Below, piece by piece: positions 1 through 64,000 of a stretch of DNA of 64,000 nucleotides. Both the position numbers and the translations under genes were made by a program. Every line of letters begins with the position of its first letter. Position 1 is the first letter of the stretch. This DNA comes from Prosthecobacter sp. SYSU 5D2 (GTDB lineage: Bacteria > Verrucomicrobiota > Verrucomicrobiia > Verrucomicrobiales > Verrucomicrobiaceae). The notes under the pieces are model-generated. The model was not told where the DNA came from. It saw only the letters and a list, made by a program, of their open reading frames with translations, and searched no databases. The stretch covers positions 1 through 64,000 of the forward strand of contig NZ_JBBYXL010000007.1 in the NCBI RefSeq assembly GCF_039655865.1. The letters are read 5' to 3'.

Positions 1-1
1 C

Positions 2-61
2 TCCGCCCTCGGCTACCTCACCCCCAACCAGTTTGAAAATCAGCACAGCAACCTCAACTAA
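2..61 (+). CDS. IS3-family transposase, C-terminal end (partial)
   Basis: The first bases read in frame as SALGYLTPNQFENQHSNLN followed by TAA. An 'SALGY-x-(T/S)P-x-x-F' ending is the usual close of IS3-family OrfB transposases, just after the DDE integrase core. Only 19 residues are inside the window, so the body of the element lies upstream. The sequence right after the stop (roughly 62-100) should contain the right inverted repeat, but without the left end I cannot fix the boundary. Recognition rests on this short motif alone. Confidence 0.65.
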   Translation, partial: SALGYLTPNQFENQHSNLN

Positions 62-161
62 CTAAGCGACACCGGTCCAGAATTGCGTTGCACCTCAAAA
101 GACATCTCCGGGATACACGAGCGAGCAAGGCATTCGATCCCAGGAAAGCCGTGCGGTCACA

Positions 162-1523
<1,362 letters not shown>

Positions 1524-1632
1524 GTGGGACGGGAGAGGGAGTTTGGCGGATCTTGACGGTTGTAACGGTTGACCTGCTGAAGTGACCGACCGTCAAGAGG
1601 TCAAACAGTCAAGGATGCACGGGCGAAGGGGC

Positions 1633-2157
1633 TCAGGCCTTGAGCTCAAAGAGGGGCTGGCCGTACTGAACGGGCTTGCCATCTTCGACCAGAACGCGGG
1701 CGATGGTGCCACGAAGCTCGGCCTTGATTTCGTTCATCACCTTCATCGCCTCGATAATGCAGACATTGGAATTCTCGTCCACGGAATCCCCGATGTTGAC
1801 GAATGCTTTTTCGCCAGGGGCGGCGGAGCGGTAGAAGGTGCCGACCATGGGGCTGTTGATGGTGGGACCGGCAGGCTCGGCGGCGGCCGGGGCGGCGGCT
1901 GCTGGAGCGGGGGCAGCGCCCACGGCGGCCGGGGCGGCGGCCATTGCTACAGGAGCGGCGGCGGAGGCCACGGGCAGATGCTTCAGGAGCTCTTTGGCGG
2001 CCTGGAAGTCGGACCCGCGGCGCAGCTCGACCTTGGAGCCTTGATTTTCAAAGTGAAAGTAGCTGAGGTCATTTTCAGCCATGAGGGCGACGATCTGTTT
2101 GATCTGCTTCAGGTCCAAAGCGGTAGCCTCCTTGTCGTTAGATTTTGTTTCGTCCAT
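1633..2157 (-). CDS. accB: Acetyl-CoA carboxylase biotin carboxyl carrier protein
   Basis: Carries the biotin arm between biotin carboxylase and carboxyltransferase. Of 174 residues, 1-60 form the N-terminal interaction region, about 61-97 are an Ala/Pro-rich flexible linker, and the rest is the biotinyl domain with the EAMKVMNE motif; Lys139 is the expected biotinylation site. The PMVGTFYRS segment at 103-111 is the typical entry to the domain and includes the 'thumb' region seen in AccB-type carriers. It is directly upstream of accC on the minus strand. Length and composition are normal. Confidence 0.96.
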   Translation of the reverse strand: MDETKSNDKEATALDLKQIKQIVALMAENDLSYFHFENQGSKVELRRGSDFQAAKELLKHLPVASAAAPVAMAAAPAAVGAAPAPAAAAPAAAEPAGPTINSPMVGTFYRSAAPGEKAFVNIGDSVDENSNVCIIEAMKVMNEIKAELRGTIARVLVEDGKPVQYGQPLFELKA

Positions 2158-2235
2158 TTCCGGGATATGGGTGCAGTTAGCGGTTTCGAGATTAGCGGCT
2201 CTGCCTGCCGTGGCAAGGATAAAGAAACGGGCGCT

Positions 2236-3510
2236 TTATTGACGGCGCCGTGGACCTTTTTTGTCCGAAGACCGCTTGACGGAGGCTCTCGGCGGACGGC
2301 TGGGGGAATCGCCACGGGGAGTGCGGGATTTGCCTGAGCTGCGGCCGGCACCGCCGCTGGAGCGGGGCTTGCGGTCACCGTCATCGCGGGATTTGCCTCC
2401 GCGTGAGCGCGGGGCTTCGTCATCGCCAGAGGAACGGGAACGAGGGCCGCGTGGGCGGTCATCATTGCCAAAAGCAGGGCGTGAGCGAGGACCTAGGGGA
2501 CGTTCGACGTCACCAAAAGTCGGGCGTGCGCGGGGCGTGCGGCGTTCTTCGTCTCCAAAACCGGGGCGCTTCCGCGGGGCACGTGGACGTTCCTCACGGT
2601 CTGATGTCTCCGGGCGTGACCGGGAACGGCCTGCGCCGGACGAGGCAGAGCGGCCACGCGGAGTGCGCGGGCGGTCTTCGGAAGAAGAGGCGCTGCGGCC
2701 ACGAGGGGTGCGGGAGGCGGGGCCGGTGCGGCGCTTGGGCCGGGCGTCTTCATCGCCAGCGTCGTCAGCGGAGGGAACTTTGGCGGCCTTGGGCGCTTTG
2801 GCCGGGCGTCCGGTGGCGCCGTCTTTGGAGAAGAAGCGTTCCACTTCCACTTCGGTGAGCTGTTTCCAGCCGCCTTTTTGCAGGCCTTTGAGCTCCAGCC
2901 AGCCGATGCGGGTGCGGGTGAGGCGCTCCACCTCAAAGCCGAGCTGGTAAAACATGAGGCGGATCTGGCGCTTGAGGCCCTGCTTGAGGACGACGTGGGC
3001 GCGGTATTCGGTGATCATCCAGGCGCGCTCGCACTTGGCGTGGCCTTCTTCAGTGAGCATGCCTTTGACGAGGCGGGCCATGGTGGCCTGGTCCATGGGC
3101 TTGTCCACGATGACCTCGTATTCCTTTTCTGCACCCATGCTGGGGTGGATGAGGCGGTGGGACAGCTCCCCCCGGTTGGTCATGAGGAGAAGGCCTTCGC
3201 TGTCTTTGTCCAGACGGCCAACGTGATGGAGGGTCTGGAACTGCTTGGGCAGGAGGGAATAGATCGTCATGCGATCTTTCTCGTCACTGCGGCTGCAGAT
3301 GTAACCGCGCGGCTTGTTCAGGGCGATGACCACCCCGCCTTCGGCTTTGACGGGCTTGCCGTCGGCCACCACACGATCCTCATCGGTGACCTGGGTGGCC
3401 AGGTCCTTGATCACATGCCCATTGATGGAAACGCGACCTTCTTGAATGAGTACTTCGCAACCACGGCGGGAGCCGAGGCCGCACAGGCTGAGATAACGGT
3501 TAAGGCGCAC
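2236..3510 (-). CDS. RsuA/RluB-family rRNA pseudouridine synthase with long Arg/Ser/Pro-rich tail
   Basis: Isomerises a uridine in ribosomal RNA to pseudouridine. Residues 1-55 form an S4 RNA-binding domain (MRLNRYLSLCGLGSRR). The catalytic domain follows, with the family signature GRLDKDSEGLLL; Asp101 is the predicted nucleophile. The fold ends near residue 230. Residues about 232-424 are a low-complexity tail of repeated RPRTPRGRSASS-like and RPxFGD-like units, very rich in Arg, Ser, Pro and Gly, likely disordered and RNA-binding. RluB of E. coli has a shorter basic tail; here it is nearly half the protein. It lies 28 bp behind the small basic protein gene and ahead of accB. Which rRNA uridine is modified cannot be told from the sequence. 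Confidence 0.9.
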   Translation of the reverse strand: MRLNRYLSLCGLGSRRGCEVLIQEGRVSINGHVIKDLATQVTDEDRVVADGKPVKAEGGVVIALNKPRGYICSRSDEKDRMTIYSLLPKQFQTLHHVGRLDKDSEGLLLMTNRGELSHRLIHPSMGAEKEYEVIVDKPMDQATMARLVKGMLTEEGHAKCERAWMITEYRAHVVLKQGLKRQIRLMFYQLGFEVERLTRTRIGWLELKGLQKGGWKQLTEVEVERFFSKDGATGRPAKAPKAAKVPSADDAGDEDARPKRRTGPASRTPRGRSASSSEDRPRTPRGRSASSGAGRSRSRPETSDREERPRAPRKRPGFGDEERRTPRARPTFGDVERPLGPRSRPAFGNDDRPRGPRSRSSGDDEAPRSRGGKSRDDGDRKPRSSGGAGRSSGKSRTPRGDSPSRPPRASVKRSSDKKGPRRRQ

Positions 3511-3538
3511 GGTGGGAGGCGGGAGTTACCCGCGCAGA

Positions 3539-3691
3539 CTATTCGGATTTGGTCTTGGGCAGGTTGGTCGGCAGGCGACCTTCCTTCCACTGACCGCGGG
3601 CCTTCATGAGCTTGATGCGCTCGCCGCGCTTAAGGACGCTGCGCTTGGTGCCAACGGAACCGGCGGTTTTGAGGCTGCGATGCTGAGACAT
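3539..3691 (-). CDS. Small basic protein, Chlamydiae/Verrucomicrobia type
   Basis: A 50-residue protein beginning MSQHRSLKTAGSVGTKRSVL and ending NLPKTKSE. Its size, the MSxHxSLK start and the KRGERIKLMKA stretch match the family described as 'small basic protein' shared by Chlamydiae and Verrucomicrobia (TIGR04137). The function is not established; high charge suggests nucleic-acid or ribosome association, which would fit the pseudouridine synthase 28 bp downstream. I chose the internal ATG at 3691 rather than the much longer upstream-extended frame, because the extension is low-complexity and has no family match. The gene serves as a phylum marker for this window. Confidence 0.85.
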   Translation of the reverse strand: MSQHRSLKTAGSVGTKRSVLKRGERIKLMKARGQWKEGRLPTNLPKTKSE

Positions 3692-3965
3692 GGTAAGAAA
3701 AGAAGGTTCGGGGTTACGAAAAAGGGTTTTGAGGATAGGCGAGGATGGGAAGTGCGCAAGAGGTTTGTTGAATGGAGGGAAACGAATGCCGGGGTGGGTA
3801 AAAAGATTTGGGGGTAAAAAGATTTTTTCTTGGGTTTTGGGGAAGGCTGCGCCGGAAATGAAGAGAAGATTATTTGGCGGTGGAGGCAGGCTTTTCGGCA
3901 TTGGGCGGCATCCAGTCTTGACCAGTGGGGTGTTGACAGCCAAGCCTTGGCCGCCTGATTGAACC
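3692..3965. promoter_or_regulatory. Divergent intergenic region between small basic protein and mutS
   Basis: 274 bp without a supported gene. It must hold the promoters for the minus-strand small basic protein operon and the plus-strand mutS. A direct repeat GTAAAAAGATTT occurs twice near 3798-3828, and a TTGACA-like -35 element lies about 30 bp before the mutS start, without a convincing -10. Nothing else was recognised. Confidence 0.4.
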
Positions 3966-6470
3966 ATGTCCGACGCCAGCGCCACTCCCATGATGAAGCA
4001 GTACCTCGCCATCCGGCGGGAGCTGCCGGAGGACGTGCTGCTGTTCTTCCGGCTGGGGGACTTTTATGAGCTGTTCTTTGAGGATGCCAAGACGGCGGCA
4101 CCGCTGCTGAATGTGTCCCTGACGAAACGCAACGGGGTGCCGATGTGTGGGGTGCCGCATCATGCGTCCACGGGCTACATTGCAAAACTGATCAAGGCGG
4201 GCAAGCGGGTGGCGATCGCGGAGCAGACCTCGGAGCCGACTCCAGGGAAGATCGTTGAGCGGGCGGTTTCGCAGATCCTGAGCGCGGGGACGGTGAATGA
4301 CCTGAACCTTTTGGAATCCAACCGGGCCAATTACCTGGCGGCCGTTTTCCGCGCAGGAAAAAAGCTGGGCCTGGCCTATGTGGACCTGACGACGGGGGAA
4401 TTTGAGGTGGCGGAATTCAAGGAAGCCGTGGACCTGGTGGACGAGCTGGAGCGCATCCAGGCGAGCGAGCTGCTGTATAGCGATGAGCAGCGCGACCTGG
4501 TGGAGGCGCTGAACAGCCCGGCGTATGCACTGGGGGTGGAGGGGTATCTGTTCCTGGCGGACCAGGCGGACCATGCACTGACGCAGCATTTTAAAGTGAA
4601 GTCGCTGGACGGTTTCGGTTGCCAGGGGCTGACGGCGGCGCTGTGCGCGGCGGGGTGCATCCTGCAGTATCTGCAATTTCAGCTCCGGCGGAATGTGGAC
4701 CACATCCAGCGGCTGCAAGTGGCGCAGACGAGTGATTTTGTGCTCATTGATGCGGCAAGCCAGGTGCATCTGGAACTGGTGACGGCGCGCGGCGGGGCGC
4801 AGCACACGCTGCTGAGCGCGCTGGACCGGACCTGCACGCCGATGGGCGGGCGAAAGCTGCGGCACTGGGTGCTGCATCCGCTGCGGGATCTGGACCAGCT
4901 CACGGACCGGCAGGACATGATCGCCGCGCTGCTGGCGGAGCCGCTTTTGTTAGGCCAGTTGCGCACGCTTTTAAAAGAGGTGCGGGATCTGGAGCGGACG
5001 AGCAGCCGCCTGAGCCAGGGCAGCGGGAATGGACGTGATCTTTTGGCCATGGCCACCTCTCTGGAAGTGGTGCCGTCTTTGAAAATGGCGATGGAGGAGG
5101 CGCGGAATACGGGGTTTGAGCGGCTGCTGGCGCATCTGCATGACCTGTCGGCGCTGGCGGCGGAGATCCAGGCGGCGATTGTGGATGAACCGCCGATGCA
5201 GATCAAAGAAGGCGGCGTTTTCCGGCCGGGCTATCTGGCAGAGCTGGATGAGCTGCGCGATGCTTCGACGTTAGGCCGCCAGTGGATCGCGGATCTGCAA
5301 AATCGCGAGATCGAGCGCACGGGGATCAAGAGCCTGAAGATCAAGTATAACGCCGTGTTTGGTTATTTTATCGAGATCACCAAGGCGAACGTGGGGGCGG
5401 TGCCGGCGGACTATCATCGCAAACAGACGACGGTAAATGGCGAGCGCTACATCACGGATGAACTGAAGCGCATGGAGGACAAGATCCTCGGCTCCGAGGA
5501 GCGCAGCAAGGCGCTGGAGTATGAGGAATTTGTGGCGCTACGCGGCAAGGTGCTGACGCATCTGGCGGAGATCCAGGAAACCGCGGGCGTGCTGGCGGTG
5601 CTGGATGCGCTGTGCTCCCTGGCGGAGACGGCGCGGCTGTTTAACTACACCCGCCCGGTGCTGAATGACACGCGCCACCTGTTCATCCGCGACGGGCGGC
5701 ATCCGGTGCTGGACCAGAACCTGACCAGCGGTGAGCGTTTTGTGCCGAATGACGTGACGCTGGAGCCAGAGGAAAGCCGGCTCATTTTGATTACCGGGCC
5801 GAACATGGCGGGCAAAAGCACGTACCTGCGCCAGACGGCGCTGCTGACGTTGATGGCGCAAATCGGCAGCTACCTGCCGGTATCCAGCGCGGAGATCGGC
5901 CTGGTGGACCGCATCTTCACCCGCATCGGCGCCAGTGATGACCTGGCACGCGGTCAGTCCACCTTCATGGTGGAGATGAACGAAACGGCGCTCATTTTAA
6001 ACAACGCCACCGAGCGCAGCCTGGTGATCCTGGATGAGATCGGCCGCGGCACGAGCACCTTCGACGGCCTGAGCATCGCCTGGAGCGTGGCGGAGCATCT
6101 GCATGACCACATCGGGGCGCGGGCGCTGTTCGCCACCCATTACCATGAGATCACCGCCCTGGCGCAGAGCCGCAGCGCCGTGAAAAATTACAACGTGGCG
6201 GTGAAGGAATGGAACCAGCAGATCATCTTCCTGCGCAAGATCCTGCCCGGCTGCGCAGAGAAGAGCTACGGCATCCAGGTCGCCCGGCTGGCCGGCCTGC
6301 CGGAAAATGTCATCGCCCGCGCCAAGGAGGTGCTGGCCCAACTGGAAGCCGGCCATCAACCGGCCGAAAGCGTGACCGACGTCCCCGTGCCGACCAGTGT
6401 GCCCGCCAAGGTGAAAAAGGCGACGCGGGCCGCCCGGGAGGATGAGGGGCAGATGGTGCTCTTTGGGTGA
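3966..6470 (+). CDS. mutS: DNA mismatch repair protein MutS
   Basis: Recognises base mismatches and small loops and recruits MutL in post-replicative repair. The 834 residues include the mismatch-wedge motif in GDFYELF (Phe33-Tyr34-Glu35), the connector, lever and clamp domains, and the C-terminal ABC ATPase with Walker A GPNMAGKST (about residues 611-619), Walker B/signature DEIGRGTSTFDG and FATHYHE. The end MVLFG after a Pro/Ala linker is common in bacterial MutS. The start at MSDASATPMMKQYLAIRREL fits the family. Length is slightly below the usual 850-870. It is followed 4 bp later by a convergent DUF2200 gene. Confidence 0.98.
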   Translation: MSDASATPMMKQYLAIRRELPEDVLLFFRLGDFYELFFEDAKTAAPLLNVSLTKRNGVPMCGVPHHASTGYIAKLIKAGKRVAIAEQTSEPTPGKIVERAVSQILSAGTVNDLNLLESNRANYLAAVFRAGKKLGLAYVDLTTGEFEVAEFKEAVDLVDELERIQASELLYSDEQRDLVEALNSPAYALGVEGYLFLADQADHALTQHFKVKSLDGFGCQGLTAALCAAGCILQYLQFQLRRNVDHIQRLQVAQTSDFVLIDAASQVHLELVTARGGAQHTLLSALDRTCTPMGGRKLRHWVLHPLRDLDQLTDRQDMIAALLAEPLLLGQLRTLLKEVRDLERTSSRLSQGSGNGRDLLAMATSLEVVPSLKMAMEEARNTGFERLLAHLHDLSALAAEIQAAIVDEPPMQIKEGGVFRPGYLAELDELRDASTLGRQWIADLQNREIERTGIKSLKIKYNAVFGYFIEITKANVGAVPADYHRKQTTVNGERYITDELKRMEDKILGSEERSKALEYEEFVALRGKVLTHLAEIQETAGVLAVLDALCSLAETARLFNYTRPVLNDTRHLFIRDGRHPVLDQNLTSGERFVPNDVTLEPEESRLILITGPNMAGKSTYLRQTALLTLMAQIGSYLPVSSAEIGLVDRIFTRIGASDDLARGQSTFMVEMNETALILNNATERSLVILDEIGRGTSTFDGLSIAWSVAEHLHDHIGARALFATHYHEITALAQSRSAVKNYNVAVKEWNQQIIFLRKILPGCAEKSYGIQVARLAGLPENVIARAKEVLAQLEAGHQPAESVTDVPVPTSVPAKVKKATRAAREDEGQMVLFG

Positions 6471-6474
6471 TCAG

Positions 6475-6828
6475 TCAGGCCCGCAAGATCTTCTCCATCG
6501 CCTTCCCTTTGGCCAGCTCATCCACCAGTTTGTCCAGGTAGCGGATCTCCCGCATGGTCGGCTCCTGGACTTCTTCCACACGCACACCACAAACGGTGCC
6601 CTTGATCAAGGTGCGTGAAGGATTCATTTTGGGGGCTTCCTGGAAGAAGGTTTCAAAGTCGGTCTGCTTTTCCAACTGGGCTTCCAGTTGCTGCTGGGTG
6701 TAGCCGGTCAGCCAGCAAAGGATGGCATCCACCTCGGCCTTCGTGCGGCCTTTCTTTTCGGCCTTGGCGACATAGTGGGGATAGACGTCCGCGAAGGGGG
6801 TGGTGAAGATGCGGTGTTTGGTGGGCAT
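6475..6828 (-). CDS. DUF2200 family protein
   Basis: A 117-residue protein starting [20 protein letters not shown]. This start, the [19 protein letters not shown] segment and the central [12 protein letters not shown] segment match the DUF2200 family of small bacterial proteins with no assigned function. An in-frame ATG nine codons upstream (6855) exists, but family members begin at MPTKHR. It is convergent with mutS. A degraded copy of the first 15 codons lies at 8112-8155, suggesting a former duplication around this locus. Confidence 0.8.
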
Positions 6829-7138
6829 AATATTAGGCACTGCAAACAACGTCATCCAACAGGCGGGTCTTTGAAGCGCTGATGTCCATGGGGGCCTGGT
6901 TGATGAAGTCGTCCAGCGCCACCTTCCTGAACAGGCATTTTCTTAAACCACTCATATCCACTAATAGACACTAATCATCAGAAACTGTTTGGATCATTAG
7001 TCCCGCAAGGCGGGATTAGTGACCATTAGTGGTTTTCAAAGCTTGGATTTTGATTTGTAAGCCTTGAACCCGCCTGCGCGAAATCCGCTGACAGACCCTG
7101 CCTCATCCGTCCGTTGCCGCATACACCTCTTACCTCCC
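6829..7138. other. Intergenic region holding a palindromic element
   Basis: About 310 bp with no supported gene. The left part (6846-6940) read on the minus strand gives a short protein-like stretch without a clear start, possibly an old gene end, which I cannot name. The middle contains the palindromic element listed separately at 6958-7032. The last 100 bp precede the SGNH hydrolase gene. Confidence 0.4.
6958..7032. repeat. Palindromic repeat element with nested hairpin
   Basis: CCACTAATAGACACTAAT at 6958-6975 is repeated in inverted orientation as ATTAGTGACCATTAGTGG at 7015-7032 (16 of 18 positions pair). Inside it, TCCCGC-AAG-GCGGGA at 7001-7015 is a perfect hairpin. The arrangement resembles a small non-coding mobile element or REP-type unit. 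Related 'cactaat ... attagtg' sequences are, from memory, frequent in intergenic DNA of this and neighbouring phyla; that was not checked. Confidence 0.6.
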
Positions 7139-8098
7139 ATGACACGCATCTCCCACTGGCTCGCTTTTGCCGCTCTCGCGCTTCCTGTCGTTTCCACCGC
7201 GCAGGAGGAAAAGAAAACGCTGAATGTCCTCTTCATCGGCAACAGCTACACCGCCCGGCATAACCTCTCGACCGTCGTCAAGGCCATGGCGGAGGCGGGG
7301 AATCCGGGGCTGACGTTTAACCGGACGGATGTCATCTACGGCGGTCGCACGCTGAAGGATCACTGGCGGCTGGGCACGCAAAACATCGTCAGCCAGTCCA
7401 CCGTCACGGAGGCTGAGGAAAAGGCCACCCTAGCTGCGCTGGAGAAGGCCGTGGCCGCAGATCCCAAGGACAAGTATGCCGCCAGCGCCCTGGCCCGGCA
7501 CCGCGCGCTACTGCCGGTCCTGGAGTCCAACCGCCAGCCCTGGGACATCATCGTCCTCCAGTCCTACCGCGACGACCTCAGCGGCGATCCCACGCTTTAT
7601 GCCCAGTATGCGCCCAAGTTTGCCTCGCTCGCAAAGGCGCAGGGAGCACGGGTGGTCCTCTACGAGACCACCCCCACCACGCAGAATGAAAAACCCCTGG
7701 CCGCCGCTCCGGATCCGGCCCCGGTTCTGGCCAAGACCCGCGCCATCGCCACGCTGGCCAACAGCATCGGTGCCTCCGTGGCCCCCATGGCCCTCGTCAC
7801 CCAGCGCTGCCAGGAGCAGCGCCCGGACATCACCCACCGCTTCATCAATGACGCGCATCTCAATCAGAACCTCGCCTACCTCACCGCCTGCACCCTGTAC
7901 GCCACCATTTTTGAAAAAAGCCCCGTCGGCCTCCCCGTGGATTCCATCACCGACATCCGCACCTTCGAAGGCAAACCGGCCGACAAAACCAAAGACCGCG
8001 ACGGCCTCCCCCTCACCCGCACCTTCTCCGCCAAAGACCGCGCCGACCTCCAGCGCATCGCCTGGGAAGGCTGGAACGAGTTTCAGAAGCTGCGTTGA
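7139..8098 (+). CDS. Secreted SGNH-hydrolase-like protein
   Basis: 319 residues. An N-terminal signal peptide runs through MTRISHWLAFAALALPVVSTAQ. The mature part opens with LNVLFIGNSYTARHNL, where GNS is the SGNH block I serine, and near the C-terminus NDAHLNQN supplies the Asp-x-x-His pair expected in block V. Such proteins are probably periplasmic esterases or deacetylases acting on glycans; the substrate is unknown. I took the ATG directly before the signal peptide rather than the upstream in-frame start at 7064, whose product would bury it. The stop is followed 13 bp later by a DUF2200 relic on the opposite strand. Confidence 0.75.
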   Translation: MTRISHWLAFAALALPVVSTAQEEKKTLNVLFIGNSYTARHNLSTVVKAMAEAGNPGLTFNRTDVIYGGRTLKDHWRLGTQNIVSQSTVTEAEEKATLAALEKAVAADPKDKYAASALARHRALLPVLESNRQPWDIIVLQSYRDDLSGDPTLYAQYAPKFASLAKAQGARVVLYETTPTTQNEKPLAAAPDPAPVLAKTRAIATLANSIGASVAPMALVTQRCQEQRPDITHRFINDAHLNQNLAYLTACTLYATIFEKSPVGLPVDSITDIRTFEGKPADKTKDRDGLPLTRTFSAKDRADLQRIAWEGWNEFQKLR

Positions 8099-8111
8099 GG
8101 GGTCTTGATTG

Positions 8112-8155
8112 ATGCACGCGAAGCCTATGGTGAAGTGCCGGTGTTTAGTCGGCAT
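8112..8155 (-). pseudogene. Relic of the start of a DUF2200 gene
   Basis: Read on the minus strand this gives MPTKHRHFTIGFACI, compared with [15 protein letters not shown] at the start of the intact DUF2200 gene (6828). Ten of 15 residues and about 32 of 44 bases agree; beyond this the similarity stops. It is a truncated, diverged copy with no downstream DUF2200 sequence, consistent with a duplication later broken by insertion of or recombination around the SGNH gene. Chance similarity is unlikely but not excluded for so short a match. Confidence 0.55.
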
Positions 8156-8185
8156 AGAACAGCAGGGCCAGATGCCAACTGACGC

Positions 8186-8647
8186 TTAGGTTTCTTCAGT
8201 GTGAATCTGTAATGACTCAATGATCGGCTGGAAGAATCGCTTCGATCTTTGATAATTTGTGCAGTCATAGTGGTGGAACGCCGAGCGCACTACCCATGGC
8301 ATACTGGCGATGAGATGGCACACAATGCGATAGCACTTCTGACGGTCAAGAAAGTCACCTCCGAGCACGCTCAGCTCAGTACTCTCAGAACTCCACTCAC
8401 CGGTTGATTGCCAAGCACTGTCTTCCATCTCATGAAGCGCCTGCACCTCCAGGCGATGGAACGACTCTAATATCTCACGCATTGGACGAGGGTCGTCATT
8501 AAAGCACCAAGTCGAAAAATACGCGCCCATTGCCCCGTCTGCGGACTCGAAGTAAATGTTCTGCTTTGCAGAACACTCCCGCTCTGACCAATCGCTCGGC
8601 AGGCGAACTTTCCAAGTCTCTGTGCTGATGGTGGCGTAGTCTGTCAT
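8186..8647 (-). CDS. Hypothetical protein
   Basis: 153 residues with no signal peptide. The start TETWKVRLPSDW, then YFESADGAMGAYFSTW, then a charged helix (MREILESFHRLEVQALHEME) and a beta-rich C-terminal half ending FFQPIIESLQIH is reminiscent of DcrB/PsbP-like folds, in which 'W-x-V-x-LP-x-x-W' opens the domain, but I cannot assign a family. It sits alone in an accessory-looking region next to hairpin repeats. Lower GC than neighbours suggests acquisition. Possibly an immunity-type or stress protein; this is speculation. Confidence 0.6.
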   Translation of the reverse strand: MTDYATISTETWKVRLPSDWSERECSAKQNIYFESADGAMGAYFSTWCFNDDPRPMREILESFHRLEVQALHEMEDSAWQSTGEWSSESTELSVLGGDFLDRQKCYRIVCHLIASMPWVVRSAFHHYDCTNYQRSKRFFQPIIESLQIHTEET

Positions 8648-8703
8648 GATGACTGGAATTGACGCATAGATTGCGCTGCGAGCAAGCTGGAGGAGGCGCC
8701 GCT

Positions 8704-8816
8704 GGCATCCTCCCAGGATGCCGCGTTGATTGAGTTTTACGCTCTCGCCTAACCAGGGGTGCGGTCGCTGAGGCTCCCTGACCGCCTGGCTACCGGCTGG
8801 GATGCCTCTGGCATCC
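8704..8816. repeat. REP-like hairpin cluster, group 1
   Basis: Three hairpins: GGCATCCT-CCC-AGGATGCC at 8704-8722 (perfect 8-bp arms), GCGGTC...GACCGC at 8761-8785, and GGATGCC-TCT-GGCATCC at 8800-8816 (perfect 7-bp arms). The first and third share the GGCATCC/GGATGCC arm in opposite order, so they probably belong to one repeat family. Confidence 0.7.
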
Positions 8817-8890
8817 GGGGGTTATGAAGAGGGGAGCTGTGTGCCAGGGACTAGAATCGTGGCAGATCGCGCGCCGTGCAGGCTTCTGCC

Positions 8891-8965
8891 GGAGGCGAGA
8901 AGGCTCTTGAGGATCAATCGGTTAGGTGGAGTGATTCAACTATGAGCCTGGCATCTTATTTGGCA
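8891..8965. repeat. Diverged direct repeat, copy 1
   Basis: GGAGGCGAGAAGGCTCTTGA followed by GGATCAATCGGTTAGGTGGA matches the copy at 9280-9351 over about 70 bp with scattered substitutions. The copies bracket the group-2 hairpins. Confidence 0.55.
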
Positions 8966-9053
8966 TCTTATTATAATCAATGTGCGATGATTCGATCTGG
9001 TTCAAGCCACTGCGCAATTTAGGTTGAGCGGGCTTCAGCCGGTGAGAGGGACG

Positions 9054-9147
9054 GAACCCTTTCAGGGTTCGACGGCCTATGATGCGTGGGTTGAGTGACC
9101 CGGGGTTCTGCGAACCCTGGGCTAAATTACGGAAGCCCGTTGGGCTT
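9054..9147. repeat. REP-like hairpin cluster, group 2
   Basis: Three hairpins in tandem: GAACCCT-TTC-AGGGTTC at 9054-9070 (perfect), CCCGGGGTTC-TGC-GAACCCTGGG at 9099-9121 (one mismatch) and AAGCCC-GTT-GGGCTT at 9133-9147 (perfect). The second is followed by GGGCTAA, the same bases that follow the hairpin at 11223-11242, linking the two sites to one family. Confidence 0.7.
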
Positions 9148-9279
9148 GGGATGAGGCGATTGGGGGCCTCCAAAATTGTGAGTTTGCATCTAAATTATGT
9201 GTATCAGTCATGAAATCGCGATGCTTCGTAGTGTTTAAACACTTTTTCCAATGTTGGGACATTAAGGGGAGAATTGACT

Positions 9280-9351
9280 GAGGCGAACAGGCTATTGATG
9301 ATTAATTGGTTAGGCGGATTTGATTTAACAGTTAGGCTGGCTCTTATCCGG
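9280..9351. repeat. Diverged direct repeat, copy 2
   Basis: GAGGCGAACAGGCTATTGAT followed by GATTAATTGGTTAGGCGGAT corresponds to copy 1 at 8891-8965. It ends just before the short hypothetical gene at 9363. Confidence 0.55.
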
Positions 9352-9362
9352 CCGGGACATGT

Positions 9363-9680
9363 TCAATCGGCTACACCATGAACGGGGAGGTTCTTGCGAA
9401 TAGCCATCGAGAAAATGGCAGAAATTTTGTAGAGTATACGCCGTTCAGGTTCGCCGTGCTCTGCCAAGATTGCACTGTCGATAATATCCACAGCTTTATG
9501 CAACTCGGCTATAGTAAAGGACTGATCTTCGTAATAATTGAGAAGCCGGTCAAATAACCAGCAGCGATGTCGCTCGGAAATACCCTTCAATGGCGTAAGG
9601 TCATCGAATTCAATGGCGCCAACAATCGCCGGGCAATGCTTCGCCAGGGGACTGATGCTGACAAGGAGGTCGTAACTCAT
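9363..9680 (-). CDS. Hypothetical protein
   Basis: 105 residues, MSYDLLVSISPLAKHCPAIV at the start, mostly helical with segments WLFDRLLNYYEDQSFTIAEL and RRILYKISAIFSMAIRKNL. No signal peptide or membrane segment. I do not recognise a family. The helical make-up resembles small regulatory or toxin-antitoxin-like proteins, but there is no partner beside it. GC is below that of the flanking argG, in line with the accessory character of 8.1-9.7 kb. Confidence 0.55.
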   Translation of the reverse strand: MSYDLLVSISPLAKHCPAIVGAIEFDDLTPLKGISERHRCWLFDRLLNYYEDQSFTIAELHKAVDIIDSAILAEHGEPERRILYKISAIFSMAIRKNLPVHGVAD

Positions 9681-9754
9681 AGTGTGGGTTCAAACAAAGC
9701 CCGGAAACCTTGCGGCGTCCGGGCATGTGTGAAGTTAATAAATTTTTGATTCGA

Positions 9755-10999
9755 TCAGCCGCCGATATTCCCAGCCCCATTCACCTGCGAATTCACGCGC
9801 AGGCGCAGGCCATTCAGCCGGATGAAGCCGGTGGCGTCGTCCTGGTTGTAGGCTTTGGTGGGGTCGGCTTCCATGGTGGCGATGTGGGGGTTGTACATGC
9901 TGAACTGGCTCTGGCGGCCGGCGGCGTGGATGCCGCCTTTATACAGCTTCACGCGGACGGTGCCGGAGACGTTCTTTTGGCTCTCGGTGACGAGGGCCTG
10001 GAGGGCGAGGCGCTCGGGGGCGTACCAGAAGCCATTATAAACCAATTTGGCGTACTCGGGGATGAGGCTGTCGCGGAGGTGCATGACTTCGCGGTCCATG
10101 GTGAGGGACTCGATCTGGCGATGGGCGAAGTGGAGGATGGCTCCGCCGGGGGTCTCATAGACGCCGCGGCTCTTCATGCCGACGAAGCGGTTTTCCACCA
10201 TGTCCACGCGGCCGACGCCGTGCTTGCCGCCGAGTTTGTTCAGGGCCTTCATGACCTGGAGAGGGTTCATGGGCTTGCTATTCACGGCGACGCAGTTGCC
10301 TTTGTCGAAGTCGAGCACGACGTATTCGGACTTGTCCGGGGCGTCCTCAGGAAAGACGGAGAGGGTGGTGAAGTAGTCGCGGTATTTGACGTCGCCGGCA
10401 TTGAACCAGGGGTCTTCCAGGATGCCGGCCTCGTAGCTGATGTGCAGGAGGTTGCGGTCCATGGAGAAGGGCTTTTTCGCGCTGGCCTGGATGGGGATCT
10501 TTTTCTCTTCGCAGTAGGCGATCATTTCGGCCCGGCCGGGGAACTGGGTGCGGAAACGCTCGTCGCGCCAGGGGGCGATGATTTCGAGGTCCGGGGCGAG
10601 GGCGGCGGTGGTGAGCTCGAAGCGGACCTGGTCGTTGCCTTTGCCGGTGGCGCCGTGGCCGATGGCGGTGGCGCCTTCGAGCTTGGCGATCTCCACCATG
10701 CGCTTGGCGATGAGGGGGCGGGCGATGCTGGTGCCGAGGAAGTACTGGCCTTCATAGATGGCCCCGGCCTGCATCATGGGGAAGATGAAGTCCTTGGCGA
10801 ACTCTTCCTGGAGGTCGTCCACGTAGATCTTCAGCGCGCCGGTTTTTTTGGCTTTGGCGTTGAGGCCTTTGAGCTCATCGTCCTGGCCGATGTTGGCACA
10901 GAAGGCGATCACCTCGGCGTCATAGGTTTCTTTGATCCAGGAGAGCAGGACGGAGGTGTCGAGGCCGCCGGAATAGGCGAGGACGATTTTCTTTTTCAT
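9755..10999 (-). CDS. argG: Argininosuccinate synthase
   Basis: Condenses citrulline and aspartate with ATP to argininosuccinate in arginine biosynthesis; cytosolic homotetramer. The protein starts [19 protein letters not shown] with the PP-loop SGGLDTS, and carries the conserved [15 protein letters not shown] and [17 protein letters not shown] blocks. The 414 residues are close to the usual 400-420. No other arg genes are adjacent. The C-terminal end [16 protein letters not shown] is slightly extended compared with typical members. Confidence 0.97.
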
Positions 11000-11213
11000 G
11001 ATGGGTTCGGGGAAAGGAGCGGAGAGGATAAGCGGGACGGCGGCGTTGTCGAATGGAGAGGTGGGGGGAGGGGGGAAGAGTTCTCAGTGCGCAGTCCGCA
11101 GTCCGCAGTTCTCAGTGCGCAGTCGAATGGCGAATGATCCCGTGAGGCGGGAATGAAGGGCGAGGGGCGGTTCGGTCGTCGCTCTGCGACTCTTGGTTTG
11201 GAATCAGAAGACG
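11000..11213. repeat. Intergenic region with 18-bp direct repeat
   Basis: No gene. AGTTCTCAGTGCGCAGTC occurs at 11079-11096 and again at 11107-11124, separated by CGCAGTCCGC, giving a small iterated block of CAGTCCGCAGT/CAGTGCGCAGT units. A hairpin-like TCCCG...CGGGA follows at about 11138-11153. The region continues into the REP-like element at 11163-11285. Confidence 0.55.
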
Positions 11214-11285
11214 TTACTCGTTCCCGGCCTTGAAAGGCCGGGCTAATGGCCGGTCGCCGCTCTGCGGCTGAACGGGGCAGCGCTG
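11163..11285. repeat. REP-like element overlapping the end of a short gene
   Basis: Contains CCCGGCCT-TGAA-AGGCCGGG at 11223-11242 (perfect arms), followed by GGGCTAA-like bases, and two diverged copies of GGTCGYCGCTCTGCGRCT (about 11176 and 11253), each a hairpin around CTCT. It belongs with the group at 9054-9147. Confidence 0.6.
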
Positions 11286-11477
11286 AAATCGGAGTTCATC
11301 GGGATTGCGGTTTTGCTGCTTCCAAGCTTCCTCGACCAGGTCCCATGCGGCTTGCCTGATGACAGCGCCGCCCTGCTTCTGCCAGAAGCGGATGTTTTCG
11401 GTGCGCATGTCATCCAGGCTGCTGCCTTTTTTTGCATACCAGCCGACGCGTATCGGAGGGGTTTGCGATGCGGTCAT
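11214..11477 (-). CDS. Short hypothetical protein ending in repeat DNA
   Basis: 87 residues from the ATG at 11477 (MTASQTPPIRVGWYAKKGSS). The central part, DDMRTENIRFWQKQGGAVIR and AAWDLVEEAWKQQ, looks like a real small helical protein, while the last 20 or so residues (PQSGDRPLARPFKAGNE) are encoded by the REP-like element and probably are not original. An upstream in-frame ATG at 11534 would overlap the helicase promoter. The function is unknown. It is divergent from the SNF2 helicase, 63 bp away. It could also be a spurious frame. Confidence 0.4.
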   Translation of the reverse strand: MTASQTPPIRVGWYAKKGSSLDDMRTENIRFWQKQGGAVIRQAAWDLVEEAWKQQNRNPDELRFQRCPVQPQSGDRPLARPFKAGNE

Positions 11478-11540
11478 GGGGATGATTCTAACATAGAACG
11501 GGACCAGGGCAGAAAACAACTTTGAATCTGCCACACGGAC

Positions 11541-14303
11541 ATGTCAGGCAACGGAACAGCAGAGAATCTTGATTTTGGAAAATCGAGGTACGTGCTTGCT
11601 TGCCGGGCTGTGGTTTTTCGGGCACTAGGCGGCATGTTGCAACCGGTGCTCACGCCAGATGGCCTTCTCCTGACGGAGGGGGAGGGCGCGACTGCGGAGG
11701 AGAGGCGGCTGAGGGTGCTGACGCGGGAGGGGGCGGGGGCGCTCTTCATCGGCCTGGGGACGGAGCTGCTGGTGGCGGAGGTGGAAGTGCCGTGGCGCTG
11801 GCTGCGGGGGTGGGCTCGGCAGTTTTTGACACGGCTTTGTCAGCGGAAGGATCTGCGGCTGACGGAGGTGCCGGGGGAGGAGGAGAGGGGGGCGTTTATC
11901 CAAACGGCACCGCCTTTTCCGGGGGCGGAGCATTTGTCCCCTGCCCTGCTGGCGCGGTGGTGGGAGGCGATGGCGGAGCATGCGGCGCAGAGGATGGCGG
12001 TGCATCCGGGCGGGCTGGAGGGCTGGCTGAGGGAGGCGAACCCGGCGTGGCATCTGGTGGGGCGGGTGACGTTTCACCTGGCGGAAAACAAGACGGATGC
12101 GCAGCGGCCCTTCGCCTTTTTGGCGACCTTTACGGAGAAGCTGGGGGCGGGTGGGCAGGTGCAGCATTTGCCGCTGGCGCGGGCGCTGCAGATGTACTCC
12201 GGGCAGAAGGACCCGGCGGCGATGCAGGCGCTGCTGGAGCCGGTGAGGGCGGCGGCGGCGCAGAGTGCGCTGCTGCGGGAATGGCTGGAGACGCGGCGTC
12301 TGTTCCAGCCGCTGGCGCTGGATCCGCAGGAGGCGTACCGGTGGCTTCGCGACAGCCAGATTTTCCAGGAATGCGGGATCGTGGTGAAGCTGCCCAACTG
12401 GTGGCGTGAGGGCAAGGGGACACGGCCGACGGTGCAGGTGACGATTGATGCGCCGCCGGAGGGGAAGCTGCATGCGGGCGCGCTGCTGTCTTTTAAAGCG
12501 GAGGCGACTCTGCAAGGCAGCCCGCTGACGGCGGAGGAGTGGGAGCGGCTGCTGAGCGCGGAGACGGGGCTGGTTTCCCTGCGGGGGCAATGGGTGGAGG
12601 TGCAGGGGGCGAAGCTGCAACAGGTGCTGGATCACTGGAGCCGGGTGCAAAACGCGGTGGGGGAGGGGCTGATCGGCTTTTTAGACGGCATGAGGTTGCT
12701 GGCCAGGTATGTACCCATGGCGGGGGTGGAGGAAAATGTGTCGGCGGAAACGCTGCACGACTGGTCGGACATTGTGGCGGGCAAGGGGCTGGCGGAGGTG
12801 CTGGAAAGGATGCTGGATCCTGCCCAGGCGGAGCCGCCGGAGAATCTGCAGGCGACGCTGCGACCCTATCAGCAAAAGGGGATGGCCTGGTTGCATTTCA
12901 TGACACGTTTGGGGTTAGGCGCGTGTCTGGCGGATGACATGGGGCTGGGGAAAACCTTGCAGGTCATTGCGCTGCTGCTGTTGCGCCAGGGGCAGTTTAA
13001 AGAACCGGCGTTGCTGGTGGTGCCTGCGTCGCTGGTGGGGAACTGGAAGGCGGAGATGGCCCGGTTTGCGCCGGATCTGCGGGTGGTGATTGCGCATCCT
13101 TCCATGATGGAAAGAAAGGATCTGGACCGCCTGGCGCGGGCACCGGCGGCGATGCTGCGCGGCTGCGATGTGATGCTGACGACGTACACTTTTTTACAAC
13201 GCACGGAGAGCTGGCAGACCGAGCCGTGGAGCTTGGTGATCCTGGATGAGGCGCAGGCGATCAAAAACCCGGCCAGTGGCAGCACGCAGGCGGTGAAGAG
13301 ATTGCAGGCTCCGGCACGGATCGCGCTGACGGGGACGCCGGTGGAGAACCGTCCAGGGGATCTGTGGAGCCTGTTTGATTTCCTGAATCCTGGGCTGCTG
13401 GGTCCGGCCTCCGTCTTTGCCCAGGTGGTGAAACAATGCGCGACGAGCCGCGAGGGCTATGCGCCGTTGCGCAGGCTGGTGCAGCCTTACATCCTGCGGC
13501 GCATGAAGACGGACCGCAGCATCATCAACGACCTGCCGGAAAAGATCGAGACCAAAGCCTGGTGCGGCCTAACCAGAAGGCAGACCACGATCTATGCCAA
13601 GCTGGTGGACCAGATGGCGAAGCTGATGAACGATGCCACCATGGACCCGGTGCGGCGGCAGGGGCTGGTGCTGAGCTTCCTGATCCAGTTCAAGCAGGTG
13701 TGCAATCACCCCAGCCACTGGAATGGCGACGGCGTGTGGGGCGCGGAAGACAGCGGCAAGTTTGCGAGGCTGGCGGAGATATGCGGCCACATTACGGAGC
13801 GTCGCGAGCGCGTGCTGGTGTTTACACAGTTCCAGGAGACGTGCGATCCGCTGGCGCGCTTCCTGGCGCGGGTGTTTGGCCGCGATGGGTTGGTCTTGCA
13901 TGGCGGCACGCCAGTGAAAAAGCGGCCTGATTTGGTGGACACATTTCAGCAACCAGACGGGCCGCCGTTTATGGTCATCAGTGTCAAGGCCGGCGGCACG
14001 GGGCTGACGCTGACGGCGGCCACGCATGTCATCCACTTTGACCGCTGGTGGAATCCGGCCATCGAGAACCAGGCCACGGACCGCGCCTTCCGCATTGGTC
14101 AGAAGAAGAATGTACTGGTGCACAAATTCATCTGCCAGGGCACGATCGAGCAGCGCATTGATGCGCTGCTGGAAAAGAAAATGGCGCTTTCAGATGCGCT
14201 GCTTTCGCAAGACGGGAGCGCGGAATCCATGCTCACGCACATGAGCACGGACGAGCTGCTGCACCTGGTCTCGCTGGATGTGAATGCGGCGCTGGTGGGA
14301 TGA
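11541..14303 (+). CDS. SNF2/RapA-type DEAD/DEAH-box helicase
   Basis: An ATP-dependent double-stranded-DNA translocase of the SNF2 superfamily; role in vivo uncertain (transcription recycling, repair or chromosome remodelling have been proposed for bacterial members). The 920 residues comprise an N-terminal region of about 430 residues without clear motifs, then motor domain 1 with Walker A DDMGLGKT (about residue 467), LLVVPASLVGNW and DEAQAIKN (about 567), and motor domain 2 with VLVFTQFQETCDPLARFLAR and the VIHFDRWWNPAIENQATDRA-FRIGQ motif VI block. No SWIM zinc finger was seen. Codon use is normal for the window. Confidence 0.93.
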   Translation: MSGNGTAENLDFGKSRYVLACRAVVFRALGGMLQPVLTPDGLLLTEGEGATAEERRLRVLTREGAGALFIGLGTELLVAEVEVPWRWLRGWARQFLTRLCQRKDLRLTEVPGEEERGAFIQTAPPFPGAEHLSPALLARWWEAMAEHAAQRMAVHPGGLEGWLREANPAWHLVGRVTFHLAENKTDAQRPFAFLATFTEKLGAGGQVQHLPLARALQMYSGQKDPAAMQALLEPVRAAAAQSALLREWLETRRLFQPLALDPQEAYRWLRDSQIFQECGIVVKLPNWWREGKGTRPTVQVTIDAPPEGKLHAGALLSFKAEATLQGSPLTAEEWERLLSAETGLVSLRGQWVEVQGAKLQQVLDHWSRVQNAVGEGLIGFLDGMRLLARYVPMAGVEENVSAETLHDWSDIVAGKGLAEVLERMLDPAQAEPPENLQATLRPYQQKGMAWLHFMTRLGLGACLADDMGLGKTLQVIALLLLRQGQFKEPALLVVPASLVGNWKAEMARFAPDLRVVIAHPSMMERKDLDRLARAPAAMLRGCDVMLTTYTFLQRTESWQTEPWSLVILDEAQAIKNPASGSTQAVKRLQAPARIALTGTPVENRPGDLWSLFDFLNPGLLGPASVFAQVVKQCATSREGYAPLRRLVQPYILRRMKTDRSIINDLPEKIETKAWCGLTRRQTTIYAKLVDQMAKLMNDATMDPVRRQGLVLSFLIQFKQVCNHPSHWNGDGVWGAEDSGKFARLAEICGHITERRERVLVFTQFQETCDPLARFLARVFGRDGLVLHGGTPVKKRPDLVDTFQQPDGPPFMVISVKAGGTGLTLTAATHVIHFDRWWNPAIENQATDRAFRIGQKKNVLVHKFICQGTIEQRIDALLEKKMALSDALLSQDGSAESMLTHMSTDELLHLVSLDVNAALVG

Positions 14304-14399
14304 TCACTCTTCCAGGACGGGCCAGCCGCCGATCTCCAAAAAAGAATGGAAACCCAATGAGGGCCGAAGGGGTATTTGTCTGGTACCTGCCAAAATCCT

Positions 14400-14957
14400 A
14401 TGCCTCATATCCACCATCTGTTTCTATGCGCCTTCCTCGCCCTGAGTGTTTCCCAAATCACCGCCGGACCGGCGGAGGAGGCGCGGCTCCTGAGCCGGGA
14501 ATCCTACAAACTGGAGGCGGAAATGCGCAAGCTGGTCCCGGATATTGAGGATCGAGTTCCTGAACTGAAGGTGCTGACGGAGCAGGCCAAAGAAACGGAC
14601 CGAAAAATCTATGAGGCCTTGAAGACCCATCCGGCACTGGCCGATATGAGGGCGAAGAGGGACCAGGCCTTTACTCAATTGACACACACCATTGGCAAAG
14701 GGGACCCCGCCGCCCACCAGGCAGCAAAGGATGCCTACGCACAGGCGGAACAGGACGTCAAGACGCAGGGCCGCACCGTGCCGGAAATCCAGGCGATGAT
14801 GGATGAGGCGGCTAACCTGGGGGCCAGCTACATGGCAAAAAAAGACGCGGCCTACGCCCGGCAGCCGGAGACGGCTGAGCTGGCCAAAAAAGTGGCTGAA
14901 CTGCGGGCCAAAGCCGCCGCGCTGCGCCGTGAGGCGCGCACTAGCACTAAGGGATGA
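14400..14957 (+). CDS. Secreted coiled-coil protein of unknown function
   Basis: 185 residues. MPHIHHLFLCAFLALSVSQITAG is a signal peptide, and the rest is almost entirely charged heptad-like helix (AEEARLLSRESYKLEAEMRK, ELAKKVAELRAKAAALRREA). No catalytic motif is visible. It is probably periplasmic. I chose the ATG directly before the signal sequence over the in-frame start at 14376. It converges on the GDSL hydrolase, and the two coding ends overlap by 11 bp. Confidence 0.65.
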   Translation: MPHIHHLFLCAFLALSVSQITAGPAEEARLLSRESYKLEAEMRKLVPDIEDRVPELKVLTEQAKETDRKIYEALKTHPALADMRAKRDQAFTQLTHTIGKGDPAAHQAAKDAYAQAEQDVKTQGRTVPEIQAMMDEAANLGASYMAKKDAAYARQPETAELAKKVAELRAKAAALRREARTSTKG

Positions 14958-16287
14958 CCCTCAGCCGGAGAAACCGGCGGCCTTGCAGAGGAAACCGAAG
15001 GGTCTGGGAGCCGTCGGGATTCTGGGTGGTGACGCTGGGGTCTGCATCGGTCCAGTTCAGCAGATCCACCGAATGCTGCATCTTGGCAGATGACCATTCA
15101 GCCGCCTGGGGCCGGAAGCGGCCGGTCCAGGTCAGGGCTGGTGGTGTGGCGTCTGCATCCGCTTGCGGAAGCAAAACATCTGGGGTGGCCACTGAGGCGG
15201 AGGCTGCGTCCAGGACGAACTCCGCCGCATTTACCAGCCCGTCACCATCGGGGTCATCATTCATGCCTGACTGCCCTGGAGGCAGCGCCTGGGTGGCGAT
15301 CCATTCATTAAACGGGATGTCCGGGTCCAGACCAAGGATGCTGGCCACGATCTCGCGATCAGTCATCGGAGTGATCTGCTTGGCGGGGTAACGGTTGCGA
15401 AAAGCCTCGATGACCATCTGGGCGATCTTGCCATGGGCGCTGGTGGCGGGGTGAAAGCCGTCGCCTGAGAAGACATAACGGGGCCGGGAGTCCGGGTCCG
15501 CCTCTTTGTAAAAATCAATGCCGCCGATGCGGAAGGGACCTTCAATGATGTCTTTGGTAAGCTGGTAAACGCCGGGAACAAAAGCGATGTTTTTGGACTG
15601 GGCAAAGGCAGCGAGCTGGGTATTGAGACTGTCGAGTGCAGCGGTGACACGGGCGGTTTTCAACGGGTCCGTGGGATACTGGCGCTGGATGTCGGGGGCG
15701 CAGCCGAGATGCGGAACGGAGACGAGGACCATGGGCAGGGAGCTCTTCTGCCCCAGCACGTAATTGACGATGCCCTTGATGGCATCGCGGGTGGCATTGA
15801 TGTAGGAGGTGGGGGAGGCCCCGTTGTAAATCAGACCGTAAAAACTGTCCACATCGTTTCCCCCTGCGAAGACCACAGCGCGCTCAGCAGCATTTTTGAT
15901 CTGGCCATTGAGCTCGGTTCTCCAGATCAGGCTTTGCCAGCTTTTGAGCTGGTCATTAATCTCCACCGCTGTGGCCCCAGGGAAGGCCCAGTTGTGCTCA
16001 TGACCAGTCAGGCGCGGGTCAACGTAACCGTTGATCTCCCCCAGGTCGAACCAGGTGTTGCGGCGCTCGTGCAGAATTTCGATCCAGTTACGGGAGTCCC
16101 AGGAGGCCGGGTTGGTCGGGAACAAAATGGGAAATTCCAATTCATATTCCTTGGTGAGGCTGTCCCCCAGGACGACGCATTGCTCCGCCCTGGCGGGCAG
16201 GATGGACAGCCCGAAGATGAGAGGGAGCAGCAGACGAAAAGCGGGGGACACGATGAGTTCTGACGTAGAATACGAAAAAGAGTTCAC
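14947..16287 (-). CDS. Secreted GDSL/SGNH hydrolase with C-terminal calcium-loop and beta domain
   Basis: 446 residues. After a signal peptide (FRLLLPLIFGLSILPARAEQ), VVLGDSLTKEYELEF gives the GDS(L) serine, AVVFAGGNDVD the block III Asn, and FSGDGFHPATSAHGK the catalytic Asp-x-x-His. Residues after about 335 contain DDPDGDGLVNAAEFVL, a dockerin/thrombospondin-3-like calcium loop that in Verrucomicrobia commonly joins an enzyme to a C-terminal beta domain, here ending in RFLRLRVIP. It is likely an exported esterase; the substrate is unknown. Confidence 0.8.
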   Translation of the reverse strand: MNSFSYSTSELIVSPAFRLLLPLIFGLSILPARAEQCVVLGDSLTKEYELEFPILFPTNPASWDSRNWIEILHERRNTWFDLGEINGYVDPRLTGHEHNWAFPGATAVEINDQLKSWQSLIWRTELNGQIKNAAERAVVFAGGNDVDSFYGLIYNGASPTSYINATRDAIKGIVNYVLGQKSSLPMVLVSVPHLGCAPDIQRQYPTDPLKTARVTAALDSLNTQLAAFAQSKNIAFVPGVYQLTKDIIEGPFRIGGIDFYKEADPDSRPRYVFSGDGFHPATSAHGKIAQMVIEAFRNRYPAKQITPMTDREIVASILGLDPDIPFNEWIATQALPPGQSGMNDDPDGDGLVNAAEFVLDAASASVATPDVLLPQADADATPPALTWTGRFRPQAAEWSSAKMQHSVDLLNWTDADPSVTTQNPDGSQTLRFPLQGRRFLRLRVIP

Positions 16288-16371
16288 TCCCGGCCTTCCT
16301 TTTGATGGGATTTGGTATGCGGAGATTGAATTTTCCTGAACGGGAAATGCGTGTTACTGTCTGCTGCCCTT

Positions 16372-17457
16372 ATGGCCAACGTCCACCACACCCCCACCTG
16401 GAGCACGGCTCCGAGTTCCTCTTTCCGCTCCCGCGAGGACTGGAGCCTGAAGTGGTGGATCATGTTTGCACTCATCCTCTCCTTTCTGCTGCATGGGCTG
16501 CTTTACGTGAGTTTTGACAAGATCAGCCGCTTTCTGGGGCACAGCGCCCCGCCGATAAAGGTGGGCAGCGAGGTGACCGAACGGTTCAAAATTGACCCCA
16601 AACTGCTTCAGGAGCAGCAGGCCATCCAGGAGATTCCGGAGATCATCGCCCCCGGCAATGAACCGGACATCAAGGCCTTTGAAGCGGATCTGGACAGCTT
16701 TGACCAGGCCCAGATGATCCCGGAGAACCAGGAAATCGACCTGACGCCGAACGTCAAGGAAGTGACCAATTTCCTCCGGGCTGATGATCTTGGGGATGGC
16801 AAAACACCCGGCGGTGCCATGCCTGACATGGCGGCCCTGTTGACGCCTCAGGCCATTGCGACTCCGGACCTGGCTTCTGAAATGGCCGCCATGCGCCGGG
16901 ACGTGCTTTCCAAACCGGTTTCTGAAAAACAGATGCTGCTGGATTCCGGCGGACTGGATCCGGCAGATGGCGGGCAGGTGGACATGAAGCTGCTGGATCA
17001 GGTGAAAGCCCAGGGCATCGGCGACGGGGCAGGTGACCGGGTGAAGGGCTTTAGCAATCTGGACGACCTTCTGGGCGGCGGCGGCACGATGGGCGGCAGC
17101 ACCGCTCCCATCCTGATGCCCACCGACCTGCTGTTTGAATACGGCAGCGACCAGCTGGCCGAAGGAGCGCGGCTGAGCCTGATGAAGCTGGGTTTCCTGA
17201 TCCAGAAGAATCCGAACTCCCTGTTTATCATCGAAGGCCATACCGACAGTTTTGGCGGTGACGAGTACAACCTCCAGCTCAGCCTGCGCCGCGCCAATGC
17301 CGTAGTGGAATGGCTGCAAACCTCCCTGCGCCTGGGCACAGACCGCATCCAGGCGGCGGGCATGGGCAAAACCAAACCTCTCGTGGCCACCTCCGGTACC
17401 GTGGAGGAGCAGGGCCTGAACCGCCGCGTGGAAATCAAGGTCCGGCCCCGGCAATAA
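16372..17457 (+). CDS. OmpA-family peptidoglycan-binding membrane protein
   Basis: 361 residues. A short cytoplasmic N-terminus precedes one membrane helix (WWIMFALILSFLLHGLLYVS), then a 200-residue Asp/Pro/Gly-rich periplasmic linker, and a C-terminal OmpA domain: DLLFEYGSDQLAEGARLSL, IIEGHTDSFGGDEYNLQLS, RRANAVVEWL and GLNRRVEIKV. It probably anchors the inner membrane to peptidoglycan in the manner of MotB, TolR or TonB-like proteins, although no ExbB/TolQ homologue is near. An alternative GTG start seven codons upstream (16351) is possible. The next gene is 47 bp downstream. Confidence 0.82.
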   Translation: MANVHHTPTWSTAPSSSFRSREDWSLKWWIMFALILSFLLHGLLYVSFDKISRFLGHSAPPIKVGSEVTERFKIDPKLLQEQQAIQEIPEIIAPGNEPDIKAFEADLDSFDQAQMIPENQEIDLTPNVKEVTNFLRADDLGDGKTPGGAMPDMAALLTPQAIATPDLASEMAAMRRDVLSKPVSEKQMLLDSGGLDPADGGQVDMKLLDQVKAQGIGDGAGDRVKGFSNLDDLLGGGGTMGGSTAPILMPTDLLFEYGSDQLAEGARLSLMKLGFLIQKNPNSLFIIEGHTDSFGGDEYNLQLSLRRANAVVEWLQTSLRLGTDRIQAAGMGKTKPLVATSGTVEEQGLNRRVEIKVRPRQ

Positions 17458-17504
17458 AATTTCTTCCGTCCCGAACGTTGCGCTTTCGGTGGCAGCGACG
17501 TAAC

Positions 17505-17756
17505 ATGCAAAAGACATTCATGAGTGCCCCCGACGAATCCAAAGATCAACGGCTGAAACAGGCCGAGAAGATCACCAGCCACCCTGAGCAGTATAAGGTG
17601 TGTGAAGGTTGCGGATCCATCGTGGTCGCCCGGGCCATCACCTGCCCCAGCTGCCATGCTTATAAATTTGATGCCACCGCCGTGCGCGTGGTGGCCCAGG
17701 CCAAGGATCTGGCCATGCGCTCCGCCCATTCGGTACTGAGCTCAGATATGACTTAG
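17505..17756 (+). CDS. Small zinc-ribbon protein
   Basis: 83 residues (or 78 from the internal ATG at 17520). The centre has CEGCGSIVVARAITCPSCHAY, a pair of CxxC motifs 11 residues apart that should bind one zinc ion. The remainder is hydrophilic with a helical tail (VVAQAKDLAMRSAHSVLSS). Function is unknown; such ribbons often bind nucleic acid or protein partners. It overlaps the end of convergent mlaD by 4 bp and may be co-transcribed with the OmpA gene. Confidence 0.65.
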   Translation: MQKTFMSAPDESKDQRLKQAEKITSHPEQYKVCEGCGSIVVARAITCPSCHAYKFDATAVRVVAQAKDLAMRSAHSVLSSDMT

Positions 17757-18796
17757 CGCCGCAGGGGGAAAACCGGTTTTGTGGCTGATGCTGGCGGCTC
17801 ATCCCGCGCACGTTCTTTTTCAGCGCTGTTGCGGTAGAAGATCACGCCGTTGCGCTTGAGGTTGAAGATGAGGTCTTTAAACTCGTTCTTGAGTTCGGCG
17901 TCATTGGTCAGGGCGCCCAGAAGGCCTTTGCCGGAGGTAATATTGCGCGCGGCGACGGAGAAGCTGTCGGCGGCGGTTTTGACGGACTTCAGGGTCTCAT
18001 CTGCCGTGCCCATAGCTTTGTCGGCTTTGGCGATGACGGGATCCAGCTTGTCTACCATGGGACCGAGCTTCTCGGTGGTGGCCTCCACGTTTTTCGCAGA
18101 GACCTTGAAGCTGGCGGCGGCATCTTTCATGTCGGCGATGGCGGTTTTGAGATTGGTGGCGTTTTCATCCCCCAGCACCTGCTCGTCCACGCGGGTCATG
18201 GTCTTGTTCAGGTGCTCCATGCTTTCCTTGAAATCCTGGATGGTGGTATCGGCCAGGGCGTCTTTGTTGATTTTGACCATGGCCGCTTTCACATCCACCA
18301 GGGCGGTGCGGACGTCATCCAGGACAAGGTCCACTTTTTTGGCGACCACCTCCGCCTGGCCCTGGAGATCCGAAAGGCCGCCGGATTTGGCACCTTCGAT
18401 GATCTCATCATAATCATGAGGCAGGAACTGGTCGGTGAGCTTGCCGCTGGGTTTGATCTCCACGAGGGCATCCCCCATGAGACCCTTGGAGCCGATGGCA
18501 AAAGAGGCGTCCAAGGGTATGTCCACACTGTCAAAAATCTCCAAGGTCATGATGACGCCGGTGAAGGTCTCATTCAGCTCCGGATGGACGAGCACTTTGC
18601 CTACTTTGGACCCGCCCAGAAAAACAGGGGAACCCATTTTGATGCCAGACGCATTGGGAAAGGCCACCTTCAGTTCATAGGTATCCCGGAAGTAGGTCCG
18701 CAGGCTGCCGAACTCCATGATCAGCCCTCCAAGCATCAGCAGGCCTGCCAGCAGGAAGACGCCCACGAGGATTTCGGTTTTACGTTCGTTGTTCAT
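17753..18796 (-). CDS. mlaD: MCE/MlaD-family lipid transport protein
   Basis: 347 residues. One N-terminal membrane helix (EILVGVFLLAGLLMLGGLIM) is followed by the MCE domain (YELKVAFPNASGIKMGSPVF, KVGKVLVHPELNETFTGVIM, SIAIGSKGLMGDALVEI-like) and a long coiled-coil stretch (about 130-280) where MlaD of E. coli has only a short tail. It is the periplasmic ring component of the Mla transporter that moves phospholipids between the outer and inner membranes. Last gene of the mlaE-mlaF-mlaD run; starts 17 bp after mlaF. Confidence 0.88.
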   Translation of the reverse strand: MNNERKTEILVGVFLLAGLLMLGGLIMEFGSLRTYFRDTYELKVAFPNASGIKMGSPVFLGGSKVGKVLVHPELNETFTGVIMTLEIFDSVDIPLDASFAIGSKGLMGDALVEIKPSGKLTDQFLPHDYDEIIEGAKSGGLSDLQGQAEVVAKKVDLVLDDVRTALVDVKAAMVKINKDALADTTIQDFKESMEHLNKTMTRVDEQVLGDENATNLKTAIADMKDAAASFKVSAKNVEATTEKLGPMVDKLDPVIAKADKAMGTADETLKSVKTAADSFSVAARNITSGKGLLGALTNDAELKNEFKDLIFNLKRNGVIFYRNSAEKERARDEPPASATKPVFPLRR

Positions 18797-18812
18797 ACAA
18801 AGGAGGGATCAA

Positions 18813-19586
18813 TCAGGCACACATGCCGGAGCGGCCGGCGATAAAGTTTTGAATGTCCGGCTCGGGGGAGTTTCGGAGGTCATCTGCCGTGCCGGTGAAG
18901 GAGACGACGCCATTTTTTAGCATGACGACACGGTCGGCGATTTTGAAGACGCTGTTCATGTCATGCGTGATGACGATGCTGGTGACCTTGAAGCGTTTTT
19001 GCAGGCGCAGGATCATCTGGTCAATGACATCGGTGACGATGGGGTCCAGGCCGGCGGTGGGTTCATCGTAAAGAATGCATTCCGGCCTGCCGATGATGGC
19101 ACGGGCGATGCCGACGCGCTTGCGCATGCCGCCAGAGAGGTTGATGGGCATCTTGTCCTTGTGCTCCTCCAGCTCCACGAGTTCCAGGGCTTCATGCACC
19201 CGTTGCTCGATCTCCGCCTTGTCCCGGATGCCAGCTTCCTTGAGCGGAAAGGCGACGTTTTCCGCGACGGTGAGGCTGTCAAAAAGCGCGGCATTTTGAA
19301 ACAGATAGCCCATGCGGCGGCGGAAGCTGACCAGCTTGCGCTCGTTGAGGCTGCAAAGGTCCACTCCGTCCAGCTCCACGGTGCCTTCCTCCGGATGGAT
19401 GAGACCAATGATGTGCTTCAGAAGCACGCTTTTGCCCTCGCCACTGGGACCGATGAGGACGACAGTTTCCCCGTGTTTGATGGTCAGATTCACCCCCTGG
19501 AGAATCTTCTGCGTGCCAAAACTTTTCTTCAACCCGGTGATGCGGATGAAGGGCACATCTGATCTGGCGGCAGGCGTGCTCATCAC
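18813..19586 (-). CDS. mlaF: Mla-type ABC transporter ATP-binding protein
   Basis: 257 residues; the cytoplasmic ATPase energising Mla lipid transport. Walker A is GPSGEGKS, the signature is LSGGMRKRVGIARAI and Walker B is ILYDEPTAGLDP, with a following H-loop VITHDMNSVF. The GMRKRVGIARA variant is typical of MlaF. Its first codons overlap the end of mlaE by 4 bp, indicating translational coupling. Confidence 0.93.
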   Translation of the reverse strand: MMSTPAARSDVPFIRITGLKKSFGTQKILQGVNLTIKHGETVVLIGPSGEGKSVLLKHIIGLIHPEEGTVELDGVDLCSLNERKLVSFRRRMGYLFQNAALFDSLTVAENVAFPLKEAGIRDKAEIEQRVHEALELVELEEHKDKMPINLSGGMRKRVGIARAIIGRPECILYDEPTAGLDPIVTDVIDQMILRLQKRFKVTSIVITHDMNSVFKIADRVVMLKNGVVSFTGTADDLRNSPEPDIQNFIAGRSGMCA

Positions 19587-20389
19587 AGGGCGGTCCCCAG
19601 AGGAAAGAAGTAGTTCAGCAGCATGGTGAGGAAGAAATTGGCCACCAGCAGGGCCAATGAAGAAAAGACCACGGCTCGGGTGGTGCCAAGGCCCACACCC
19701 ACGGCGCCGTTGGAGGCTTTCAAGCCCTGGTGGCAGGAAATCAATACGATCAGGATGCCAAAAATGAAGCCTTTGATCATGGCAAAGCTGAGATCTTCAT
19801 GATTCGTATGGTCCTTCACATGATCCCAAAACCAGGCGAAAGGGATGCCAAAGACCCCGGTACCGACCACGGCAGCAGCGGCTAATCCGAAGACAATGGA
19901 CTCCGCGATGAGCAGCGGCATGGAGATCATCATTGCCACGAATCGTGGCAGCACGAGGTAGTCCACCGGATGCGCGCCCATGACCCGGAGGGCATCCACC
20001 TGCTCGCTGACCTTCATGGTGCCGATTTCCGCCGCCATGGAGGCACCGACACGGCCAGTGACCATGAGGCCCGCCAACACCGGCCCCAGCTCACGGCATA
20101 GGGAAACACTGACGATGCCGCCAACGGTGGACTCAATGCCGAAGTCCTTGAACTTAAAGTAGGACTGCGCGGTAAAAACGGCCCCGGTAAAGGCCCCGGT
20201 GACAATCACCACTGCCTGGGAGCCAAATCCGATGGTGACAATCTGCTCCGCCATCAGCCGCAACCGCCAGGTTCCCTTGGTGACTGAGTCCCAAAGCTCA
20301 CGCAAAAGCACGCCCAACTGCCCCAGATAGGCCAGGAAGTTTAAAAATGAGCGCCCTGGCAGAGCCAGGATTCCAGTGATTGCAGCCAT
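19583..20389 (-). CDS. mlaE: Mla-type ABC transporter permease
   Basis: 268 residues with five to six membrane helices; the inner-membrane permease of the Mla system. Diagnostic segments are VVIVTGAFTGAVFTAQSYF, LGPVLAGLMVTGRVGASMAA-EIGTMKVSEQVDAL and VLPRFVAMMISMPLL. First gene of the operon; its own promoter would be in the 82 bp between it and the PHP hydrolase gene. Confidence 0.93.
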   Translation of the reverse strand: MAAITGILALPGRSFLNFLAYLGQLGVLLRELWDSVTKGTWRLRLMAEQIVTIGFGSQAVVIVTGAFTGAVFTAQSYFKFKDFGIESTVGGIVSVSLCRELGPVLAGLMVTGRVGASMAAEIGTMKVSEQVDALRVMGAHPVDYLVLPRFVAMMISMPLLIAESIVFGLAAAAVVGTGVFGIPFAWFWDHVKDHTNHEDLSFAMIKGFIFGILIVLISCHQGLKASNGAVGVGLGTTRAVVFSSLALLVANFFLTMLLNYFFPLGTAL

Positions 20390-20471
20390 TAGCTTCTACG
20401 ATGGCACCATACGGGAATAAGGCAACCCGCAGACCCGCATTGCGCCTCTCGTAAAGGATGCCCTAAAGGCC

Positions 20472-21749
20472 TCAGAGCTTCCAGCCCACGGGCTGCGTCC
20501 AGGCTTTTTGCAACTGGCCCGGAGTGGCAGGATTCTTCATGACTTTGTCCGTGGTGATGATGGCGCGGACATAAAGCTCGTCACCGGTCATCTGATAGCT
20601 GGCCTCCGTGCCTTCGCTGCTGGCCAGCAGCTTGCCCACGTCTTCGCTGTGCTTCAGGCGGATCGGGTAGTTGTCATCCGCAGGCGCGGGTACTTCCTTG
20701 ACGGCACGGTCATAGTTCTTCGGCGTGCCCCGAAACTCGATGGTGTATTTCACACCGGGTTCGGCTTTGACCTTCACATTGAGTTTACGGGCGGTTTTGT
20801 CAAAGGTCACGTCTTCCAGGGTCACGCCGGTGGATGCATAAAAGTCCCCGCGTTGCATGGCCTCCACGAGAGCATTGGGATCCAGCTTGTCCGCCTTCAC
20901 CATTACCCAGCCACGGCCGGAGGTGGCGGTGCCGCCATGATAATGATGGCTGTCATCGGTGCCCAGGGCATACAGCGGTTCTGCCTTCAGCTCCACCAGC
21001 CGGATGGTATTCGCGATGTCCCAGATGCGGTCGGTGGAGGTGTCAGCACGGGCAGGATCGCCCTCGGGATAGGTGGAAGGGTGGCCGTTATACACCTCGA
21101 AAAACTTGTCCTCAATGACATGGGCGATGTCCTCCGCACTCACGCCCCAGCGGAAGTTGGGATGGTTCAAGTGTGACATGATCGGGCGGCCTGTCTTCAC
21201 CGCCTGCGCGGCGATGGCTTGCATGTTCGCCCGCAGCGTTTCCCGGATGGAAACGAGATCTTTGACCGGCTGAATGGCCTCGGTGAGATTGATGGCATTG
21301 ATGTGAATGGGTGATTTGGCAAATCCGGCGCTCACTTCTTCCGCCTGCACGAGCAAAAATTTGCCAGGTTCTTCCAGCTTCACCCGGTATTCTTCCAGGG
21401 TTTTGAGCTTCACCTCGACTTCGCCTTTGTCATTGTTGCGGGTGGTCACCCAGTCCTTGCCGAAACGGTCCACATATTTGTCCATGACCTTGCGGCCCAG
21501 GGTGAGCTTTTTCTTTTCGATCGTCGTCTCCGCGACCCACTTCTCGCCTTCAGCCAGAGTGTTGTGATCGGACATGCAGAGGAAGTCGTACCCTTCGTCC
21601 TTGTACCAGGCGGAGATCATGTCCGGGAAGTCGTTGCCGTCACTCCAAAGGGAATGCGTGTGTGTATTGCCTTTAAACCAGCGCGGTTCGTCTGCGCTGG
21701 CCATGATGGTAGCGGCGATAAAAAGAATCGGAAGGAGGAAGAATCTCAT
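20472..21749 (-). CDS. Secreted PHP/CehA-McbA-type metallohydrolase
   Basis: 425 residues with a signal peptide (MRFFLLPILFIAATIMASAD). The mature part starts with WFKGNTHTHSLWSDG, the HxH metal motif of the PHP fold, followed by FLCMSDHNTLAEGEKW and, further on, IMSHLNHPNFRWG and YALGTDDSHHYHGG, giving the remaining metal-binding residues. The last 120 residues form a beta-rich domain. Probably a periplasmic phosphoesterase-like hydrolase; substrate not deducible. Divergent from the cyclase gene with only 48 bp between starts. Confidence 0.8.
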   Translation of the reverse strand: MRFFLLPILFIAATIMASADEPRWFKGNTHTHSLWSDGNDFPDMISAWYKDEGYDFLCMSDHNTLAEGEKWVAETTIEKKKLTLGRKVMDKYVDRFGKDWVTTRNNDKGEVEVKLKTLEEYRVKLEEPGKFLLVQAEEVSAGFAKSPIHINAINLTEAIQPVKDLVSIRETLRANMQAIAAQAVKTGRPIMSHLNHPNFRWGVSAEDIAHVIEDKFFEVYNGHPSTYPEGDPARADTSTDRIWDIANTIRLVELKAEPLYALGTDDSHHYHGGTATSGRGWVMVKADKLDPNALVEAMQRGDFYASTGVTLEDVTFDKTARKLNVKVKAEPGVKYTIEFRGTPKNYDRAVKEVPAPADDNYPIRLKHSEDVGKLLASSEGTEASYQMTGDELYVRAIITTDKVMKNPATPGQLQKAWTQPVGWKL

Positions 21750-21797
21750 GGTGGTTCTTCTTGAACGGAGCGTATCGGCACGAACAATCAGACGCCC

Positions 21798-23636
21798 ATG
21801 TTAAATTCTCTGGATCAAGCCCTCGCCAACACCCGCAGCCACCTGCTGTCCCTGTGCAATGCCGCCGGACACTGGGAGGGGGAGCTGTCCAGCAGTGCGC
21901 TCTCCACGGCCACCGCCGTGGTGGCGCTGCATGAGGTGGATGCAGCGGCCTATGAGGATTTGATATCCGCCGGGCTTCGCTGGCTGGTGGCGAATCAGAA
22001 TGCGGATGGCGGCTGGGGTGATACGACCCTCAGCAAAAGCAATCTGTCCACGACCCTGCTTTGCTGGAGCGCGTTGAGTGGCTGCCTGCGCAAGCAGGTG
22101 GTCGGAGCGAGTGATCCCATGGCTTTCGAGGCTCCCCAACCCCACGCTCTGGCGAGCGCAGCTACAGCGCTGGCGGGAGCGTCCACGTGGATTCAAGGAC
22201 AGGTCGGATCATTGGAGCCAGATGCCATCGCCAAAGCGGTGATTGGCAGGTATGGTAAAGACAAAACGTTCTCTGTGCCCATCCTGATGCTTTGCACCAT
22301 TGGCGGCACGATGGGGGAGAATGCCTGGAAACGGGTGCTTCCCCTGCCCTTCGAGCTGGCGGCGCTGCCACGCTCCTGGTTTGGCGCGGTGGGCTTGCCC
22401 GTGGTCAGCTATGCCCTGCCGGCTTTGATCGCCATTGGTCATGCGCGGTTTAAAAAGGCACCGCCCGCGTGGTGGAATCCGCTCGGCTGGCTGCGTGGTC
22501 TTTTATGGAAACGCATCCGTCCGATGCTGAAGACCCTGCAACCCAGCAGCGGCGGTTATCTAGAGGCCACACCCCTAACCAGTTTTGTGACCATGGCTCT
22601 GGCGGCGTCTGGGGACAAAGATCATCCATGCATTCCTGGTGCGGTCGCGTTTCTCCGCCGATCCATGCGCCCAGATGGAAGCTGGCCCATCGACACCAAT
22701 CTGGCCACCTGGGGGACAACACTGGCTTGCAAGGCTTTGGGCAGTGCCGACTCCACTGTCCGACAGTGGCTGCAAGCACAGCAGTACCAAAAAGTTCACC
22801 CCTTCACCAATGCCGCCCCCGGTGGCTGGGCGTGGACGGATCTCCCTGGCGGAGTGCCGGATGCGGATGATACGGCAGGTGCGGTAATCGGCCTCAAGCT
22901 GCATGAAGAAACCAGCTCCGAAGCCTCCGCACAAGCCGGTATCCGGTGGCTGCTGGACCTGCAAAACCGCGACGGCGGCATCCCCACTTTTTGCCGGGGC
23001 TGGGGCACACTGCCTTTTGACCGAAGCACTCCTGAACTCACCGCCCATGCGCTGCTCGCCTGGTGGCTGTGGGAGAAGGAGATGCCGAAATCGATGCGTG
23101 ATGAAATCCAACATGGCACCCAAAAGGCACTCAACTACCTTCGCAAAAATCAGCTCCCTGAGGGCTCCTGGATACCTCTTTGGTTCGGCAATGAACACAC
23201 GCATGATGAGAATAATCCGGTCTATGGCACAGCCCAGGTGGTCGCTTATCTGAGCGGTTGCGAGGCGCTGGTCGTGCAGGCTGGCGATCTCATCCGCAGC
23301 GGTTGCGCTTATTTGGAAAGCACGCAAAAACCCGATGGAAGCTGGGGCGGCGACAAACAGTCTCCGGCTTCGATTGAAGAGACGGCAGTGGCCATGAATG
23401 CGCTATTGCTGCAAGGGGAGCGGACGAGGGCGTCCGCGCTCCGGGCGGCGGAGTGGCTCATCTCGGTGACGCAAAACGGCACACATTTCCCAACAGCCCC
23501 TATCGGCCTCTACTTTGCGCGACTGTGGTATCACGAAAAACTTTACCCCGTCGTCTGGACGCTGCAGGCACTTCGCCGTGCAAAAGCGGTCTTGTCCTCC
23601 GTTGAGGATTCCGGTACAACCACGCCCCAATCATGA
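21798..23636 (+). CDS. Squalene-hopene-cyclase-like terpene cyclase
   Basis: 612 residues organised as two alpha/alpha barrels. The DxDD motif of class II terpene cyclases is present as DADDTA (Asp355, Asp357, Asp358), the proton donor in squalene-hopene cyclase. QW-like repeats are visible, e.g. GLRWLVANQNADGGWGDT, GIRWLLDLQNRDGGIP, ALNYLRKNQLPEGSW and CAYLESTQKPDGSWGG. True squalene-hopene cyclases are somewhat longer (about 630-720), and no hpn or squalene-synthesis gene is adjacent, so hopene formation is likely but the exact product is open. The stop overlaps the start of the lactonase gene (ATGA). Confidence 0.85.
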   Translation: MLNSLDQALANTRSHLLSLCNAAGHWEGELSSSALSTATAVVALHEVDAAAYEDLISAGLRWLVANQNADGGWGDTTLSKSNLSTTLLCWSALSGCLRKQVVGASDPMAFEAPQPHALASAATALAGASTWIQGQVGSLEPDAIAKAVIGRYGKDKTFSVPILMLCTIGGTMGENAWKRVLPLPFELAALPRSWFGAVGLPVVSYALPALIAIGHARFKKAPPAWWNPLGWLRGLLWKRIRPMLKTLQPSSGGYLEATPLTSFVTMALAASGDKDHPCIPGAVAFLRRSMRPDGSWPIDTNLATWGTTLACKALGSADSTVRQWLQAQQYQKVHPFTNAAPGGWAWTDLPGGVPDADDTAGAVIGLKLHEETSSEASAQAGIRWLLDLQNRDGGIPTFCRGWGTLPFDRSTPELTAHALLAWWLWEKEMPKSMRDEIQHGTQKALNYLRKNQLPEGSWIPLWFGNEHTHDENNPVYGTAQVVAYLSGCEALVVQAGDLIRSGCAYLESTQKPDGSWGGDKQSPASIEETAVAMNALLLQGERTRASALRAAEWLISVTQNGTHFPTAPIGLYFARLWYHEKLYPVVWTLQALRRAKAVLSSVEDSGTTTPQS

Positions 23637-24871
23637 GCACCTCCCGCCGCACTTTCCTGACTTCCCTGGCTGCCAGCGCCGCCACCTCCGCCTTTGCCCG
23701 CGACTGGTCAGGGCAGACGCCAGAGCGTTATCCGGACCCGGATGTCATCGCTCTGGAGCCTGCCTTTTCCAAATACATCCAGGGAAACTCGCCCATCCGC
23801 CGCCTGCACACCGGCATGCTCTGGGCCGAAGGCCCGGCCTGGAACGGCGCGGGCAACTACCTCGTCTGGAGCGACATCCCGAACAATGCCCAAATGCGCT
23901 ACCTGCCCGAGGACGGTCATGTGAGCGTGATGCGCAACAACTCCGGCAACAGCAACGGCAACACCTTTGACTGGCAGGGCCGCCAGATCTCCTGCGAGCA
24001 CGCCAACCGCCGTGTGGCCCGGTATGAACTCAACGGCAAAATCACTGTGCTGGCCGCCGAGTTTGAAGGCAAGCCGCTCAATGCTCCCAACGATGTCGTC
24101 GTCCATCCCGATGGCGGCGTCTGGTTTACCGATCCCGGCTACGGCAGCATGGGCGACTATGAAGGCAACAAAGGCGAGCTCCACCACAAAGAAGCCGTCT
24201 ATCGCATTGACCCCGGCGGCAAGATCGAAAAAGTGACCGAGGCCGAAGCCAAGCCTAACGGATTATGCTTCAGCCCGGATTACAAGAAGCTCTATGTGGT
24301 GGACACTGGCAGCGCCAAAAACATTCGCGTATATGATGTGAAGGACAGCGTGAAGCTGGGGGAGGGCAAGGAATTTGCTGTGATGAATGAAGATGTTTCC
24401 AAAGGGCTACCTGCCGAATATCAGCGCTCCGAGCGTCTCCACCAAGAGCTTTACTCTCAAGGGCGACCTGCAACTGGATCAGGGATCCGCCTCCTGCTTA
24501 CCGCTACGGACATGTCCGCTGAAGAGCTTCAACCGAAGCTCGCAGAAATTAAAGACCTGGAGCGCAAGTTTCGTGGATGGGAAACGCATCGTAAAAACTT
24601 TTCAACTTCCCGCACCAAGGGCCAAGGCGGCTCCGACGGCATCCGCTGTGATGTGGACGGCAATGTCTGGGCCACCGCCGGCTGGATCGGCGATAACTAT
24701 GACGGTGTGCATGTCTTCTCACCAGAAGGCCAGCGCATCGGCTTCATCAAGCTGCCCGAGACCGGCAGCAACCTCTGTTTCGGCGGACCCAAAAGGAACC
24801 GCCTGTTCATCACCGCAAGCCAGTCGCTTTACTCGGTGTATGTGAATACCAACGGCGCGCATTTTTGCTAA
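23633..24871 (+). CDS. Tat-exported SMP-30/gluconolactonase family protein with internal insertion
   Basis: 412 residues. MSTSRRTFLTSLAASAATSAFA is a twin-arginine signal. The propeller shows the family's landmarks: TGMLWAEGPAWNGAGNYLVW, NAPNDVVVHPDGGVWFTDPG, AKPNGLCFSPDYKKLYVVDT and DGIRCDVDGNVWATAGW. Between residues about 252 and 328 lies a non-family segment (LPAEYQRSERLHQELYSQGR through KLAEIKDLERKFRGWETHRK) that interrupts blades four and five and makes the protein longer than the usual 340-370. It is still in frame. It may hydrolyse sugar lactones or similar; whether the inserted form is active is unclear. Translationally coupled to the cyclase gene upstream. Confidence 0.8.
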   Translation: MSTSRRTFLTSLAASAATSAFARDWSGQTPERYPDPDVIALEPAFSKYIQGNSPIRRLHTGMLWAEGPAWNGAGNYLVWSDIPNNAQMRYLPEDGHVSVMRNNSGNSNGNTFDWQGRQISCEHANRRVARYELNGKITVLAAEFEGKPLNAPNDVVVHPDGGVWFTDPGYGSMGDYEGNKGELHHKEAVYRIDPGGKIEKVTEAEAKPNGLCFSPDYKKLYVVDTGSAKNIRVYDVKDSVKLGEGKEFAVMNEDVSKGLPAEYQRSERLHQELYSQGRPATGSGIRLLLTATDMSAEELQPKLAEIKDLERKFRGWETHRKNFSTSRTKGQGGSDGIRCDVDGNVWATAGWIGDNYDGVHVFSPEGQRIGFIKLPETGSNLCFGGPKRNRLFITASQSLYSVYVNTNGAHFC

Positions 24872-24964
24872 CGGAGTGCGAGTGCCCTCGCCCGCCATCC
24901 CTTTACAAAACCGTCCTCGAATTACCTTTGCGATTCCTTATGCAGGGCTGAAGTTGGACTCGTT

Positions 24965-25183
24965 ATGCAAACCATCTCTGTTCTCATCGGTATCGTCTGC
25001 GCGGTTCTGCTGGTCCCCGGGCTCATCCCGCTGCTGGGCTGGACGCTCTGGGCGACCTTGTTCGGTGCTTTGATCGGGATCATCTTTGGTGCTTTCCCCA
25101 AGCGAAAAATCGGCCTAACCATCAACCTTGCCGTGGCCTTGATCGCTGCGCTGCGCCTGTTCCTCGGCGGCGGTGTCATCTGA
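24965..25183 (+). CDS. Small membrane protein
   Basis: 72 residues made almost entirely of two to three hydrophobic helices: VLIGIVCAVLLVPGLIPLLG, WATLFGALIGIIFGAF and INLAVALIAALRLFLGGG, with the loop PKRKIG between. Composition and length suggest a genuine small inner-membrane protein. Function unknown. Its end overlaps the convergent glycosylase gene by 8 bp. Confidence 0.6.
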   Translation: MQTISVLIGIVCAVLLVPGLIPLLGWTLWATLFGALIGIIFGAFPKRKIGLTINLAVALIAALRLFLGGGVI

Positions 25184-25778
25184 CCGGCGGCATCTTCACC
25201 CGCCCGTGCTTCACGCTGACATGCGGGTTGTCACGGGCCAGAAAACGCCAGGGAAAATCTGCCGCCTGGCTGATGCCCACACGCACATCGCTCAGCACCT
25301 CCACGTCTGAGCCTGCTGCGCGAAGACCGCAGCCAGCGGGCCTGCTGCGTCCCACCAGCGGTGTGCCGTGATGGATGCCAGCAATGCCCAACGCCAGTGC
25401 CAGCTTGCCCGGGCCGGAGCACAGGTCTGTCAGCTTTTCCTTCTGACGCCGTTGCTTCATTTCATCAATCCCATGCCGTGGATCCAGCGCACGCACCAGC
25501 ACCAGTCCATCCCGCTCGCCACCCTTCACGAGAATGTTAAAGAGCCAGTACATGCCATAGTTAAAATACACATAGGCACTGCCAGACGGCTTGTTTTTGA
25601 CAAACTCCCGCGCACTGGGACGCGAGGCCGTGTGGCAGGCAGGATCCCCTTCCACCGCATAGGCTTCCGTCTCCACGATGATACCCGAGCAGCCCTGCCA
25701 GACAAGCTCCACGCCTACGAGATCGCGTGCCACGGTGAGCACATCGCGCTCGAAAAAACCGGTGGTTAGAAACGCCAT
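25176..25778 (-). CDS. DNA-3-methyladenine glycosylase (AAG/MPG type)
   Basis: Removes alkylated and deaminated purines from DNA in base excision repair. From the ATG at 25778 it has 200 residues, the usual length. Family blocks: TTGFFERDVLTVARDLVGVE, GIIVETEAYAVEGDPACH (the Glu of VETEAY activates water), GSAYVYFNYGMYWLFNIL and LCSGPGKLALALGI. I rejected the longer start at 25823, since its extra residues overlap the preceding NIF3 gene. One base separates its start from the NIF3 stop, so the two are co-transcribed. Confidence 0.93.
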   Translation of the reverse strand: MAFLTTGFFERDVLTVARDLVGVELVWQGCSGIIVETEAYAVEGDPACHTASRPSAREFVKNKPSGSAYVYFNYGMYWLFNILVKGGERDGLVLVRALDPRHGIDEMKQRRQKEKLTDLCSGPGKLALALGIAGIHHGTPLVGRSRPAGCGLRAAGSDVEVLSDVRVGISQAADFPWRFLARDNPHVSVKHGRVKMPPVR

Positions 25779-25779
25779 A

Positions 25780-26538
25780 TCAAAGTCCCGTGGGATGGTC
25801 CACAAACTCCCAGGGCAGGCCAAACTGCGTCTGCAAATGCTGCGCCAGCGCCTTCACGCCAAAGGTCTCCGTGGCGTAATGGCCTCCGTAGAGAACATTG
25901 ATGCCCAGCTCCTCCGCCAGCGTGTAGCTCCAGTGCGGCCCCTCACCCGTGATGAAGGTATCCACCCCCGCTTTGGCAGCCGCAGCCACTTCAGAGCCTG
26001 AGCCGCCGGAGGAAATGCCAATGCGCTTTGTCACCTTTGGCCCGCCAGCACAGACATGCACCCGACCGCCATCCAATGCTGAAGTGAAGCGAGCCAGCAC
26101 ATCATCCAAAGGCAGCTCGGCTTCACAAGTCACCCCTACCGCCAGGCCCTTGTAATCAAGGAACCCGCCGCTGGGCACAAGCTGCATGGCCTTGGCAATC
26201 TGCGCATTGTTTCCCAGCTCCGGCTGGGCATCCAGCGGCAGGTGTACGCTGTAGATGGCCAGGTTGTTTTCCAGCGCCAGGCTCATCCGCTCAAAGGCTG
26301 CTCCGGTCCAGGGCTGCAAGCCGGTCCAAAACATGCCGTGATGAACAATCAAAAGATCTGCCCCTGCCTCAATGGCCTTCGTCACCACCGGCAACGTCGC
26401 ATCCACCGCCGCCGTCACCTTGCTCACCGTGCCCTTGCGATTGGCCAGCTGCAGGCCGTTCACCGCATTCGAATAATCCGGCAGGTCACGGATTCGCAAA
26501 AGGGTGTCCAGGTGGTTGGTGAGGTCGGTGAGGTTCAT
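25780..26538 (-). CDS. NIF3/YbgI-like dinuclear metal protein
   Basis: 252 residues of the DUF34/NIF3 family: a hexameric ring with a two-metal centre; E. coli YbgI belongs here. Segments: DYSNAVNGLQLANRKG, ADLLIVHHGMFWTGLQPW, IYSVHLPLDAQPELGNNAQI and DTFITGEGPHWSYTLAEELG, with the metal ligands in VHHG and in the final HYATE. Often proposed to act as a GTP cyclohydrolase or metal chaperone, but the role is unsettled. In an operon with the glycosylase. Confidence 0.9.
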   Translation of the reverse strand: MNLTDLTNHLDTLLRIRDLPDYSNAVNGLQLANRKGTVSKVTAAVDATLPVVTKAIEAGADLLIVHHGMFWTGLQPWTGAAFERMSLALENNLAIYSVHLPLDAQPELGNNAQIAKAMQLVPSGGFLDYKGLAVGVTCEAELPLDDVLARFTSALDGGRVHVCAGGPKVTKRIGISSGGSGSEVAAAAKAGVDTFITGEGPHWSYTLAEELGINVLYGGHYATETFGVKALAQHLQTQFGLPWEFVDHPTGL

Positions 26539-26565
26539 GGTGGATGTAAATCTGGCTATAAAGGT

Positions 26566-26769
26566 TCAGCGACCCTGTGCCACCAAATCTTCGTGCGCGG
26601 CGATCAATGTATCCAATGAAACCCTGTCGCCTGCATCCATTTCGGCATTGATTTTGGACAGCTCACGAGCTTCGGTTTTCTTCATTTGCTCCTGCAAATA
26701 AGCCTTGATCTCACATTGCTCAGATGGAGCAAGCTGAAGGATTTCATGTTTGATGTCTGCCAAGTTCAT
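26566..26769 (-). CDS. Short antitoxin-like protein
   Basis: 67 residues from the ATG at 26769: MNLADIKHEILQLAPSEQCE, then a charged helix and a tail ELSKINAEMDAGDRVSLDTL-IAAHEDLVAQGR. The size and 'LAPSEQxEIKAYL' opening resemble addiction-module antitoxins, but no toxin gene is next to it: the following gene, 28 bp away, is NIF3. Thus possibly an orphan antitoxin. A longer start at 26868 would overlap the upstream membrane protein and was not used. Confidence 0.5.
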   Translation of the reverse strand: MNLADIKHEILQLAPSEQCEIKAYLQEQMKKTEARELSKINAEMDAGDRVSLDTLIAAHEDLVAQGR

Positions 26770-26801
26770 GGTTAGGCGATTTTTGGCCCGTGCAGTTTCA
26801 T

Positions 26802-28088
26802 TTACCCCGCCGAAGCAGCCCGTCCCTCTACCAGATTTCTCCCGGAAGAAAGCATGTCCACGAGCCACTGGCGGATGGCTTTAAAGCCGCGCATCAGGGT
26901 GCTGTCCATGACCTCCTGGCAACCGAACCTGGCGGCGATGGTCTCTTCCAGGCGGCGGTAACGGGGTAGCAGGATGAGGGCACTGCGGGGCCGGGTGCCG
27001 GTCTGTCCGCGATGCGCCACGCTGGGGTGCAGCAGACCCCGGCACATCACCATGCCCTGGCCGGCGACGGCCACCTTTTTCTCCGGCATCACCAGGAAGG
27101 GCCGGAAGGCAAAGTGAGTGACACCAGCAGGATCCTGCGTCAGCCGACCCATCGTGCGCACAGGAATGCCATCGGTGCGGCGGGCCAGAAAGCCTTTCAC
27201 ACCGCCATCCAGATCTTCTTTTAGCGCCCGCTTGTTCAGCAAAAAGTCGCGCCCCATCAGGGTCCCAAAAAGGGTGAGGCGGAAAGACCACCCTGCCAAA
27301 AACAGCCCGATGAGCAGGATGATCGAGCACAGGACCAGCGCCGGAATGGGGCTGTAAGGAATGAGTGCCGCCGCACCGGTCACCAGGGTCAGGAGGCCCA
27401 GCTTGGCCAGCTTCAGGCTGGCATCCACAATGCCGAAGGGCGAAAGGGCAATCAGCACATTGATAGCATGCGAGCTCAGCCAGACGACCGTGAAGGCAAA
27501 CATGGCCAGCGGCACCGTCAGCCAGGGCGTGTGCAGCGTGGCATCCAGGATGCCCGCCACCGGAAGCATGGCCAGACCGGAATCCGCCATGCCCGCCATG
27601 GCCTGCAGCTGGATGCGCTCCACCGTGGACATGGCCACAGCCACCAGGGGCACAAAAGCAGTGCTCGCCACCAGGGCGCTGGCCTTGTCCTCAAACAGCT
27701 CGGCAAAATCCAGCGGCTTCTTCACCAGCGCAGGCGCAGCGGCTCCCAGGAAATCCTTCAAAAAACACATGCCAATGATGGCCAGCCCCGTGCCCCAGGC
27801 ATACGGATGGCAGTACCAGGGCAGGCGATGACGCATCTCCGGTACGGTGTCATAATATTTCCACGCACCGATGGCGCTCATGCCCAGCAGCGGACTGATG
27901 GCAACGCCGGTGATTTCTGAAACGCCCTCCGCCAGGGCCACCCCAGGCACGATCATGTCCGCACGCAGCTTTTTGGCCAGTGACTCTGCTTCAGGCGTAG
28001 GCGGAGTTTCCTGAGCCGTGGCGGGGGCAAGAGTCAAGAGCCCCAGCACAGCGGCCAGGCAGGCAGATTTAAGGAAGGATGCATTCAT
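26802..28088 (-). CDS. Multi-spanning membrane protein of unknown function
   Basis: 428 residues. A signal peptide (FLKSACLAAVLGLLTLAPATAQ) precedes about six or seven hydrophobic segments, including ISPLLGMSAIGAWKYY, GTGLAIIGMCFLKDFLGAAA, TVPLAMFAFTVVWLSSHAIN and IPALVLCSIILLIGLFLAGW, then a basic cytoplasmic C-terminal domain of about 150 residues. I do not recognise a family. The start at 28088 was preferred over 28151 because it sits at the signal peptide. No functional partner is evident nearby. Confidence 0.65.
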   Translation of the reverse strand: MNASFLKSACLAAVLGLLTLAPATAQETPPTPEAESLAKKLRADMIVPGVALAEGVSEITGVAISPLLGMSAIGAWKYYDTVPEMRHRLPWYCHPYAWGTGLAIIGMCFLKDFLGAAAPALVKKPLDFAELFEDKASALVASTAFVPLVAVAMSTVERIQLQAMAGMADSGLAMLPVAGILDATLHTPWLTVPLAMFAFTVVWLSSHAINVLIALSPFGIVDASLKLAKLGLLTLVTGAAALIPYSPIPALVLCSIILLIGLFLAGWSFRLTLFGTLMGRDFLLNKRALKEDLDGGVKGFLARRTDGIPVRTMGRLTQDPAGVTHFAFRPFLVMPEKKVAVAGQGMVMCRGLLHPSVAHRGQTGTRPRSALILLPRYRRLEETIAARFGCQEVMDSTLMRGFKAIRQWLVDMLSSGRNLVEGRAASAG

Positions 28089-28232
28089 GGCGGTGACATC
28101 TGAAGGTTGCTCTGCACAGACAATCGCAAAGAATGCCGCATCTGCGGTCATTGCCAGTTACAATTTTCATCTCATCTCCCACCCCTTGCAAAACGCCGCT
28201 CGCACATGGCCCGATTCCGTGCATAGTCTCCG

Positions 28233-29702
28233 ATGCCTTTCAAAGCTCTGGGCCTCGACGCCAAAATTCTCCAAGCCATTTCCGAAGCCGGTTATACTGA
28301 ACCGACGCCCATCCAGGCCGCCGCCATCCCGCCCATCATTGCCGGAAACGACCTCATCGGCATTGCCCAGACAGGCACTGGGAAAACCGCCGCTTTCACC
28401 CTTCCCGTGCTCACCCTGCTGGCCGCTGCGCAGGGCAAACGCGGTACCAAAGTGCTCATCCTCGCCCCTACCCGCGAGCTGGTCGTCCAGATTGAAGAAA
28501 ACGTACTGGCCTACGCCAAGCACCTGCCGCTGACCATCGCCAAAGTCTTCGGCGGAGTCGGCGAGCGCCCGCAGATCAACTCCCTGCGCAACGGCTGCGA
28601 CATCGTCATCGCCACCCCCGGTCGTCTCATTGACCTCATGGGCCAGGGCCACGGCGACTTCAGCGGATTGCAGCACCTGGTCCTCGACGAAGCCGACCGC
28701 ATGCTGGACATGGGCTTCCTGCCCAGCATCAAGCGCATCGTCCAAAAGATGCCGCGCAAACGCCAGACGCTGATGTTCTCCGCCACGCTCTCCAAGGAGA
28801 TCGAATCGCTGACGCACGAGTTTCAAAATCATCCCAAGATCGTCCAGATCGGCCGCCGCTCCAATCCGGCGGAAACGGTGACGCAGCTTGTTTATGAGGT
28901 GCCCGTTCACCTGAAACCCTCCCTGCTCAGCCACCTGCTGAAGGACGACCAGATGGACATGGTGCTCGTCTTTACCCGCACCAAGCACGGTGCCGACCGC
29001 GTGGCCCGCAAGCTGGAGCAGACCGGTGTCAAATGCGCCACGCTGCACGCCAACCGCTCCCAAAACCAGCGCCTCAAAGCCCTGGCCGATTTCAAATCCG
29101 GCGCGGTTCGCGTCCTGGTGGCCACCGACATCGCCGCACGCGGCATTGACGTGGACGGCATCTCCCATGTGGTGAACTACGACTTCCCCATGCATGCGGA
29201 AGATTACGTGCACCGCATCGGCCGCACCGGTCGTGCCCAGGCCATTGGCGATGCCATCAGCTTCATCAGCCCTGAGGACCAGGCTCCTCTGCGCAGCCTG
29301 GAGCGGTTCATCAATCGCGGTCTCATCCGCAAAAAAGCGGAAGGTTTTGACTACAATGCCTCCGCTCCTCCACGCAGCGAAGAGCCGCCCCGTTATCGCG
29401 ATCCCCGCAGCCGCCAACAGGGAGGTGGCCGTGGTGGACGCCCACAGGGCCAAGGTGGCCAGGGCCAAAACGGTCAGGGTGGACAAGGCGGCCAGCCACG
29501 TAAGGATGGCGGCGGCAGAGCTTCCGGTGACCGGCAGGCACGGCCGCAAGGTGGCGCACGCGATACCCGCCCTCAGGGCAATGCCCGACCCCCACGCCAA
29601 GGCCAGGGACGCCCGCAGGGCGACTCCACAGCCTCCAGCACGTCTTCTGACTCCGAAAGCGGCAGCAAGCGCAGCCTATGGAAGCGCCTTTCGGGCCGCT
29701 AA
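28233..29702 (+). CDS. DEAD-box RNA helicase, RhlE type
   Basis: 489 residues. The core (1-370) has the Q motif (FKALGLDAKILQAISEAGYT), Walker A AQTGTGKT, PTRELVVQIEE, VLDEADRMLDMGF, FSATLSKEIE and the C-terminal HRIGRTGRAQ. Residues after about 385 are a Gly/Gln/Arg/Pro-rich tail (GGRGGRPQGQGGQGQNGQGG and similar), likely an unstructured RNA-binding extension as in RhlE-like helicases. It probably remodels rRNA or mRNA during ribosome assembly or cold growth. Transcribed alone. Confidence 0.93.
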   Translation: MPFKALGLDAKILQAISEAGYTEPTPIQAAAIPPIIAGNDLIGIAQTGTGKTAAFTLPVLTLLAAAQGKRGTKVLILAPTRELVVQIEENVLAYAKHLPLTIAKVFGGVGERPQINSLRNGCDIVIATPGRLIDLMGQGHGDFSGLQHLVLDEADRMLDMGFLPSIKRIVQKMPRKRQTLMFSATLSKEIESLTHEFQNHPKIVQIGRRSNPAETVTQLVYEVPVHLKPSLLSHLLKDDQMDMVLVFTRTKHGADRVARKLEQTGVKCATLHANRSQNQRLKALADFKSGAVRVLVATDIAARGIDVDGISHVVNYDFPMHAEDYVHRIGRTGRAQAIGDAISFISPEDQAPLRSLERFINRGLIRKKAEGFDYNASAPPRSEEPPRYRDPRSRQQGGGRGGRPQGQGGQGQNGQGGQGGQPRKDGGGRASGDRQARPQGGARDTRPQGNARPPRQGQGRPQGDSTASSTSSDSESGSKRSLWKRLSGR

Positions 29703-29840
29703 GAGACCGTCTTCCTCAAGGAGCGGGACTTGCCAAAGTCCCTGCTTTTCCAGCGCCGCGAAGAGCGGCAGCTTCTCCCAAGACTTCCCTGCAAAGGCAT
29801 CGGTCGTGGTGACGTTTGATCTTGCCTGTTCATCCGGCAG
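29676..29840 (-). pseudogene. Possible remnant of a protein-coding gene end
   Basis: Between the helicase and the ThuA gene, one minus-strand frame reads as plausible protein: TDAFAGKSWEKLPLFAALEK then QGLWQVPLLEEDGLLAARKA and a stop at 29676. There is no proper start codon and a stop lies just upstream, so at best this is the 3' remnant of a lost gene. I cannot name it. Confidence 0.25.
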
Positions 29841-29857
29841 TCCTCACGCTACCTACC

Positions 29858-30769
29858 ATGCGACTTATTCTATTGCCCTTCCTTCTCCTGGCCACTTCCG
29901 TCCGGGCTGACTTCACCAGCGAGCAGCAGCAGGTCCCCCTGGAAGTGCTGCCCACGGATGCCACGAAAGCCAAGGTGGTCCTCCTGGCAGGCACCCCGAG
30001 CAACAAACCCGGCCAGCACGAATACTTCGCCGGTTGCGCCCTGCTGATGGACTGGCTGAAAAGCGCCCCCAATGTCGCACCAGTCATGGTCGCCGAGGGC
30101 TGGCCTAAAAATGAAGCGGTGCTGGATGGCGCGCGCTGCGTAGTGATCTTCATGGATGGTGGGGACAAGCTTTCCTTCCTGGCCCCGGACCGCTGGGCAC
30201 GCATGAAAGCCCTGGCGGAAAGCGGCACCGGTTTGGTCATCCTTCACCAGGCCATTGACTGCCCGCCGGACCGCGCGGCGGATTTTAAAAATTGGTTCGG
30301 CGCGGTGTTCCAGAGCGACATCGGCTGCCGGGGCCACTGGGATGTAAAGTTTGATTCCGTGCCCGCCCATCCCATCAACCAGGGCCTGTCTCCGTTTAAA
30401 CTGCTCAAGGACGGCTGGCTCTACAACCTTCATTTTGCCGACCAGGGTGTGACCCATCTCCTGACAAGCCCTATGCCCGACAGCAGCCGCAAAAACGACG
30501 CAGCCAAGGCCAATGCAGGCCGCGCCGAAACCGTCGCCTGGGCTTATGACCGGCCGGATGGCGGACGCAGCTTTGGCTTCACCGGCTGCGATCTGCACAG
30601 CAACTGGGCAGAGGCCAACCAGCGCAAGCTGCTGCTCAACGGCATCCTTTGGACCAGCAAGCTAGACGTGCCTGAAAAGGGAATGGACTCCCAAACGACG
30701 CCCGAGGCCCTCGCCAAAAACTGGGACCGCAAAGTCTTCCTGAAGAAGCCCGCCAAAGCCGTGAAATAA
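29858..30769 (+). CDS. Secreted ThuA-like protein
   Basis: 303 residues. MRLILLPFLLLATSVRADF is a signal peptide. The ThuA (class I glutamine amidotransferase-like) fold is indicated by KVVLLAGTPSNKPGQHEYFA, CVVIFMDGGDKLSFLAPDRW, GLVILHQAIDCPPD and GFTGCDLHSNWAEANQRKLL. ThuA-domain proteins of this kind are abundant in Verrucomicrobia and Planctomycetes and are linked to sugar use, though their reaction is not settled. It ends 11 bp before the RbsB-like gene on the same strand and is probably in its operon. Confidence 0.8.
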   Translation: MRLILLPFLLLATSVRADFTSEQQQVPLEVLPTDATKAKVVLLAGTPSNKPGQHEYFAGCALLMDWLKSAPNVAPVMVAEGWPKNEAVLDGARCVVIFMDGGDKLSFLAPDRWARMKALAESGTGLVILHQAIDCPPDRAADFKNWFGAVFQSDIGCRGHWDVKFDSVPAHPINQGLSPFKLLKDGWLYNLHFADQGVTHLLTSPMPDSSRKNDAAKANAGRAETVAWAYDRPDGGRSFGFTGCDLHSNWAEANQRKLLLNGILWTSKLDVPEKGMDSQTTPEALAKNWDRKVFLKKPAKAVK

Positions 30770-30780
30770 CGTCGCCATTC

Positions 30781-31716
30781 ATGAAACTCCTCTCCCGCCT
30801 CCTGCTGACCTCCCTGGTGCTCGGCCTCTGCGCCTGCAAACCCACCTCCCCAGAATCCTCAACGCCAGGAAAACCCAAGATCGCCCTGGTGATGAAATCC
30901 CTGGCCAATGAGTTTTTCAGCAACATGGCCGAAGGGGCCAAGAAGCACCAGGCCGCCCACAGCGACGAGTACGAACTTTTGGTTGGCGGCATCAAGAATG
31001 AAACCGACCTCACCGAGCAGGTGAACCTGGTGGAACAAATGACCGCGCAGGGAGCCAAGGCCATCGTCATTGCTCCTGCAGATTCCAAAGCCTTGATCCC
31101 CGCCCTCAAACGTGCGCAGCAGGCCGGTGTACTCGTCATCAACATAGACAACAAGCTGGATGCCGAAGTCCTGAAACAGGCTGAATTGTCCGTGCCCTTC
31201 GTCGGCCCGGACAACCGCGAAGGCGCAAAGCGAGTGGGCGAAGTCCTGGCCAAAAAGCTGCCCGCCGGGGCAGAAGTCGCCATCATCGAAGGCGTCACCA
31301 CCGCCTTCAATGGGCAGCAGCGCCGAGCCGGTTTTGAAGATGCCATGAAGGCCGCCGGCATGAACATCGTGGCCGTGCAGAGCGGCCAGTGGGAAATGGA
31401 AAAAGCCAGCAACATAGCCTCCGGCATCCTCAGTGCCCATCCCAATGTCAAAGCCCTCCTCTGCGCCAATGACAACATGGCCCTCGGTGCCGCTGCCGCG
31501 GTGCAGTCCGCAGGCAAAACCGGCCAGGTCCTCATCGTCGGATTCGACAACATCAGCGCTTTGAAACCTCTCCTCACCGATGGCCGCGTGACCGCCACGG
31601 CGGATCAACACGCCGACCAGCTCGCCGTCTTCGGCATCGAAGCCGCCCTGAAGGTGATCCAAGGTGGCGCCTCACCTGAAGACCAGACCACGACGGTGGA
31701 TGTCATCGAAAAATAA
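30781..31716 (+). CDS. Sugar ABC transporter substrate-binding lipoprotein, RbsB-like
   Basis: 311 residues. Signal peptide with lipobox LCAC (Cys19) makes it a lipoprotein. The periplasmic-binding fold is seen in IALVMKSLANEFFSNMAEGA, AQGAKAIVIAPADSKALIPA, VLVINIDNKLDAEVL, KALLCANDNMALGAAAAVQS and VLIVGFDNISALKPLL. Closest in pattern to ribose- and other pentose-binding proteins; ribose is supported by the permease and ribokinase downstream. The permease follows after 24 bp. Confidence 0.88.
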   Translation: MKLLSRLLLTSLVLGLCACKPTSPESSTPGKPKIALVMKSLANEFFSNMAEGAKKHQAAHSDEYELLVGGIKNETDLTEQVNLVEQMTAQGAKAIVIAPADSKALIPALKRAQQAGVLVINIDNKLDAEVLKQAELSVPFVGPDNREGAKRVGEVLAKKLPAGAEVAIIEGVTTAFNGQQRRAGFEDAMKAAGMNIVAVQSGQWEMEKASNIASGILSAHPNVKALLCANDNMALGAAAAVQSAGKTGQVLIVGFDNISALKPLLTDGRVTATADQHADQLAVFGIEAALKVIQGGASPEDQTTTVDVIEK

Positions 31717-31740
31717 TTTTGCGGCAGTCACCCCGACGTC

Positions 31741-32670
31741 ATGAACCTGCGCCGCTGGACTGACTTCCTCGTGCTCCTGGCCGTCTGGGCAGGCATGATC
31801 CTGCTCTTCGGTCTCCTGCGGGACAGCTTTTTCAGCGCGGCCACACTTGGCTCGGTGGCCAACCGCATTCCGGCTCTGGCCCTGGTCGCTACGGGCATGA
31901 CATTGGTGATGGTGACGGGTGGCATTGACCTCTCGGTTGGCTCTGTGCTGGGTCTTTGTGGAGCCGTGGTAGGTGTCGTGATGGCGGACTGGCAATGGGG
32001 TCTGCCTGGCGCACTGCTGGCCAGTCTTGTCGTGGGCACTCTTGTAGGTAGCATCAATGGAGTCGTCAGCGTGAAGCTGCGGCTGCCTTCCTTCATCGTC
32101 ACCCTCGGCATGCTGGAGATCGCCCGGGGGCTGGCGTTCCTGACCACGGATTCGCAGACCAAATACATTGGTGCGCCGGTGGAATCTCTCGGCGCGCCCA
32201 TCGGCGGCTGGGTGATCTCCCCGGCTTTCATCATCGCACTGATCGTCGTGGCCTGCGGCCAGATCATGCTTTCACACATGGCGTTAGGCCGCCACCTGCT
32301 GGCCATCGGTGCCAACCGCGAAGCCGCCCTCATCTCAGGCGTCCCGGTGGACCGTCCGCGCATCCTTGCCCATGCCCTGTTAGGCACGCTCACAGGCCTG
32401 GCGGCGGTCTTCAACTGCTCCCGCCTGGGCTCAGCCGATCCTAATGCAGGCATCGGCTTTGAACTCTCCGCCATCGCCGCCGTGGTTGTCGGTGGTACCA
32501 GCCTCATGGGTGGGCGCGGTTCCGTGATCAAGAGTCTCCTCGGCGTCCTCATCATCGCCACCCTGGAAGCCGGACTGGTCCAGATCGGAGCCTCTGAACC
32601 CATCAAACGCGTCGTGACCGGAGCCGTCATCGTCGCCGCCGTCCTGGCCGATGGCTGGCGCAGGAAATAA
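31741..32670 (+). CDS. Sugar ABC transporter permease, RbsC-like
   Basis: 309 residues, about eight to ten membrane helices. Family landmarks: ALVATGMTLVMVTGGIDLSV-GSVLGL, SFIVTLGMLEIARGLAFLTT, AIGANREAALISGVPVDRPR and IGFELSAIAAVVVGGTSLMG-GRGSV. It is the inner-membrane channel of a ribose-type importer. The usual partner RbsA (double ATPase) is not found in this cluster or anywhere in the window. Its stop overlaps the start of the nuclease gene (TAATGG). Confidence 0.9.
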   Translation: MNLRRWTDFLVLLAVWAGMILLFGLLRDSFFSAATLGSVANRIPALALVATGMTLVMVTGGIDLSVGSVLGLCGAVVGVVMADWQWGLPGALLASLVVGTLVGSINGVVSVKLRLPSFIVTLGMLEIARGLAFLTTDSQTKYIGAPVESLGAPIGGWVISPAFIIALIVVACGQIMLSHMALGRHLLAIGANREAALISGVPVDRPRILAHALLGTLTGLAAVFNCSRLGSADPNAGIGFELSAIAAVVVGGTSLMGGRGSVIKSLLGVLIIATLEAGLVQIGASEPIKRVVTGAVIVAAVLADGWRRK

Positions 32671-33917
32671 TGGAGATCATGAAAACCAAAAAGACCTCAA
32701 GCTCATCTGCCAAGCAGCAAGGTTACAAACACCTTGTTACTGCGATTACCCGGCTCAGCCTTAAGATGTCACACCGGGTGGCTTCCGTCGCCAATCAGGG
32801 ACTGGTGCTGCGTAACTGGACCGTCGGTGCCTACATCGTGGAGTTTGAGCAAGGCGGTGCAGACCGGGCCAAATATGGAGAGCGCTTGTTGGAAAAACTG
32901 GCTGAGGATTTGGCGAAGAAAAACCTCAGAGGGCTGGATGAGAGAACCCTCCGTCACTGCCGCGCCTTTAGCCAAATGTATCCTCAGCTTCGTTTTTCCC
33001 TGAACCCTCAATGGACAGATCAATTGTCGAAAGACCCGGTTGTTAAAATCCTTGCATCCATAGACGACCCAAAACTTTTGGAGATTCGGTGTCCGGCAGA
33101 CCCCGAATTAAAACAGCCCATTCGGGGTCCACTGGTTCCCGAATTGCCGACTCTCTTGCCTACGGAATTTGTAATCGAACTTGGCTGGGCCAAGCTGCTG
33201 GAATTCATGCGGATCAGCGATCCTTGGAAACGCGCGTTTTATGAAAATCAGTGCCTTTCTGAAAAGTGGTCAAAACGCGAACTCCAGCGCCAGATCGAAA
33301 GCTTGCTCTATGAGCGCACCGGCCTTTCCACACACAAAAAGGCGGTGATAGAGCGAGCACGGAAGCAAGCAGGCTCCGCCGCTCCGGAATCAATCGCGGA
33401 GCTGATGCGCGATCCCTACATTCTGGAGTTTACCGGACTCGCAGAACGTCCAGAATACAGCGAGAATGATCTGGAATCTGCCCTGCTGGACCACCTTCAG
33501 CGCTTCCTGCTGGAACTGGGCAACGGATTCTGTTTCGAGGCACGCCAGTTCCGCATGACCGAGGGACGCAAACATCACCGGGTGGACCTGGTCTTTTATC
33601 ATCGCGTTCTGCGATGCCATGTACTGTTGGATCTCAAAACGCGGGCATTCAAACCGGAGGATGCCGGACAGATGAACTTTTATCTGAACTGGTTCAAAGC
33701 CCGGATGAAGCAGGAAACGGATATTCCCCCTGTCGGCATCCTACTCTGCACTGACAAAGAAGGCACCGAAGTAGAATTCGCCACCGCAGGCATGGATCAG
33801 AAGCTCTTCGTCTCACGTTATCTCACCGCCTTGCCAACGGCAGACCAGCTCAAAAACCTCGTCGAAGCCGACCGTGCACAAATGCAACCTAAGTCTGACC
33901 GCAGACGACCTTTATAA
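32670..33917 (+). CDS. DUF1016 (YhcG-type) PD-(D/E)xK nuclease-domain protein
   Basis: 415 residues. The N-terminal half has the DUF1016 segment (SVANQGLVLRNWTVGAYIVE, YGERLLEKLAEDLAKKNLRG, LDERTLRHCRAFSQMYP). The C-terminal half is a PD-(D/E)xK nuclease domain: HHRVDLVFYHRVLRCHVLLD followed by LKTRAFKPEDAGQMNFYL, providing Asp, Asp and Lys of the active site. The family occurs in defence islands and mobile DNA; its role is not settled. Here it overlaps the permease stop and precedes a nucleoside hydrolase, an odd position. Codon use is less GC-biased than its neighbours, suggesting insertion into the cluster. An alternative ATG is at 32679. Confidence 0.88.
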   Translation: MEIMKTKKTSSSSAKQQGYKHLVTAITRLSLKMSHRVASVANQGLVLRNWTVGAYIVEFEQGGADRAKYGERLLEKLAEDLAKKNLRGLDERTLRHCRAFSQMYPQLRFSLNPQWTDQLSKDPVVKILASIDDPKLLEIRCPADPELKQPIRGPLVPELPTLLPTEFVIELGWAKLLEFMRISDPWKRAFYENQCLSEKWSKRELQRQIESLLYERTGLSTHKKAVIERARKQAGSAAPESIAELMRDPYILEFTGLAERPEYSENDLESALLDHLQRFLLELGNGFCFEARQFRMTEGRKHHRVDLVFYHRVLRCHVLLDLKTRAFKPEDAGQMNFYLNWFKARMKQETDIPPVGILLCTDKEGTEVEFATAGMDQKLFVSRYLTALPTADQLKNLVEADRAQMQPKSDRRRPL

Positions 33918-33939
33918 ACCACCCCCTGATCCCTCTTCA

Positions 33940-34950
33940 ATGCAACACATCCTTCTCACCCTCCTTCTAACCACGGCTCTCTGCCACGCAGCCCCGGTCA
34001 AACTTATCTTTGACACCGACATGGGCAATGACGTGGATGATGCCATGGCCCTGGCCATGATCCACAACCTGCAAAAACGCGGAGCCTGTGAGCTCCTGGC
34101 CGTCACCATCACCAAAGATCATCCCCAGGCGGCCTCCTTTGTGGATGCTGTGAACACCTTTTATGGCTATCCCGACGTGCCCATCGGCGTCGTCCGCAAT
34201 GGCGTCACGCCTGAGCCGGGCAAATACAATCTCATTGCCGACCAGAAGAATGCTGACGGCACCTTTCGTTATCCGCATGATCTCCTCAGCGGCACCGATG
34301 CACCGGAGGCCGTGGGCCTGCTGCGCAAGGTCCTGGCCGCCCAGCCGGACCAGTCCGTGGCGTTGACCCAGGTGGGTTTCTTCACCAATTTTGTCCGCCT
34401 TCTGGACTCAAAACCCGATGACCACTCTCCTCTCAGCGGCCGGGATCTCATCAAGAAAAAAGTCACCGTTCTCTCCATCATGGCAGGCGCTTTTCAGACG
34501 GTGAACTTCAACACCCGCCACCTGGAATACAACGTCATCAAGGACATCCCCTCCGCCCAAAAACTGGCCATCCACTGGCCCACGCCGATTGTCTGGAGCG
34601 GATTTGAAATCGGCATCGCCGCCGCCTATCCGCATGTCAGCATTGAACGCGACTTCGATTACGTGGAGCACCACCCCATCAAAGAGGCCTACTACGCCTA
34701 CAATCCCCCGCCCCATGACCGTCCCACCTGGGACCCCACCTCGGTCCTTTATGCCATCTATCCGGACCGGGGGTACTTTGACCTTTCCCCTGTGGGCGGC
34801 GTGACAGTGGAGGACAATGGTGCCACCTGGTACCGCCCTTCCAAAGACGCCAAAGGCCGCCACCGTTACCTCATCATGTCCGCCGACCAGGCCGCCCGAG
34901 TGCGTGAAGCCATCGTCCAGCTATGTGTGGAGCCGCCTGCCAAGCGCTGA
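33940..34950 (+). CDS. Secreted nucleoside hydrolase
   Basis: 336 residues. MQHILLTLLLTTALCHA is a signal peptide, so the enzyme is periplasmic. The calcium-binding signature FDTDMGNDVDDAMALAM is intact, and TVLSIMAGAF and TPIVWSGFEIG match the inosine-uridine hydrolase family. It would split ribonucleosides into base and ribose, feeding the RbsBC-like transporter and the ribokinase. I took the ATG at the signal peptide; a longer frame from 33874 overlaps the nuclease gene. Confidence 0.88.
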   Translation: MQHILLTLLLTTALCHAAPVKLIFDTDMGNDVDDAMALAMIHNLQKRGACELLAVTITKDHPQAASFVDAVNTFYGYPDVPIGVVRNGVTPEPGKYNLIADQKNADGTFRYPHDLLSGTDAPEAVGLLRKVLAAQPDQSVALTQVGFFTNFVRLLDSKPDDHSPLSGRDLIKKKVTVLSIMAGAFQTVNFNTRHLEYNVIKDIPSAQKLAIHWPTPIVWSGFEIGIAAAYPHVSIERDFDYVEHHPIKEAYYAYNPPPHDRPTWDPTSVLYAIYPDRGYFDLSPVGGVTVEDNGATWYRPSKDAKGRHRYLIMSADQAARVREAIVQLCVEPPAKR

Positions 34951-35078
34951 TTACGCATCAGGCACCCGCCACCGACAATCCATGTCGCGTTTCCGTTGAA
35001 TCAGAAAAAAGATAGTTGGCCCGCTCTTGCATTGCCATCTCGATAGCGTCACGTCGTGGGTTCTAACAACCAACTTAC
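34951..35078. promoter_or_regulatory. Intergenic region before ribokinase
   Basis: 128 bp between nucleoside hydrolase and ribokinase. Long enough for a separate promoter; a TTGGCC-like -35 lies near 35015, but no good -10 follows. No hairpin with a T-run was seen. Confidence 0.25.
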
Positions 35079-36008
35079 ATGGCCAGGAACTCAGCAGCCA
35101 CCGTCGTCGTCGTGGGGTCCATGAATGTGGACCTCATCGCCTCCGTGAAAAAATTGCCCGGCGCGGGAGAAACCGTCTCGGCCTCATCCTTGGAAAAACG
35201 GTTCGGTGGCAAAGGAGCCAACCAGGCCCTGGCCGCAGCTCGTCACGGGGCGCAGGTCACCCTCATCGGCTGCCTGGGAGATGACCCGGATGGCCGCGAC
35301 TACCGCAACCACCTCCGGCGGGAAGGCATCAATTGCAGCGCCGTGAACACCGTGCGCGGCGGCACCGGCAATGCCTTCATCGCGGTGGATGCCAAGGGGG
35401 AAAACCAGATCATTGTCATCCCAGGGGCCAATGCCGCCCTCACCGCACCATCGCTGAAAATGCAGCGCTCCCGCATTGAGGTGGCCAAGGCTCTGCTCAT
35501 CCAGCTTGAAGTGCCCCTGGATACCGTCGTGGAGGCCATCAAGCTGGCCAATGGCCGGGAAGTCCCCGTCGTCTTCAATCCCTCCCCCATCACGCCTGAA
35601 TTTCCCTGGGGGGAGGTCACCATCAATGTCCTCATCGTCAATGCCGGGGAAGCCCGCCAGATCTTTGACGCCGATGTGGAGGAAATCAGCAACCAACTTG
35701 AGGCGTGGAAAGAGCGCATCGCTCAGAAAAAGATACGCACCCTTATCATCACCCGGGGTGAAAAATCCACCCTGGTACTCAGCGATTCCGGCTTGAAAAA
35801 AGTCGCCACCCACAAGATCAAGGCCGTGGATACCGTCGGTGCGGGAGACACCTTCGCCGGAGCCTTCACCACCCAGCTGGCGGAAGGCACCCCCATTCTG
35901 GAATGCGTGCGCTGGGCCAACGTCGCCGGGGCTCTGGCCACCCTTAAAGTGGGTGCCCAGGAAGGCGTCCCCCACCGGGGAGATGTCCAGAGCGCCCTGA
36001 ACGCCTGA
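35079..36008 (+). CDS. rbsK: Ribokinase
   Basis: 309 residues of the PfkB family; phosphorylates ribose at O5. Begins AATVVVVGSMNVDLIASVKK, has GGKGANQALAAARHGAQVTL (sugar-binding) and GTGNAFIAVDAKGENQII, and ends with the ATP/anion-hole signature AVDTVGAGDTFAGAFTTQLA, whose Asp is the catalytic base. Fits the ribose/nucleoside cluster upstream. Convergent with the porin gene; a perfect hairpin lies between them. Confidence 0.93.
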   Translation: MARNSAATVVVVGSMNVDLIASVKKLPGAGETVSASSLEKRFGGKGANQALAAARHGAQVTLIGCLGDDPDGRDYRNHLRREGINCSAVNTVRGGTGNAFIAVDAKGENQIIVIPGANAALTAPSLKMQRSRIEVAKALLIQLEVPLDTVVEAIKLANGREVPVVFNPSPITPEFPWGEVTINVLIVNAGEARQIFDADVEEISNQLEAWKERIAQKKIRTLIITRGEKSTLVLSDSGLKKVATHKIKAVDTVGAGDTFAGAFTTQLAEGTPILECVRWANVAGALATLKVGAQEGVPHRGDVQSALNA

Positions 36009-36025
36009 ACTCTCCCCGCATGGAG

Positions 36026-36044
36026 CACGGGCGAGACGCCCGTG
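36026..36044. terminator. Hairpin between rbsK and the porin gene
   Basis: CACGGGCG-AGA-CGCCCGTG, perfect 8-bp arms, 18 bp after rbsK and 11 bp before the convergent porin end. It lacks a T-run on either side, so it is either a factor-dependent terminator or another REP-like unit. Confidence 0.45.
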
Positions 36045-36054
36045 TCTGAAGAGA

Positions 36055-37617
36055 TCAGAAATTCCACTGAAGCTGCAGGCCCAGTCGGTCCGCATTGTTC
36101 ACTTCATCATACGGGGCCACCGCCGTATTCGTGCGGGCAAAGGTATGCGTATACATCAGCACCAGCTCCAGCTCTGGCACGGGTGACCATTCCAGGCCGA
36201 TATCCAGCTCCGAGACATTGTCGCAGGGAGAGTTTGTGCCAAATTTACGCCCGCCCTCATAGTGGTTATAGCGTACAAAAGGCAGCCAGTTGCTCTTTCC
36301 GTCCTGGATACGATAGCTGGCCTGCACATACCCGCCCTGCAGGGGGGCCGTCTCAATGGATTTCATATCATTCGTGAGCTGCGGCCCCTGTCCCCAGGCC
36401 CATTCGGCCTCGATCCCGAAAGGTTGCGGATAAAGCACATAGGTCAGTGCCGCCCGCTGGTCCGTGTTCCCCCGCGCGGGTGAAGATGGCGTGCCAGATC
36501 CAGGAATATTGGAGACGCGGGAGACAAAACTGCCGGTATAACCCTGCACGCCAAATTCCATGATCTGTCCGTTTTTGAACTCCACCGGATAAGAGAACCG
36601 CGCCACATAATGCGGCTGGCCGTTAAGGTCGCTCCGGTTCAGGCCCTGGCCGGAATACGCACCAATGCCGAACACCCCATAATCGCCGGAGCCTTTGAGC
36701 CCCTCTTTGACCAGTCTGCTGAAGAGCTTACGCTTCTCCTTCGGTGCCCAATAGAAGTAAGCCCCGATGTCACGCTCCCCTTCCACCGCCGAATTCAGCG
36801 CATCCGGACGCTCCAGGGCTGCACGGTTCTGGCTGGACTGAAGGTTGACGAAGCCAAAGGGAACCTTCGACTGGCCCACCCGGAAGCGGAATTCCTTGTC
36901 CGTATCCAGGGCGATATCCGCATAAAGGTCGCGCATTTGCAGCACATAATCTCCACTGCCATTGGAAGCATTGTAATCCGACTGCGCATAAAGGTAAACG
37001 TGATCGGACACATCTCCGCTGAGAATCAGACGTCCCCGGCGGATCATGAAGGACTCCGTATCACTCACGGAGCGGTCATTCGGGACGTTTAATCCATCGG
37101 AATTTTCTCCATATAGAGCATGGTACCGCAACTGCACGTATCCGCGGAAGCTCAGATTCTCATACCATTTATCCTCCAGCATCCTGTCCATCAGCTCCTT
37201 CGGGGTTTCAGCAGACAGTTTGTCCAGCTCAGCCAGGGACTGGCGGCTTTCGGCGATCTGGGCATCCAGCGCTTTCATTTCCGCCTCGGTTTCGGAAATC
37301 CGGCGGTCCATGGCATCCAGCCTTTCCATCGAAGGCTGCTCCACGGGAGCAACCGCTGCCACAGCGGGAGGAGTGGAGGCGGCTTTGGCCTCGTCTGCCT
37401 GCGCAACGATGACTAACTGGTCATATTCCTCCTGAGAGATGGAGCCTTTGGCCTTCAGAATCTCAAACAACTTAAGCAAGGCAGCATTGTCAGCCATTAC
37501 CCGGGGGGGCAACGCAAGGGTGCCGAGAGTGCAGACGACAGTCAAAGCCCGGAGGCTTTGTGACAACTTAGACAGAACGGTGGTGGGCATGCGGTTTCGC
37601 AGTGACATGACTGTCAC
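36055..37617 (-). CDS. Outer-membrane porin, OprO/OprP type
   Basis: 520 residues. A signal peptide (LRALTVVCTLGTLALPPRVM) is followed by a coiled-coil segment (about 90-135, MERLDAMDRRISETEAEMKA) and a beta barrel starting WYENLSFRGYVQLRYHALYG, with ADIALDTDKEFRFRVGQSKV-PFG characteristic of the phosphate-selective porin O/P family, ending in NADRLGLQLQWNF with the C-terminal Phe needed for outer-membrane insertion. It likely forms a trimeric anion channel. The gene's 5' side faces a cluster of palindromic sites shared with the aldo/keto reductase gene. Confidence 0.88.
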   Translation of the reverse strand: MTVMSLRNRMPTTVLSKLSQSLRALTVVCTLGTLALPPRVMADNAALLKLFEILKAKGSISQEEYDQLVIVAQADEAKAASTPPAVAAVAPVEQPSMERLDAMDRRISETEAEMKALDAQIAESRQSLAELDKLSAETPKELMDRMLEDKWYENLSFRGYVQLRYHALYGENSDGLNVPNDRSVSDTESFMIRRGRLILSGDVSDHVYLYAQSDYNASNGSGDYVLQMRDLYADIALDTDKEFRFRVGQSKVPFGFVNLQSSQNRAALERPDALNSAVEGERDIGAYFYWAPKEKRKLFSRLVKEGLKGSGDYGVFGIGAYSGQGLNRSDLNGQPHYVARFSYPVEFKNGQIMEFGVQGYTGSFVSRVSNIPGSGTPSSPARGNTDQRAALTYVLYPQPFGIEAEWAWGQGPQLTNDMKSIETAPLQGGYVQASYRIQDGKSNWLPFVRYNHYEGGRKFGTNSPCDNVSELDIGLEWSPVPELELVLMYTHTFARTNTAVAPYDEVNNADRLGLQLQWNF

Positions 37618-37732
37618 ATGGAAAGATTTTGCCCGAATGCGTACCGATGCTCTGTGACATGTTCGTCACATTTGCCGTCAAAAACGCCTGTTTTGTGACA
37701 AAGCACCGTCACAAAGCCCGAAAAACGTCACA
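37602..37732. promoter_or_regulatory. Cluster of TGTGAC/GTCACA palindromes in divergent promoter region
   Basis: Three inverted repeats with the same arm: GTGAC-N6-GTCAC at 37602-37617 (covering the porin start), TGTGAC-N6-GTCACA at 37653-37670, and TTTGTGAC-N8-GTCACAAA at 37692-37715 with perfect 8-bp arms, plus a half site CGTCACA near 37726. They resemble Crp/Fnr-class operators (TGTGA...TCACA), but the spacing between TGTGA and TCACA is eight or more bases instead of six. Their repetition between two divergent genes argues for a dedicated regulator. Confidence 0.6.
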
Positions 37733-37770
37733 CAAGTTGATCCGCCGCAACTTTTCCCTAGCATGACCGC

Positions 37771-38811
37771 ATGGAACGCAAACGACTTGGAAAAAGCGGC
37801 ATTGTGGTGACAGACATCTGCATGGGGACCATGACCTTTGGTCTCCAGGCGGACGAGGCCACCTCATTCGCCGTCATGGACCGGGCTTATGAGGCGGGAA
37901 TTGACTTCTTCGACGCGGCGGAAATGTACCCCGTCCCACCCAGCGCAGAGCGTTTTGGCATCACCGAACAGATCGTCGGCCGGTGGCTGAAAACGAAAAA
38001 CCGTGGCGAGGTCATCCTCGCCACCAAGATCACCGGGCCCGGCCACGGCTGGTTCCGCCCGCCAATACGCGGCGGTTTTACGGCATTGGACCGCCGGCAG
38101 ATCTTCCAGGCCTGCGAGGACAGCCTGCGCCGCCTGCAGACCGACTACATTGACCTCTACCAGACCCACTGGCCCGACCATGGCATGCGCCAGGAGGACA
38201 CCCTGGAAGCCCTCACTGACCTGGTAAAACAGGGAAAAGTCCGCGCCATCGGCTGCAGCAATGAAACCAGCTGGGGCCTCATGAAAAACCTCTGGGCCTC
38301 CGAAAAGCACCACCTGGCCCGCTTTGACACCGTCCAGAACAACTTCTCCCTCATCAACCGCCGCTGCCAGAACGAGCTGGCCCAGGTCTGCCGGATGGAA
38401 GGCGTCAGCCTCCTGCCCTATTCCCCCCTCGGCGGAGGCGTGCTGACCGGCAAATACAATGGCGGCGCCCTCCCGCCCGGAGCACGTTTTAGCGAATACC
38501 TCGTCAATGGGGGTGAGCGCCAGCAGCGAATGGCCCGGCGTTTTGTCAATGACCGCAGCCTGGCCACCACCGCCCGGCTGATGGAAATCGCCGCCGATAT
38601 CGGCACAAGCGTGACCGCCCTCTCGGTAGCCTGGAGCCGTCAGCATGACTTCGTTGCTTCCACCATCATTGGCGCCACCACCGTGGACCAGCTCAATGAA
38701 AGCCTGCAGGCAGCGGAACTGATCCTCGATGCGGAAACCCTTCGCCGCATTGACGAAGTTGAGGTCGAAATTCCCAATCCCATGACTGAAGACGGCCTCA
38801 GGCGGCTCTAA
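37771..38811 (+). CDS. Aldo/keto reductase
   Basis: 346 residues with the (beta/alpha)8 fold of NADPH-dependent aldo/keto reductases. Begins MERKRLGKSGIVVTDICMGT; catalytic residues appear as Asp in GIDFFDAAEMYP, Tyr in the same motif, Lys in VILATKITGPG and His in DLYQTHWPD. The C-terminal part has NNFSLINRRCQ and LPYSPLGGGVLTGKY. Similar to E. coli Tas-like members. Substrate unknown. Shares its upstream region with the porin gene. Confidence 0.92.
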   Translation: MERKRLGKSGIVVTDICMGTMTFGLQADEATSFAVMDRAYEAGIDFFDAAEMYPVPPSAERFGITEQIVGRWLKTKNRGEVILATKITGPGHGWFRPPIRGGFTALDRRQIFQACEDSLRRLQTDYIDLYQTHWPDHGMRQEDTLEALTDLVKQGKVRAIGCSNETSWGLMKNLWASEKHHLARFDTVQNNFSLINRRCQNELAQVCRMEGVSLLPYSPLGGGVLTGKYNGGALPPGARFSEYLVNGGERQQRMARRFVNDRSLATTARLMEIAADIGTSVTALSVAWSRQHDFVASTIIGATTVDQLNESLQAAELILDAETLRRIDEVEVEIPNPMTEDGLRRL

Positions 38812-38834
38812 ACCCCTGCGAAAAAACGCCCCGC

Positions 38835-39419
38835 ATGAAAAAAAAGCTCCTCTTCACCGCCTTCGCGTTGGGGATTGTGCTGGGAACTGCGGCCCTATGG
38901 TGGCATTGGCGTAGCGTTCAAGAAGCCAGCACCCGGGCGATCGTCGAAGCCGGCATGCAGCGTCAGCAGCAAGCCGCAGAAGGAAGTTCCCATCTTCCTG
39001 GCGATGACATCCTGAAAAATTATGCCCTCCCAGCCACCCGGCCCCAGGAGGACCTGGAAGCCCTGGCCCATACCTTTTCCAATCTTTTCCTCCTGGTTAA
39101 AGGCGATGCCCCTTTCCACATGGGAGCCAATGAGGAATTTGCCGCCGCTTTGCGTGGCAAGAACCGTGCAAAATTGCGTTTCCTTTCGGATGGTCACCGA
39201 GCGTTGAATGCCCGGTCACAGCTTGTTGACCGATGGGGCACACCTCTTCACTTCCATGTCGTTGCCCATGACCGGGTGGACATCCGCAGTGCCGGGCCTG
39301 ACCGCCAGATGTGGACGGAGGATGATCTCCACCGCCAACATGATGGCACCTTTTTGAAGGGCAAATCGTTGAATCCGCCAAGTCTTCTCAAAGAACCGGC
39401 ACCTGGCCGGCGGCGTTAA
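38835..39419 (+). CDS. Membrane-anchored protein with GspG-like C-terminal segment
   Basis: 194 residues. One N-terminal helix (LLFTAFALGIVLGTAALWWH) anchors it. The C-terminal part SQLVDRWGTPLHFHVVAHDR-VDIRSAGPDRQMWTEDD resembles the end of type II secretion pseudopilin GspG, where 'DPWG...Y...SxGxDG...DD' forms the calcium-binding loop. No type IV pilin cleavage motif is visible, and no secretion genes are near, so a role as a pseudopilin is unproven. It follows the reductase by 23 bp. Confidence 0.6.
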   Translation: MKKKLLFTAFALGIVLGTAALWWHWRSVQEASTRAIVEAGMQRQQQAAEGSSHLPGDDILKNYALPATRPQEDLEALAHTFSNLFLLVKGDAPFHMGANEEFAAALRGKNRAKLRFLSDGHRALNARSQLVDRWGTPLHFHVVAHDRVDIRSAGPDRQMWTEDDLHRQHDGTFLKGKSLNPPSLLKEPAPGRRR

Positions 39420-39497
39420 TGACATGTGACTCCCCATGCTGCCACCTCACAAACGGCTTGCAGCCGGGCATGCAAACCCCTTTGATGCGGGCGACCC

Positions 39498-40379
39498 ATG
39501 CAAGACCTTGCTTTTACCCTGCCAGACCTCAGCGGCATCCTGGAAAGTGTGAAGAGCACTTTCTCTGGGAGCAGCATGACGGCGGGAGGTCTGGCCCTGG
39601 TCGCCTTCCTGGCTGGCCTTGCTTTTGCACGCGGCATCGTCTCCCAAATTCTCACCATGCTCAGCCTCGGGCTGTCCGTCATGGCCGGGCTCTACATCTT
39701 CCGCCATCGTGCCGAAGTCTTCGGGGCCTATGGGGCCAACATGAGTACGGACACCCTGCTCATCATGTCCGGGGCTGCGGCACTCCTGACCTTTTTCCTC
39801 GCCCGTGCCCTGATCAACATCATCGCCGGCTTTGGTTTGCTCACCTTTCTGGCCAGCATCACCGGCTGGAAGGCGGGGCTTCTCAGCCTGCTGCCCTCGG
39901 GCGTTCTCGTCTGGCTCAGCACGATGGTGCTGCGCCTGGTCGGAAGTGTTTACGGTCTGGAAAACGCCTCCATCCAGCAGTCTGGCAAAGGTGAAAAGAG
40001 CGACTTTGGTGCCTGGGTACAACAGCTCGCCCAAAAGGTGGACCACACCTCCTTCGGCCGTTTTGCCGAAAAGATGGATCCCTATGACTTCCGCGCAACT
40101 GCCAATCTGGCCCGCCTCCTCATCCTCTGGCCGGATGGCCGTGTCTGGCAGCAGATCGCCGCCAAAGGCCCGAATACAGCCCAGGCGCTAAATCATCCGG
40201 AAATTGCCGCCCTGGGTCGCGATGAAAAAGTCCGGCAGGCCATTTCCCGCCAGGACTTTGCCGGCCTCATGCAGCTTCCCCAGGTCGTCAGTGCCGCCAG
40301 CAACCCGGAGCTGGAGCCTTTTCTCAAGGGCCTGGCGCTGGAGCAGGCCATGGACAGCATCGTCTATCAGCGGCGTTGA
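39498..40379 (+). CDS. CvpA-like membrane protein
   Basis: 293 residues. Four hydrophobic helices in the first 160 residues (GGLALVAFLAGLAFARGIVS, ILTMLSLGLSVMAGLYIF, TLLIMSGAAALLTFFLARAL, AGLLSLLPSGVLVWLSTMVL) recall CvpA-family proteins. The soluble C-terminus holds repeated short helices of the type ALNHPEIAALGRDEKVRQAI and LMQLPQVVSAASNPELEPFL, often seen behind CvpA domains. The function is unknown; E. coli CvpA affects envelope stress. Confidence 0.6.
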   Translation: MQDLAFTLPDLSGILESVKSTFSGSSMTAGGLALVAFLAGLAFARGIVSQILTMLSLGLSVMAGLYIFRHRAEVFGAYGANMSTDTLLIMSGAAALLTFFLARALINIIAGFGLLTFLASITGWKAGLLSLLPSGVLVWLSTMVLRLVGSVYGLENASIQQSGKGEKSDFGAWVQQLAQKVDHTSFGRFAEKMDPYDFRATANLARLLILWPDGRVWQQIAAKGPNTAQALNHPEIAALGRDEKVRQAISRQDFAGLMQLPQVVSAASNPELEPFLKGLALEQAMDSIVYQRR

Positions 40380-40411
40380 TGTGATTCAGTGATCATTGCT
40401 TCCACCTGGAG

Positions 40412-42619
40412 TCATTTACCCTTCTTGGCTCCCCTCTTTGGCTTGCCATACATCACCTTCTTTGGTTTCGGCAGCACGCCGCCATCGTCGGTGCTCAAGC
40501 CAGCCTGTTTTTTCAATTCGCGAATCTGGTCGCGCAGAAGCGCGGCTCGCTCAAACTCGAGCTTCGTCGCCGCCTCAGCCATTTCGCCTTCCAGTTCTCG
40601 AATGACTTCGGTGACCGCATAGTCCGCGCCACCGCCTTCGCGCAGGACATTTTCTTCCATCTCCTTGGCCTTGCCCAGGGTCTGCAAGGACTCCTGCACG
40701 GCCCGCTTCACCGTCTGCGGAGTGATGCCAAATTTTTCGTTATGGTCCGTCTGCACTTGGCGGCGATAAGTGCTGATGCTGAGCAGCGCGCGAATGCTCT
40801 GCGTCTCGATATCCGCAAAAAGCACCACCTCCCCGCCGACATGTCGTGCCGCTCGTCCGGCTGTCTGAATAAGCGAAGTCTCACTGCGCAGGAAGCCTTC
40901 TTTGTCTGCATCCAGGATGCATACCAGGCTGACTTCTGGCAGGTCCAGCCCCTCACGCAGGAGGTTGATGCCCACCAGCACATCGCAGTCACCTTTGCGC
41001 AGGCTGCGCAGGATCTCCACGCGCTCGATCGCATCAATGTCGCTGTGCAAGTAGCGGACCTTCATGTCCAGGTTGCGCAGGTAATCCGTCAGATCTTCCG
41101 CTGTGCGTTTGGTCAGGGTGGTGACCAGCACGCGCTCCCCTTTTTCAATGCGCTGGCGGCACAGCTCGATGGTTTCATCAATCTGGCCCTTTAGCGGCTT
41201 GATGGTGATGATAGGATCCAGCAAACCGGTGGGCCGGATGATCTGCTCCACCACCAGCGGTTTGCCCTTCGTCACCACATCGAACTTTTCCACCGGCTGG
41301 GCATTGCCGCTGACCCGCACGGCCACGCCCGGCAGCGCTGCGGGCACCCCTTCCTCCTGGCCGATGCGCTCGCGCTTGTGCGGGATGTAGGTTTCATTTC
41401 CCACCACGCTGTTTTCAATTTCAAAACGCGCGGGCGTGGCGCTCACATAAACAAGCTGGCCCACCGCATCCATGAACTCTGGGAACTTCAGCGGCCGGTT
41501 GTCCAAGGCACTCGGCAGACGGAAGCCATGCTCCACCAGTGTCGTCTTGCGCGAGCGATCCCCCTCATACATGCCGCCGATCTGCGGAATGGTGGCGTGG
41601 CTTTCATCCACCAGGCACAGGAAGTCATCCGGGAAGAAATCCAGCAGCGTGCCCGGCGTGGCCCCCGGCACGCGGCCTGTGAGATGGCGGCTGTAGTTTT
41701 CGATGCCCTGGCAGAAGCCCATTTCCTGCATCATCTCGATGTCATGCTCCGTGCGCATCTTCAGCCGCTGGGCTTCGAGAAGTTTGCCCTCCTTTTCAAA
41801 GGCCGCCACACAGCCCTCCATCTCCTCGCGGATCTTCACCACGGCCTTCCTCAGCTTGTCACCCGGCGTAACAAACTGTTTCGCAGGGAAAATGGTGTAG
41901 CTGTTCATCTTCAGCGTCACCGTGCCAGTCAGTACGTCCACCGCACTGATGCGCTCAATCTCATCGCCAAAAAACTCAATGCGAATGGCCTCGCTGTCCA
42001 GGTAGGCCGGGATGACCTCCACCACATCACCCCGGGCGCGGAAGCTGCCGCGCTTGAGCTGGATGTCATTGCGCTCATACAGCATGTCCACCAGCTTCGT
42101 GAGGAAGGTCTCTCGCGTCATCTGCTGGCCTACATGAATGGGCACCATCATGCCTTCATAATCCTCAGGCGATCCCAAACCGTATATGCAGGATACGCTG
42201 GCGATCACCACGACGTCCTTGCGGGTGATCAGCGCGCCCATGGTCGAAAGCCGCAGGCGCTCGATCTCGTCATTGATGCTGCTGTCTTTCTCAATGTACG
42301 TGTCCGTGCGCGGGATGTAGGCCTCCGGCTGGTAATAATCGAAGTAGCTCACAAAATACTCCACCGCATTGTTCGGGAAGAAGTTCTTAAACTCCGAATA
42401 GAGCTGCGCCGCCAGCGTCTTGTTGTGCGAGAAAACCAGCGCCGGCTTTCCCACCTCGGCAATGATGTTGGCCATCGTGTAGGTCTTTCCCGATCCCGTC
42501 ACACCTAACAAAGTTTGATGCCGGTTACCGGCACGTACCGATTTTACCAGCTTGGCAATCGCCTGGGCCTGGTCGCCTTTCGGCTCGTATTCGCGGTTGA
42601 GTTGGAAGGGGGAGGACAT
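40412..42619 (-). CDS. uvrB: Excinuclease ABC subunit B
   Basis: 735 residues from the ATG at 42619 (MSSPFQLNREYEPKGDQAQA). UvrB verifies DNA damage handed over by UvrA and recruits UvrC. Motifs: Walker A GVTGSGKT, the damage-probing beta-hairpin YYQPEAYIPRTDTYIEKDSS, DESHATIPQIGGMYEGDRSR, and helicase C-terminal RAARHVGGEVVLFAD. The C-terminal UVR motif (ELEGEMAEAATKLEFERAAL-LRDQI) is followed by a basic tail. Upstream extension to 42766 runs through hicA and was rejected. Starts 2 bp after the hicA stop, so it is likely transcribed together with the toxin-antitoxin pair. Confidence 0.97.
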   Translation of the reverse strand: MSSPFQLNREYEPKGDQAQAIAKLVKSVRAGNRHQTLLGVTGSGKTYTMANIIAEVGKPALVFSHNKTLAAQLYSEFKNFFPNNAVEYFVSYFDYYQPEAYIPRTDTYIEKDSSINDEIERLRLSTMGALITRKDVVVIASVSCIYGLGSPEDYEGMMVPIHVGQQMTRETFLTKLVDMLYERNDIQLKRGSFRARGDVVEVIPAYLDSEAIRIEFFGDEIERISAVDVLTGTVTLKMNSYTIFPAKQFVTPGDKLRKAVVKIREEMEGCVAAFEKEGKLLEAQRLKMRTEHDIEMMQEMGFCQGIENYSRHLTGRVPGATPGTLLDFFPDDFLCLVDESHATIPQIGGMYEGDRSRKTTLVEHGFRLPSALDNRPLKFPEFMDAVGQLVYVSATPARFEIENSVVGNETYIPHKRERIGQEEGVPAALPGVAVRVSGNAQPVEKFDVVTKGKPLVVEQIIRPTGLLDPIITIKPLKGQIDETIELCRQRIEKGERVLVTTLTKRTAEDLTDYLRNLDMKVRYLHSDIDAIERVEILRSLRKGDCDVLVGINLLREGLDLPEVSLVCILDADKEGFLRSETSLIQTAGRAARHVGGEVVLFADIETQSIRALLSISTYRRQVQTDHNEKFGITPQTVKRAVQESLQTLGKAKEMEENVLREGGGADYAVTEVIRELEGEMAEAATKLEFERAALLRDQIRELKKQAGLSTDDGGVLPKPKKVMYGKPKRGAKKGK

Positions 42620-42621
42620 GA

Positions 42622-42807
42622 TCAAGGCTGGGGGATCTCCAACTGCTTGCAAATGGCTCGTGCCGTATTCTCTTTCACTTCCCGATGACGGGGTACGCTG
42701 GTCAGTTTTCGGTTGGCCGGGTTGAACCAGATGGAATGGTTTCCTCCTTGCCGGTAGAGAATGCATCCATGCTGGCGCAAATGCTTTTCGAGATCACTCA
42801 GCTTCAT
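42622..42807 (-). CDS. hicA: HicA-type mRNA interferase toxin
   Basis: 61 residues: MKLSDLEKHLRQHGCILYRQ-GGNHSIWFNP, ending VKENTARAICKQLEIPQ. The dsRBD-like HicA fold, with catalytic His in GGNHSIW, is intact; the toxin cleaves mRNA. Its start overlaps the hicB stop by 4 bp (ATGA type), and its stop lies 2 bp before uvrB. The order antitoxin-toxin is one of the known arrangements. Confidence 0.9.
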   Translation of the reverse strand: MKLSDLEKHLRQHGCILYRQGGNHSIWFNPANRKLTSVPRHREVKENTARAICKQLEIPQP

Positions 42808-43022
42808 GCAGTCGCCAGTTGGAAACTGCGCTTCACACTTAAAGGACTGCGAGACTGCTCAGCCAGCTCCCGCTGGCAATCGAGCACGAGTTGCAATGCT
42901 TCCCTGAGGTTTGCCTCGGCCTCCTCCAAAGTTTCACCTTCAGAGATCGCAGCAGGAATCTCCTCCACATAACAAGAGTACCCACCCTCGCTTGAGGGTT
43001 CATAAACAGCGGTAAAATTCAT
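42804..43022 (-). CDS. hicB: HicB-type antitoxin
   Basis: 72 residues: MNFTAVYEPSSEGGYSCYVE-EIPAAISEGETLEEAEANL, the classical partial RNase H-like HicB domain that binds and neutralises HicA. The C-terminus ends LSVKRSFQLATA, without a recognisable HTH or RHH DNA-binding domain, so operon autorepression may be weak or indirect. First gene of hicB-hicA-uvrB. Confidence 0.9.
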   Translation of the reverse strand: MNFTAVYEPSSEGGYSCYVEEIPAAISEGETLEEAEANLREALQLVLDCQRELAEQSRSPLSVKRSFQLATA

Positions 43023-43096
43023 GGAAAAAGATTAAAACAGGACAAGGGAATCATCAAGTGGCGGTATGCCGGTTGCCGGCTTTACAAAATACGTTG

Positions 43097-43320
43097 TCAC
43101 TGGACAGATTGACGCCCGATCAGACGGCTTTTCAGTTCCTCCCAAAGAATGCAACTTTTTGGAAATGCCCCTGTATTCATCCAGGCGTTGTTTGACCACG
43201 GACGCCAGAGCCGATTTTACCTGCGACATCCAACATGACTTCCATGCACAATTCCTCGGCCAACCGAAGCTTGTCTTCCACTGAGAGACCGAGGAGTGCG
43301 GGATGGAGTCCGAGAACCAT
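43097..43320 (-). pseudogene. Frameshifted addiction-module antitoxin (TIGR02574-like)
   Basis: Minus-strand reading from the ATG at 43320 gives LSVEDKLRLAEELCMEVMLD, the usual start of the 'addiction module component' family (consensus L-S-x-E-E-R-L-x-L-A-E-E-L-W). The frame then shifts: the next family segment, VVKQRLDEYR, is in a second frame, and the closing segment ILWEELKSRLIGR (consensus S-W-x-E-V-K-x-R-L) in a third, ending at a TGA at 43097. All three parts are in the right order and spacing, so this is an antitoxin gene broken by at least two frameshifts. No intact partner toxin remains. It lies 74 bp before hicB. Confidence 0.7.
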
Positions 43321-43431
43321 GATTACATTATAAATCAAAGCCCGCGCTTGGACAAGGCGCGTTCGAAGAGAGACCTCCCAGCGCGACCGAGCTAATATTC
43401 ACCAGGAGGGGGACGTTTTAACTCACCAACC

Positions 43432-44703
43432 ATGCACCGACTCCTCCAACTCACCTTGGCCGCACTGTCTCTGCTGTCGGCCAGCGCCGCCGACTGGCCG
43501 CGCTTTCGCGGACCCAATGGCGATGGCAGCACGGCAGAGACTGGCCTGCCGCTGAAGTGGGATGCCGGAGACATCGCCTGGAAGACGGAACTGCCCGGCC
43601 CGGGATCCTCCAGCCCCATCATCGTCGGCGGGGTGATGTACCTCACCTGCTACAGCGGCTACGGCAGCGACGTCAAAGAGCCTGGCGACATGACCCGCCT
43701 CCGACGCCACGCCCTGTGCCTGAACCGGGCGGATGGCAGCATCCTCTGGAACAAGGAAATCCAGGCCGACGGCCCCGATCAAGCCTACACTGGCGAGTAC
43801 ATCACCATGCATGGTTATGCCTCCAGCACTCCCGTCTCCGATGGCGTGAATGTTTACTTTTTCTTCGGCCCCGCCGGAGTCCATGCCTACACCCTGCGCG
43901 GCCAGGAACTGTGGCAGGCCAATGTCGGTGAAAAGGCGCACAAGTGGGGCAATGGAGCCTCCCCCCTTCTTTATAAAAACCTGCTCATCGTCAATGCCGC
44001 CCTGGAGGGTGACAATCTGGTGGCGCTGGACAAAACCAACGGCAAGGTCATCTGGTCCGTACGTGGCGGCCTCCCCGCCTCCTGGAACACCCCGGCCATC
44101 GCCACCATCGGCGGGCGGGATGAACTCATCGTCAACTCCAGCGGCAAGCTGCACGCCTTTGACCCTGCCACCGGCCAGGAACTCTGGACCTGCCGTGCCC
44201 TGCGCGGAGCCGAGCTTTGCCCCTCCGTCACCGTGCATGAGGGCGTGGCCTATGTCATCGGCCTGCCGGGCGCGGGCGGTGCCATGGCCGTGCGTGCCGG
44301 TGGCAGCGGCGATGTCTCCGATACCCATGTGCTGTGGGAGCTCAAGATCGGCTCCAATGTCTCCTCCCCGGTATATCATGAGGGCCACCTCTACTGGGCC
44401 AATGACTCTCGCGGGATCTTCCATTGCGTCCGTGCCGAGACTGGCGAGGAAGTCTTTGCCACGCCCCTCAGCCGGGAGCGGCGCAACCGCGTCTTCGCCT
44501 CCCCCATTTTGAGCGAGGGCAGATTTTATTACGTCAGCCGGGACCAAGGCACCTTTGTCGTCGCTGCCCGGCCGGAGTTTGAACTCCTCGCCCAGAGCCC
44601 GCCTCTGGACAGCAGCGTCGTCAATGCAACCCCCGCCGTCGCGGACGGCCAGTTTTATCTCCGCTCCGACCGGTTTGTTTATTGCATTGGCAAACGGCGC
44701 TGA
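43432..44703 (+). CDS. Secreted PQQ-like beta-propeller protein
   Basis: 423 residues. Signal peptide LLQLTLAALSLLSASAAD. Begins WPRFRGPNGDGSTAETGLPL, a hallmark of the many PQQ-repeat propellers in Verrucomicrobia and Planctomycetes, followed by repeated blades such as NGKVIWSVRGGLPASWNTPA, FDPATGQELWTCRALRG and TGEEVFATPLSRERRNRVFA. Fold as in BamB and quinoprotein dehydrogenases, but the catalytic PQQ residues are not evident. Probably a periplasmic scaffold or sugar-related enzyme. Confidence 0.82.
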   Translation: MHRLLQLTLAALSLLSASAADWPRFRGPNGDGSTAETGLPLKWDAGDIAWKTELPGPGSSSPIIVGGVMYLTCYSGYGSDVKEPGDMTRLRRHALCLNRADGSILWNKEIQADGPDQAYTGEYITMHGYASSTPVSDGVNVYFFFGPAGVHAYTLRGQELWQANVGEKAHKWGNGASPLLYKNLLIVNAALEGDNLVALDKTNGKVIWSVRGGLPASWNTPAIATIGGRDELIVNSSGKLHAFDPATGQELWTCRALRGAELCPSVTVHEGVAYVIGLPGAGGAMAVRAGGSGDVSDTHVLWELKIGSNVSSPVYHEGHLYWANDSRGIFHCVRAETGEEVFATPLSRERRNRVFASPILSEGRFYYVSRDQGTFVVAARPEFELLAQSPPLDSSVVNATPAVADGQFYLRSDRFVYCIGKRR

Positions 44704-44753
44704 AACCCGCGCCCTGTCTCCGCAGGTTTCCTTGACCTTCTTTCGTTTAAAAA

Positions 44754-45359
44754 GTGATGTCCTCTCCAACCGTCCGCCCGCTTGCCCTGGACCTGGTCCA
44801 CGGGGCCCTCGGCTTCGCCTTCGTCAGCGTCGCCGCTTTCTCCGTCTGGGCATTCGCTGCCAAGGCTTTCAAAAACTTTGGCGGGGAGCTCGGCATGTAT
44901 GCGGCCATCGCCGCTGTGTTTCTCGGCCTGTCTGGATTGTTGCTCAGTCCTCTCGCAGGTGGCATGGGGCGGTTTTACAAGGCCTTTTTGCCCGCTTTCC
45001 TGCTTTACTCCCTCGTGTGGTGCATCGCCTGGTTTGGCCTGAAAGGCCGCACAGGCGAATGGGTGGGCGCGGCCGCAGGCTGCCTGGTTTTCGCCTGGCT
45101 CAGCATGAAGCTCCTGGGCAGCACGCGGGGCTGGATCGCCGCCGCCGTGGCCCTTTTTGTCCTCCATACCGCCGGTTATTTCGCTGGGGACTGGGCCATG
45201 TATGACTACTGGCTGAAAAAACCCGCCTTTCACGACCTCGCCCCTGCGGACAAGGCCCACGCCGCCCTCATGGGCAAGCTCTCCTGGGGGCTGTGCTACG
45301 GCCTCGGCTTCGGAGCCGGAATCGGCTGGGTCTTCAACCGGGCCCGCGTTGGAGCTTGA
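44754..45359 (+). CDS. Multi-spanning membrane protein of unknown function
   Basis: 201 residues with about five hydrophobic helices: ALGFAFVSVAAFSVWAFAAK, MYAAIAAVFLGLSGLLLSPL, AFLPAFLLYSLVWCIAWFGL, WIAAAVALFVLHTAGYFAG and the C-terminal GLCYGLGFGAGIGWVFN. The hydrophilic loop ADKAHAALMGKLSWG and the membrane pattern do not match a family I recognise. 36 bp separate it from leuD. Confidence 0.65.
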   Translation: MMSSPTVRPLALDLVHGALGFAFVSVAAFSVWAFAAKAFKNFGGELGMYAAIAAVFLGLSGLLLSPLAGGMGRFYKAFLPAFLLYSLVWCIAWFGLKGRTGEWVGAAAGCLVFAWLSMKLLGSTRGWIAAAVALFVLHTAGYFAGDWAMYDYWLKKPAFHDLAPADKAHAALMGKLSWGLCYGLGFGAGIGWVFNRARVGA

Positions 45360-45395
45360 GCGGAGATTTTTTCCTGCTATGAGTGGCGGCTCACC

Positions 45396-45992
45396 ATGGC
45401 CCTCGCAAAGATCACCCAAGTTTCCGGCACTGCCGTCCACGTCCCAGGCTCCGATATTGATACGGACCGCATCATCCCTGCCCGCTTCATGAAGTGCGTC
45501 ACCTTTGACGGCCTGGGTGAATTCGCTTTTTATGACGTCCGCTTTGACAAGGATGGCAAGCCCACCGGCCATCCTGTGGATGACCCCAAGCATAAAGGCG
45601 CATCCATCCTGCTTTCCGGCACCAATTTCGGCTGCGGCAGCTCCCGCGAGCACGCCCCGCAGGCCCTCTACCGTTTCGGCTTCCGCGCCGTTATCGCCCA
45701 GAGCTTCGCCGAGATCTTCTTTGGCAACTGCACCACCCTCGGCATCCCCTGCGTGATGGCTTCAGCAGAAGACATCGCCAAAGTCGCCGCCGCTGTGGAA
45801 GTGAATCCCGCCATCCAGGTCACCGTGGATGTGGAAAACAAGCGCGTCATCTATGGTGACGACAGCTTCAGCGTCAACATCCCCGCCACCGCCCACGAAG
45901 CCCTCACCAGTGGCAAATGGGACCCCATCGCCGAGCTGCTGGAGGCCAAAGACGCCATTCACAGCCGCATGACCACCATGGGCTGGGTCTAA
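45396..45992 (+). CDS. leuD: 3-Isopropylmalate dehydratase small subunit
   Basis: 198 residues; with LeuC it isomerises 2- to 3-isopropylmalate in leucine biosynthesis. Key segments: [40 protein letters not shown] (substrate-binding loop), [18 protein letters not shown]. The usual partner leuC is not in the window, so the subunits are encoded apart or leuC lies elsewhere. Length is normal. Confidence 0.95.
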
Positions 45993-46026
45993 TTTTCCCT
46001 CAACTCTCCCCACACCGCCACCCGCC

Positions 46027-46404
46027 ATGAGCAACGTTCCCGATCAGCTCCGTTATCGCGATTCCCATGAGTGGGTGGACCCCACGCAGGACATTTCCCC
46101 CGTCGGCATCACGGACCACGCCCAGGCGGAGCTGACCGACGTCGTCTTTGTGGACCTGCCTAAACTTGGCTCCGTCACCGCCGGCCAGCAGGTCTGCGTG
46201 ATAGAATCCGTCAAAGCCGCCAGCGACATCTACGCCCCCGTCAGTGGTGAGATCGTCGAGGTCAATGATGCCCTCAATGCCGAGCCAGGCCTCATCAATA
46301 CCGATCCCTACGGAGCCGGCTGGATCTTCAAAATGAAGCTCTCCAGCCCCGATGAAGCTGCCTCCCTCATGGATGCAGCGGCTTATCAGGTGCATATTGG
46401 TTAG
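46027..46404 (+). CDS. gcvH: Glycine cleavage system H protein
   Basis: 125 residues; carries the lipoyl arm that shuttles aminomethyl groups between GcvP, GcvT and Lpd. Lipoylation site is the Lys of [20 protein letters not shown]. Also [10 protein letters not shown] at the start and [16 protein letters not shown] near the end. GcvT and GcvP genes are not in the window. It follows leuD by 34 bp. Confidence 0.95.
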
Positions 46405-46498
46405 GCTTCTCAGCTTAACGAGGCCGGGGCGTTGCGTTCCAAACCCGCCCCCAGATTGCACTGGATCATCCCTTGTGTGAGAGCATGCTGGCAGTGTT

Positions 46499-46900
46499 AT
46501 GAATACCGCTCCCATCTCCACTCACAACAAAGCCCTCGGTTACATCCTCTGGATCTTCGGGTTCCTTGGCTCGCATCGCTTTTATTTTGGCAAGCCGGTC
46601 ACCGGGGTCATCTGGTTCTTCACTGGCGGCCTTCTTCTCATCGGCTGGATCGTGGACCTCTTCCTCATTCCGTCCATGGACCGCCAGGCGGACCGCCGCT
46701 ACACACCGGGGCCGTATGAGTACTCCCTCGCCTGGATCCTGCTGACCTTTCTTGGCATCTTCGGCGTCCACCGGTTTTACCAGGGCAAGTGGCTCACCGG
46801 TCTGCTTTACCTCCTTACTGGCGGCGGTTTCCTCATCGGCGTCATCTATGACTTCTGCACGCTGAATGACCAGCTGGATGAGCTGAACAAAAAAGCCTGA
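46499..46900 (+). CDS. Protein with two TM2 domains
   Basis: 133 residues. Two similar units, each with two membrane helices joined by a short polar turn: GYILWIFGFLGSHRFYFGKP/TGVIWFFTGGLLLIGWIVDL and WILLTFLGIFGVHRFYQGKW/TGLLYLLTGGGFLIGVIYDF. HRFYxGK is the TM2 signature. A tandem duplication inside one gene. Function unknown. Confidence 0.85.
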   Translation: MNTAPISTHNKALGYILWIFGFLGSHRFYFGKPVTGVIWFFTGGLLLIGWIVDLFLIPSMDRQADRRYTPGPYEYSLAWILLTFLGIFGVHRFYQGKWLTGLLYLLTGGGFLIGVIYDFCTLNDQLDELNKKA

Positions 46901-47006
46901 CCGCAGACTTCGTTTCATCCGGGAAAGCTTGCACAACAGGGAGGCGGCGTTGCATCATCACACATCGTGAGAGACCCGCCGTCTCCCTCATGTCAGCCAA
47001 CCCGCC

Positions 47007-48059
47007 ATGAAACATCTCCTTTTCGTTTTCTTTTTTGCCTCCCTTTCCCTCGTCCAGGCGCGGGAGGGCACCCTGGACATTTACTGGATAGATTCCGAGG
47101 GTGGCGGCTCCACCCTCATCGTCACGCCGGCGGGTGAATCCATTCTTGTGGATACCGGGAATCCGGGCGGACGCGATCCCTTGCGCATCAAGCAGGTGGC
47201 CACTGAAGAAGCCGGCCTGAAGCGCCTGGACCACGTCATCATCACCCATTTTCATGGCGACCACTTCGGTGGTCTGGCAGAGCTGGCGGAGCTAATGCCC
47301 ATCGGCACCCTGTATGACAAAGGCGTGCCTGAAGGCAGCCCCGATGGCAAACCGCAGGACATGCGTTGGACTCTGATGCGCCGCCCTTATCTGAATGCCA
47401 AAGTGGCAAACCGCATCACCCTCGCTGCCGGGGACACCGTGCCGCTGAAGCAGCCCCAAGGCGCGCCCACCCTCAGCCTGCGCTGCCTCGGCGCTAACCA
47501 AAAGTTTATCAGCCCGCCAGCCGGCTTTCCTCAAAATCCCCTCACCGGCAGCGTGCCACCCAAAGCACCGGACCCCAGCGACAATGCCAACAGCATCGTG
47601 CTCCTGCTCCAGTTCGGGGAGTTCCGCTTTTTTGACGGCGGCGACCTCACCTGGAATGCCGAGGAAAAGCTCGTCACCCCCGTCAATCTCGCCGGCACCG
47701 TGGACCTGTATCAGGTCAACCATCACGGTCTGGAAAGCAGCAACAACCCGGTGCTCGTCCGCAGCCTGCAGCCCACCGTTTCCGTGATGAACAACGGTCC
47801 CAAAAAAGGCACCAGCACCTCCGCCATGGAGGCCTTGAAATCCACCCCCTCCATCATCGCCATGTACCAGGTGCATGAAAACATCCGCGACGATGCCCAG
47901 AACACCCCGGACAAAACCATGATCGCCAACCACGGAGACGAGGGCGAGGCCTGCACCGCGCGGCACATCCGCTGCTCCGTGAGTACCGACGCCAAAAGCT
48001 ACACACTGGAAGTCCCCTCCCGGCAGCATTCCCGCACCTTTCAGACACGCGCAAAATAG
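47007..48059 (+). CDS. Secreted metallo-beta-lactamase-fold hydrolase, ComEC-tail-like
   Basis: 350 residues. Signal peptide [15 protein letters not shown]. The MBL fold is shown by [20 protein letters not shown], the metal motif [11 protein letters not shown] (about residues 79-89), [12 protein letters not shown] and the closing [17 protein letters not shown], as in ComEC/Rec2-type hydrolases. It might be a periplasmic phosphodiesterase or nuclease. An N-terminal competence domain is absent. Transcribed toward the oxyR gene. Confidence 0.83.
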
Positions 48060-48084
48060 TCATCCGAGGACCGGCTTTTTCACC

Positions 48085-48957
48085 TCATCCCATGGCCATC
48101 AGCACCTTGGCCAGCCGGTGGCCCAGCCGGGAAGTTTTTCGCGTCATGAGACGGATTCGGCGCATGGGTGGCGGGTTCAGTTTCACAAACACCACCCCCG
48201 CCGCGGATGGACGGTGGTCCAGGGTCATCTTGGGAATCAAGGTCACGCCAGCACCATGGCGGACAAGCGTCAAGAGCGTCTCGATGCTCGTGGCAACGGA
48301 TTCATGCCCGCGCCCGCTCCCATGCGCCGTGCAGTAATCCAGCGCCTGGTCCCGCAGACAGTGCCCGTCCTTCAGCAGCAGCAGTTTGTCCCCGCTGATG
48401 AGACCGGGGTCCATCCGCCGCTTGCGGGCTGCCAGCGGATGGCCGGCCGGCACGGCCAGCAGCAGCTCATCATCCATCAGCCAGGTGGCCTCGATGAGGG
48501 CATCCCCACAGTCCGTGGCCAGGATGGCCGCATCCAGCCTGCCCGTCGCCACGCCTTTTTCCAGCTCACCGGTCACATCCTCCACCACCCTCACCAGCGT
48601 GTCCGGACAGGCTTTTTTCATCGCCGTCAGCACCGCCCCGAGCCGGTACGGCGCGATGGTGGGAATGAGCCCCAACGTGATCTCCGCAGGCATCTGCCCG
48701 GCCTCGATCTCCGCTTCGTCCATCATCTCCTGGCGCGCGCGCAAAATGTCCCTGGCCCGGGAAACGAAAGCCTGCCCGGCAGCCGTGAAAACCACCCGCC
48801 GGTTGGTGCGCTCGATCAGTTGCACACCCAGCCCGGCCTCCAGCTTTTGCAACTGAAGGCTCAGCGTGCTCTGGCTGACATGGCAGGCCGAAGCCGCCTG
48901 GCCAAAGTGCAGATGGTCCGCTACAGCAGCCAGATATTCAAGATCGCGAAAATTCAT
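48085..48957 (-). CDS. oxyR: LysR-type regulator OxyR with both redox cysteines
   Basis: 290 residues. Helix-turn-helix at 19-40 (GQAASACHVSQSTLSLQLQK). The effector domain carries LKDGHCLRDQALDYC: Cys200 and Cys209, nine residues apart, exactly matching Cys199 and Cys208 of E. coli OxyR, which form the disulfide sensing hydrogen peroxide. The protein should activate peroxide defence genes; a secreted peroxiredoxin gene lies 1 kb away. The start codon is within a palindrome cluster likely used for autoregulation. Confidence 0.92.
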   Translation of the reverse strand: MNFRDLEYLAAVADHLHFGQAASACHVSQSTLSLQLQKLEAGLGVQLIERTNRRVVFTAAGQAFVSRARDILRARQEMMDEAEIEAGQMPAEITLGLIPTIAPYRLGAVLTAMKKACPDTLVRVVEDVTGELEKGVATGRLDAAILATDCGDALIEATWLMDDELLLAVPAGHPLAARKRRMDPGLISGDKLLLLKDGHCLRDQALDYCTAHGSGRGHESVATSIETLLTLVRHGAGVTLIPKMTLDHRPSAAGVVFVKLNPPPMRRIRLMTRKTSRLGHRLAKVLMAMG

Positions 48958-49006
48958 TGATCGATTTTATCAATCATTGATTCACACATTATCAATTAGA
49001 TCAATT
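48956..49006. promoter_or_regulatory. Palindrome cluster upstream of oxyR
   Basis: ATTGAT-N7-ATCAAT at 48956-48974 and ATTGAT-N9-ATCAAT at 48976-48996, followed by a further ATCAAT near 49000, in an AT-rich stretch adjoining the oxyR start. LysR-type regulators bind such interrupted palindromes and usually control themselves. Confidence 0.5.
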
Positions 49007-49134
49007 CATTGTTAACTGTCAATATCGTCACGTGGTTCCCCCCGGCCCAGGCGCCCTCTCATCCTTACCGTGAGCTTCTTGACGATAGAGGCAGGATGAG
49101 GGGACTGCTTGCCACCACCTGCGTTCAGAGTGGC

Positions 49135-49923
49135 CTAACCGAAAAGACGGTGGTAGTTTTCCTCCAGTTGGCCTTTTAGTTCTTCCATCGGAAGTCCTCG
49201 CCCCCTGGCCAGCAGCTCATAGCTCACTTTCAGGTTCGCCGGATGATTGAGCGGCTCTTCCTCCCCGCCTAATGGATGCGGATTCATCTCCTCCGGCGGT
49301 CGCATATCCGGTGCGTCCGTCTCCGCCAGCAGACGCTCCAGCGGCACCTCCTTAAAAACCGCCAGCTGCGCCGCCTTGCGCGGATGTCCAAAATACGGCG
49401 ACAGTGAAAAATACGCCCCCATTTTCACAAAGCCAGAAATCATCTCCGCCGGTCCGCCATAAGAATGCAGCAGGAAACCCCGCCCCGGCAGAGCCCGCGT
49501 ACGCAGTTCCTCCTCCAGCAGCCCCCAGGCACGCAGACAATGGATCGTCGCTGGACGTTCCATCTCCTTCGCCATCTCAAGCTGCGAACGAAAACACTCC
49601 ACCTGCGCCTCCACATCAGGATTTTCGATCCACCGGTCCAGGCCGATCTCCCCCACCACCGCCTGTGGAAACTCACGCAACCAGGCTGCCAGCTTTTCCT
49701 CCCATCCTTTCGCCCTCTCCTTCACAAACCAAGGGTGCAGGCCAAAGGCAGGCCGCACCCAGGCATGCTGCCGCGCCAGATCTGCCACCGCCTGCCAGTC
49801 GTCCTCACGGGTGCCATTGACCACCATTTCTGCCAAATCACAGCCTGCCAGCACCTTCATCACCTCCGCACGCCAGGGGTCCAGGCGTGAATCGTGCAGA
49901 TGGTTATGGGCATCAAACAGCAT
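49135..49923 (-). CDS. TatD-family metal-dependent hydrolase
   Basis: 262 residues. MLFDAHNHLHDSRLDPW has the paired His metal ligands (H-N-H), VVGEIGLDRW the Glu, PATIHCLRAWG and GFLLHSYGGPAEMISGFVKM the later His residues, and LLAETDAPDM the Asp. TatD enzymes are 3' to 5' exonucleases or deoxyribonucleases. Divergent from the peroxiredoxin gene. Confidence 0.88.
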   Translation of the reverse strand: MLFDAHNHLHDSRLDPWRAEVMKVLAGCDLAEMVVNGTREDDWQAVADLARQHAWVRPAFGLHPWFVKERAKGWEEKLAAWLREFPQAVVGEIGLDRWIENPDVEAQVECFRSQLEMAKEMERPATIHCLRAWGLLEEELRTRALPGRGFLLHSYGGPAEMISGFVKMGAYFSLSPYFGHPRKAAQLAVFKEVPLERLLAETDAPDMRPPEEMNPHPLGGEEEPLNHPANLKVSYELLARGRGLPMEELKGQLEENYHRLFG

Positions 49924-50005
49924 GACAGTCTTGGGAATATGTGAGCGGGTCCGTGCGTTTTATGAAGCGTCAGCTACACGCTGATCCTCTTCCCCATTCA
50001 AACCC

Positions 50006-50527
50006 ATGAAACACACCCTGACAATCCTTGCTCTCGCCGCCAGCCTTTTCACCAGCGCCCACGCCAGTGAAGGAGAAAAAGTGAGCCTTCCAGCCCCTGA
50101 AGTTTCCGGTATCAACCAGGACGGCGACACCGTCAAATTCACCGATGTCTATGCCAAAGGCCCCACCGTCGTTTTCTTTTACCCGAAGGCCAACACCCCC
50201 GGCTGCACCAAGCAGGCCTGCTCCCTCCGCGATGCCTTTGCCGACCTGACCAAGGACGGCGTTCAGGTCCTGGGCGTCTCCTTCGACAAGCCGGAAGCGC
50301 AGAAAAAATTCAGGGACGACTTCAAGCTCCCCTACGACCTCATCGCCGACCCCGAAGGCAAGATTGTGGACGCCTTCAAGGTGGACCGCATCGTCAAAGG
50401 CACCGCCAACCTCGCCAGCCGCCAGGCCTTCCTCGTCAAGGGTGACAAAATCATCTGGAAAGACACCAAGGCCTCCACCGCCGACCAGGCCGATGACATC
50501 AAGCGCGTCCTGGCGGAAACCAAGTAA
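50006..50527 (+). CDS. Secreted peroxiredoxin, BCP type
   Basis: 173 residues. Signal peptide MKHTLTILALAASLFTSAHA. The AhpC/TSA fold has FFYPKANTPGCTKQACSLRD, the BCP/PrxQ pattern with peroxidatic Cys and resolving Cys five residues apart. It reduces peroxides in the periplasm. Its position near OxyR, with TatD between, suggests a peroxide-response neighbourhood. It ends before an intrinsic terminator. Confidence 0.9.
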   Translation: MKHTLTILALAASLFTSAHASEGEKVSLPAPEVSGINQDGDTVKFTDVYAKGPTVVFFYPKANTPGCTKQACSLRDAFADLTKDGVQVLGVSFDKPEAQKKFRDDFKLPYDLIADPEGKIVDAFKVDRIVKGTANLASRQAFLVKGDKIIWKDTKASTADQADDIKRVLAETK

Positions 50528-50550
50528 GCCAGCCCTTTTAGTTATTATTA

Positions 50551-50584
50551 AAAGCGTCGCCTTTCACCAGGCGGCGCTTTTTTT
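50551..50584 (+). terminator. Intrinsic terminator after peroxiredoxin gene
   Basis: Stem AAGCGTCGCC / GGCGGCGCTT (one G-T pair) with an 8-base loop, followed by seven Ts. It ends 5 bp before the stop of the convergent hybrid kinase gene. Confidence 0.85.
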
Positions 50585-50588
50585 CGCC

Positions 50589-52895
50589 CTACTGCCTCAC
50601 TGTCCGCTGTGCCAGCACCGTCTTCACCAGACGGATCATGTCCGCAGGTTCATACGGTTTGGGCAGCACCGCAGCAAAACCATAAGCTGCCGGTTTAGCC
50701 ATGACCGGGTCGTCCGAATACCCGCTGGAGACGATGGCCAGCACGTCCGGATCAAGCTGGCGCAGGCGTTCCATCGCCCGCACGCCTCCCATTCCATTGG
50801 GGATCGACAGGTCCAGGATCACCAGGTCAAAGGCACGTCCCTCCTGCAGCGACTCCTGATACAAGCGCACGGTCTCACTGCCTTCCGCACTTTCGGTGAT
50901 CTCGTAGTTCTGGCTGCTCAGGTTGCGTACGATCAGGCTGCGCACCAGCGGATCATCTTCCAGCACCAGGATGCGCGGCACGGATGAATGGGGTGCATTT
51001 TCAAAAGCTGTACTGATGCCAATGGCATCCACTTCCTCGCCCTCTGCATCCACGGGCAGGTAGAAGCGCACCGACGTGCCCTTCTCACCCTCACTCCTGA
51101 CGGAGATGGAACCTCCATGCGCCTTGGCGATGGATTCACACACCGTCAGGCCCAAGCCCGTGGCATTCTCCGCCTTGCGGGTGCTGAAGTAGGGCTCAAA
51201 AATATGCGCCAGATTTTCCGTCGTGATGCCTTCCCCCTGGTCATTCACCTCGATCACGATCCCCGTGGGCAGGGACGGATGGTCGGCCAGCATCTCATGC
51301 GGAAACATTTCCCCCGGATCCGCCGCCACACAGCGCACGGTGATGACACCGCCGTCCCCCTGGGCCTGCTCCGCATTGCGGATCAGATTGCCTAACAAAC
51401 GGCGTATCTGCGCCGGGTCCACGGCCAGGTTGGGCAGGTTCGGAGCCAGCTCCAGCCGGTATTCGATGCGGGTGGCCCGGCTGTGATGCAGGAAAAACTG
51501 CTCCACCAGATCCCCGAGTTGCGTCGGCCGTTTGATCGGGGCTCCGCCGCGCGCAAAGGTCAGCAGTTGCTGCACCAGTCCCTGAGCCTGCAGGGTGGCC
51601 TGTTTGGCCGTGTGGAGTTCCGGCAGTTGCACCGCACTGCGCAGGCGCATTTCCGCCAGGGAGATGTTCCCCAGCAGCACCGTCAGCAGGTTGTTAAATT
51701 CGTGGGCAAAACCACGCGCCAGCAGTCCCAGGGATTCCAGCCTGTCCATGCGGTTGCGCCGTTCCGCCTCCTCACGCCGGCTCGTGATGTCCTGCATCAG
51801 CACCAGAAGCCCTTCGGCAAAGGGATGCCCGCGGATCTCCAGCCAGGTCTGCTTCTCCTCAAAATACAGCTCCCGCGTCACCGATTCCCGGTGCAGCAGC
51901 GCATGGGCCAGCGCCTCATAGTGTGACTCTCGCGTGGCGGTCGGCAGCAGGTCCCAGAGGTTGGCTCCCAAAAGCTTGTCCGGCCCGCGTTCAAAAAGCC
52001 TCTGCGCACTGGCATTGGCATAGATAAGGTTCCATCCGCCATCCAGGGCGATGAGCGGATCGGAGATGCTTTCCACCACGTCCACCAAAGGTGCTTGGGC
52101 TGCGCGTTCCGCCGCCGCGCTTGCAGATGGCGCTTCAGAAGCCGGCACGGGCAGCCCGCGAAAAAGGATGACTACGCCTGTCAGTTGGCCCGACTGGTCC
52201 CGCAGCGGCGTGGACCGGTCCTGCACCGCCACGCGATTGCCGTTGAGCGTCGTCAGCCACACGGTCCGTTCATTGGCGGAGTGCGCCGCCGTGCTCAGTT
52301 CCACCGCCGCCGGCTCACCGCTGGCATGATAGATGCGGAAAACCTCATGCAGCGATCTTCCCACCACCTGGCCTTGCTCCCAGCCGGTGATGCGCGCCGC
52401 CGCCGGGTTCATAAAAACAATGACCCCTGCTAGATCGGCTGCAATCACTCCGTCCGCGAGACTTTCAAAAGTCTCAAAATAGCTCTGCTCCCGCCTCACC
52501 CGGTCCATTTCCTTCAGGTGCCGTGTCGCGGCGACTTCCACGGTCAGCCTCAGCTCATCCTGGTTAAATGGCTTGAGGAGATAGCCGTGGGGCTGGGTCT
52601 CACGGGCACGCTGCACCGTCTCCAGATCCGCACAGGCTGTCACATAGACCACGCCCACGTGACCTTTTTGCTGCAGGCGCCTGGTGGTCTCAATCCCGTC
52701 CAGGGTACCATCCAGATGTACGTCCATCAGTACCAGGTCCGGTTGCAGCTCATCATAGAGCCTCAGGGCGTCCTCCCCTGTTGCGCAGGTTCCGACGACG
52801 CGATAGCCCAGCCCGTTGAGACAGGCGGCCATGTCACAGCCAACGAGCCCTTCGTTCTCGACAATCAGTATGCGAATGCGGTCAGAACCATTCAT
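50589..52895 (-). CDS. Hybrid sensor kinase: receiver-PAS-PAS-kinase-receiver
   Basis: 768 residues, no membrane helices. Domains: REC at 5-120 (Asp58 in LVLMDVH), PAS at about 135-245 and 270-370, dimerisation/phosphoacceptor helix with His398 (RGFAHEFNNLLTV), HATPase with N-box Asn507, DQGEG and GLGL (about 450-615), and a second REC at 640-765 (Asp695 in LVILDLS). The receiver at the N-terminus could be fed by the kinase encoded just upstream; the C-terminal receiver has no output domain, so the signal leaves through another protein. It starts 27 bp behind that kinase gene. Confidence 0.92.
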   Translation of the reverse strand: MNGSDRIRILIVENEGLVGCDMAACLNGLGYRVVGTCATGEDALRLYDELQPDLVLMDVHLDGTLDGIETTRRLQQKGHVGVVYVTACADLETVQRARETQPHGYLLKPFNQDELRLTVEVAATRHLKEMDRVRREQSYFETFESLADGVIAADLAGVIVFMNPAAARITGWEQGQVVGRSLHEVFRIYHASGEPAAVELSTAAHSANERTVWLTTLNGNRVAVQDRSTPLRDQSGQLTGVVILFRGLPVPASEAPSASAAAERAAQAPLVDVVESISDPLIALDGGWNLIYANASAQRLFERGPDKLLGANLWDLLPTATRESHYEALAHALLHRESVTRELYFEEKQTWLEIRGHPFAEGLLVLMQDITSRREEAERRNRMDRLESLGLLARGFAHEFNNLLTVLLGNISLAEMRLRSAVQLPELHTAKQATLQAQGLVQQLLTFARGGAPIKRPTQLGDLVEQFFLHHSRATRIEYRLELAPNLPNLAVDPAQIRRLLGNLIRNAEQAQGDGGVITVRCVAADPGEMFPHEMLADHPSLPTGIVIEVNDQGEGITTENLAHIFEPYFSTRKAENATGLGLTVCESIAKAHGGSISVRSEGEKGTSVRFYLPVDAEGEEVDAIGISTAFENAPHSSVPRILVLEDDPLVRSLIVRNLSSQNYEITESAEGSETVRLYQESLQEGRAFDLVILDLSIPNGMGGVRAMERLRQLDPDVLAIVSSGYSDDPVMAKPAAYGFAAVLPKPYEPADMIRLVKTVLAQRTVRQ

Positions 52896-52921
52896 TTTGA
52901 GTTAACAATACTACGCTAACT

Positions 52922-55855
52922 CTAAATATCAGCATTGGCTATAGGAAATCGCAACTGAATTTCGGTCCCCCCAGAATTTCCAGCCTGAAAAGTTAGCTGT
53001 CCTTTCATCTGCTCCGCAAAAACTGCCAGTATTTTCAGCCCAAGTCCGGTTGAGGCAGAAGCACTGAAGCCTTCTGGCAATCCGATGCCGTCATCAGATA
53101 CGAGCAGCCGCCCGCCATTGGCACCAAAAGTCAGGCTTACCTTCACATAGCCTTCACGGGCCTCAGGAAAGGCATGCTCAAAACTGTTGGACAGCGTTTC
53201 ATTCAGCGTCAGCGCCAGCGGCATCATCCACTCCTGCTGGATGCTGCCCTCCTCCAGTTCCAGGTCCACCTTCACCTGCTCAGGCGGGATCTGGTAGCAC
53301 TCGCGCAAACGCTGAACCAGCCCCTCGGCAAAGACGCTGAAGTTTTCTGCGGTGCCCAAGGCGATCTGGTAAAGATGCTGGTGCAACTCCGCAATGGCCC
53401 GCACCCGGTTCTGGCTGGAGCGCAGTGCGCTCCGCGCATCCTGCTCATGGAGCGTGTTGGATTCCAGGTTGAGCAGGCTGGAGATGATCTGCAGGTGGTT
53501 TTTGATCCGGTGATGCGTCTCGCTAAGCAGCAGCTTCTCCCGGGAAAGATCTGCGACCGGCCACGCCGAGGACAGCAGACTTTGGCCGTGGCCATGGTCC
53601 GCCTTTGCTTCCGCCTCATCTTCCGCGCCGGAGCCGGTGATGGCCACCTCCGTCAGCTCCGTCAGTTCAAAGTCAAATCCGCCTCCGTCAGTTGCTGCCA
53701 CCTTCAGCCGGCAGGACTGGCGCTCTCCGGAGCGGGTGTAGCAAGGCAGCTCGGCCACCGGATCCTCATCTTTTGCAAGCCGCGTCAGCTCCGCATAGAA
53801 GCCGGTAGGATCGGACGGACGGAAATGCAGATGCAGCGCACGCCCCCTGGCCTCCGCCTCCGTCAGCCCCAGCAGCTCCAGACCGCGCGGAGTGATCTGC
53901 TTGATCCGGCCGTTCACATTCGTCTGCAGCAAAAGCTGCTCCAGCGGCTCATAATGCACTGGACCGGAATCCGGGGCAGCACTGGCAGTTGCGCGGGCAT
54001 CTGCCGCTGGTGCCGGAGCGGCAGGTAGCACGGCAGATTCAGCCACCGGGTTTTTTTGGAAGAAATGAACCGTGCAGTGCGGCTGGCCCATGGAGTCCAT
54101 CACCGGGGCCAGCGTCAGCATGGCAGGGACAGGTTTCTGCCCCGGCTGCTGCACACGCACCTGCAGTGAAGAGCTTCTGCCGCCCGTCTCCAGCATCTGC
54201 TTCAGGGCTTCGCGGCGCGCACGGGCATCCTCCGGCTCCAGCCAGGTGTCCAGCGGGTGGCGGCGCAGCTCAGCCTTCGGATGGCCTAACAAACTTTCCG
54301 CCAGATGATTGACCTCAAAGACCGCGCCGGCCTTGTCCATCAGCACCACAGGCAGCGGGGATTCATGCAGCAAGGTGCGGAACTTCGCCTCTGTCGCACG
54401 CAACTGCTCCTCATGCCGGCAGAGCTCCGTCGCATCCTGGATGCACACCAGCAGCCCGCCGCCCGGCAGGCCGGACGGCTGAAATTCCAGTTCCTTCAGC
54501 AGACCGTCCGCCGTCGCCAGGGAGAAAAGGCGTGTCAGCTGCCGCCGCCATACATCCTCCCGCCACAGCGCATTCACTTCCTCCCGGTGTTCATCATTCG
54601 GGCACGCCGCACCCAGCCAGGCCTCCACCGTCTCCTCTTTCTGGATGGGCCGTCCCAGCAGCTTCGTCAGAGGTTCATTCTGGTAGAGTGGCGTGCCCAG
54701 TTCATCCAGCACCAGCACGCCACACGGCAGGGCGTCCAGATACTGGCGTACCCGCGTCTCTCTTTGAGTAAAGATCCGTTCCGCCTCATGCAGCGTACGC
54801 AGCTCCTGCCGGGCACGGGCCAGTTCATCCTGCAAGCGGCGCAGTTCCAGCGCCTGGCCAGGCGCTTCTGCCTGGGAAGGCGGCTGGGATATGCTGGCCA
54901 CTGCATTGGCAATGGCAGGCAAATTGGGCGGTGTGACGGCATTGGGCCGGCCGGCACTTCCAAGGGACGACGGCAGTTGCAAGGCCAGGAATCTTTTTCC
55001 TTCATGGCTCTCACAATGCGTCACCAGCCAGCGCTGGGGCGGCAGCTTCTGCACATCCGTGAAGGCCTGGCACTGCATTGCAGGCAGCTCCATCACCCAG
55101 CCGGTGGTTTTGCTCTCCCCCGCCAGTTTTTCCAAAGCCACACCCCACTGCAATTGCAGACGCGCCGCCTCCCGCATGTCTGCAAACACTTCCCAGAAGG
55201 CGGAGACTCCTTCCTGGATTCCGCGGGCCAGGCCCAGTTCAGTGGCCGCTGCATTCGTCTGCCGGATGATGCCCGCTTCATCCAGCAGCGCCATCGGCAG
55301 CGTGGAATTGGTCAGGTCTCCATTCCCCGGTTTAGGCCGGGCCTTTTCCTCAGCCTGCGTCTCCTCGTCAGATGCCAGGGCCTGAATGGCGGCCGCGTTG
55401 CCAAACTTCTCACAAGTCACCATCAGCCCGCCCACACTGGCGTCTTTTTTCCTTCTCCACGGCCTCACTTCCCAGCGGTAAACCACCCGGCGTCCGTCCG
55501 GCCCGGAGAGCGCATCATGCTCGCTGCGCACCACATGCCCCTGCAAGGCCCGGTCATAGACCTGCCGCCAGCCAGGATGCATTCCTGGAAAGACCTCATA
55601 TTGGTTTCTCCCGATCAATGGCTGCACGCTTTGAAGGGAAAACTCCTCCACCCAGGACCGGTTGGCCAGGAGGTAGCGCATCTGGTGGTCAAACATCGCC
55701 ATCGCCACAGGCGCATTTTCAATCAACACCCCAAGGATGACTTCCATCTCCTCCACCGGGCGCTCCATGTCCCCAGTCTCCACCGCACCCGCCCTCGGGT
55801 GGGAAGGTGGTGCCTGCTTGGGTTGAATCACGTTTCGGAGGACAGAGGTTGACAT
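52922..55855 (-). CDS. Multi-PAS histidine kinase of the HisKA_2 type
   Basis: 977 residues, soluble. Several PAS domains are recognisable: VLIENAPVAMAMFDHQMRYL (first), YLDALPCGVLVLDELGTPLY, FRTLLHESPLPVVLMDKAGA and LLQTNVNGRIKQITPRGLEL. A helical linker with TLHEAERIF lies before the third. The C-terminal HisKA_2 domain contains LLSETHHRIKNHLQIISSLL with the phosphoacceptor His near residue 776, then an HATPase (LTLNETLSNSFEHAFPE, GGRLLVSDDGIGLPEG). Such kinases often phosphorylate stand-alone receivers; the hybrid kinase behind it starts with one. Ligand unknown. Confidence 0.92.
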   Translation of the reverse strand: MSTSVLRNVIQPKQAPPSHPRAGAVETGDMERPVEEMEVILGVLIENAPVAMAMFDHQMRYLLANRSWVEEFSLQSVQPLIGRNQYEVFPGMHPGWRQVYDRALQGHVVRSEHDALSGPDGRRVVYRWEVRPWRRKKDASVGGLMVTCEKFGNAAAIQALASDEETQAEEKARPKPGNGDLTNSTLPMALLDEAGIIRQTNAAATELGLARGIQEGVSAFWEVFADMREAARLQLQWGVALEKLAGESKTTGWVMELPAMQCQAFTDVQKLPPQRWLVTHCESHEGKRFLALQLPSSLGSAGRPNAVTPPNLPAIANAVASISQPPSQAEAPGQALELRRLQDELARARQELRTLHEAERIFTQRETRVRQYLDALPCGVLVLDELGTPLYQNEPLTKLLGRPIQKEETVEAWLGAACPNDEHREEVNALWREDVWRRQLTRLFSLATADGLLKELEFQPSGLPGGGLLVCIQDATELCRHEEQLRATEAKFRTLLHESPLPVVLMDKAGAVFEVNHLAESLLGHPKAELRRHPLDTWLEPEDARARREALKQMLETGGRSSSLQVRVQQPGQKPVPAMLTLAPVMDSMGQPHCTVHFFQKNPVAESAVLPAAPAPAADARATASAAPDSGPVHYEPLEQLLLQTNVNGRIKQITPRGLELLGLTEAEARGRALHLHFRPSDPTGFYAELTRLAKDEDPVAELPCYTRSGERQSCRLKVAATDGGGFDFELTELTEVAITGSGAEDEAEAKADHGHGQSLLSSAWPVADLSREKLLLSETHHRIKNHLQIISSLLNLESNTLHEQDARSALRSSQNRVRAIAELHQHLYQIALGTAENFSVFAEGLVQRLRECYQIPPEQVKVDLELEEGSIQQEWMMPLALTLNETLSNSFEHAFPEAREGYVKVSLTFGANGGRLLVSDDGIGLPEGFSASASTGLGLKILAVFAEQMKGQLTFQAGNSGGTEIQLRFPIANADI

Positions 55856-55973
55856 TGAGAATGCCTCAAGGCTGAAAATCGTATTTTTTTAAATATAAGC
55901 GGATCCCAAGTTATCAACAAGGCGAATCCTGAGAGAAATGCGTCTCATTTTGGCGAAAAACATGACTTGCGTA

Positions 55974-56414
55974 TTATTCCCGGTGATAGGGCTCATTTCG
56001 TAGGATACTATAAGCTCTGTAGAGCTGTTCAGCCAGTACAACCAGCGCGATTTCATGCTGCAATGTAAACGTTGATAAGGTCCAGCATTCATCAGCCTGC
56101 TTGCGGAAAGATTCACTGTGTCCGTCCGCACCTCCGATGATCAGGCTGGCCCGCTTGGTTCCATGAAGGTCCTTCTGCTCAATCCAGCGCGCCAGTTCCA
56201 AGCTGCGATAAGCCTTGCCACGCTCATCAAGGACCACACGCAGGCTGTCCGCGCTGGCATTTAACAGCTGCCCTTCCACTTGATCCCGAGGTCCTTCTTT
56301 GATCACCACATGCTCCACTTTGGCCACCCGCCGGAGCCGGTGAAAATAATCCTCCATGCCTAAACGGGCCCAAGTCAGGGCAGGTTTTCCAACGGTGATG
56401 ATTCTCCAGTGCAT
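55974..56414 (-). CDS. rlmH: 23S rRNA (pseudouridine1915-N3)-methyltransferase
   Basis: 146 residues from the ATG at 56414 (MHWRIITVGKPALTWARLGM). SPOUT-fold methyltransferase acting on helix 69 of 23S rRNA. Landmarks: LVVLDERGKAYRSLELARWI-like, SLIIGGADGH (SAM-binding knot) and the C-terminal EQLYRAYSILRNEPYHRE. Upstream ATGs at 56420 and 56447 are possible, but the family begins at this point. Confidence 0.93.
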   Translation of the reverse strand: MHWRIITVGKPALTWARLGMEDYFHRLRRVAKVEHVVIKEGPRDQVEGQLLNASADSLRVVLDERGKAYRSLELARWIEQKDLHGTKRASLIIGGADGHSESFRKQADECWTLSTFTLQHEIALVVLAEQLYRAYSILRNEPYHRE

Positions 56415-56513
56415 TTCCATGTCTCGCTGCAAAATCAGCTTTCGCAACCTTATGGTAAATCTAATAAAAGTTGAATTTTAAGCGGTTATTGAAGCCTCTT
56501 TTTACCATTGCTG

Positions 56514-56541
56514 TTGCATAATCTAAAAAATTCACTAGAAT
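56514..56541 (+). promoter_or_regulatory. Sigma-70-type promoter for lipoprotein gene
   Basis: TTGCAT (56514-56519), 16-bp spacer, TAGAAT (56536-56541), 34 bp before the start codon of the lipoprotein gene, within an AT-rich stretch. Confidence 0.55.
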
Positions 56542-56574
56542 GCGAAAGCGTATTCAAAAAAACGCGCCCTTGCC

Positions 56575-57351
56575 ATGATCTACTCCCAGATGCTCTCCCG
56601 GCTCCGTCTGCCCCTCATGGGCTCATCCCTGTTGGTCCTCGCCTCCTGTTCGATGCCTCCCCGTGAAGCGTGGAATCAGATCCAGAACAAAGGCCTGATC
56701 TCTTATTATATGGGAAGTTCTTCGGGCGCTCCGCTTTCTACTTCCCCTTCCAGGGAGATGGTGGCGCAGAATACATCTCCCGCAGTGGCTCCCAAACGCC
56801 AGTCCGCCCCTGTCCAGGCGGGGAGCCTGCCTGTCGCCCGCGCCGCCAACGATCTTCCAGGGTATGTCCGCACGCCTTACACCAGCCCAGGACGCCTGGT
56901 AGATGTTCGCGGCATGAGCGCAGGATCCAAAGTTGTGTGTCCCTACACACAAAAGCCGTTCATCGTCCCTGGAGGAATGAGCAGCAGTTCCTCGGAGCCA
57001 CGCATCGCGGCCACTCCGAAGCCCAAGCCTCAGCAGTCAAAGCCCCGGTCCTCCGTGACGGTGCCTGTGCCCTCTTCGACTCCGGACAAAGTAGCCTCCA
57101 TCACCCCGTCCGAACCTAGTCTTGAACCTGCTCCGGCGACCACGCCAGATGTTTCCCCGGCTCCTTCAGTCACGCCTGCTCCTGAGCCCGCCTCGGATCT
57201 CCCTTATGGCTCCGCCATCCCTGGCCGCGCCGGCTTCGTCAACAGCCCTTACGCCGCCAAGCATCAGCTCGTGGACGTGACCGGACTGCCTACCGGCATG
57301 GAAGTGAAGTGCCCCTACACGGGCAAACTTTTCCGTGTGCCACCGCAGTAG
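56575..57351 (+). CDS. Lipoprotein with duplicated CPYT domain
   Basis: 258 residues. Signal peptide with lipobox LASC (Cys25). Two similar units of about 40 residues: [20 protein letters not shown] then [16 protein letters not shown], and [20 protein letters not shown] then [16 protein letters not shown]. They are joined by a Pro/Ser/Thr-rich linker. Shared core: [P]YxxxxxLVDVxGxxxGxxVxCPYTxKxFxVP. I know of no named family; the single conserved Cys and aromatic residues suggest binding or disulfide exchange at the envelope. Ends before an intrinsic terminator. Confidence 0.75.
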
Positions 57352-57382
57352 CCCCTTTTCGAACCTCCCGTTCGTTGTGAGA

Positions 57383-57420
57383 AAAAACCCCGCCCGGCTC
57401 ATGGCCAAGGCGGGGTTTTT
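57383..57420. terminator. Bidirectional intrinsic terminator
   Basis: Stem AAAACCCCGCC / GGCGGGGTTTT with a 14-base loop; A-run on the left and T-run on the right, serving both the lipoprotein gene (+) and the oxidoreductase gene (-). Confidence 0.85.
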
Positions 57421-57458
57421 ATTTTATCTGGCGTTTGCGCTCCCGCAAACACACACAC

Positions 57459-59243
57459 TCACACATCCGACATTATCTTTTCTACGCCGGTGACGATCTC
57501 ATGGATTCGGAAATTTAATCCGTCCGTCTTGCAGACGGACCGGATCTTCGGATCCGCCAGGCTGGCCCGCAGCAGCATGGCCAGCTGTCCGTAGCCATAC
57601 ATCCCCACGTCATTCATCTCCACCACCACCACCTTCTTATACTTGGCGAAGAGGGTGTCCAGCTTTGCCGGCATCGGGTGCAGATTCCGCAGATGCGCCG
57701 CCCCCACCTTGTGCCCTTCCGCACGCAGGCGGTTCACACTCTCCTTGATCGGCCCATAGCTGCTGCCCCAGCCGATTAAAAGCGCATCACCTTCCTCGTC
57801 CCCGTATACTTCCGGCAGCGGCAGGCTGTTGGCCAGATCCACCAGCTTGTTCCGGCGCTTGTCCGTCATCTTCTGGTGCATCTTCGGGTTCCCGCTCGGG
57901 TGGCCCCATTCATCATGCTCCAGCCCCGTCACATGGGGATACCGCCCGCCTGTCATCTTTGCCCCCGGCGGTGCATGCCGGGTCACCTGGTCCAGCGGAT
58001 ACGGCTTGAAATCGGCCGGCCGGTCTGACAGATCCAGTCCCGGTTCCACCCAGTGCAGATCCAGGTCCGGCTCCGTAAATGCCTCAATGCGGCTGCTCAG
58101 CGCCTGGTCGCTTAAAATGATCACCGGACAAGAATACTGCCGGGCCAGTTTTCCCGCCTCCAGCGCAATATAGAAGCAGTCCTCCACGTCCTTCGGTGCC
58201 AGGACAATGCGCGGGCAGTCCCCGTGGCTGCCATAGATCGCCTGCATCAGATCGCTCTGCTCCACACTTGTCGGCAGGCCGGTGGAGGGCCCCCCGCGCT
58301 GCACATTGATCACGATCAGCGGGATCTCCGCCATGCTCGCATAGCTCAGCGCCTCCATTTTCAGGCTCAGCCCCGGCCCCGCACTTCCTGTCACCGCCAG
58401 GTGCCCCGCGTAGGCGGCCCCGATGGTCATGGACACCGCCGCCAGCTCATCCTCCGCCTGCACATACATGCCGCCATACTTCGGCAGTTCGCTGCGCAGC
58501 GTCTCCATGATGCTGGACCACGGCGTGATCGGATACGCGGAGCCATACCTCACCCCGGCGGCGATCAGCCCCATCGTCATCAGCGTATTCCCGTCCGTGC
58601 TCAGCCGGTGCTCGTCCTTATGCTCACCTTCCTCAAAATTAAAGGTGCCCATGTCACCAATGGGATAGGCATACCCCGCATCAAAGGCCAGCAGCGCATT
58701 GCGCAGCACGCTCTCATCCTTCTTCACAAACTGGCGGCTCACAATGCCCGCCAGCTTGTCCCGGTCCAGTTGATAGACCGCGCAGAGCAGCCCCAGCACA
58801 AACATGTTCTTGCCCCGGTCCCGCGCACTGCCGCCAATGGCCTCCACCGTCGCCGCCGTGAAGGGGATGCCAATGTGGTGGATGCCACGCTCATTCTTCA
58901 CCTCCGTCACTTCCCCGCTGTCATAAAAGCAGATGCCTCCCTCCCGCAGAGCACTGATGTGCGCCTCGTAGCTGTGCTGGTAAAAGGCCACCAGCACATC
59001 ACTCTCATCCCCCGGATGCAGCACCTCCCCGGAGCCCAGATGAAGCTGGAAAATGGACGGCCCGCCCGAGATCGTGGACGGGATCGTCATATACGTCATC
59101 ACATCGTGCTGGGTCCGCCCCGCAAGCCGCGCGAGAAACCCTCCGATGGACTGGATCCCGTCCTGCGAATTGCCTGCAAGACGGATGACTGCATTGCGAA
59201 GAGTCGTCGATGACGACACCGGTGGAACAGTGGCTGTGGACAT
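57459..59243 (-). CDS. 2-oxoacid:acceptor oxidoreductase, alpha subunit (gamma-alpha fusion)
   Basis: 594 residues from the ATG at 59243. Residues about 15-200 are the gamma domain (AGNSQDGIQSIGGFLARLAG), then the pyrimidine-binding alpha domain (NTLMTMGLIAAGVRYGSAYP-ITPWSSIMETL) and domain II with VVVVEMNDVGMYGYGQLAML. This gamma-alpha fusion is typical of 2-oxoglutarate:ferredoxin oxidoreductase KorA-type enzymes. The beta subunit, which binds thiamine diphosphate, normally follows directly; here a terminator and an unrelated gene come next. Upstream start at 59318 was rejected. Confidence 0.9.
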   Translation of the reverse strand: MSTATVPPVSSSTTLRNAVIRLAGNSQDGIQSIGGFLARLAGRTQHDVMTYMTIPSTISGGPSIFQLHLGSGEVLHPGDESDVLVAFYQHSYEAHISALREGGICFYDSGEVTEVKNERGIHHIGIPFTAATVEAIGGSARDRGKNMFVLGLLCAVYQLDRDKLAGIVSRQFVKKDESVLRNALLAFDAGYAYPIGDMGTFNFEEGEHKDEHRLSTDGNTLMTMGLIAAGVRYGSAYPITPWSSIMETLRSELPKYGGMYVQAEDELAAVSMTIGAAYAGHLAVTGSAGPGLSLKMEALSYASMAEIPLIVINVQRGGPSTGLPTSVEQSDLMQAIYGSHGDCPRIVLAPKDVEDCFYIALEAGKLARQYSCPVIILSDQALSSRIEAFTEPDLDLHWVEPGLDLSDRPADFKPYPLDQVTRHAPPGAKMTGGRYPHVTGLEHDEWGHPSGNPKMHQKMTDKRRNKLVDLANSLPLPEVYGDEEGDALLIGWGSSYGPIKESVNRLRAEGHKVGAAHLRNLHPMPAKLDTLFAKYKKVVVVEMNDVGMYGYGQLAMLLRASLADPKIRSVCKTDGLNFRIHEIVTGVEKIMSDV

Positions 59244-59443
59244 GGTTAGGCTGCAATCAACGCCGAAGGTTGGAGGCTTTGATCGTAAATCTGATGCTGC
59301 AATGAACCTGGCCCGCACGTCAAGACAGCGTTTTAACCTGGCTGCATAAAAAACACTCCTGGGGAGGCGCCTCCGCCCGCTCTTTCTGAAAGCCCCACAA
59401 AAAAGTTGTCGCAGTGTCTGGCGGGTGGATAAGGTGGGGGATT

Positions 59444-60034
59444 ATGGCCTCGCTCAATAAAGTCATGCTTATCGGCAATCTCACCCGCGATCCGGAGGTG
59501 CGTTACACCCCCAAGGGAAGCGCGGTCTGTGACATGGCCATTGCCGTCAACCGGCGCTACCTCACTGACAGCGGAGAGCGCCAGGAAGAGGTGACTTATC
59601 TGGACATTGTCCTCTGGGGCAAGACAGCCGAGCTGGCCGGGCAGTACCTGGCCAAAGGACGCTCCGTCTTCATCGAAGGCCGTCTTCAAATGGACACCTG
59701 GGAAGACAAGGCCACCGGCCAGAAGCGCAGCAAGATCCGCGTGGTGGCTGAAAACATGCAGTTTCTGGACAGCAAAGGCGCTGGCGGCCCTGCAGGGGGC
59801 GGCGGCGGTGGTGGCGGCAATTATGCCGGTGATGACGATGGCTACAGCGCCCCGCCCGCCCAGCAGCGGCGCCCAGCAGGCGGCGGTGGTTATGGCGGTG
59901 GTGGTGGTGGTGGTGGTTACCAGCGCCCGGCCCAGCAGCAGAAGCCGGCCCAGCGCCCGGCTCCGGCCCAGCAGGATGACTTCGGCGAGGGGCCCATCAC
60001 CGAAGGCATGGAAGACGATGACATCCCGTTTTGA
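59444..60034 (+). CDS. ssb: Single-stranded DNA-binding protein
   Basis: 196 residues from ATG 59444 (MASLNKVMLIGNLTRDPEVR). OB-fold about 1-110; a linker with long Gly runs and Pro/Gln repeats; and the conserved acidic tip DDDIPF at the C-terminus that recruits repair and replication proteins. Binds ssDNA as a tetramer. Divergent from the oxidoreductase gene. An upstream in-frame start at 59414 is less likely. Confidence 0.96.
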   Translation: MASLNKVMLIGNLTRDPEVRYTPKGSAVCDMAIAVNRRYLTDSGERQEEVTYLDIVLWGKTAELAGQYLAKGRSVFIEGRLQMDTWEDKATGQKRSKIRVVAENMQFLDSKGAGGPAGGGGGGGGNYAGDDDGYSAPPAQQRRPAGGGGYGGGGGGGGYQRPAQQQKPAQRPAPAQQDDFGEGPITEGMEDDDIPF

Positions 60035-60170
60035 TGGCTGACTGCGCGTGGTTTGTGCATCCGCACGCAGGCATTGGCAGTTCTCTAGGAAAAGGGTCGG
60101 ACGGGGCGTTGGCGCTATGTCCGTGTGAAAGGACGGTCCTTTTGCCCGGCAGAAACCTGACCTGACTGCC

Positions 60171-60401
60171 ATGAAAGCACTCCTCCCCGCCCTGCTCCTC
60201 CTCGCCTCCGGCTTCACTGCCCTTTTTGCCAAAGGAGGACTCCCCATCAACGACCTCTGCCCGGTAGATGGAAAGCCCGGGCGGGTAATTTACCGCGTTT
60301 TCTCTGACCAGGGCACCATCATCTTCTGCTGCGCCACCTGTCTGGACAGCTATCAAAAGAGTCCCGGCCGCTACAAAGTGCAGCCAAAGGCAGACAAATA
60401 A
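60171..60401 (+). CDS. Small secreted Cys-rich protein, TRASH/YHS-like
   Basis: 76 residues. Signal peptide MKALLPALLLLASGFTALFA, then NDLCPVDGKPGRVIYRVFSD and IIFCCATCLDSYQKSPGRY. Spaced Cys residues and the CxxC...SYxxxPxxY ending resemble YHS/TRASH-type metal-binding domains (CPV-x-G, F-C-C-x-x-C). Probably a periplasmic metal-binding protein, perhaps for copper or heavy metals. Partner unknown. 55 bp before the symporter start. Confidence 0.7.
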   Translation: MKALLPALLLLASGFTALFAKGGLPINDLCPVDGKPGRVIYRVFSDQGTIIFCCATCLDSYQKSPGRYKVQPKADK

Positions 60402-60455
60402 AGACGCTGCTTGCATTTGGCAGGGAGTACAGGCTTGAATCAGGCCGCTCCCGCC

Positions 60456-61763
60456 ATGCACATCTCTCCCACCCGCACGCCCTGGTATCGTGTCCTGTAT
60501 ATTCAGGTGCTCATTGCGGTGGTCATCGGCATTGCCATCGGCCATTTTTTCCCTGACGCAGGCAAGGCCCTGGACCCGCTGAGCAAGGGCTTCATCAAGC
60601 TGATCAAGATGATGATCGCCCCGATCATCTTTTGCACCGTGGTGCATGGCATCGCCTCCGTGGGCGACCTGAAAAAACTGGGCCGTGTGGGCGGGAAGAC
60701 GCTGCTTTATTTTGAAGTGGTGTCCACCCTGGCGCTGCTCATCGGCCTGGTGGTGGTCAATACACTGAAACCGGGCGTGGGCTTCAATGCGGACCTCACC
60801 CAGCTAAACGCAGAGGACGTGGCGGCAGTGCAGGCCTATGCCAGCAAGGGCCAGTCGCTGAGCACGGTGGACTTTCTGCTCAACATCATCCCCAATGCTT
60901 TTGCGGGGGCGTTCACGGAAGGGAACCTGCTGCAGGTCGTGTTTGTGGCCCTGCTGGCCGCCTTTTCCATCTCGGGCCTTGGTGAACGCGGAAAACCCAT
61001 CCTGCATGTGGTGGACCATGTCGGCGAGCTGTTCTTTGGCATCATGCGCATCGTCATCAAAGTGGCACCCCTCGGTGCCCTTGGGGCCATGGCTTCCACC
61101 ATTGGCAATTACGGCATCGGTTCCCTGCAGCAACTGCTGGCTTTGATGCTGGGTTTCTACACCACCTCGGCCCTGTTCGTCATCGTGGTGCTGGGCCTCA
61201 TTGCCCGGGTGGCAGGCTTTTCCATCTTTCGTTTCCTCATCTACATCAAGGAGGAGCTGCTGGTGGTGCTGGGCACCAGTTCATCTGAAACCGTGCTTCC
61301 GCAGATGATCCAAAAGCTGCGTGGCCTGGGCTGTGCACCTTCCACCGTCGGGCTGGTCATTCCCACCGGCTACAGTTTCAATCTGGACGGGACGAACATT
61401 TACATGGTCATGGGCGCAGTCTTCCTGGCCCAGGCGACGAACACTCCGCTGGATCTGGGCCAGCAGATGGCGCTGCTGCTGGTGGCGATGGTCACCTCCA
61501 AAGGGGCCAGTGGCGTGACGGGTGCCGGATTCATCACCCTGGCGGCCACACTTTCCGCCGTGCCCAGCGTGCCGGTGGAGGCCATGGCGCTCATCCTGGG
61601 CATTGATCGCTTCATGAGCGAATGCCGCTCCCTGACCAACCTGGTGGGCAATGGCGTGGCGACAGTGGTCATCAGCCGCTGGGAGGGAGAAGTGACAGCT
61701 GAAGCGCTGCGGGCCAATTTAAGTGATCCAATCACGCCCCCGCCGCCGAATGAAATTGGGTGA
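60456..61763 (+). CDS. Dicarboxylate/amino acid:cation symporter (DAACS family)
   Basis: 435 residues from the ATG at 60456 ([20 protein letters not shown]). The eight helices and two hairpins of the GltPh/DctA fold: [40 protein letters not shown] (HP1 serine-rich), [20 protein letters not shown] (NMDGT-like motif, here NLDGT) and [20 protein letters not shown] (HP2), [20 protein letters not shown]. DctA-like members use the last motif to bind the acid. Imports C4-dicarboxylates or glutamate with sodium or protons. Confidence 0.93.
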
Positions 61764-61824
61764 TGCAAAACAAGGAGCTGTTTCACAGCTTGCATGCCCC
61801 CGCATTCCCGTGCGAACTTAGACT

Positions 61825-62871
61825 ATGGTCGCCAGGCACCCCAGATTCCTGTCCGCGCTCATCATGGCTTTTGCAGCCATGCTCTTTCCCCGTCTCCTTA
61901 TGGCTGAAAATCTGCGCATCGGCCTCATCGGCCTGGATTCCTCCCACAGTGAACAATTTACCCTGCGGCTGAACGATCCTGCCAACCCAAGCCACATCCC
62001 TGGAGCCCGGGTGGTCGCGGCCTTTCCAGGCGGCAGCCCGGATCTGCCAGAAAGTGCGGAACGCGTCGCAGGGTTCACCGCCACGCTGAAAGACAAATAC
62101 GGAGTTCAAATTCTGGGCAGCATTACTGAAGTCTGTGCGGCCGTGGATGCAGTGATGATCCTCAGCATGGATGGCCGCCCCCACCTGGAACAGGTGCGCG
62201 AGGTGATCCTCTCCAAAAAGCCTTTCTTCCTGGACAAGCCAGTGGCAGCTTCCCTGAAGGAAGTGGTGGAAATTTACCGCCTGGCCGCTGACGCCAAGGT
62301 CCCCATGTTCAGCGCCTCCTCAATACGCTGGTATCCAGGAGTGGTGGAAGTGGCCACGGCAGAGAGCACCCCTGCCATCGCAGCCATTTCCTATGGCCCG
62401 TCTCCCCGCCTGCCTCATCATCCGGATCTGTTTTTTTATGGCATCCACCCGACGGAGGCGTTGTTCACCGTCATGGGCTCAGGCTGTCAGGAAGTACGCT
62501 GTACCGCCTCTGAGGCTGCATCCATCGTCACTGGAAAATGGCAGGGCGACCGTCTCGGCACCCTGCATGCCATCCATGCGATGCCCATGGGTTCGACAAA
62601 CTATAAACTGACCCGGTTTGGACAAAACGGCGTTGTCGAACAAAAGAACCAAGGTGATTACACCCCAATGCTGAGGGAGATTGTCAAATTTTTCCAGACC
62701 TCCCAGCCGCCTGTCTCTGCCGGGCAAACACTGGAAATCTATGCGTTCATGGAGGCTGCCCAGCAAAGCAAAGCCAAGGATGGCAAGCCGGTGACTTTAC
62801 GCGAGGTACTGGCAAAAGCCGGGGCGCCTGAGGCATGGCTGCCACCAGAAGCAGTTGAACCCAAAAGCTGA
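61825..62871 (+). CDS. Secreted Gfo/Idh/MocA-type oxidoreductase
   Basis: 348 residues. Signal peptide LSALIMAFAAMLFPRLLMAE. Rossmann part begins LRIGLIGLDSSHSEQFTLRL; later ILSMDGRPHLEQVREVILSK and KPFFLDKPVAASLKEVVEIY carry the EKP-like motif (here DKP). PHHPDLFFYGIHPTEALFTV supplies the His after the 'GxHxxD'-type site. Exported members are common in this phylum for sugar modification. Substrate unknown. Confidence 0.82.
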   Translation: MVARHPRFLSALIMAFAAMLFPRLLMAENLRIGLIGLDSSHSEQFTLRLNDPANPSHIPGARVVAAFPGGSPDLPESAERVAGFTATLKDKYGVQILGSITEVCAAVDAVMILSMDGRPHLEQVREVILSKKPFFLDKPVAASLKEVVEIYRLAADAKVPMFSASSIRWYPGVVEVATAESTPAIAAISYGPSPRLPHHPDLFFYGIHPTEALFTVMGSGCQEVRCTASEAASIVTGKWQGDRLGTLHAIHAMPMGSTNYKLTRFGQNGVVEQKNQGDYTPMLREIVKFFQTSQPPVSAGQTLEIYAFMEAAQQSKAKDGKPVTLREVLAKAGAPEAWLPPEAVEPKS

Positions 62872-63168
62872 ACCGGCAGCATACTGGGCTCCGCAGGCAG
62901 CGGACCGCATGAGGCCGGGGTTCGCCGCCGATCGCCATGATCAACCGCAGAGTTCGGGTTAAAATCTGCAAGGTTAGAAAAGACCCACGCACGGCACCAG
63001 CCGCAGGCCGTGACCTGCGCTGTAGGCATCACTAAATATTAGACAAAGATCCAACATTAGACAGATTTTATTCGACATTTAATTGACAAATCATTGAACA
63101 AAGATCAATTTGTCGATGTCTGGAATAACTCTGTCCCATGGGCATCACACTTTGACCCCCCAAAAATT
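62872..63168. promoter_or_regulatory. Intergenic region before the sigma factor gene
   Basis: 297 bp. The left two-thirds is GC-rich and shows no gene. From about 63035 it becomes AT-rich with iterated GACA units: ATTAGACA twice (about 63040 and 63055), TCGACA and TTGACA (63083-63088). Likely the promoter and perhaps operator of the sigma gene; a -10 match at the right distance is weak. Confidence 0.4.
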
Positions 63169-63762
63169 ATGACTGAAGCCATCGATCTCGAACAGGAGCG
63201 TCAGATAAAGGAAGACATTCATTTGATCCAGCGGATCGCTGAACGTGACTCAGCAGCCTTCCAGAAGTTTTACGGCAAATATTCCGGCCTGATTTTTGCC
63301 GCCATTTCCAATGTCTTGAATGACCATCATGACACGGAGGATGTGATGCAGGAAGTGCTCGTCCAGCTCTGGAACAAAGCTCACCTTTATGAGCCTCGCA
63401 AGGGCAAGCCCCTCACCTGGCTGACCACCATGGCCCGCAACCGTGCCATTGACCGCATCAGGTCCAAGCAAAGACGCTCCCGGCTCAATGATGACTTTGA
63501 ACTTGAGAACAAAAAAATTCAGTTCGAATTCCAGGAGTCCGGGCATGAAATCCTGGAGGAAAAGGAACGGGATTCCATCGTCCAGCGCGCCGTCTCCAAA
63601 CTTAATGATGACCAGCGTCAGGCCATTCACTTGGCTTATTTTAGCGGTCTCACGCAGGCCGAGGTGGCTGAACGCCTGAATGAACCGCTGGGCACCATCA
63701 AAGCCCGTATCCGCCGGGGCGTGAGCCGTCTTGAGACGCTGGTGAAGCCCCGTCTGGCGTGA
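63169..63762 (+). CDS. RNA polymerase sigma factor, ECF-like sigma-70
   Basis: 197 residues from the ATG at 63169. Region 2: YSGLIFAAISNVLNDHHDTE-DVMQEVLVQLWNKA, with TWLTTMARNRAIDRIRSKQR. Region 4: KLNDDQRQAIHLAYFSGLTQ-AEVAERLNEPLGTIKARIRR. No anti-sigma gene follows in this window; the next gene is convergent. Such factors respond to envelope or other stress. An upstream TTG start at 63094 would add 25 residues. Confidence 0.9.
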   Translation: MTEAIDLEQERQIKEDIHLIQRIAERDSAAFQKFYGKYSGLIFAAISNVLNDHHDTEDVMQEVLVQLWNKAHLYEPRKGKPLTWLTTMARNRAIDRIRSKQRRSRLNDDFELENKKIQFEFQESGHEILEEKERDSIVQRAVSKLNDDQRQAIHLAYFSGLTQAEVAERLNEPLGTIKARIRRGVSRLETLVKPRLA

Positions 63763-63810
63763 CCCCTAGAAAGGTTCACGTTACGGAAACACAGTGAAAA
63801 AACTCCGCAT

Positions 63811-63840
63811 GGCACGCCTCAATGGCGTGCCATTGCTTTT
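63811..63840 (+). terminator. Intrinsic terminator after the sigma factor gene
   Basis: GGCACGCC-TCAAT-GGCGTGCC (perfect 8-bp arms) followed by ATTGCTTTTTT. The stop codon of the convergent gene lies inside the loop. Confidence 0.8.
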
Positions 63841-64000
63841 TTAGGGGCACTTTTCGCTTTGGCAGGGAGTTTGCCATCCGCTGCAACCGCTTCCCCGGAG
63901 AGAGACTCCTTCAGCAAACGCAATTCTTTTTCCACCTCCGCCAGACGGCGGGAAGTCGCATCCAGCTTTTTCGCCACCAAACGGGCGACAAATTCGAAAA
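63819..64000 (-). CDS. C-terminal end of an unknown basic/coiled-coil protein (partial)
   Basis: Minus-strand frame entering from beyond the window: FEFVARLVAKKLDATSRRLA, then EVEKELRLLKESLSGEAVAA and KLPAKAKSAPKKAMARH with a stop at 63819. A coiled-coil segment followed by a Lys/Ala/Pro-rich basic tail. The N-terminus is not seen, so no family is given. The last codons are part of the terminator hairpin of the sigma factor gene. Confidence 0.55.
   Translation of the reverse strand, partial: FEFVARLVAKKLDATSRRLAEVEKELRLLKESLSGEAVAADGKLPAKAKSAPKKAMARH

Follow-up and report, generated by a model that had tools for sequence, protein, structure and literature searches.

Which regulator acts on the region between a porin gene and the divergent aldo/keto reductase (AKR) gene beside it, where palindromes built from the arms TGTGAC and GTCACA are clustered? 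The original prediction took this region for the control region of a dedicated switch serving both genes. The analysis reported here points elsewhere: judged from sequence, the palindromes are with high probability Pho boxes, which would be bound by phosphorylated PhoB (PhoB~P) and from which the porin would be activated at low phosphate. The consensus TGTGACR-N4-YGTCACA (core GTGAC-N6-GTCAC) very probably marks the Pho regulon of this bacterium. What is unusual lies in the mirrored operator, the regulon itself being of an ordinary kind.

Palindromes and other elements of the porin–AKR region

All coordinates are those of the 64-kb window (the whole stretch of DNA that was analysed) and the features are specified in Table 1.

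Table 1. Features of the porin–AKR region, in window coordinates.
Feature	Position	Strand	Description
Porin gene	36055..37608	-	PF07396 Porin_O_P, 'phosphate-selective porin O and P'
Extra TGTGAC arm	37559-37564	.	Within the porin reading frame; overlooked in the original prediction
Second box (palindrome)	37601-37618	.	AGTGAC-N6-GTCACA, overlaps the porin start codon
Possible -10-like element	37637-37643	-	TACGCAT, 9 bp on the porin side of the main box
Main box	37653-37670	.	TGTGAC-N6-GTCACA, separated from the porin ATG by 44 bp on its upstream side
Perfect 8-bp arms of the N8 element	37692-37715		TTTGTGAC/GTCACAAA
Wider (N8) element	37694-37713	.	TGTGAC-N8-GTCACA
Lone half-site	37727-37732	.	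GTCACA, part of the original prediction
AKR gene	37771..38811	+	PF00248, divergent from the porin gene

The porin scored 120 bits against the PF07396 profile (cut-off 20.9) and passed the gathering score, and this membership gave the first hint of a phosphate function. The OprP/OprO-type porins of Pseudomonas aeruginosa belong to the same Pfam family, and OprP is under Pho control; the likeness is a match at the family level only, at which phosphate or anion selectivity of the present porin is putative. The closest named relative found was encoded in a Prosthecobacter MAG (83% identity over 260 residues), and the porin was present in 36 of 68 family genomes, its own genome counted. The porin start was set at the ATG at 37608-37606 (minus strand), adopted from the close orthologues, which have this ATG in common and not the next ATG downstream; the ORF lister had started the gene at GTG 37617.

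The letters of the three same-arm palindromes and of the half-site were found as originally predicted, as were the perfect 8-bp arms of one palindrome; the overlap of another with the porin start codon was upheld by the orthologue-based ATG. Exact TGTGAC-N4..10-GTCACA occurred twice in the window, both times in the porin–AKR region (0.01 expected from shuffled sequences). The single hexamer showed no enrichment (22 observed, 25.7 expected), and 7 of these 22 were concentrated at 37559-37732.

In an alignment of six species, the TGTGACA of the main box was invariant and the other arm differed by one letter in one species, the box being exact in the other five. Both GTGACATG and GTCACA of the second box were invariant; one arm doubles as coding sequence (Met-Ser), and since the outer, AKR-facing arm is non-coding yet invariant in all six species, this box probably has a function, which may be that of a brake or of a cooperative site. 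In the N8 element both hexamers were invariant around a varying spacer, the 8-bp arms not wholly so, and the element may be an AKR promoter site or an upstream site. The TGTGAC arm within the porin reading frame was also invariant. The lone half-site had no invariant letter among its six and is probably a chance occurrence.

TACGCAT, a possible -10-like element of the putative porin promoter, was invariant in five of seven columns. Nine bp separate it (37643-37637 on the porin strand) from the end of the main box, so that the box probably lies where an activator would sit over the -35 region. Neither the start-codon box nor the N8 element is placed as a simple activator site would be.

The box in the genome

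In a genome scan of the kind suggested with the original prediction, the genome (5.87 Mb in 26 contigs, the window being on contig 7) contained 11 GTGAC-N6-GTCAC cores against 3 for the reversed control, with six of the 11 in four Pho promoters and five elsewhere. Two core sites are in the porin promoter, one precedes pstS (the only PF12849 gene found, with TIGR02136 above its cut-off), one precedes a pstC-like gene (best match TIGR02138, 188 bits, cut-off 196) and two lie between phoB-phoR and a divergent glycosyltransferase–metallophosphatase–PhoU operon (agt-plcP-phoU). Another core site was located between a DUF3450 gene, adjoined by a MotA/TolQ/ExbB gene, and a hybrid kinase gene. A two-mismatch pattern search was discarded, as it gave no discrimination (123 matches against 119 in the control).

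PhoB, PhoR, PhoU, PstS and a Pst permease (searched for by its PstC component) are encoded in the genome, the PhoB, PhoR and PstC assignments being made at scores under the equivalog cut-offs. As with the Pho box of E. coli and others, the sites stand upstream of pst/pho genes, the phoB promoter itself being boxed, and comprise two TGTCA-type half-sites at an 11-bp pitch. The half-sites of the E. coli box are direct repeats, whereas those of TGTGACR-N4-YGTCACA are inverted at most sites found here.

The PlcP/Agt-like pair shares a single operon with phoU, divergent from phoB-phoR (L056:188-2966), and the glycosyltransferase and phosphatase resemble the PlcP-Agt lipid-remodelling genes. PlcP of marine bacteria is described as phosphate-starvation induced and often in an operon with a glycosyltransferase, with Pho boxes predicted (PMC4796936, in part). 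At 24 of the 30 best phoB loci, an agt homologue was present on the fetched stretch. The box would place pst transport, the PF07396 porin and a lipid-remodelling operon of PlcP/Agt type under one common signal.

Separately, at L057 (G000:C11:157575-157628) a near-consensus inverted box was observed close to a direct GTCAC-N6-GTCAC; these sites have an outer-membrane beta-barrel gene on one side and a gene of TPR/trypsin-like type on the other, a possible further regulon member.

Occurrence of the box in related genomes

All the counts below include related species, which are not independent of one another. Porin loci were counted at 29 of 30 loci, a porin fragment (L016) being dropped. The exact GTGAC-N6-GTCAC core was present at 22 of the 29 and lacking at seven; the motif is thus present in orthologous promoters, and its absence there had been named with the original prediction as grounds for refutation. 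No exact N6 core was found on the fetched stretches of the Planctomycete-labelled relatives (L005, L006). At distant porin loci (about 50% identical), the divergent neighbour was a pstS-type gene in 23 of 24 cases; at locus L027, no pstS-type gene was found on the short fetched stretch, which reaches the contig end.

In 20 genomes of the genus, TGTGAC-N3..12-GTCACA occurred 67 times: 32 sites had exactly N6, and the nine other spacers together accounted for 35. Twenty of the 32 N6 sites face Pho-type genes, namely 14 homologues of this porin, one pstS, four other PF07396 porins (one of these sites, L100, adjoins pst genes) and one PhoU-like/PHO4 transporter pair. No Pho-type neighbour was found at the remaining 12; at eight of these a neighbour was searched with Pfam, and four were only placed within predicted ORFs. 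The phoB and AKR surveys each used the 30 best loci from larger match lists; at least one box was found within 320 bp upstream of phoB at 30 of 30 loci, representing two genera (three loci belong to genus g5).

The family searched (f1) is taken to be the Verrucomicrobiaceae because Prosthecobacter, source of the closest named porin relative, belongs there. Twenty genomes from ten other genera of this family contained 96 boxes against 26 in the control, with fewer boxes than control in two genomes (G001, G002). Forty-two of the 96 sites were fetched, picked non-randomly among the matches listed and favouring A/T-rich spacers, and 23 of these 42 abut phoB, phoU, pstS, pstC/A, agt-plcP or PF07396-type porins. 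One further fetched site (L198:2288) is upstream of a DUF3419 gene, which we take to encode the betaine-lipid enzyme BtaA; a box at this position would fit phosphate-sparing lipids.

A phylum-wide box was rejected, with counts near control outside the family: 16 boxes against 13 in same-class genomes of other orders (n=23), and 31 against 28 in 76 other genomes outside the family. Sister family f2 (14 genomes) gave a small excess, 13 boxes against 2. Among 20 fetched outside-family sites (of 60, hand-picked non-randomly toward A/T-rich spacers), none was near Pho-gene homologues, as searched with Verrucomicrobiaceae queries at E<=1e-6, a threshold that distant homologues could escape.

A Pho box of Verrucomicrobia was not found described in the open-access literature, which is weak evidence with most subscription journals outside coverage; phoRB and pst genes have been reported from freshwater Verrucomicrobia MAGs (PMC5615132, in part). 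In the Verrucomicrobiaceae, a family for which no Pho box description was found, the consensus would serve directly as a marker of the phosphate-starvation regulon.

Two recurrent positions outside the named Pho genes were also noted. In three genomes, each from a different genus (L105, L205, L218), outer-membrane secretion genes of ShlB/FhaC type have the box upstream, and a phosphate-controlled secretion pathway is possible there. It also precedes a DUF3450 gene in two genera (L061:2998, L199:597), where energised outer-membrane uptake (DUF3450/ExbB) may be part of the phosphate response.

Orientation of the half-sites

Pho boxes elsewhere are described as direct repeats bound head-to-tail (PMC4415409, in part), and OmpR/PhoB regulators as mostly binding direct repeats, with HP1043 among the few exceptions (PMC3960148, in part). 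In the 29 porin and 30 phoB promoters, 80 pairs of GTSAC at 11-bp pitch were found: 79 GTGAC..GTCAC, one GTCAC..GTGAC and no direct pair, neither GTGAC..GTGAC nor GTCAC..GTCAC. The porin promoters had 35 GTGAC..GTCAC pairs (0.01 expected) and the one GTCAC..GTGAC; in the phoB promoters all 44 of 44 pairs were GTGAC..GTCAC. The loci were selected by protein, so site selection did not dictate the orientation. On this pair test, the idea of an ordinary direct-repeat Pho box was rejected for most sites.

The weighted consensus of the box was TGTGAC-R-R-A-W-N-Y-GTCACA. The mirroring extends to its flanks (T on the outside, R/Y on the inside), with a column overlap of 0.81 when mirrored against 0.63 at an 11-bp shift, a comparison made on sites preselected by the inverted core.

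When any middle base was allowed, the porin promoters also contained eight GTGAC..GTAAC and two GTTAC..GTCAC pairs of the inverted type, together with eight GTTAC..GTGAC and one GTGAC..GTTAC of the direct type; minority direct-type sites had mostly GTTAC/GTAAC halves. A direct E. coli-type GTCAC-N6-GTCAC, GTCACATTCCTGTCAC, adjoins the inverted box of pstS (L038:4603-4618; G000:C8:352602-352617), and nine of the 27 regions upstream of pstS contained GTCAC-N6-GTAAC; these nine are probably the eight GTTAC..GTGAC sites read on the opposite strand. Genome-wide, exact direct GTCAC-N6-GTCAC was not clearly enriched (8 over both strands, 5 in the control).

The half-sites being mirror images, PhoB may bind in two-fold symmetry, whereas on the Pho box of E. 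coli it sits head-to-tail. We give a little under an even chance to the proposal that PhoB of the Verrucomicrobiaceae acts on the palindrome with two-fold-symmetric DNA-binding domains one helical turn apart and near-same recognition residues. If true, the head-to-tail rule of PhoB-type regulators would be broken, and the family would offer a natural experiment in which an operator half-site was flipped while the reading head stayed unchanged. The box thereby makes an unusual claim testable, that of a PhoB-type regulator using inverted half-sites.

A serious possibility, also given less than an even chance, is that PhoB binds head-to-tail in the ordinary manner and the box, which would still be a Pho box, merely looks inverted: GTNAC is near-palindromic, and its middle base would differ between the upstream and downstream subunit. 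The eight direct-type GTTAC..GTGAC pairs in porin promoters favour this arrangement, as do the top matches of the DNA-binding domain of the PhoB candidate, 8hml and 8hig (labelled only 'OmpR family regulator'), which we take to be GlnR. GlnR of S. venezuelae binds a GTnAC-n6-GTnAC site head-to-tail (PMC10704036, in part), so PhoB could conceivably form a tandem complex even where the site looks inverted. Against it stand the strict orientation of GTSAC (79 to 1, with no direct pair in 59 promoters) and the mirrored flanks of the sites chosen by their inverted core.

Two further known systems are close to this one. The actinomycete GlnR box has the same 5+6+5 layout and is bound by a related OmpR-type DNA-binding domain, but it serves nitrogen genes, whereas the genes found here belong to phosphate metabolism and G and C mostly occupy the middle positions. 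HP1043-type regulators provide a precedent for inverted half-sites in the OmpR/PhoB family (PMC3960148, in part); HP1043 is an atypical response regulator, whereas a PhoR-PhoB pair is present here, and the likeness drawn is in half-site orientation.

Candidate regulator and proposed mechanism

The best equivalog match of the PhoB candidate was TIGR02154 (PhoB) at 241 bits, under the cut-off of 296, so its name rests largely on context; among solved structures, MtrA was the best full-length match. Aligned with E. coli PhoB, 93 of 226 residues were identical, including R193, T194, D196, H198, R201, R203, T217, R219 and Y223, which are presumably DNA-contacting residues of the recognition helix and wing. 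We infer that this protein binds the box.

It is improbable that a different, two-fold-symmetric regulator binds the box at the Pho genes, with PhoB occupying direct-repeat sites of its own. Mirror symmetry is the usual form for classical dimeric regulators, and direct sites do exist before pstS, both GTCACATTCCTGTCAC and the GTCAC-N6-GTAAC of 9 of 27 regions. However, phoB is the sole DNA-binding regulator repeatedly found with the box among the annotated neighbours (30 of 30 loci), PhoB sites have the same 11-bp pitch, and the exact direct repeat lacks clear enrichment over control. The half-site YGTCACA is also similar to CTGTCAT, the Pho half-site of E. coli (PMC4415409, in part).

With PhoB as the regulator, the porin would be controlled as follows. 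Upon phosphate shortage, the sensor kinase PhoR would phosphorylate PhoB, and a PhoB~P dimer would occupy TGTGACR-N4-YGTCACA with one recognition helix per GTSAC half-site, 11 bp (one turn) apart. PhoB~P would then bring RNA polymerase to the promoter of the porin gene. The putative activating site is the main box, 9 bp ahead of the conserved -10-like element. Through the same box, phoB-phoR, pstS, the pstC-like gene and agt-plcP-phoU would be switched on. The porin would let phosphate (or phosphate-containing anions) across the outer membrane alongside the inner-membrane pump; a box common to the porin and pst genes suggests that the two act together.

The AKR gene and other alternatives

At E<=1e-130, 56 of 67 genomes have the AKR gene. 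Of its 30 best loci, six have an exact box (N6 or N8) upstream and the other 24 have none. The porin gene lies opposite in five of these six; the fetched stretch of the remaining one (L144) reaches only about 300 bp beyond the AKR gene on its upstream side.

These loci served as the control by which the porin/reductase switch was rejected, and we consider that explanation very unlikely. Conservation of the N8 hexamers at six loci of the AKR–porin clade speaks for it; the 24 AKR loci without a box, which are those outside this clade, and the same box at other Pho promoters speak against it. Of the original prediction, a conserved cis-regulatory region was retained. Its dedication to the two genes was not, as the box also precedes pstS, the pstC-like gene, phoB and agt-plcP-phoU, and neither was the AKR gene as switch partner, which is probably a passenger.

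A Crp/Fnr-type operator, suggested by a superficial TGTGA..TCACA likeness, has a negligible chance and was rejected: the Crp consensus is TGTGA-N6-TCACA, whereas the spacing, different as originally predicted, is N8 in the two narrow boxes and N10 in the wide one, and the accompanying genes are phosphate genes.

Elsewhere in the window, a DUF1016/YhcG PDDEXK nuclease gene was noted at 32670-33917 (+).
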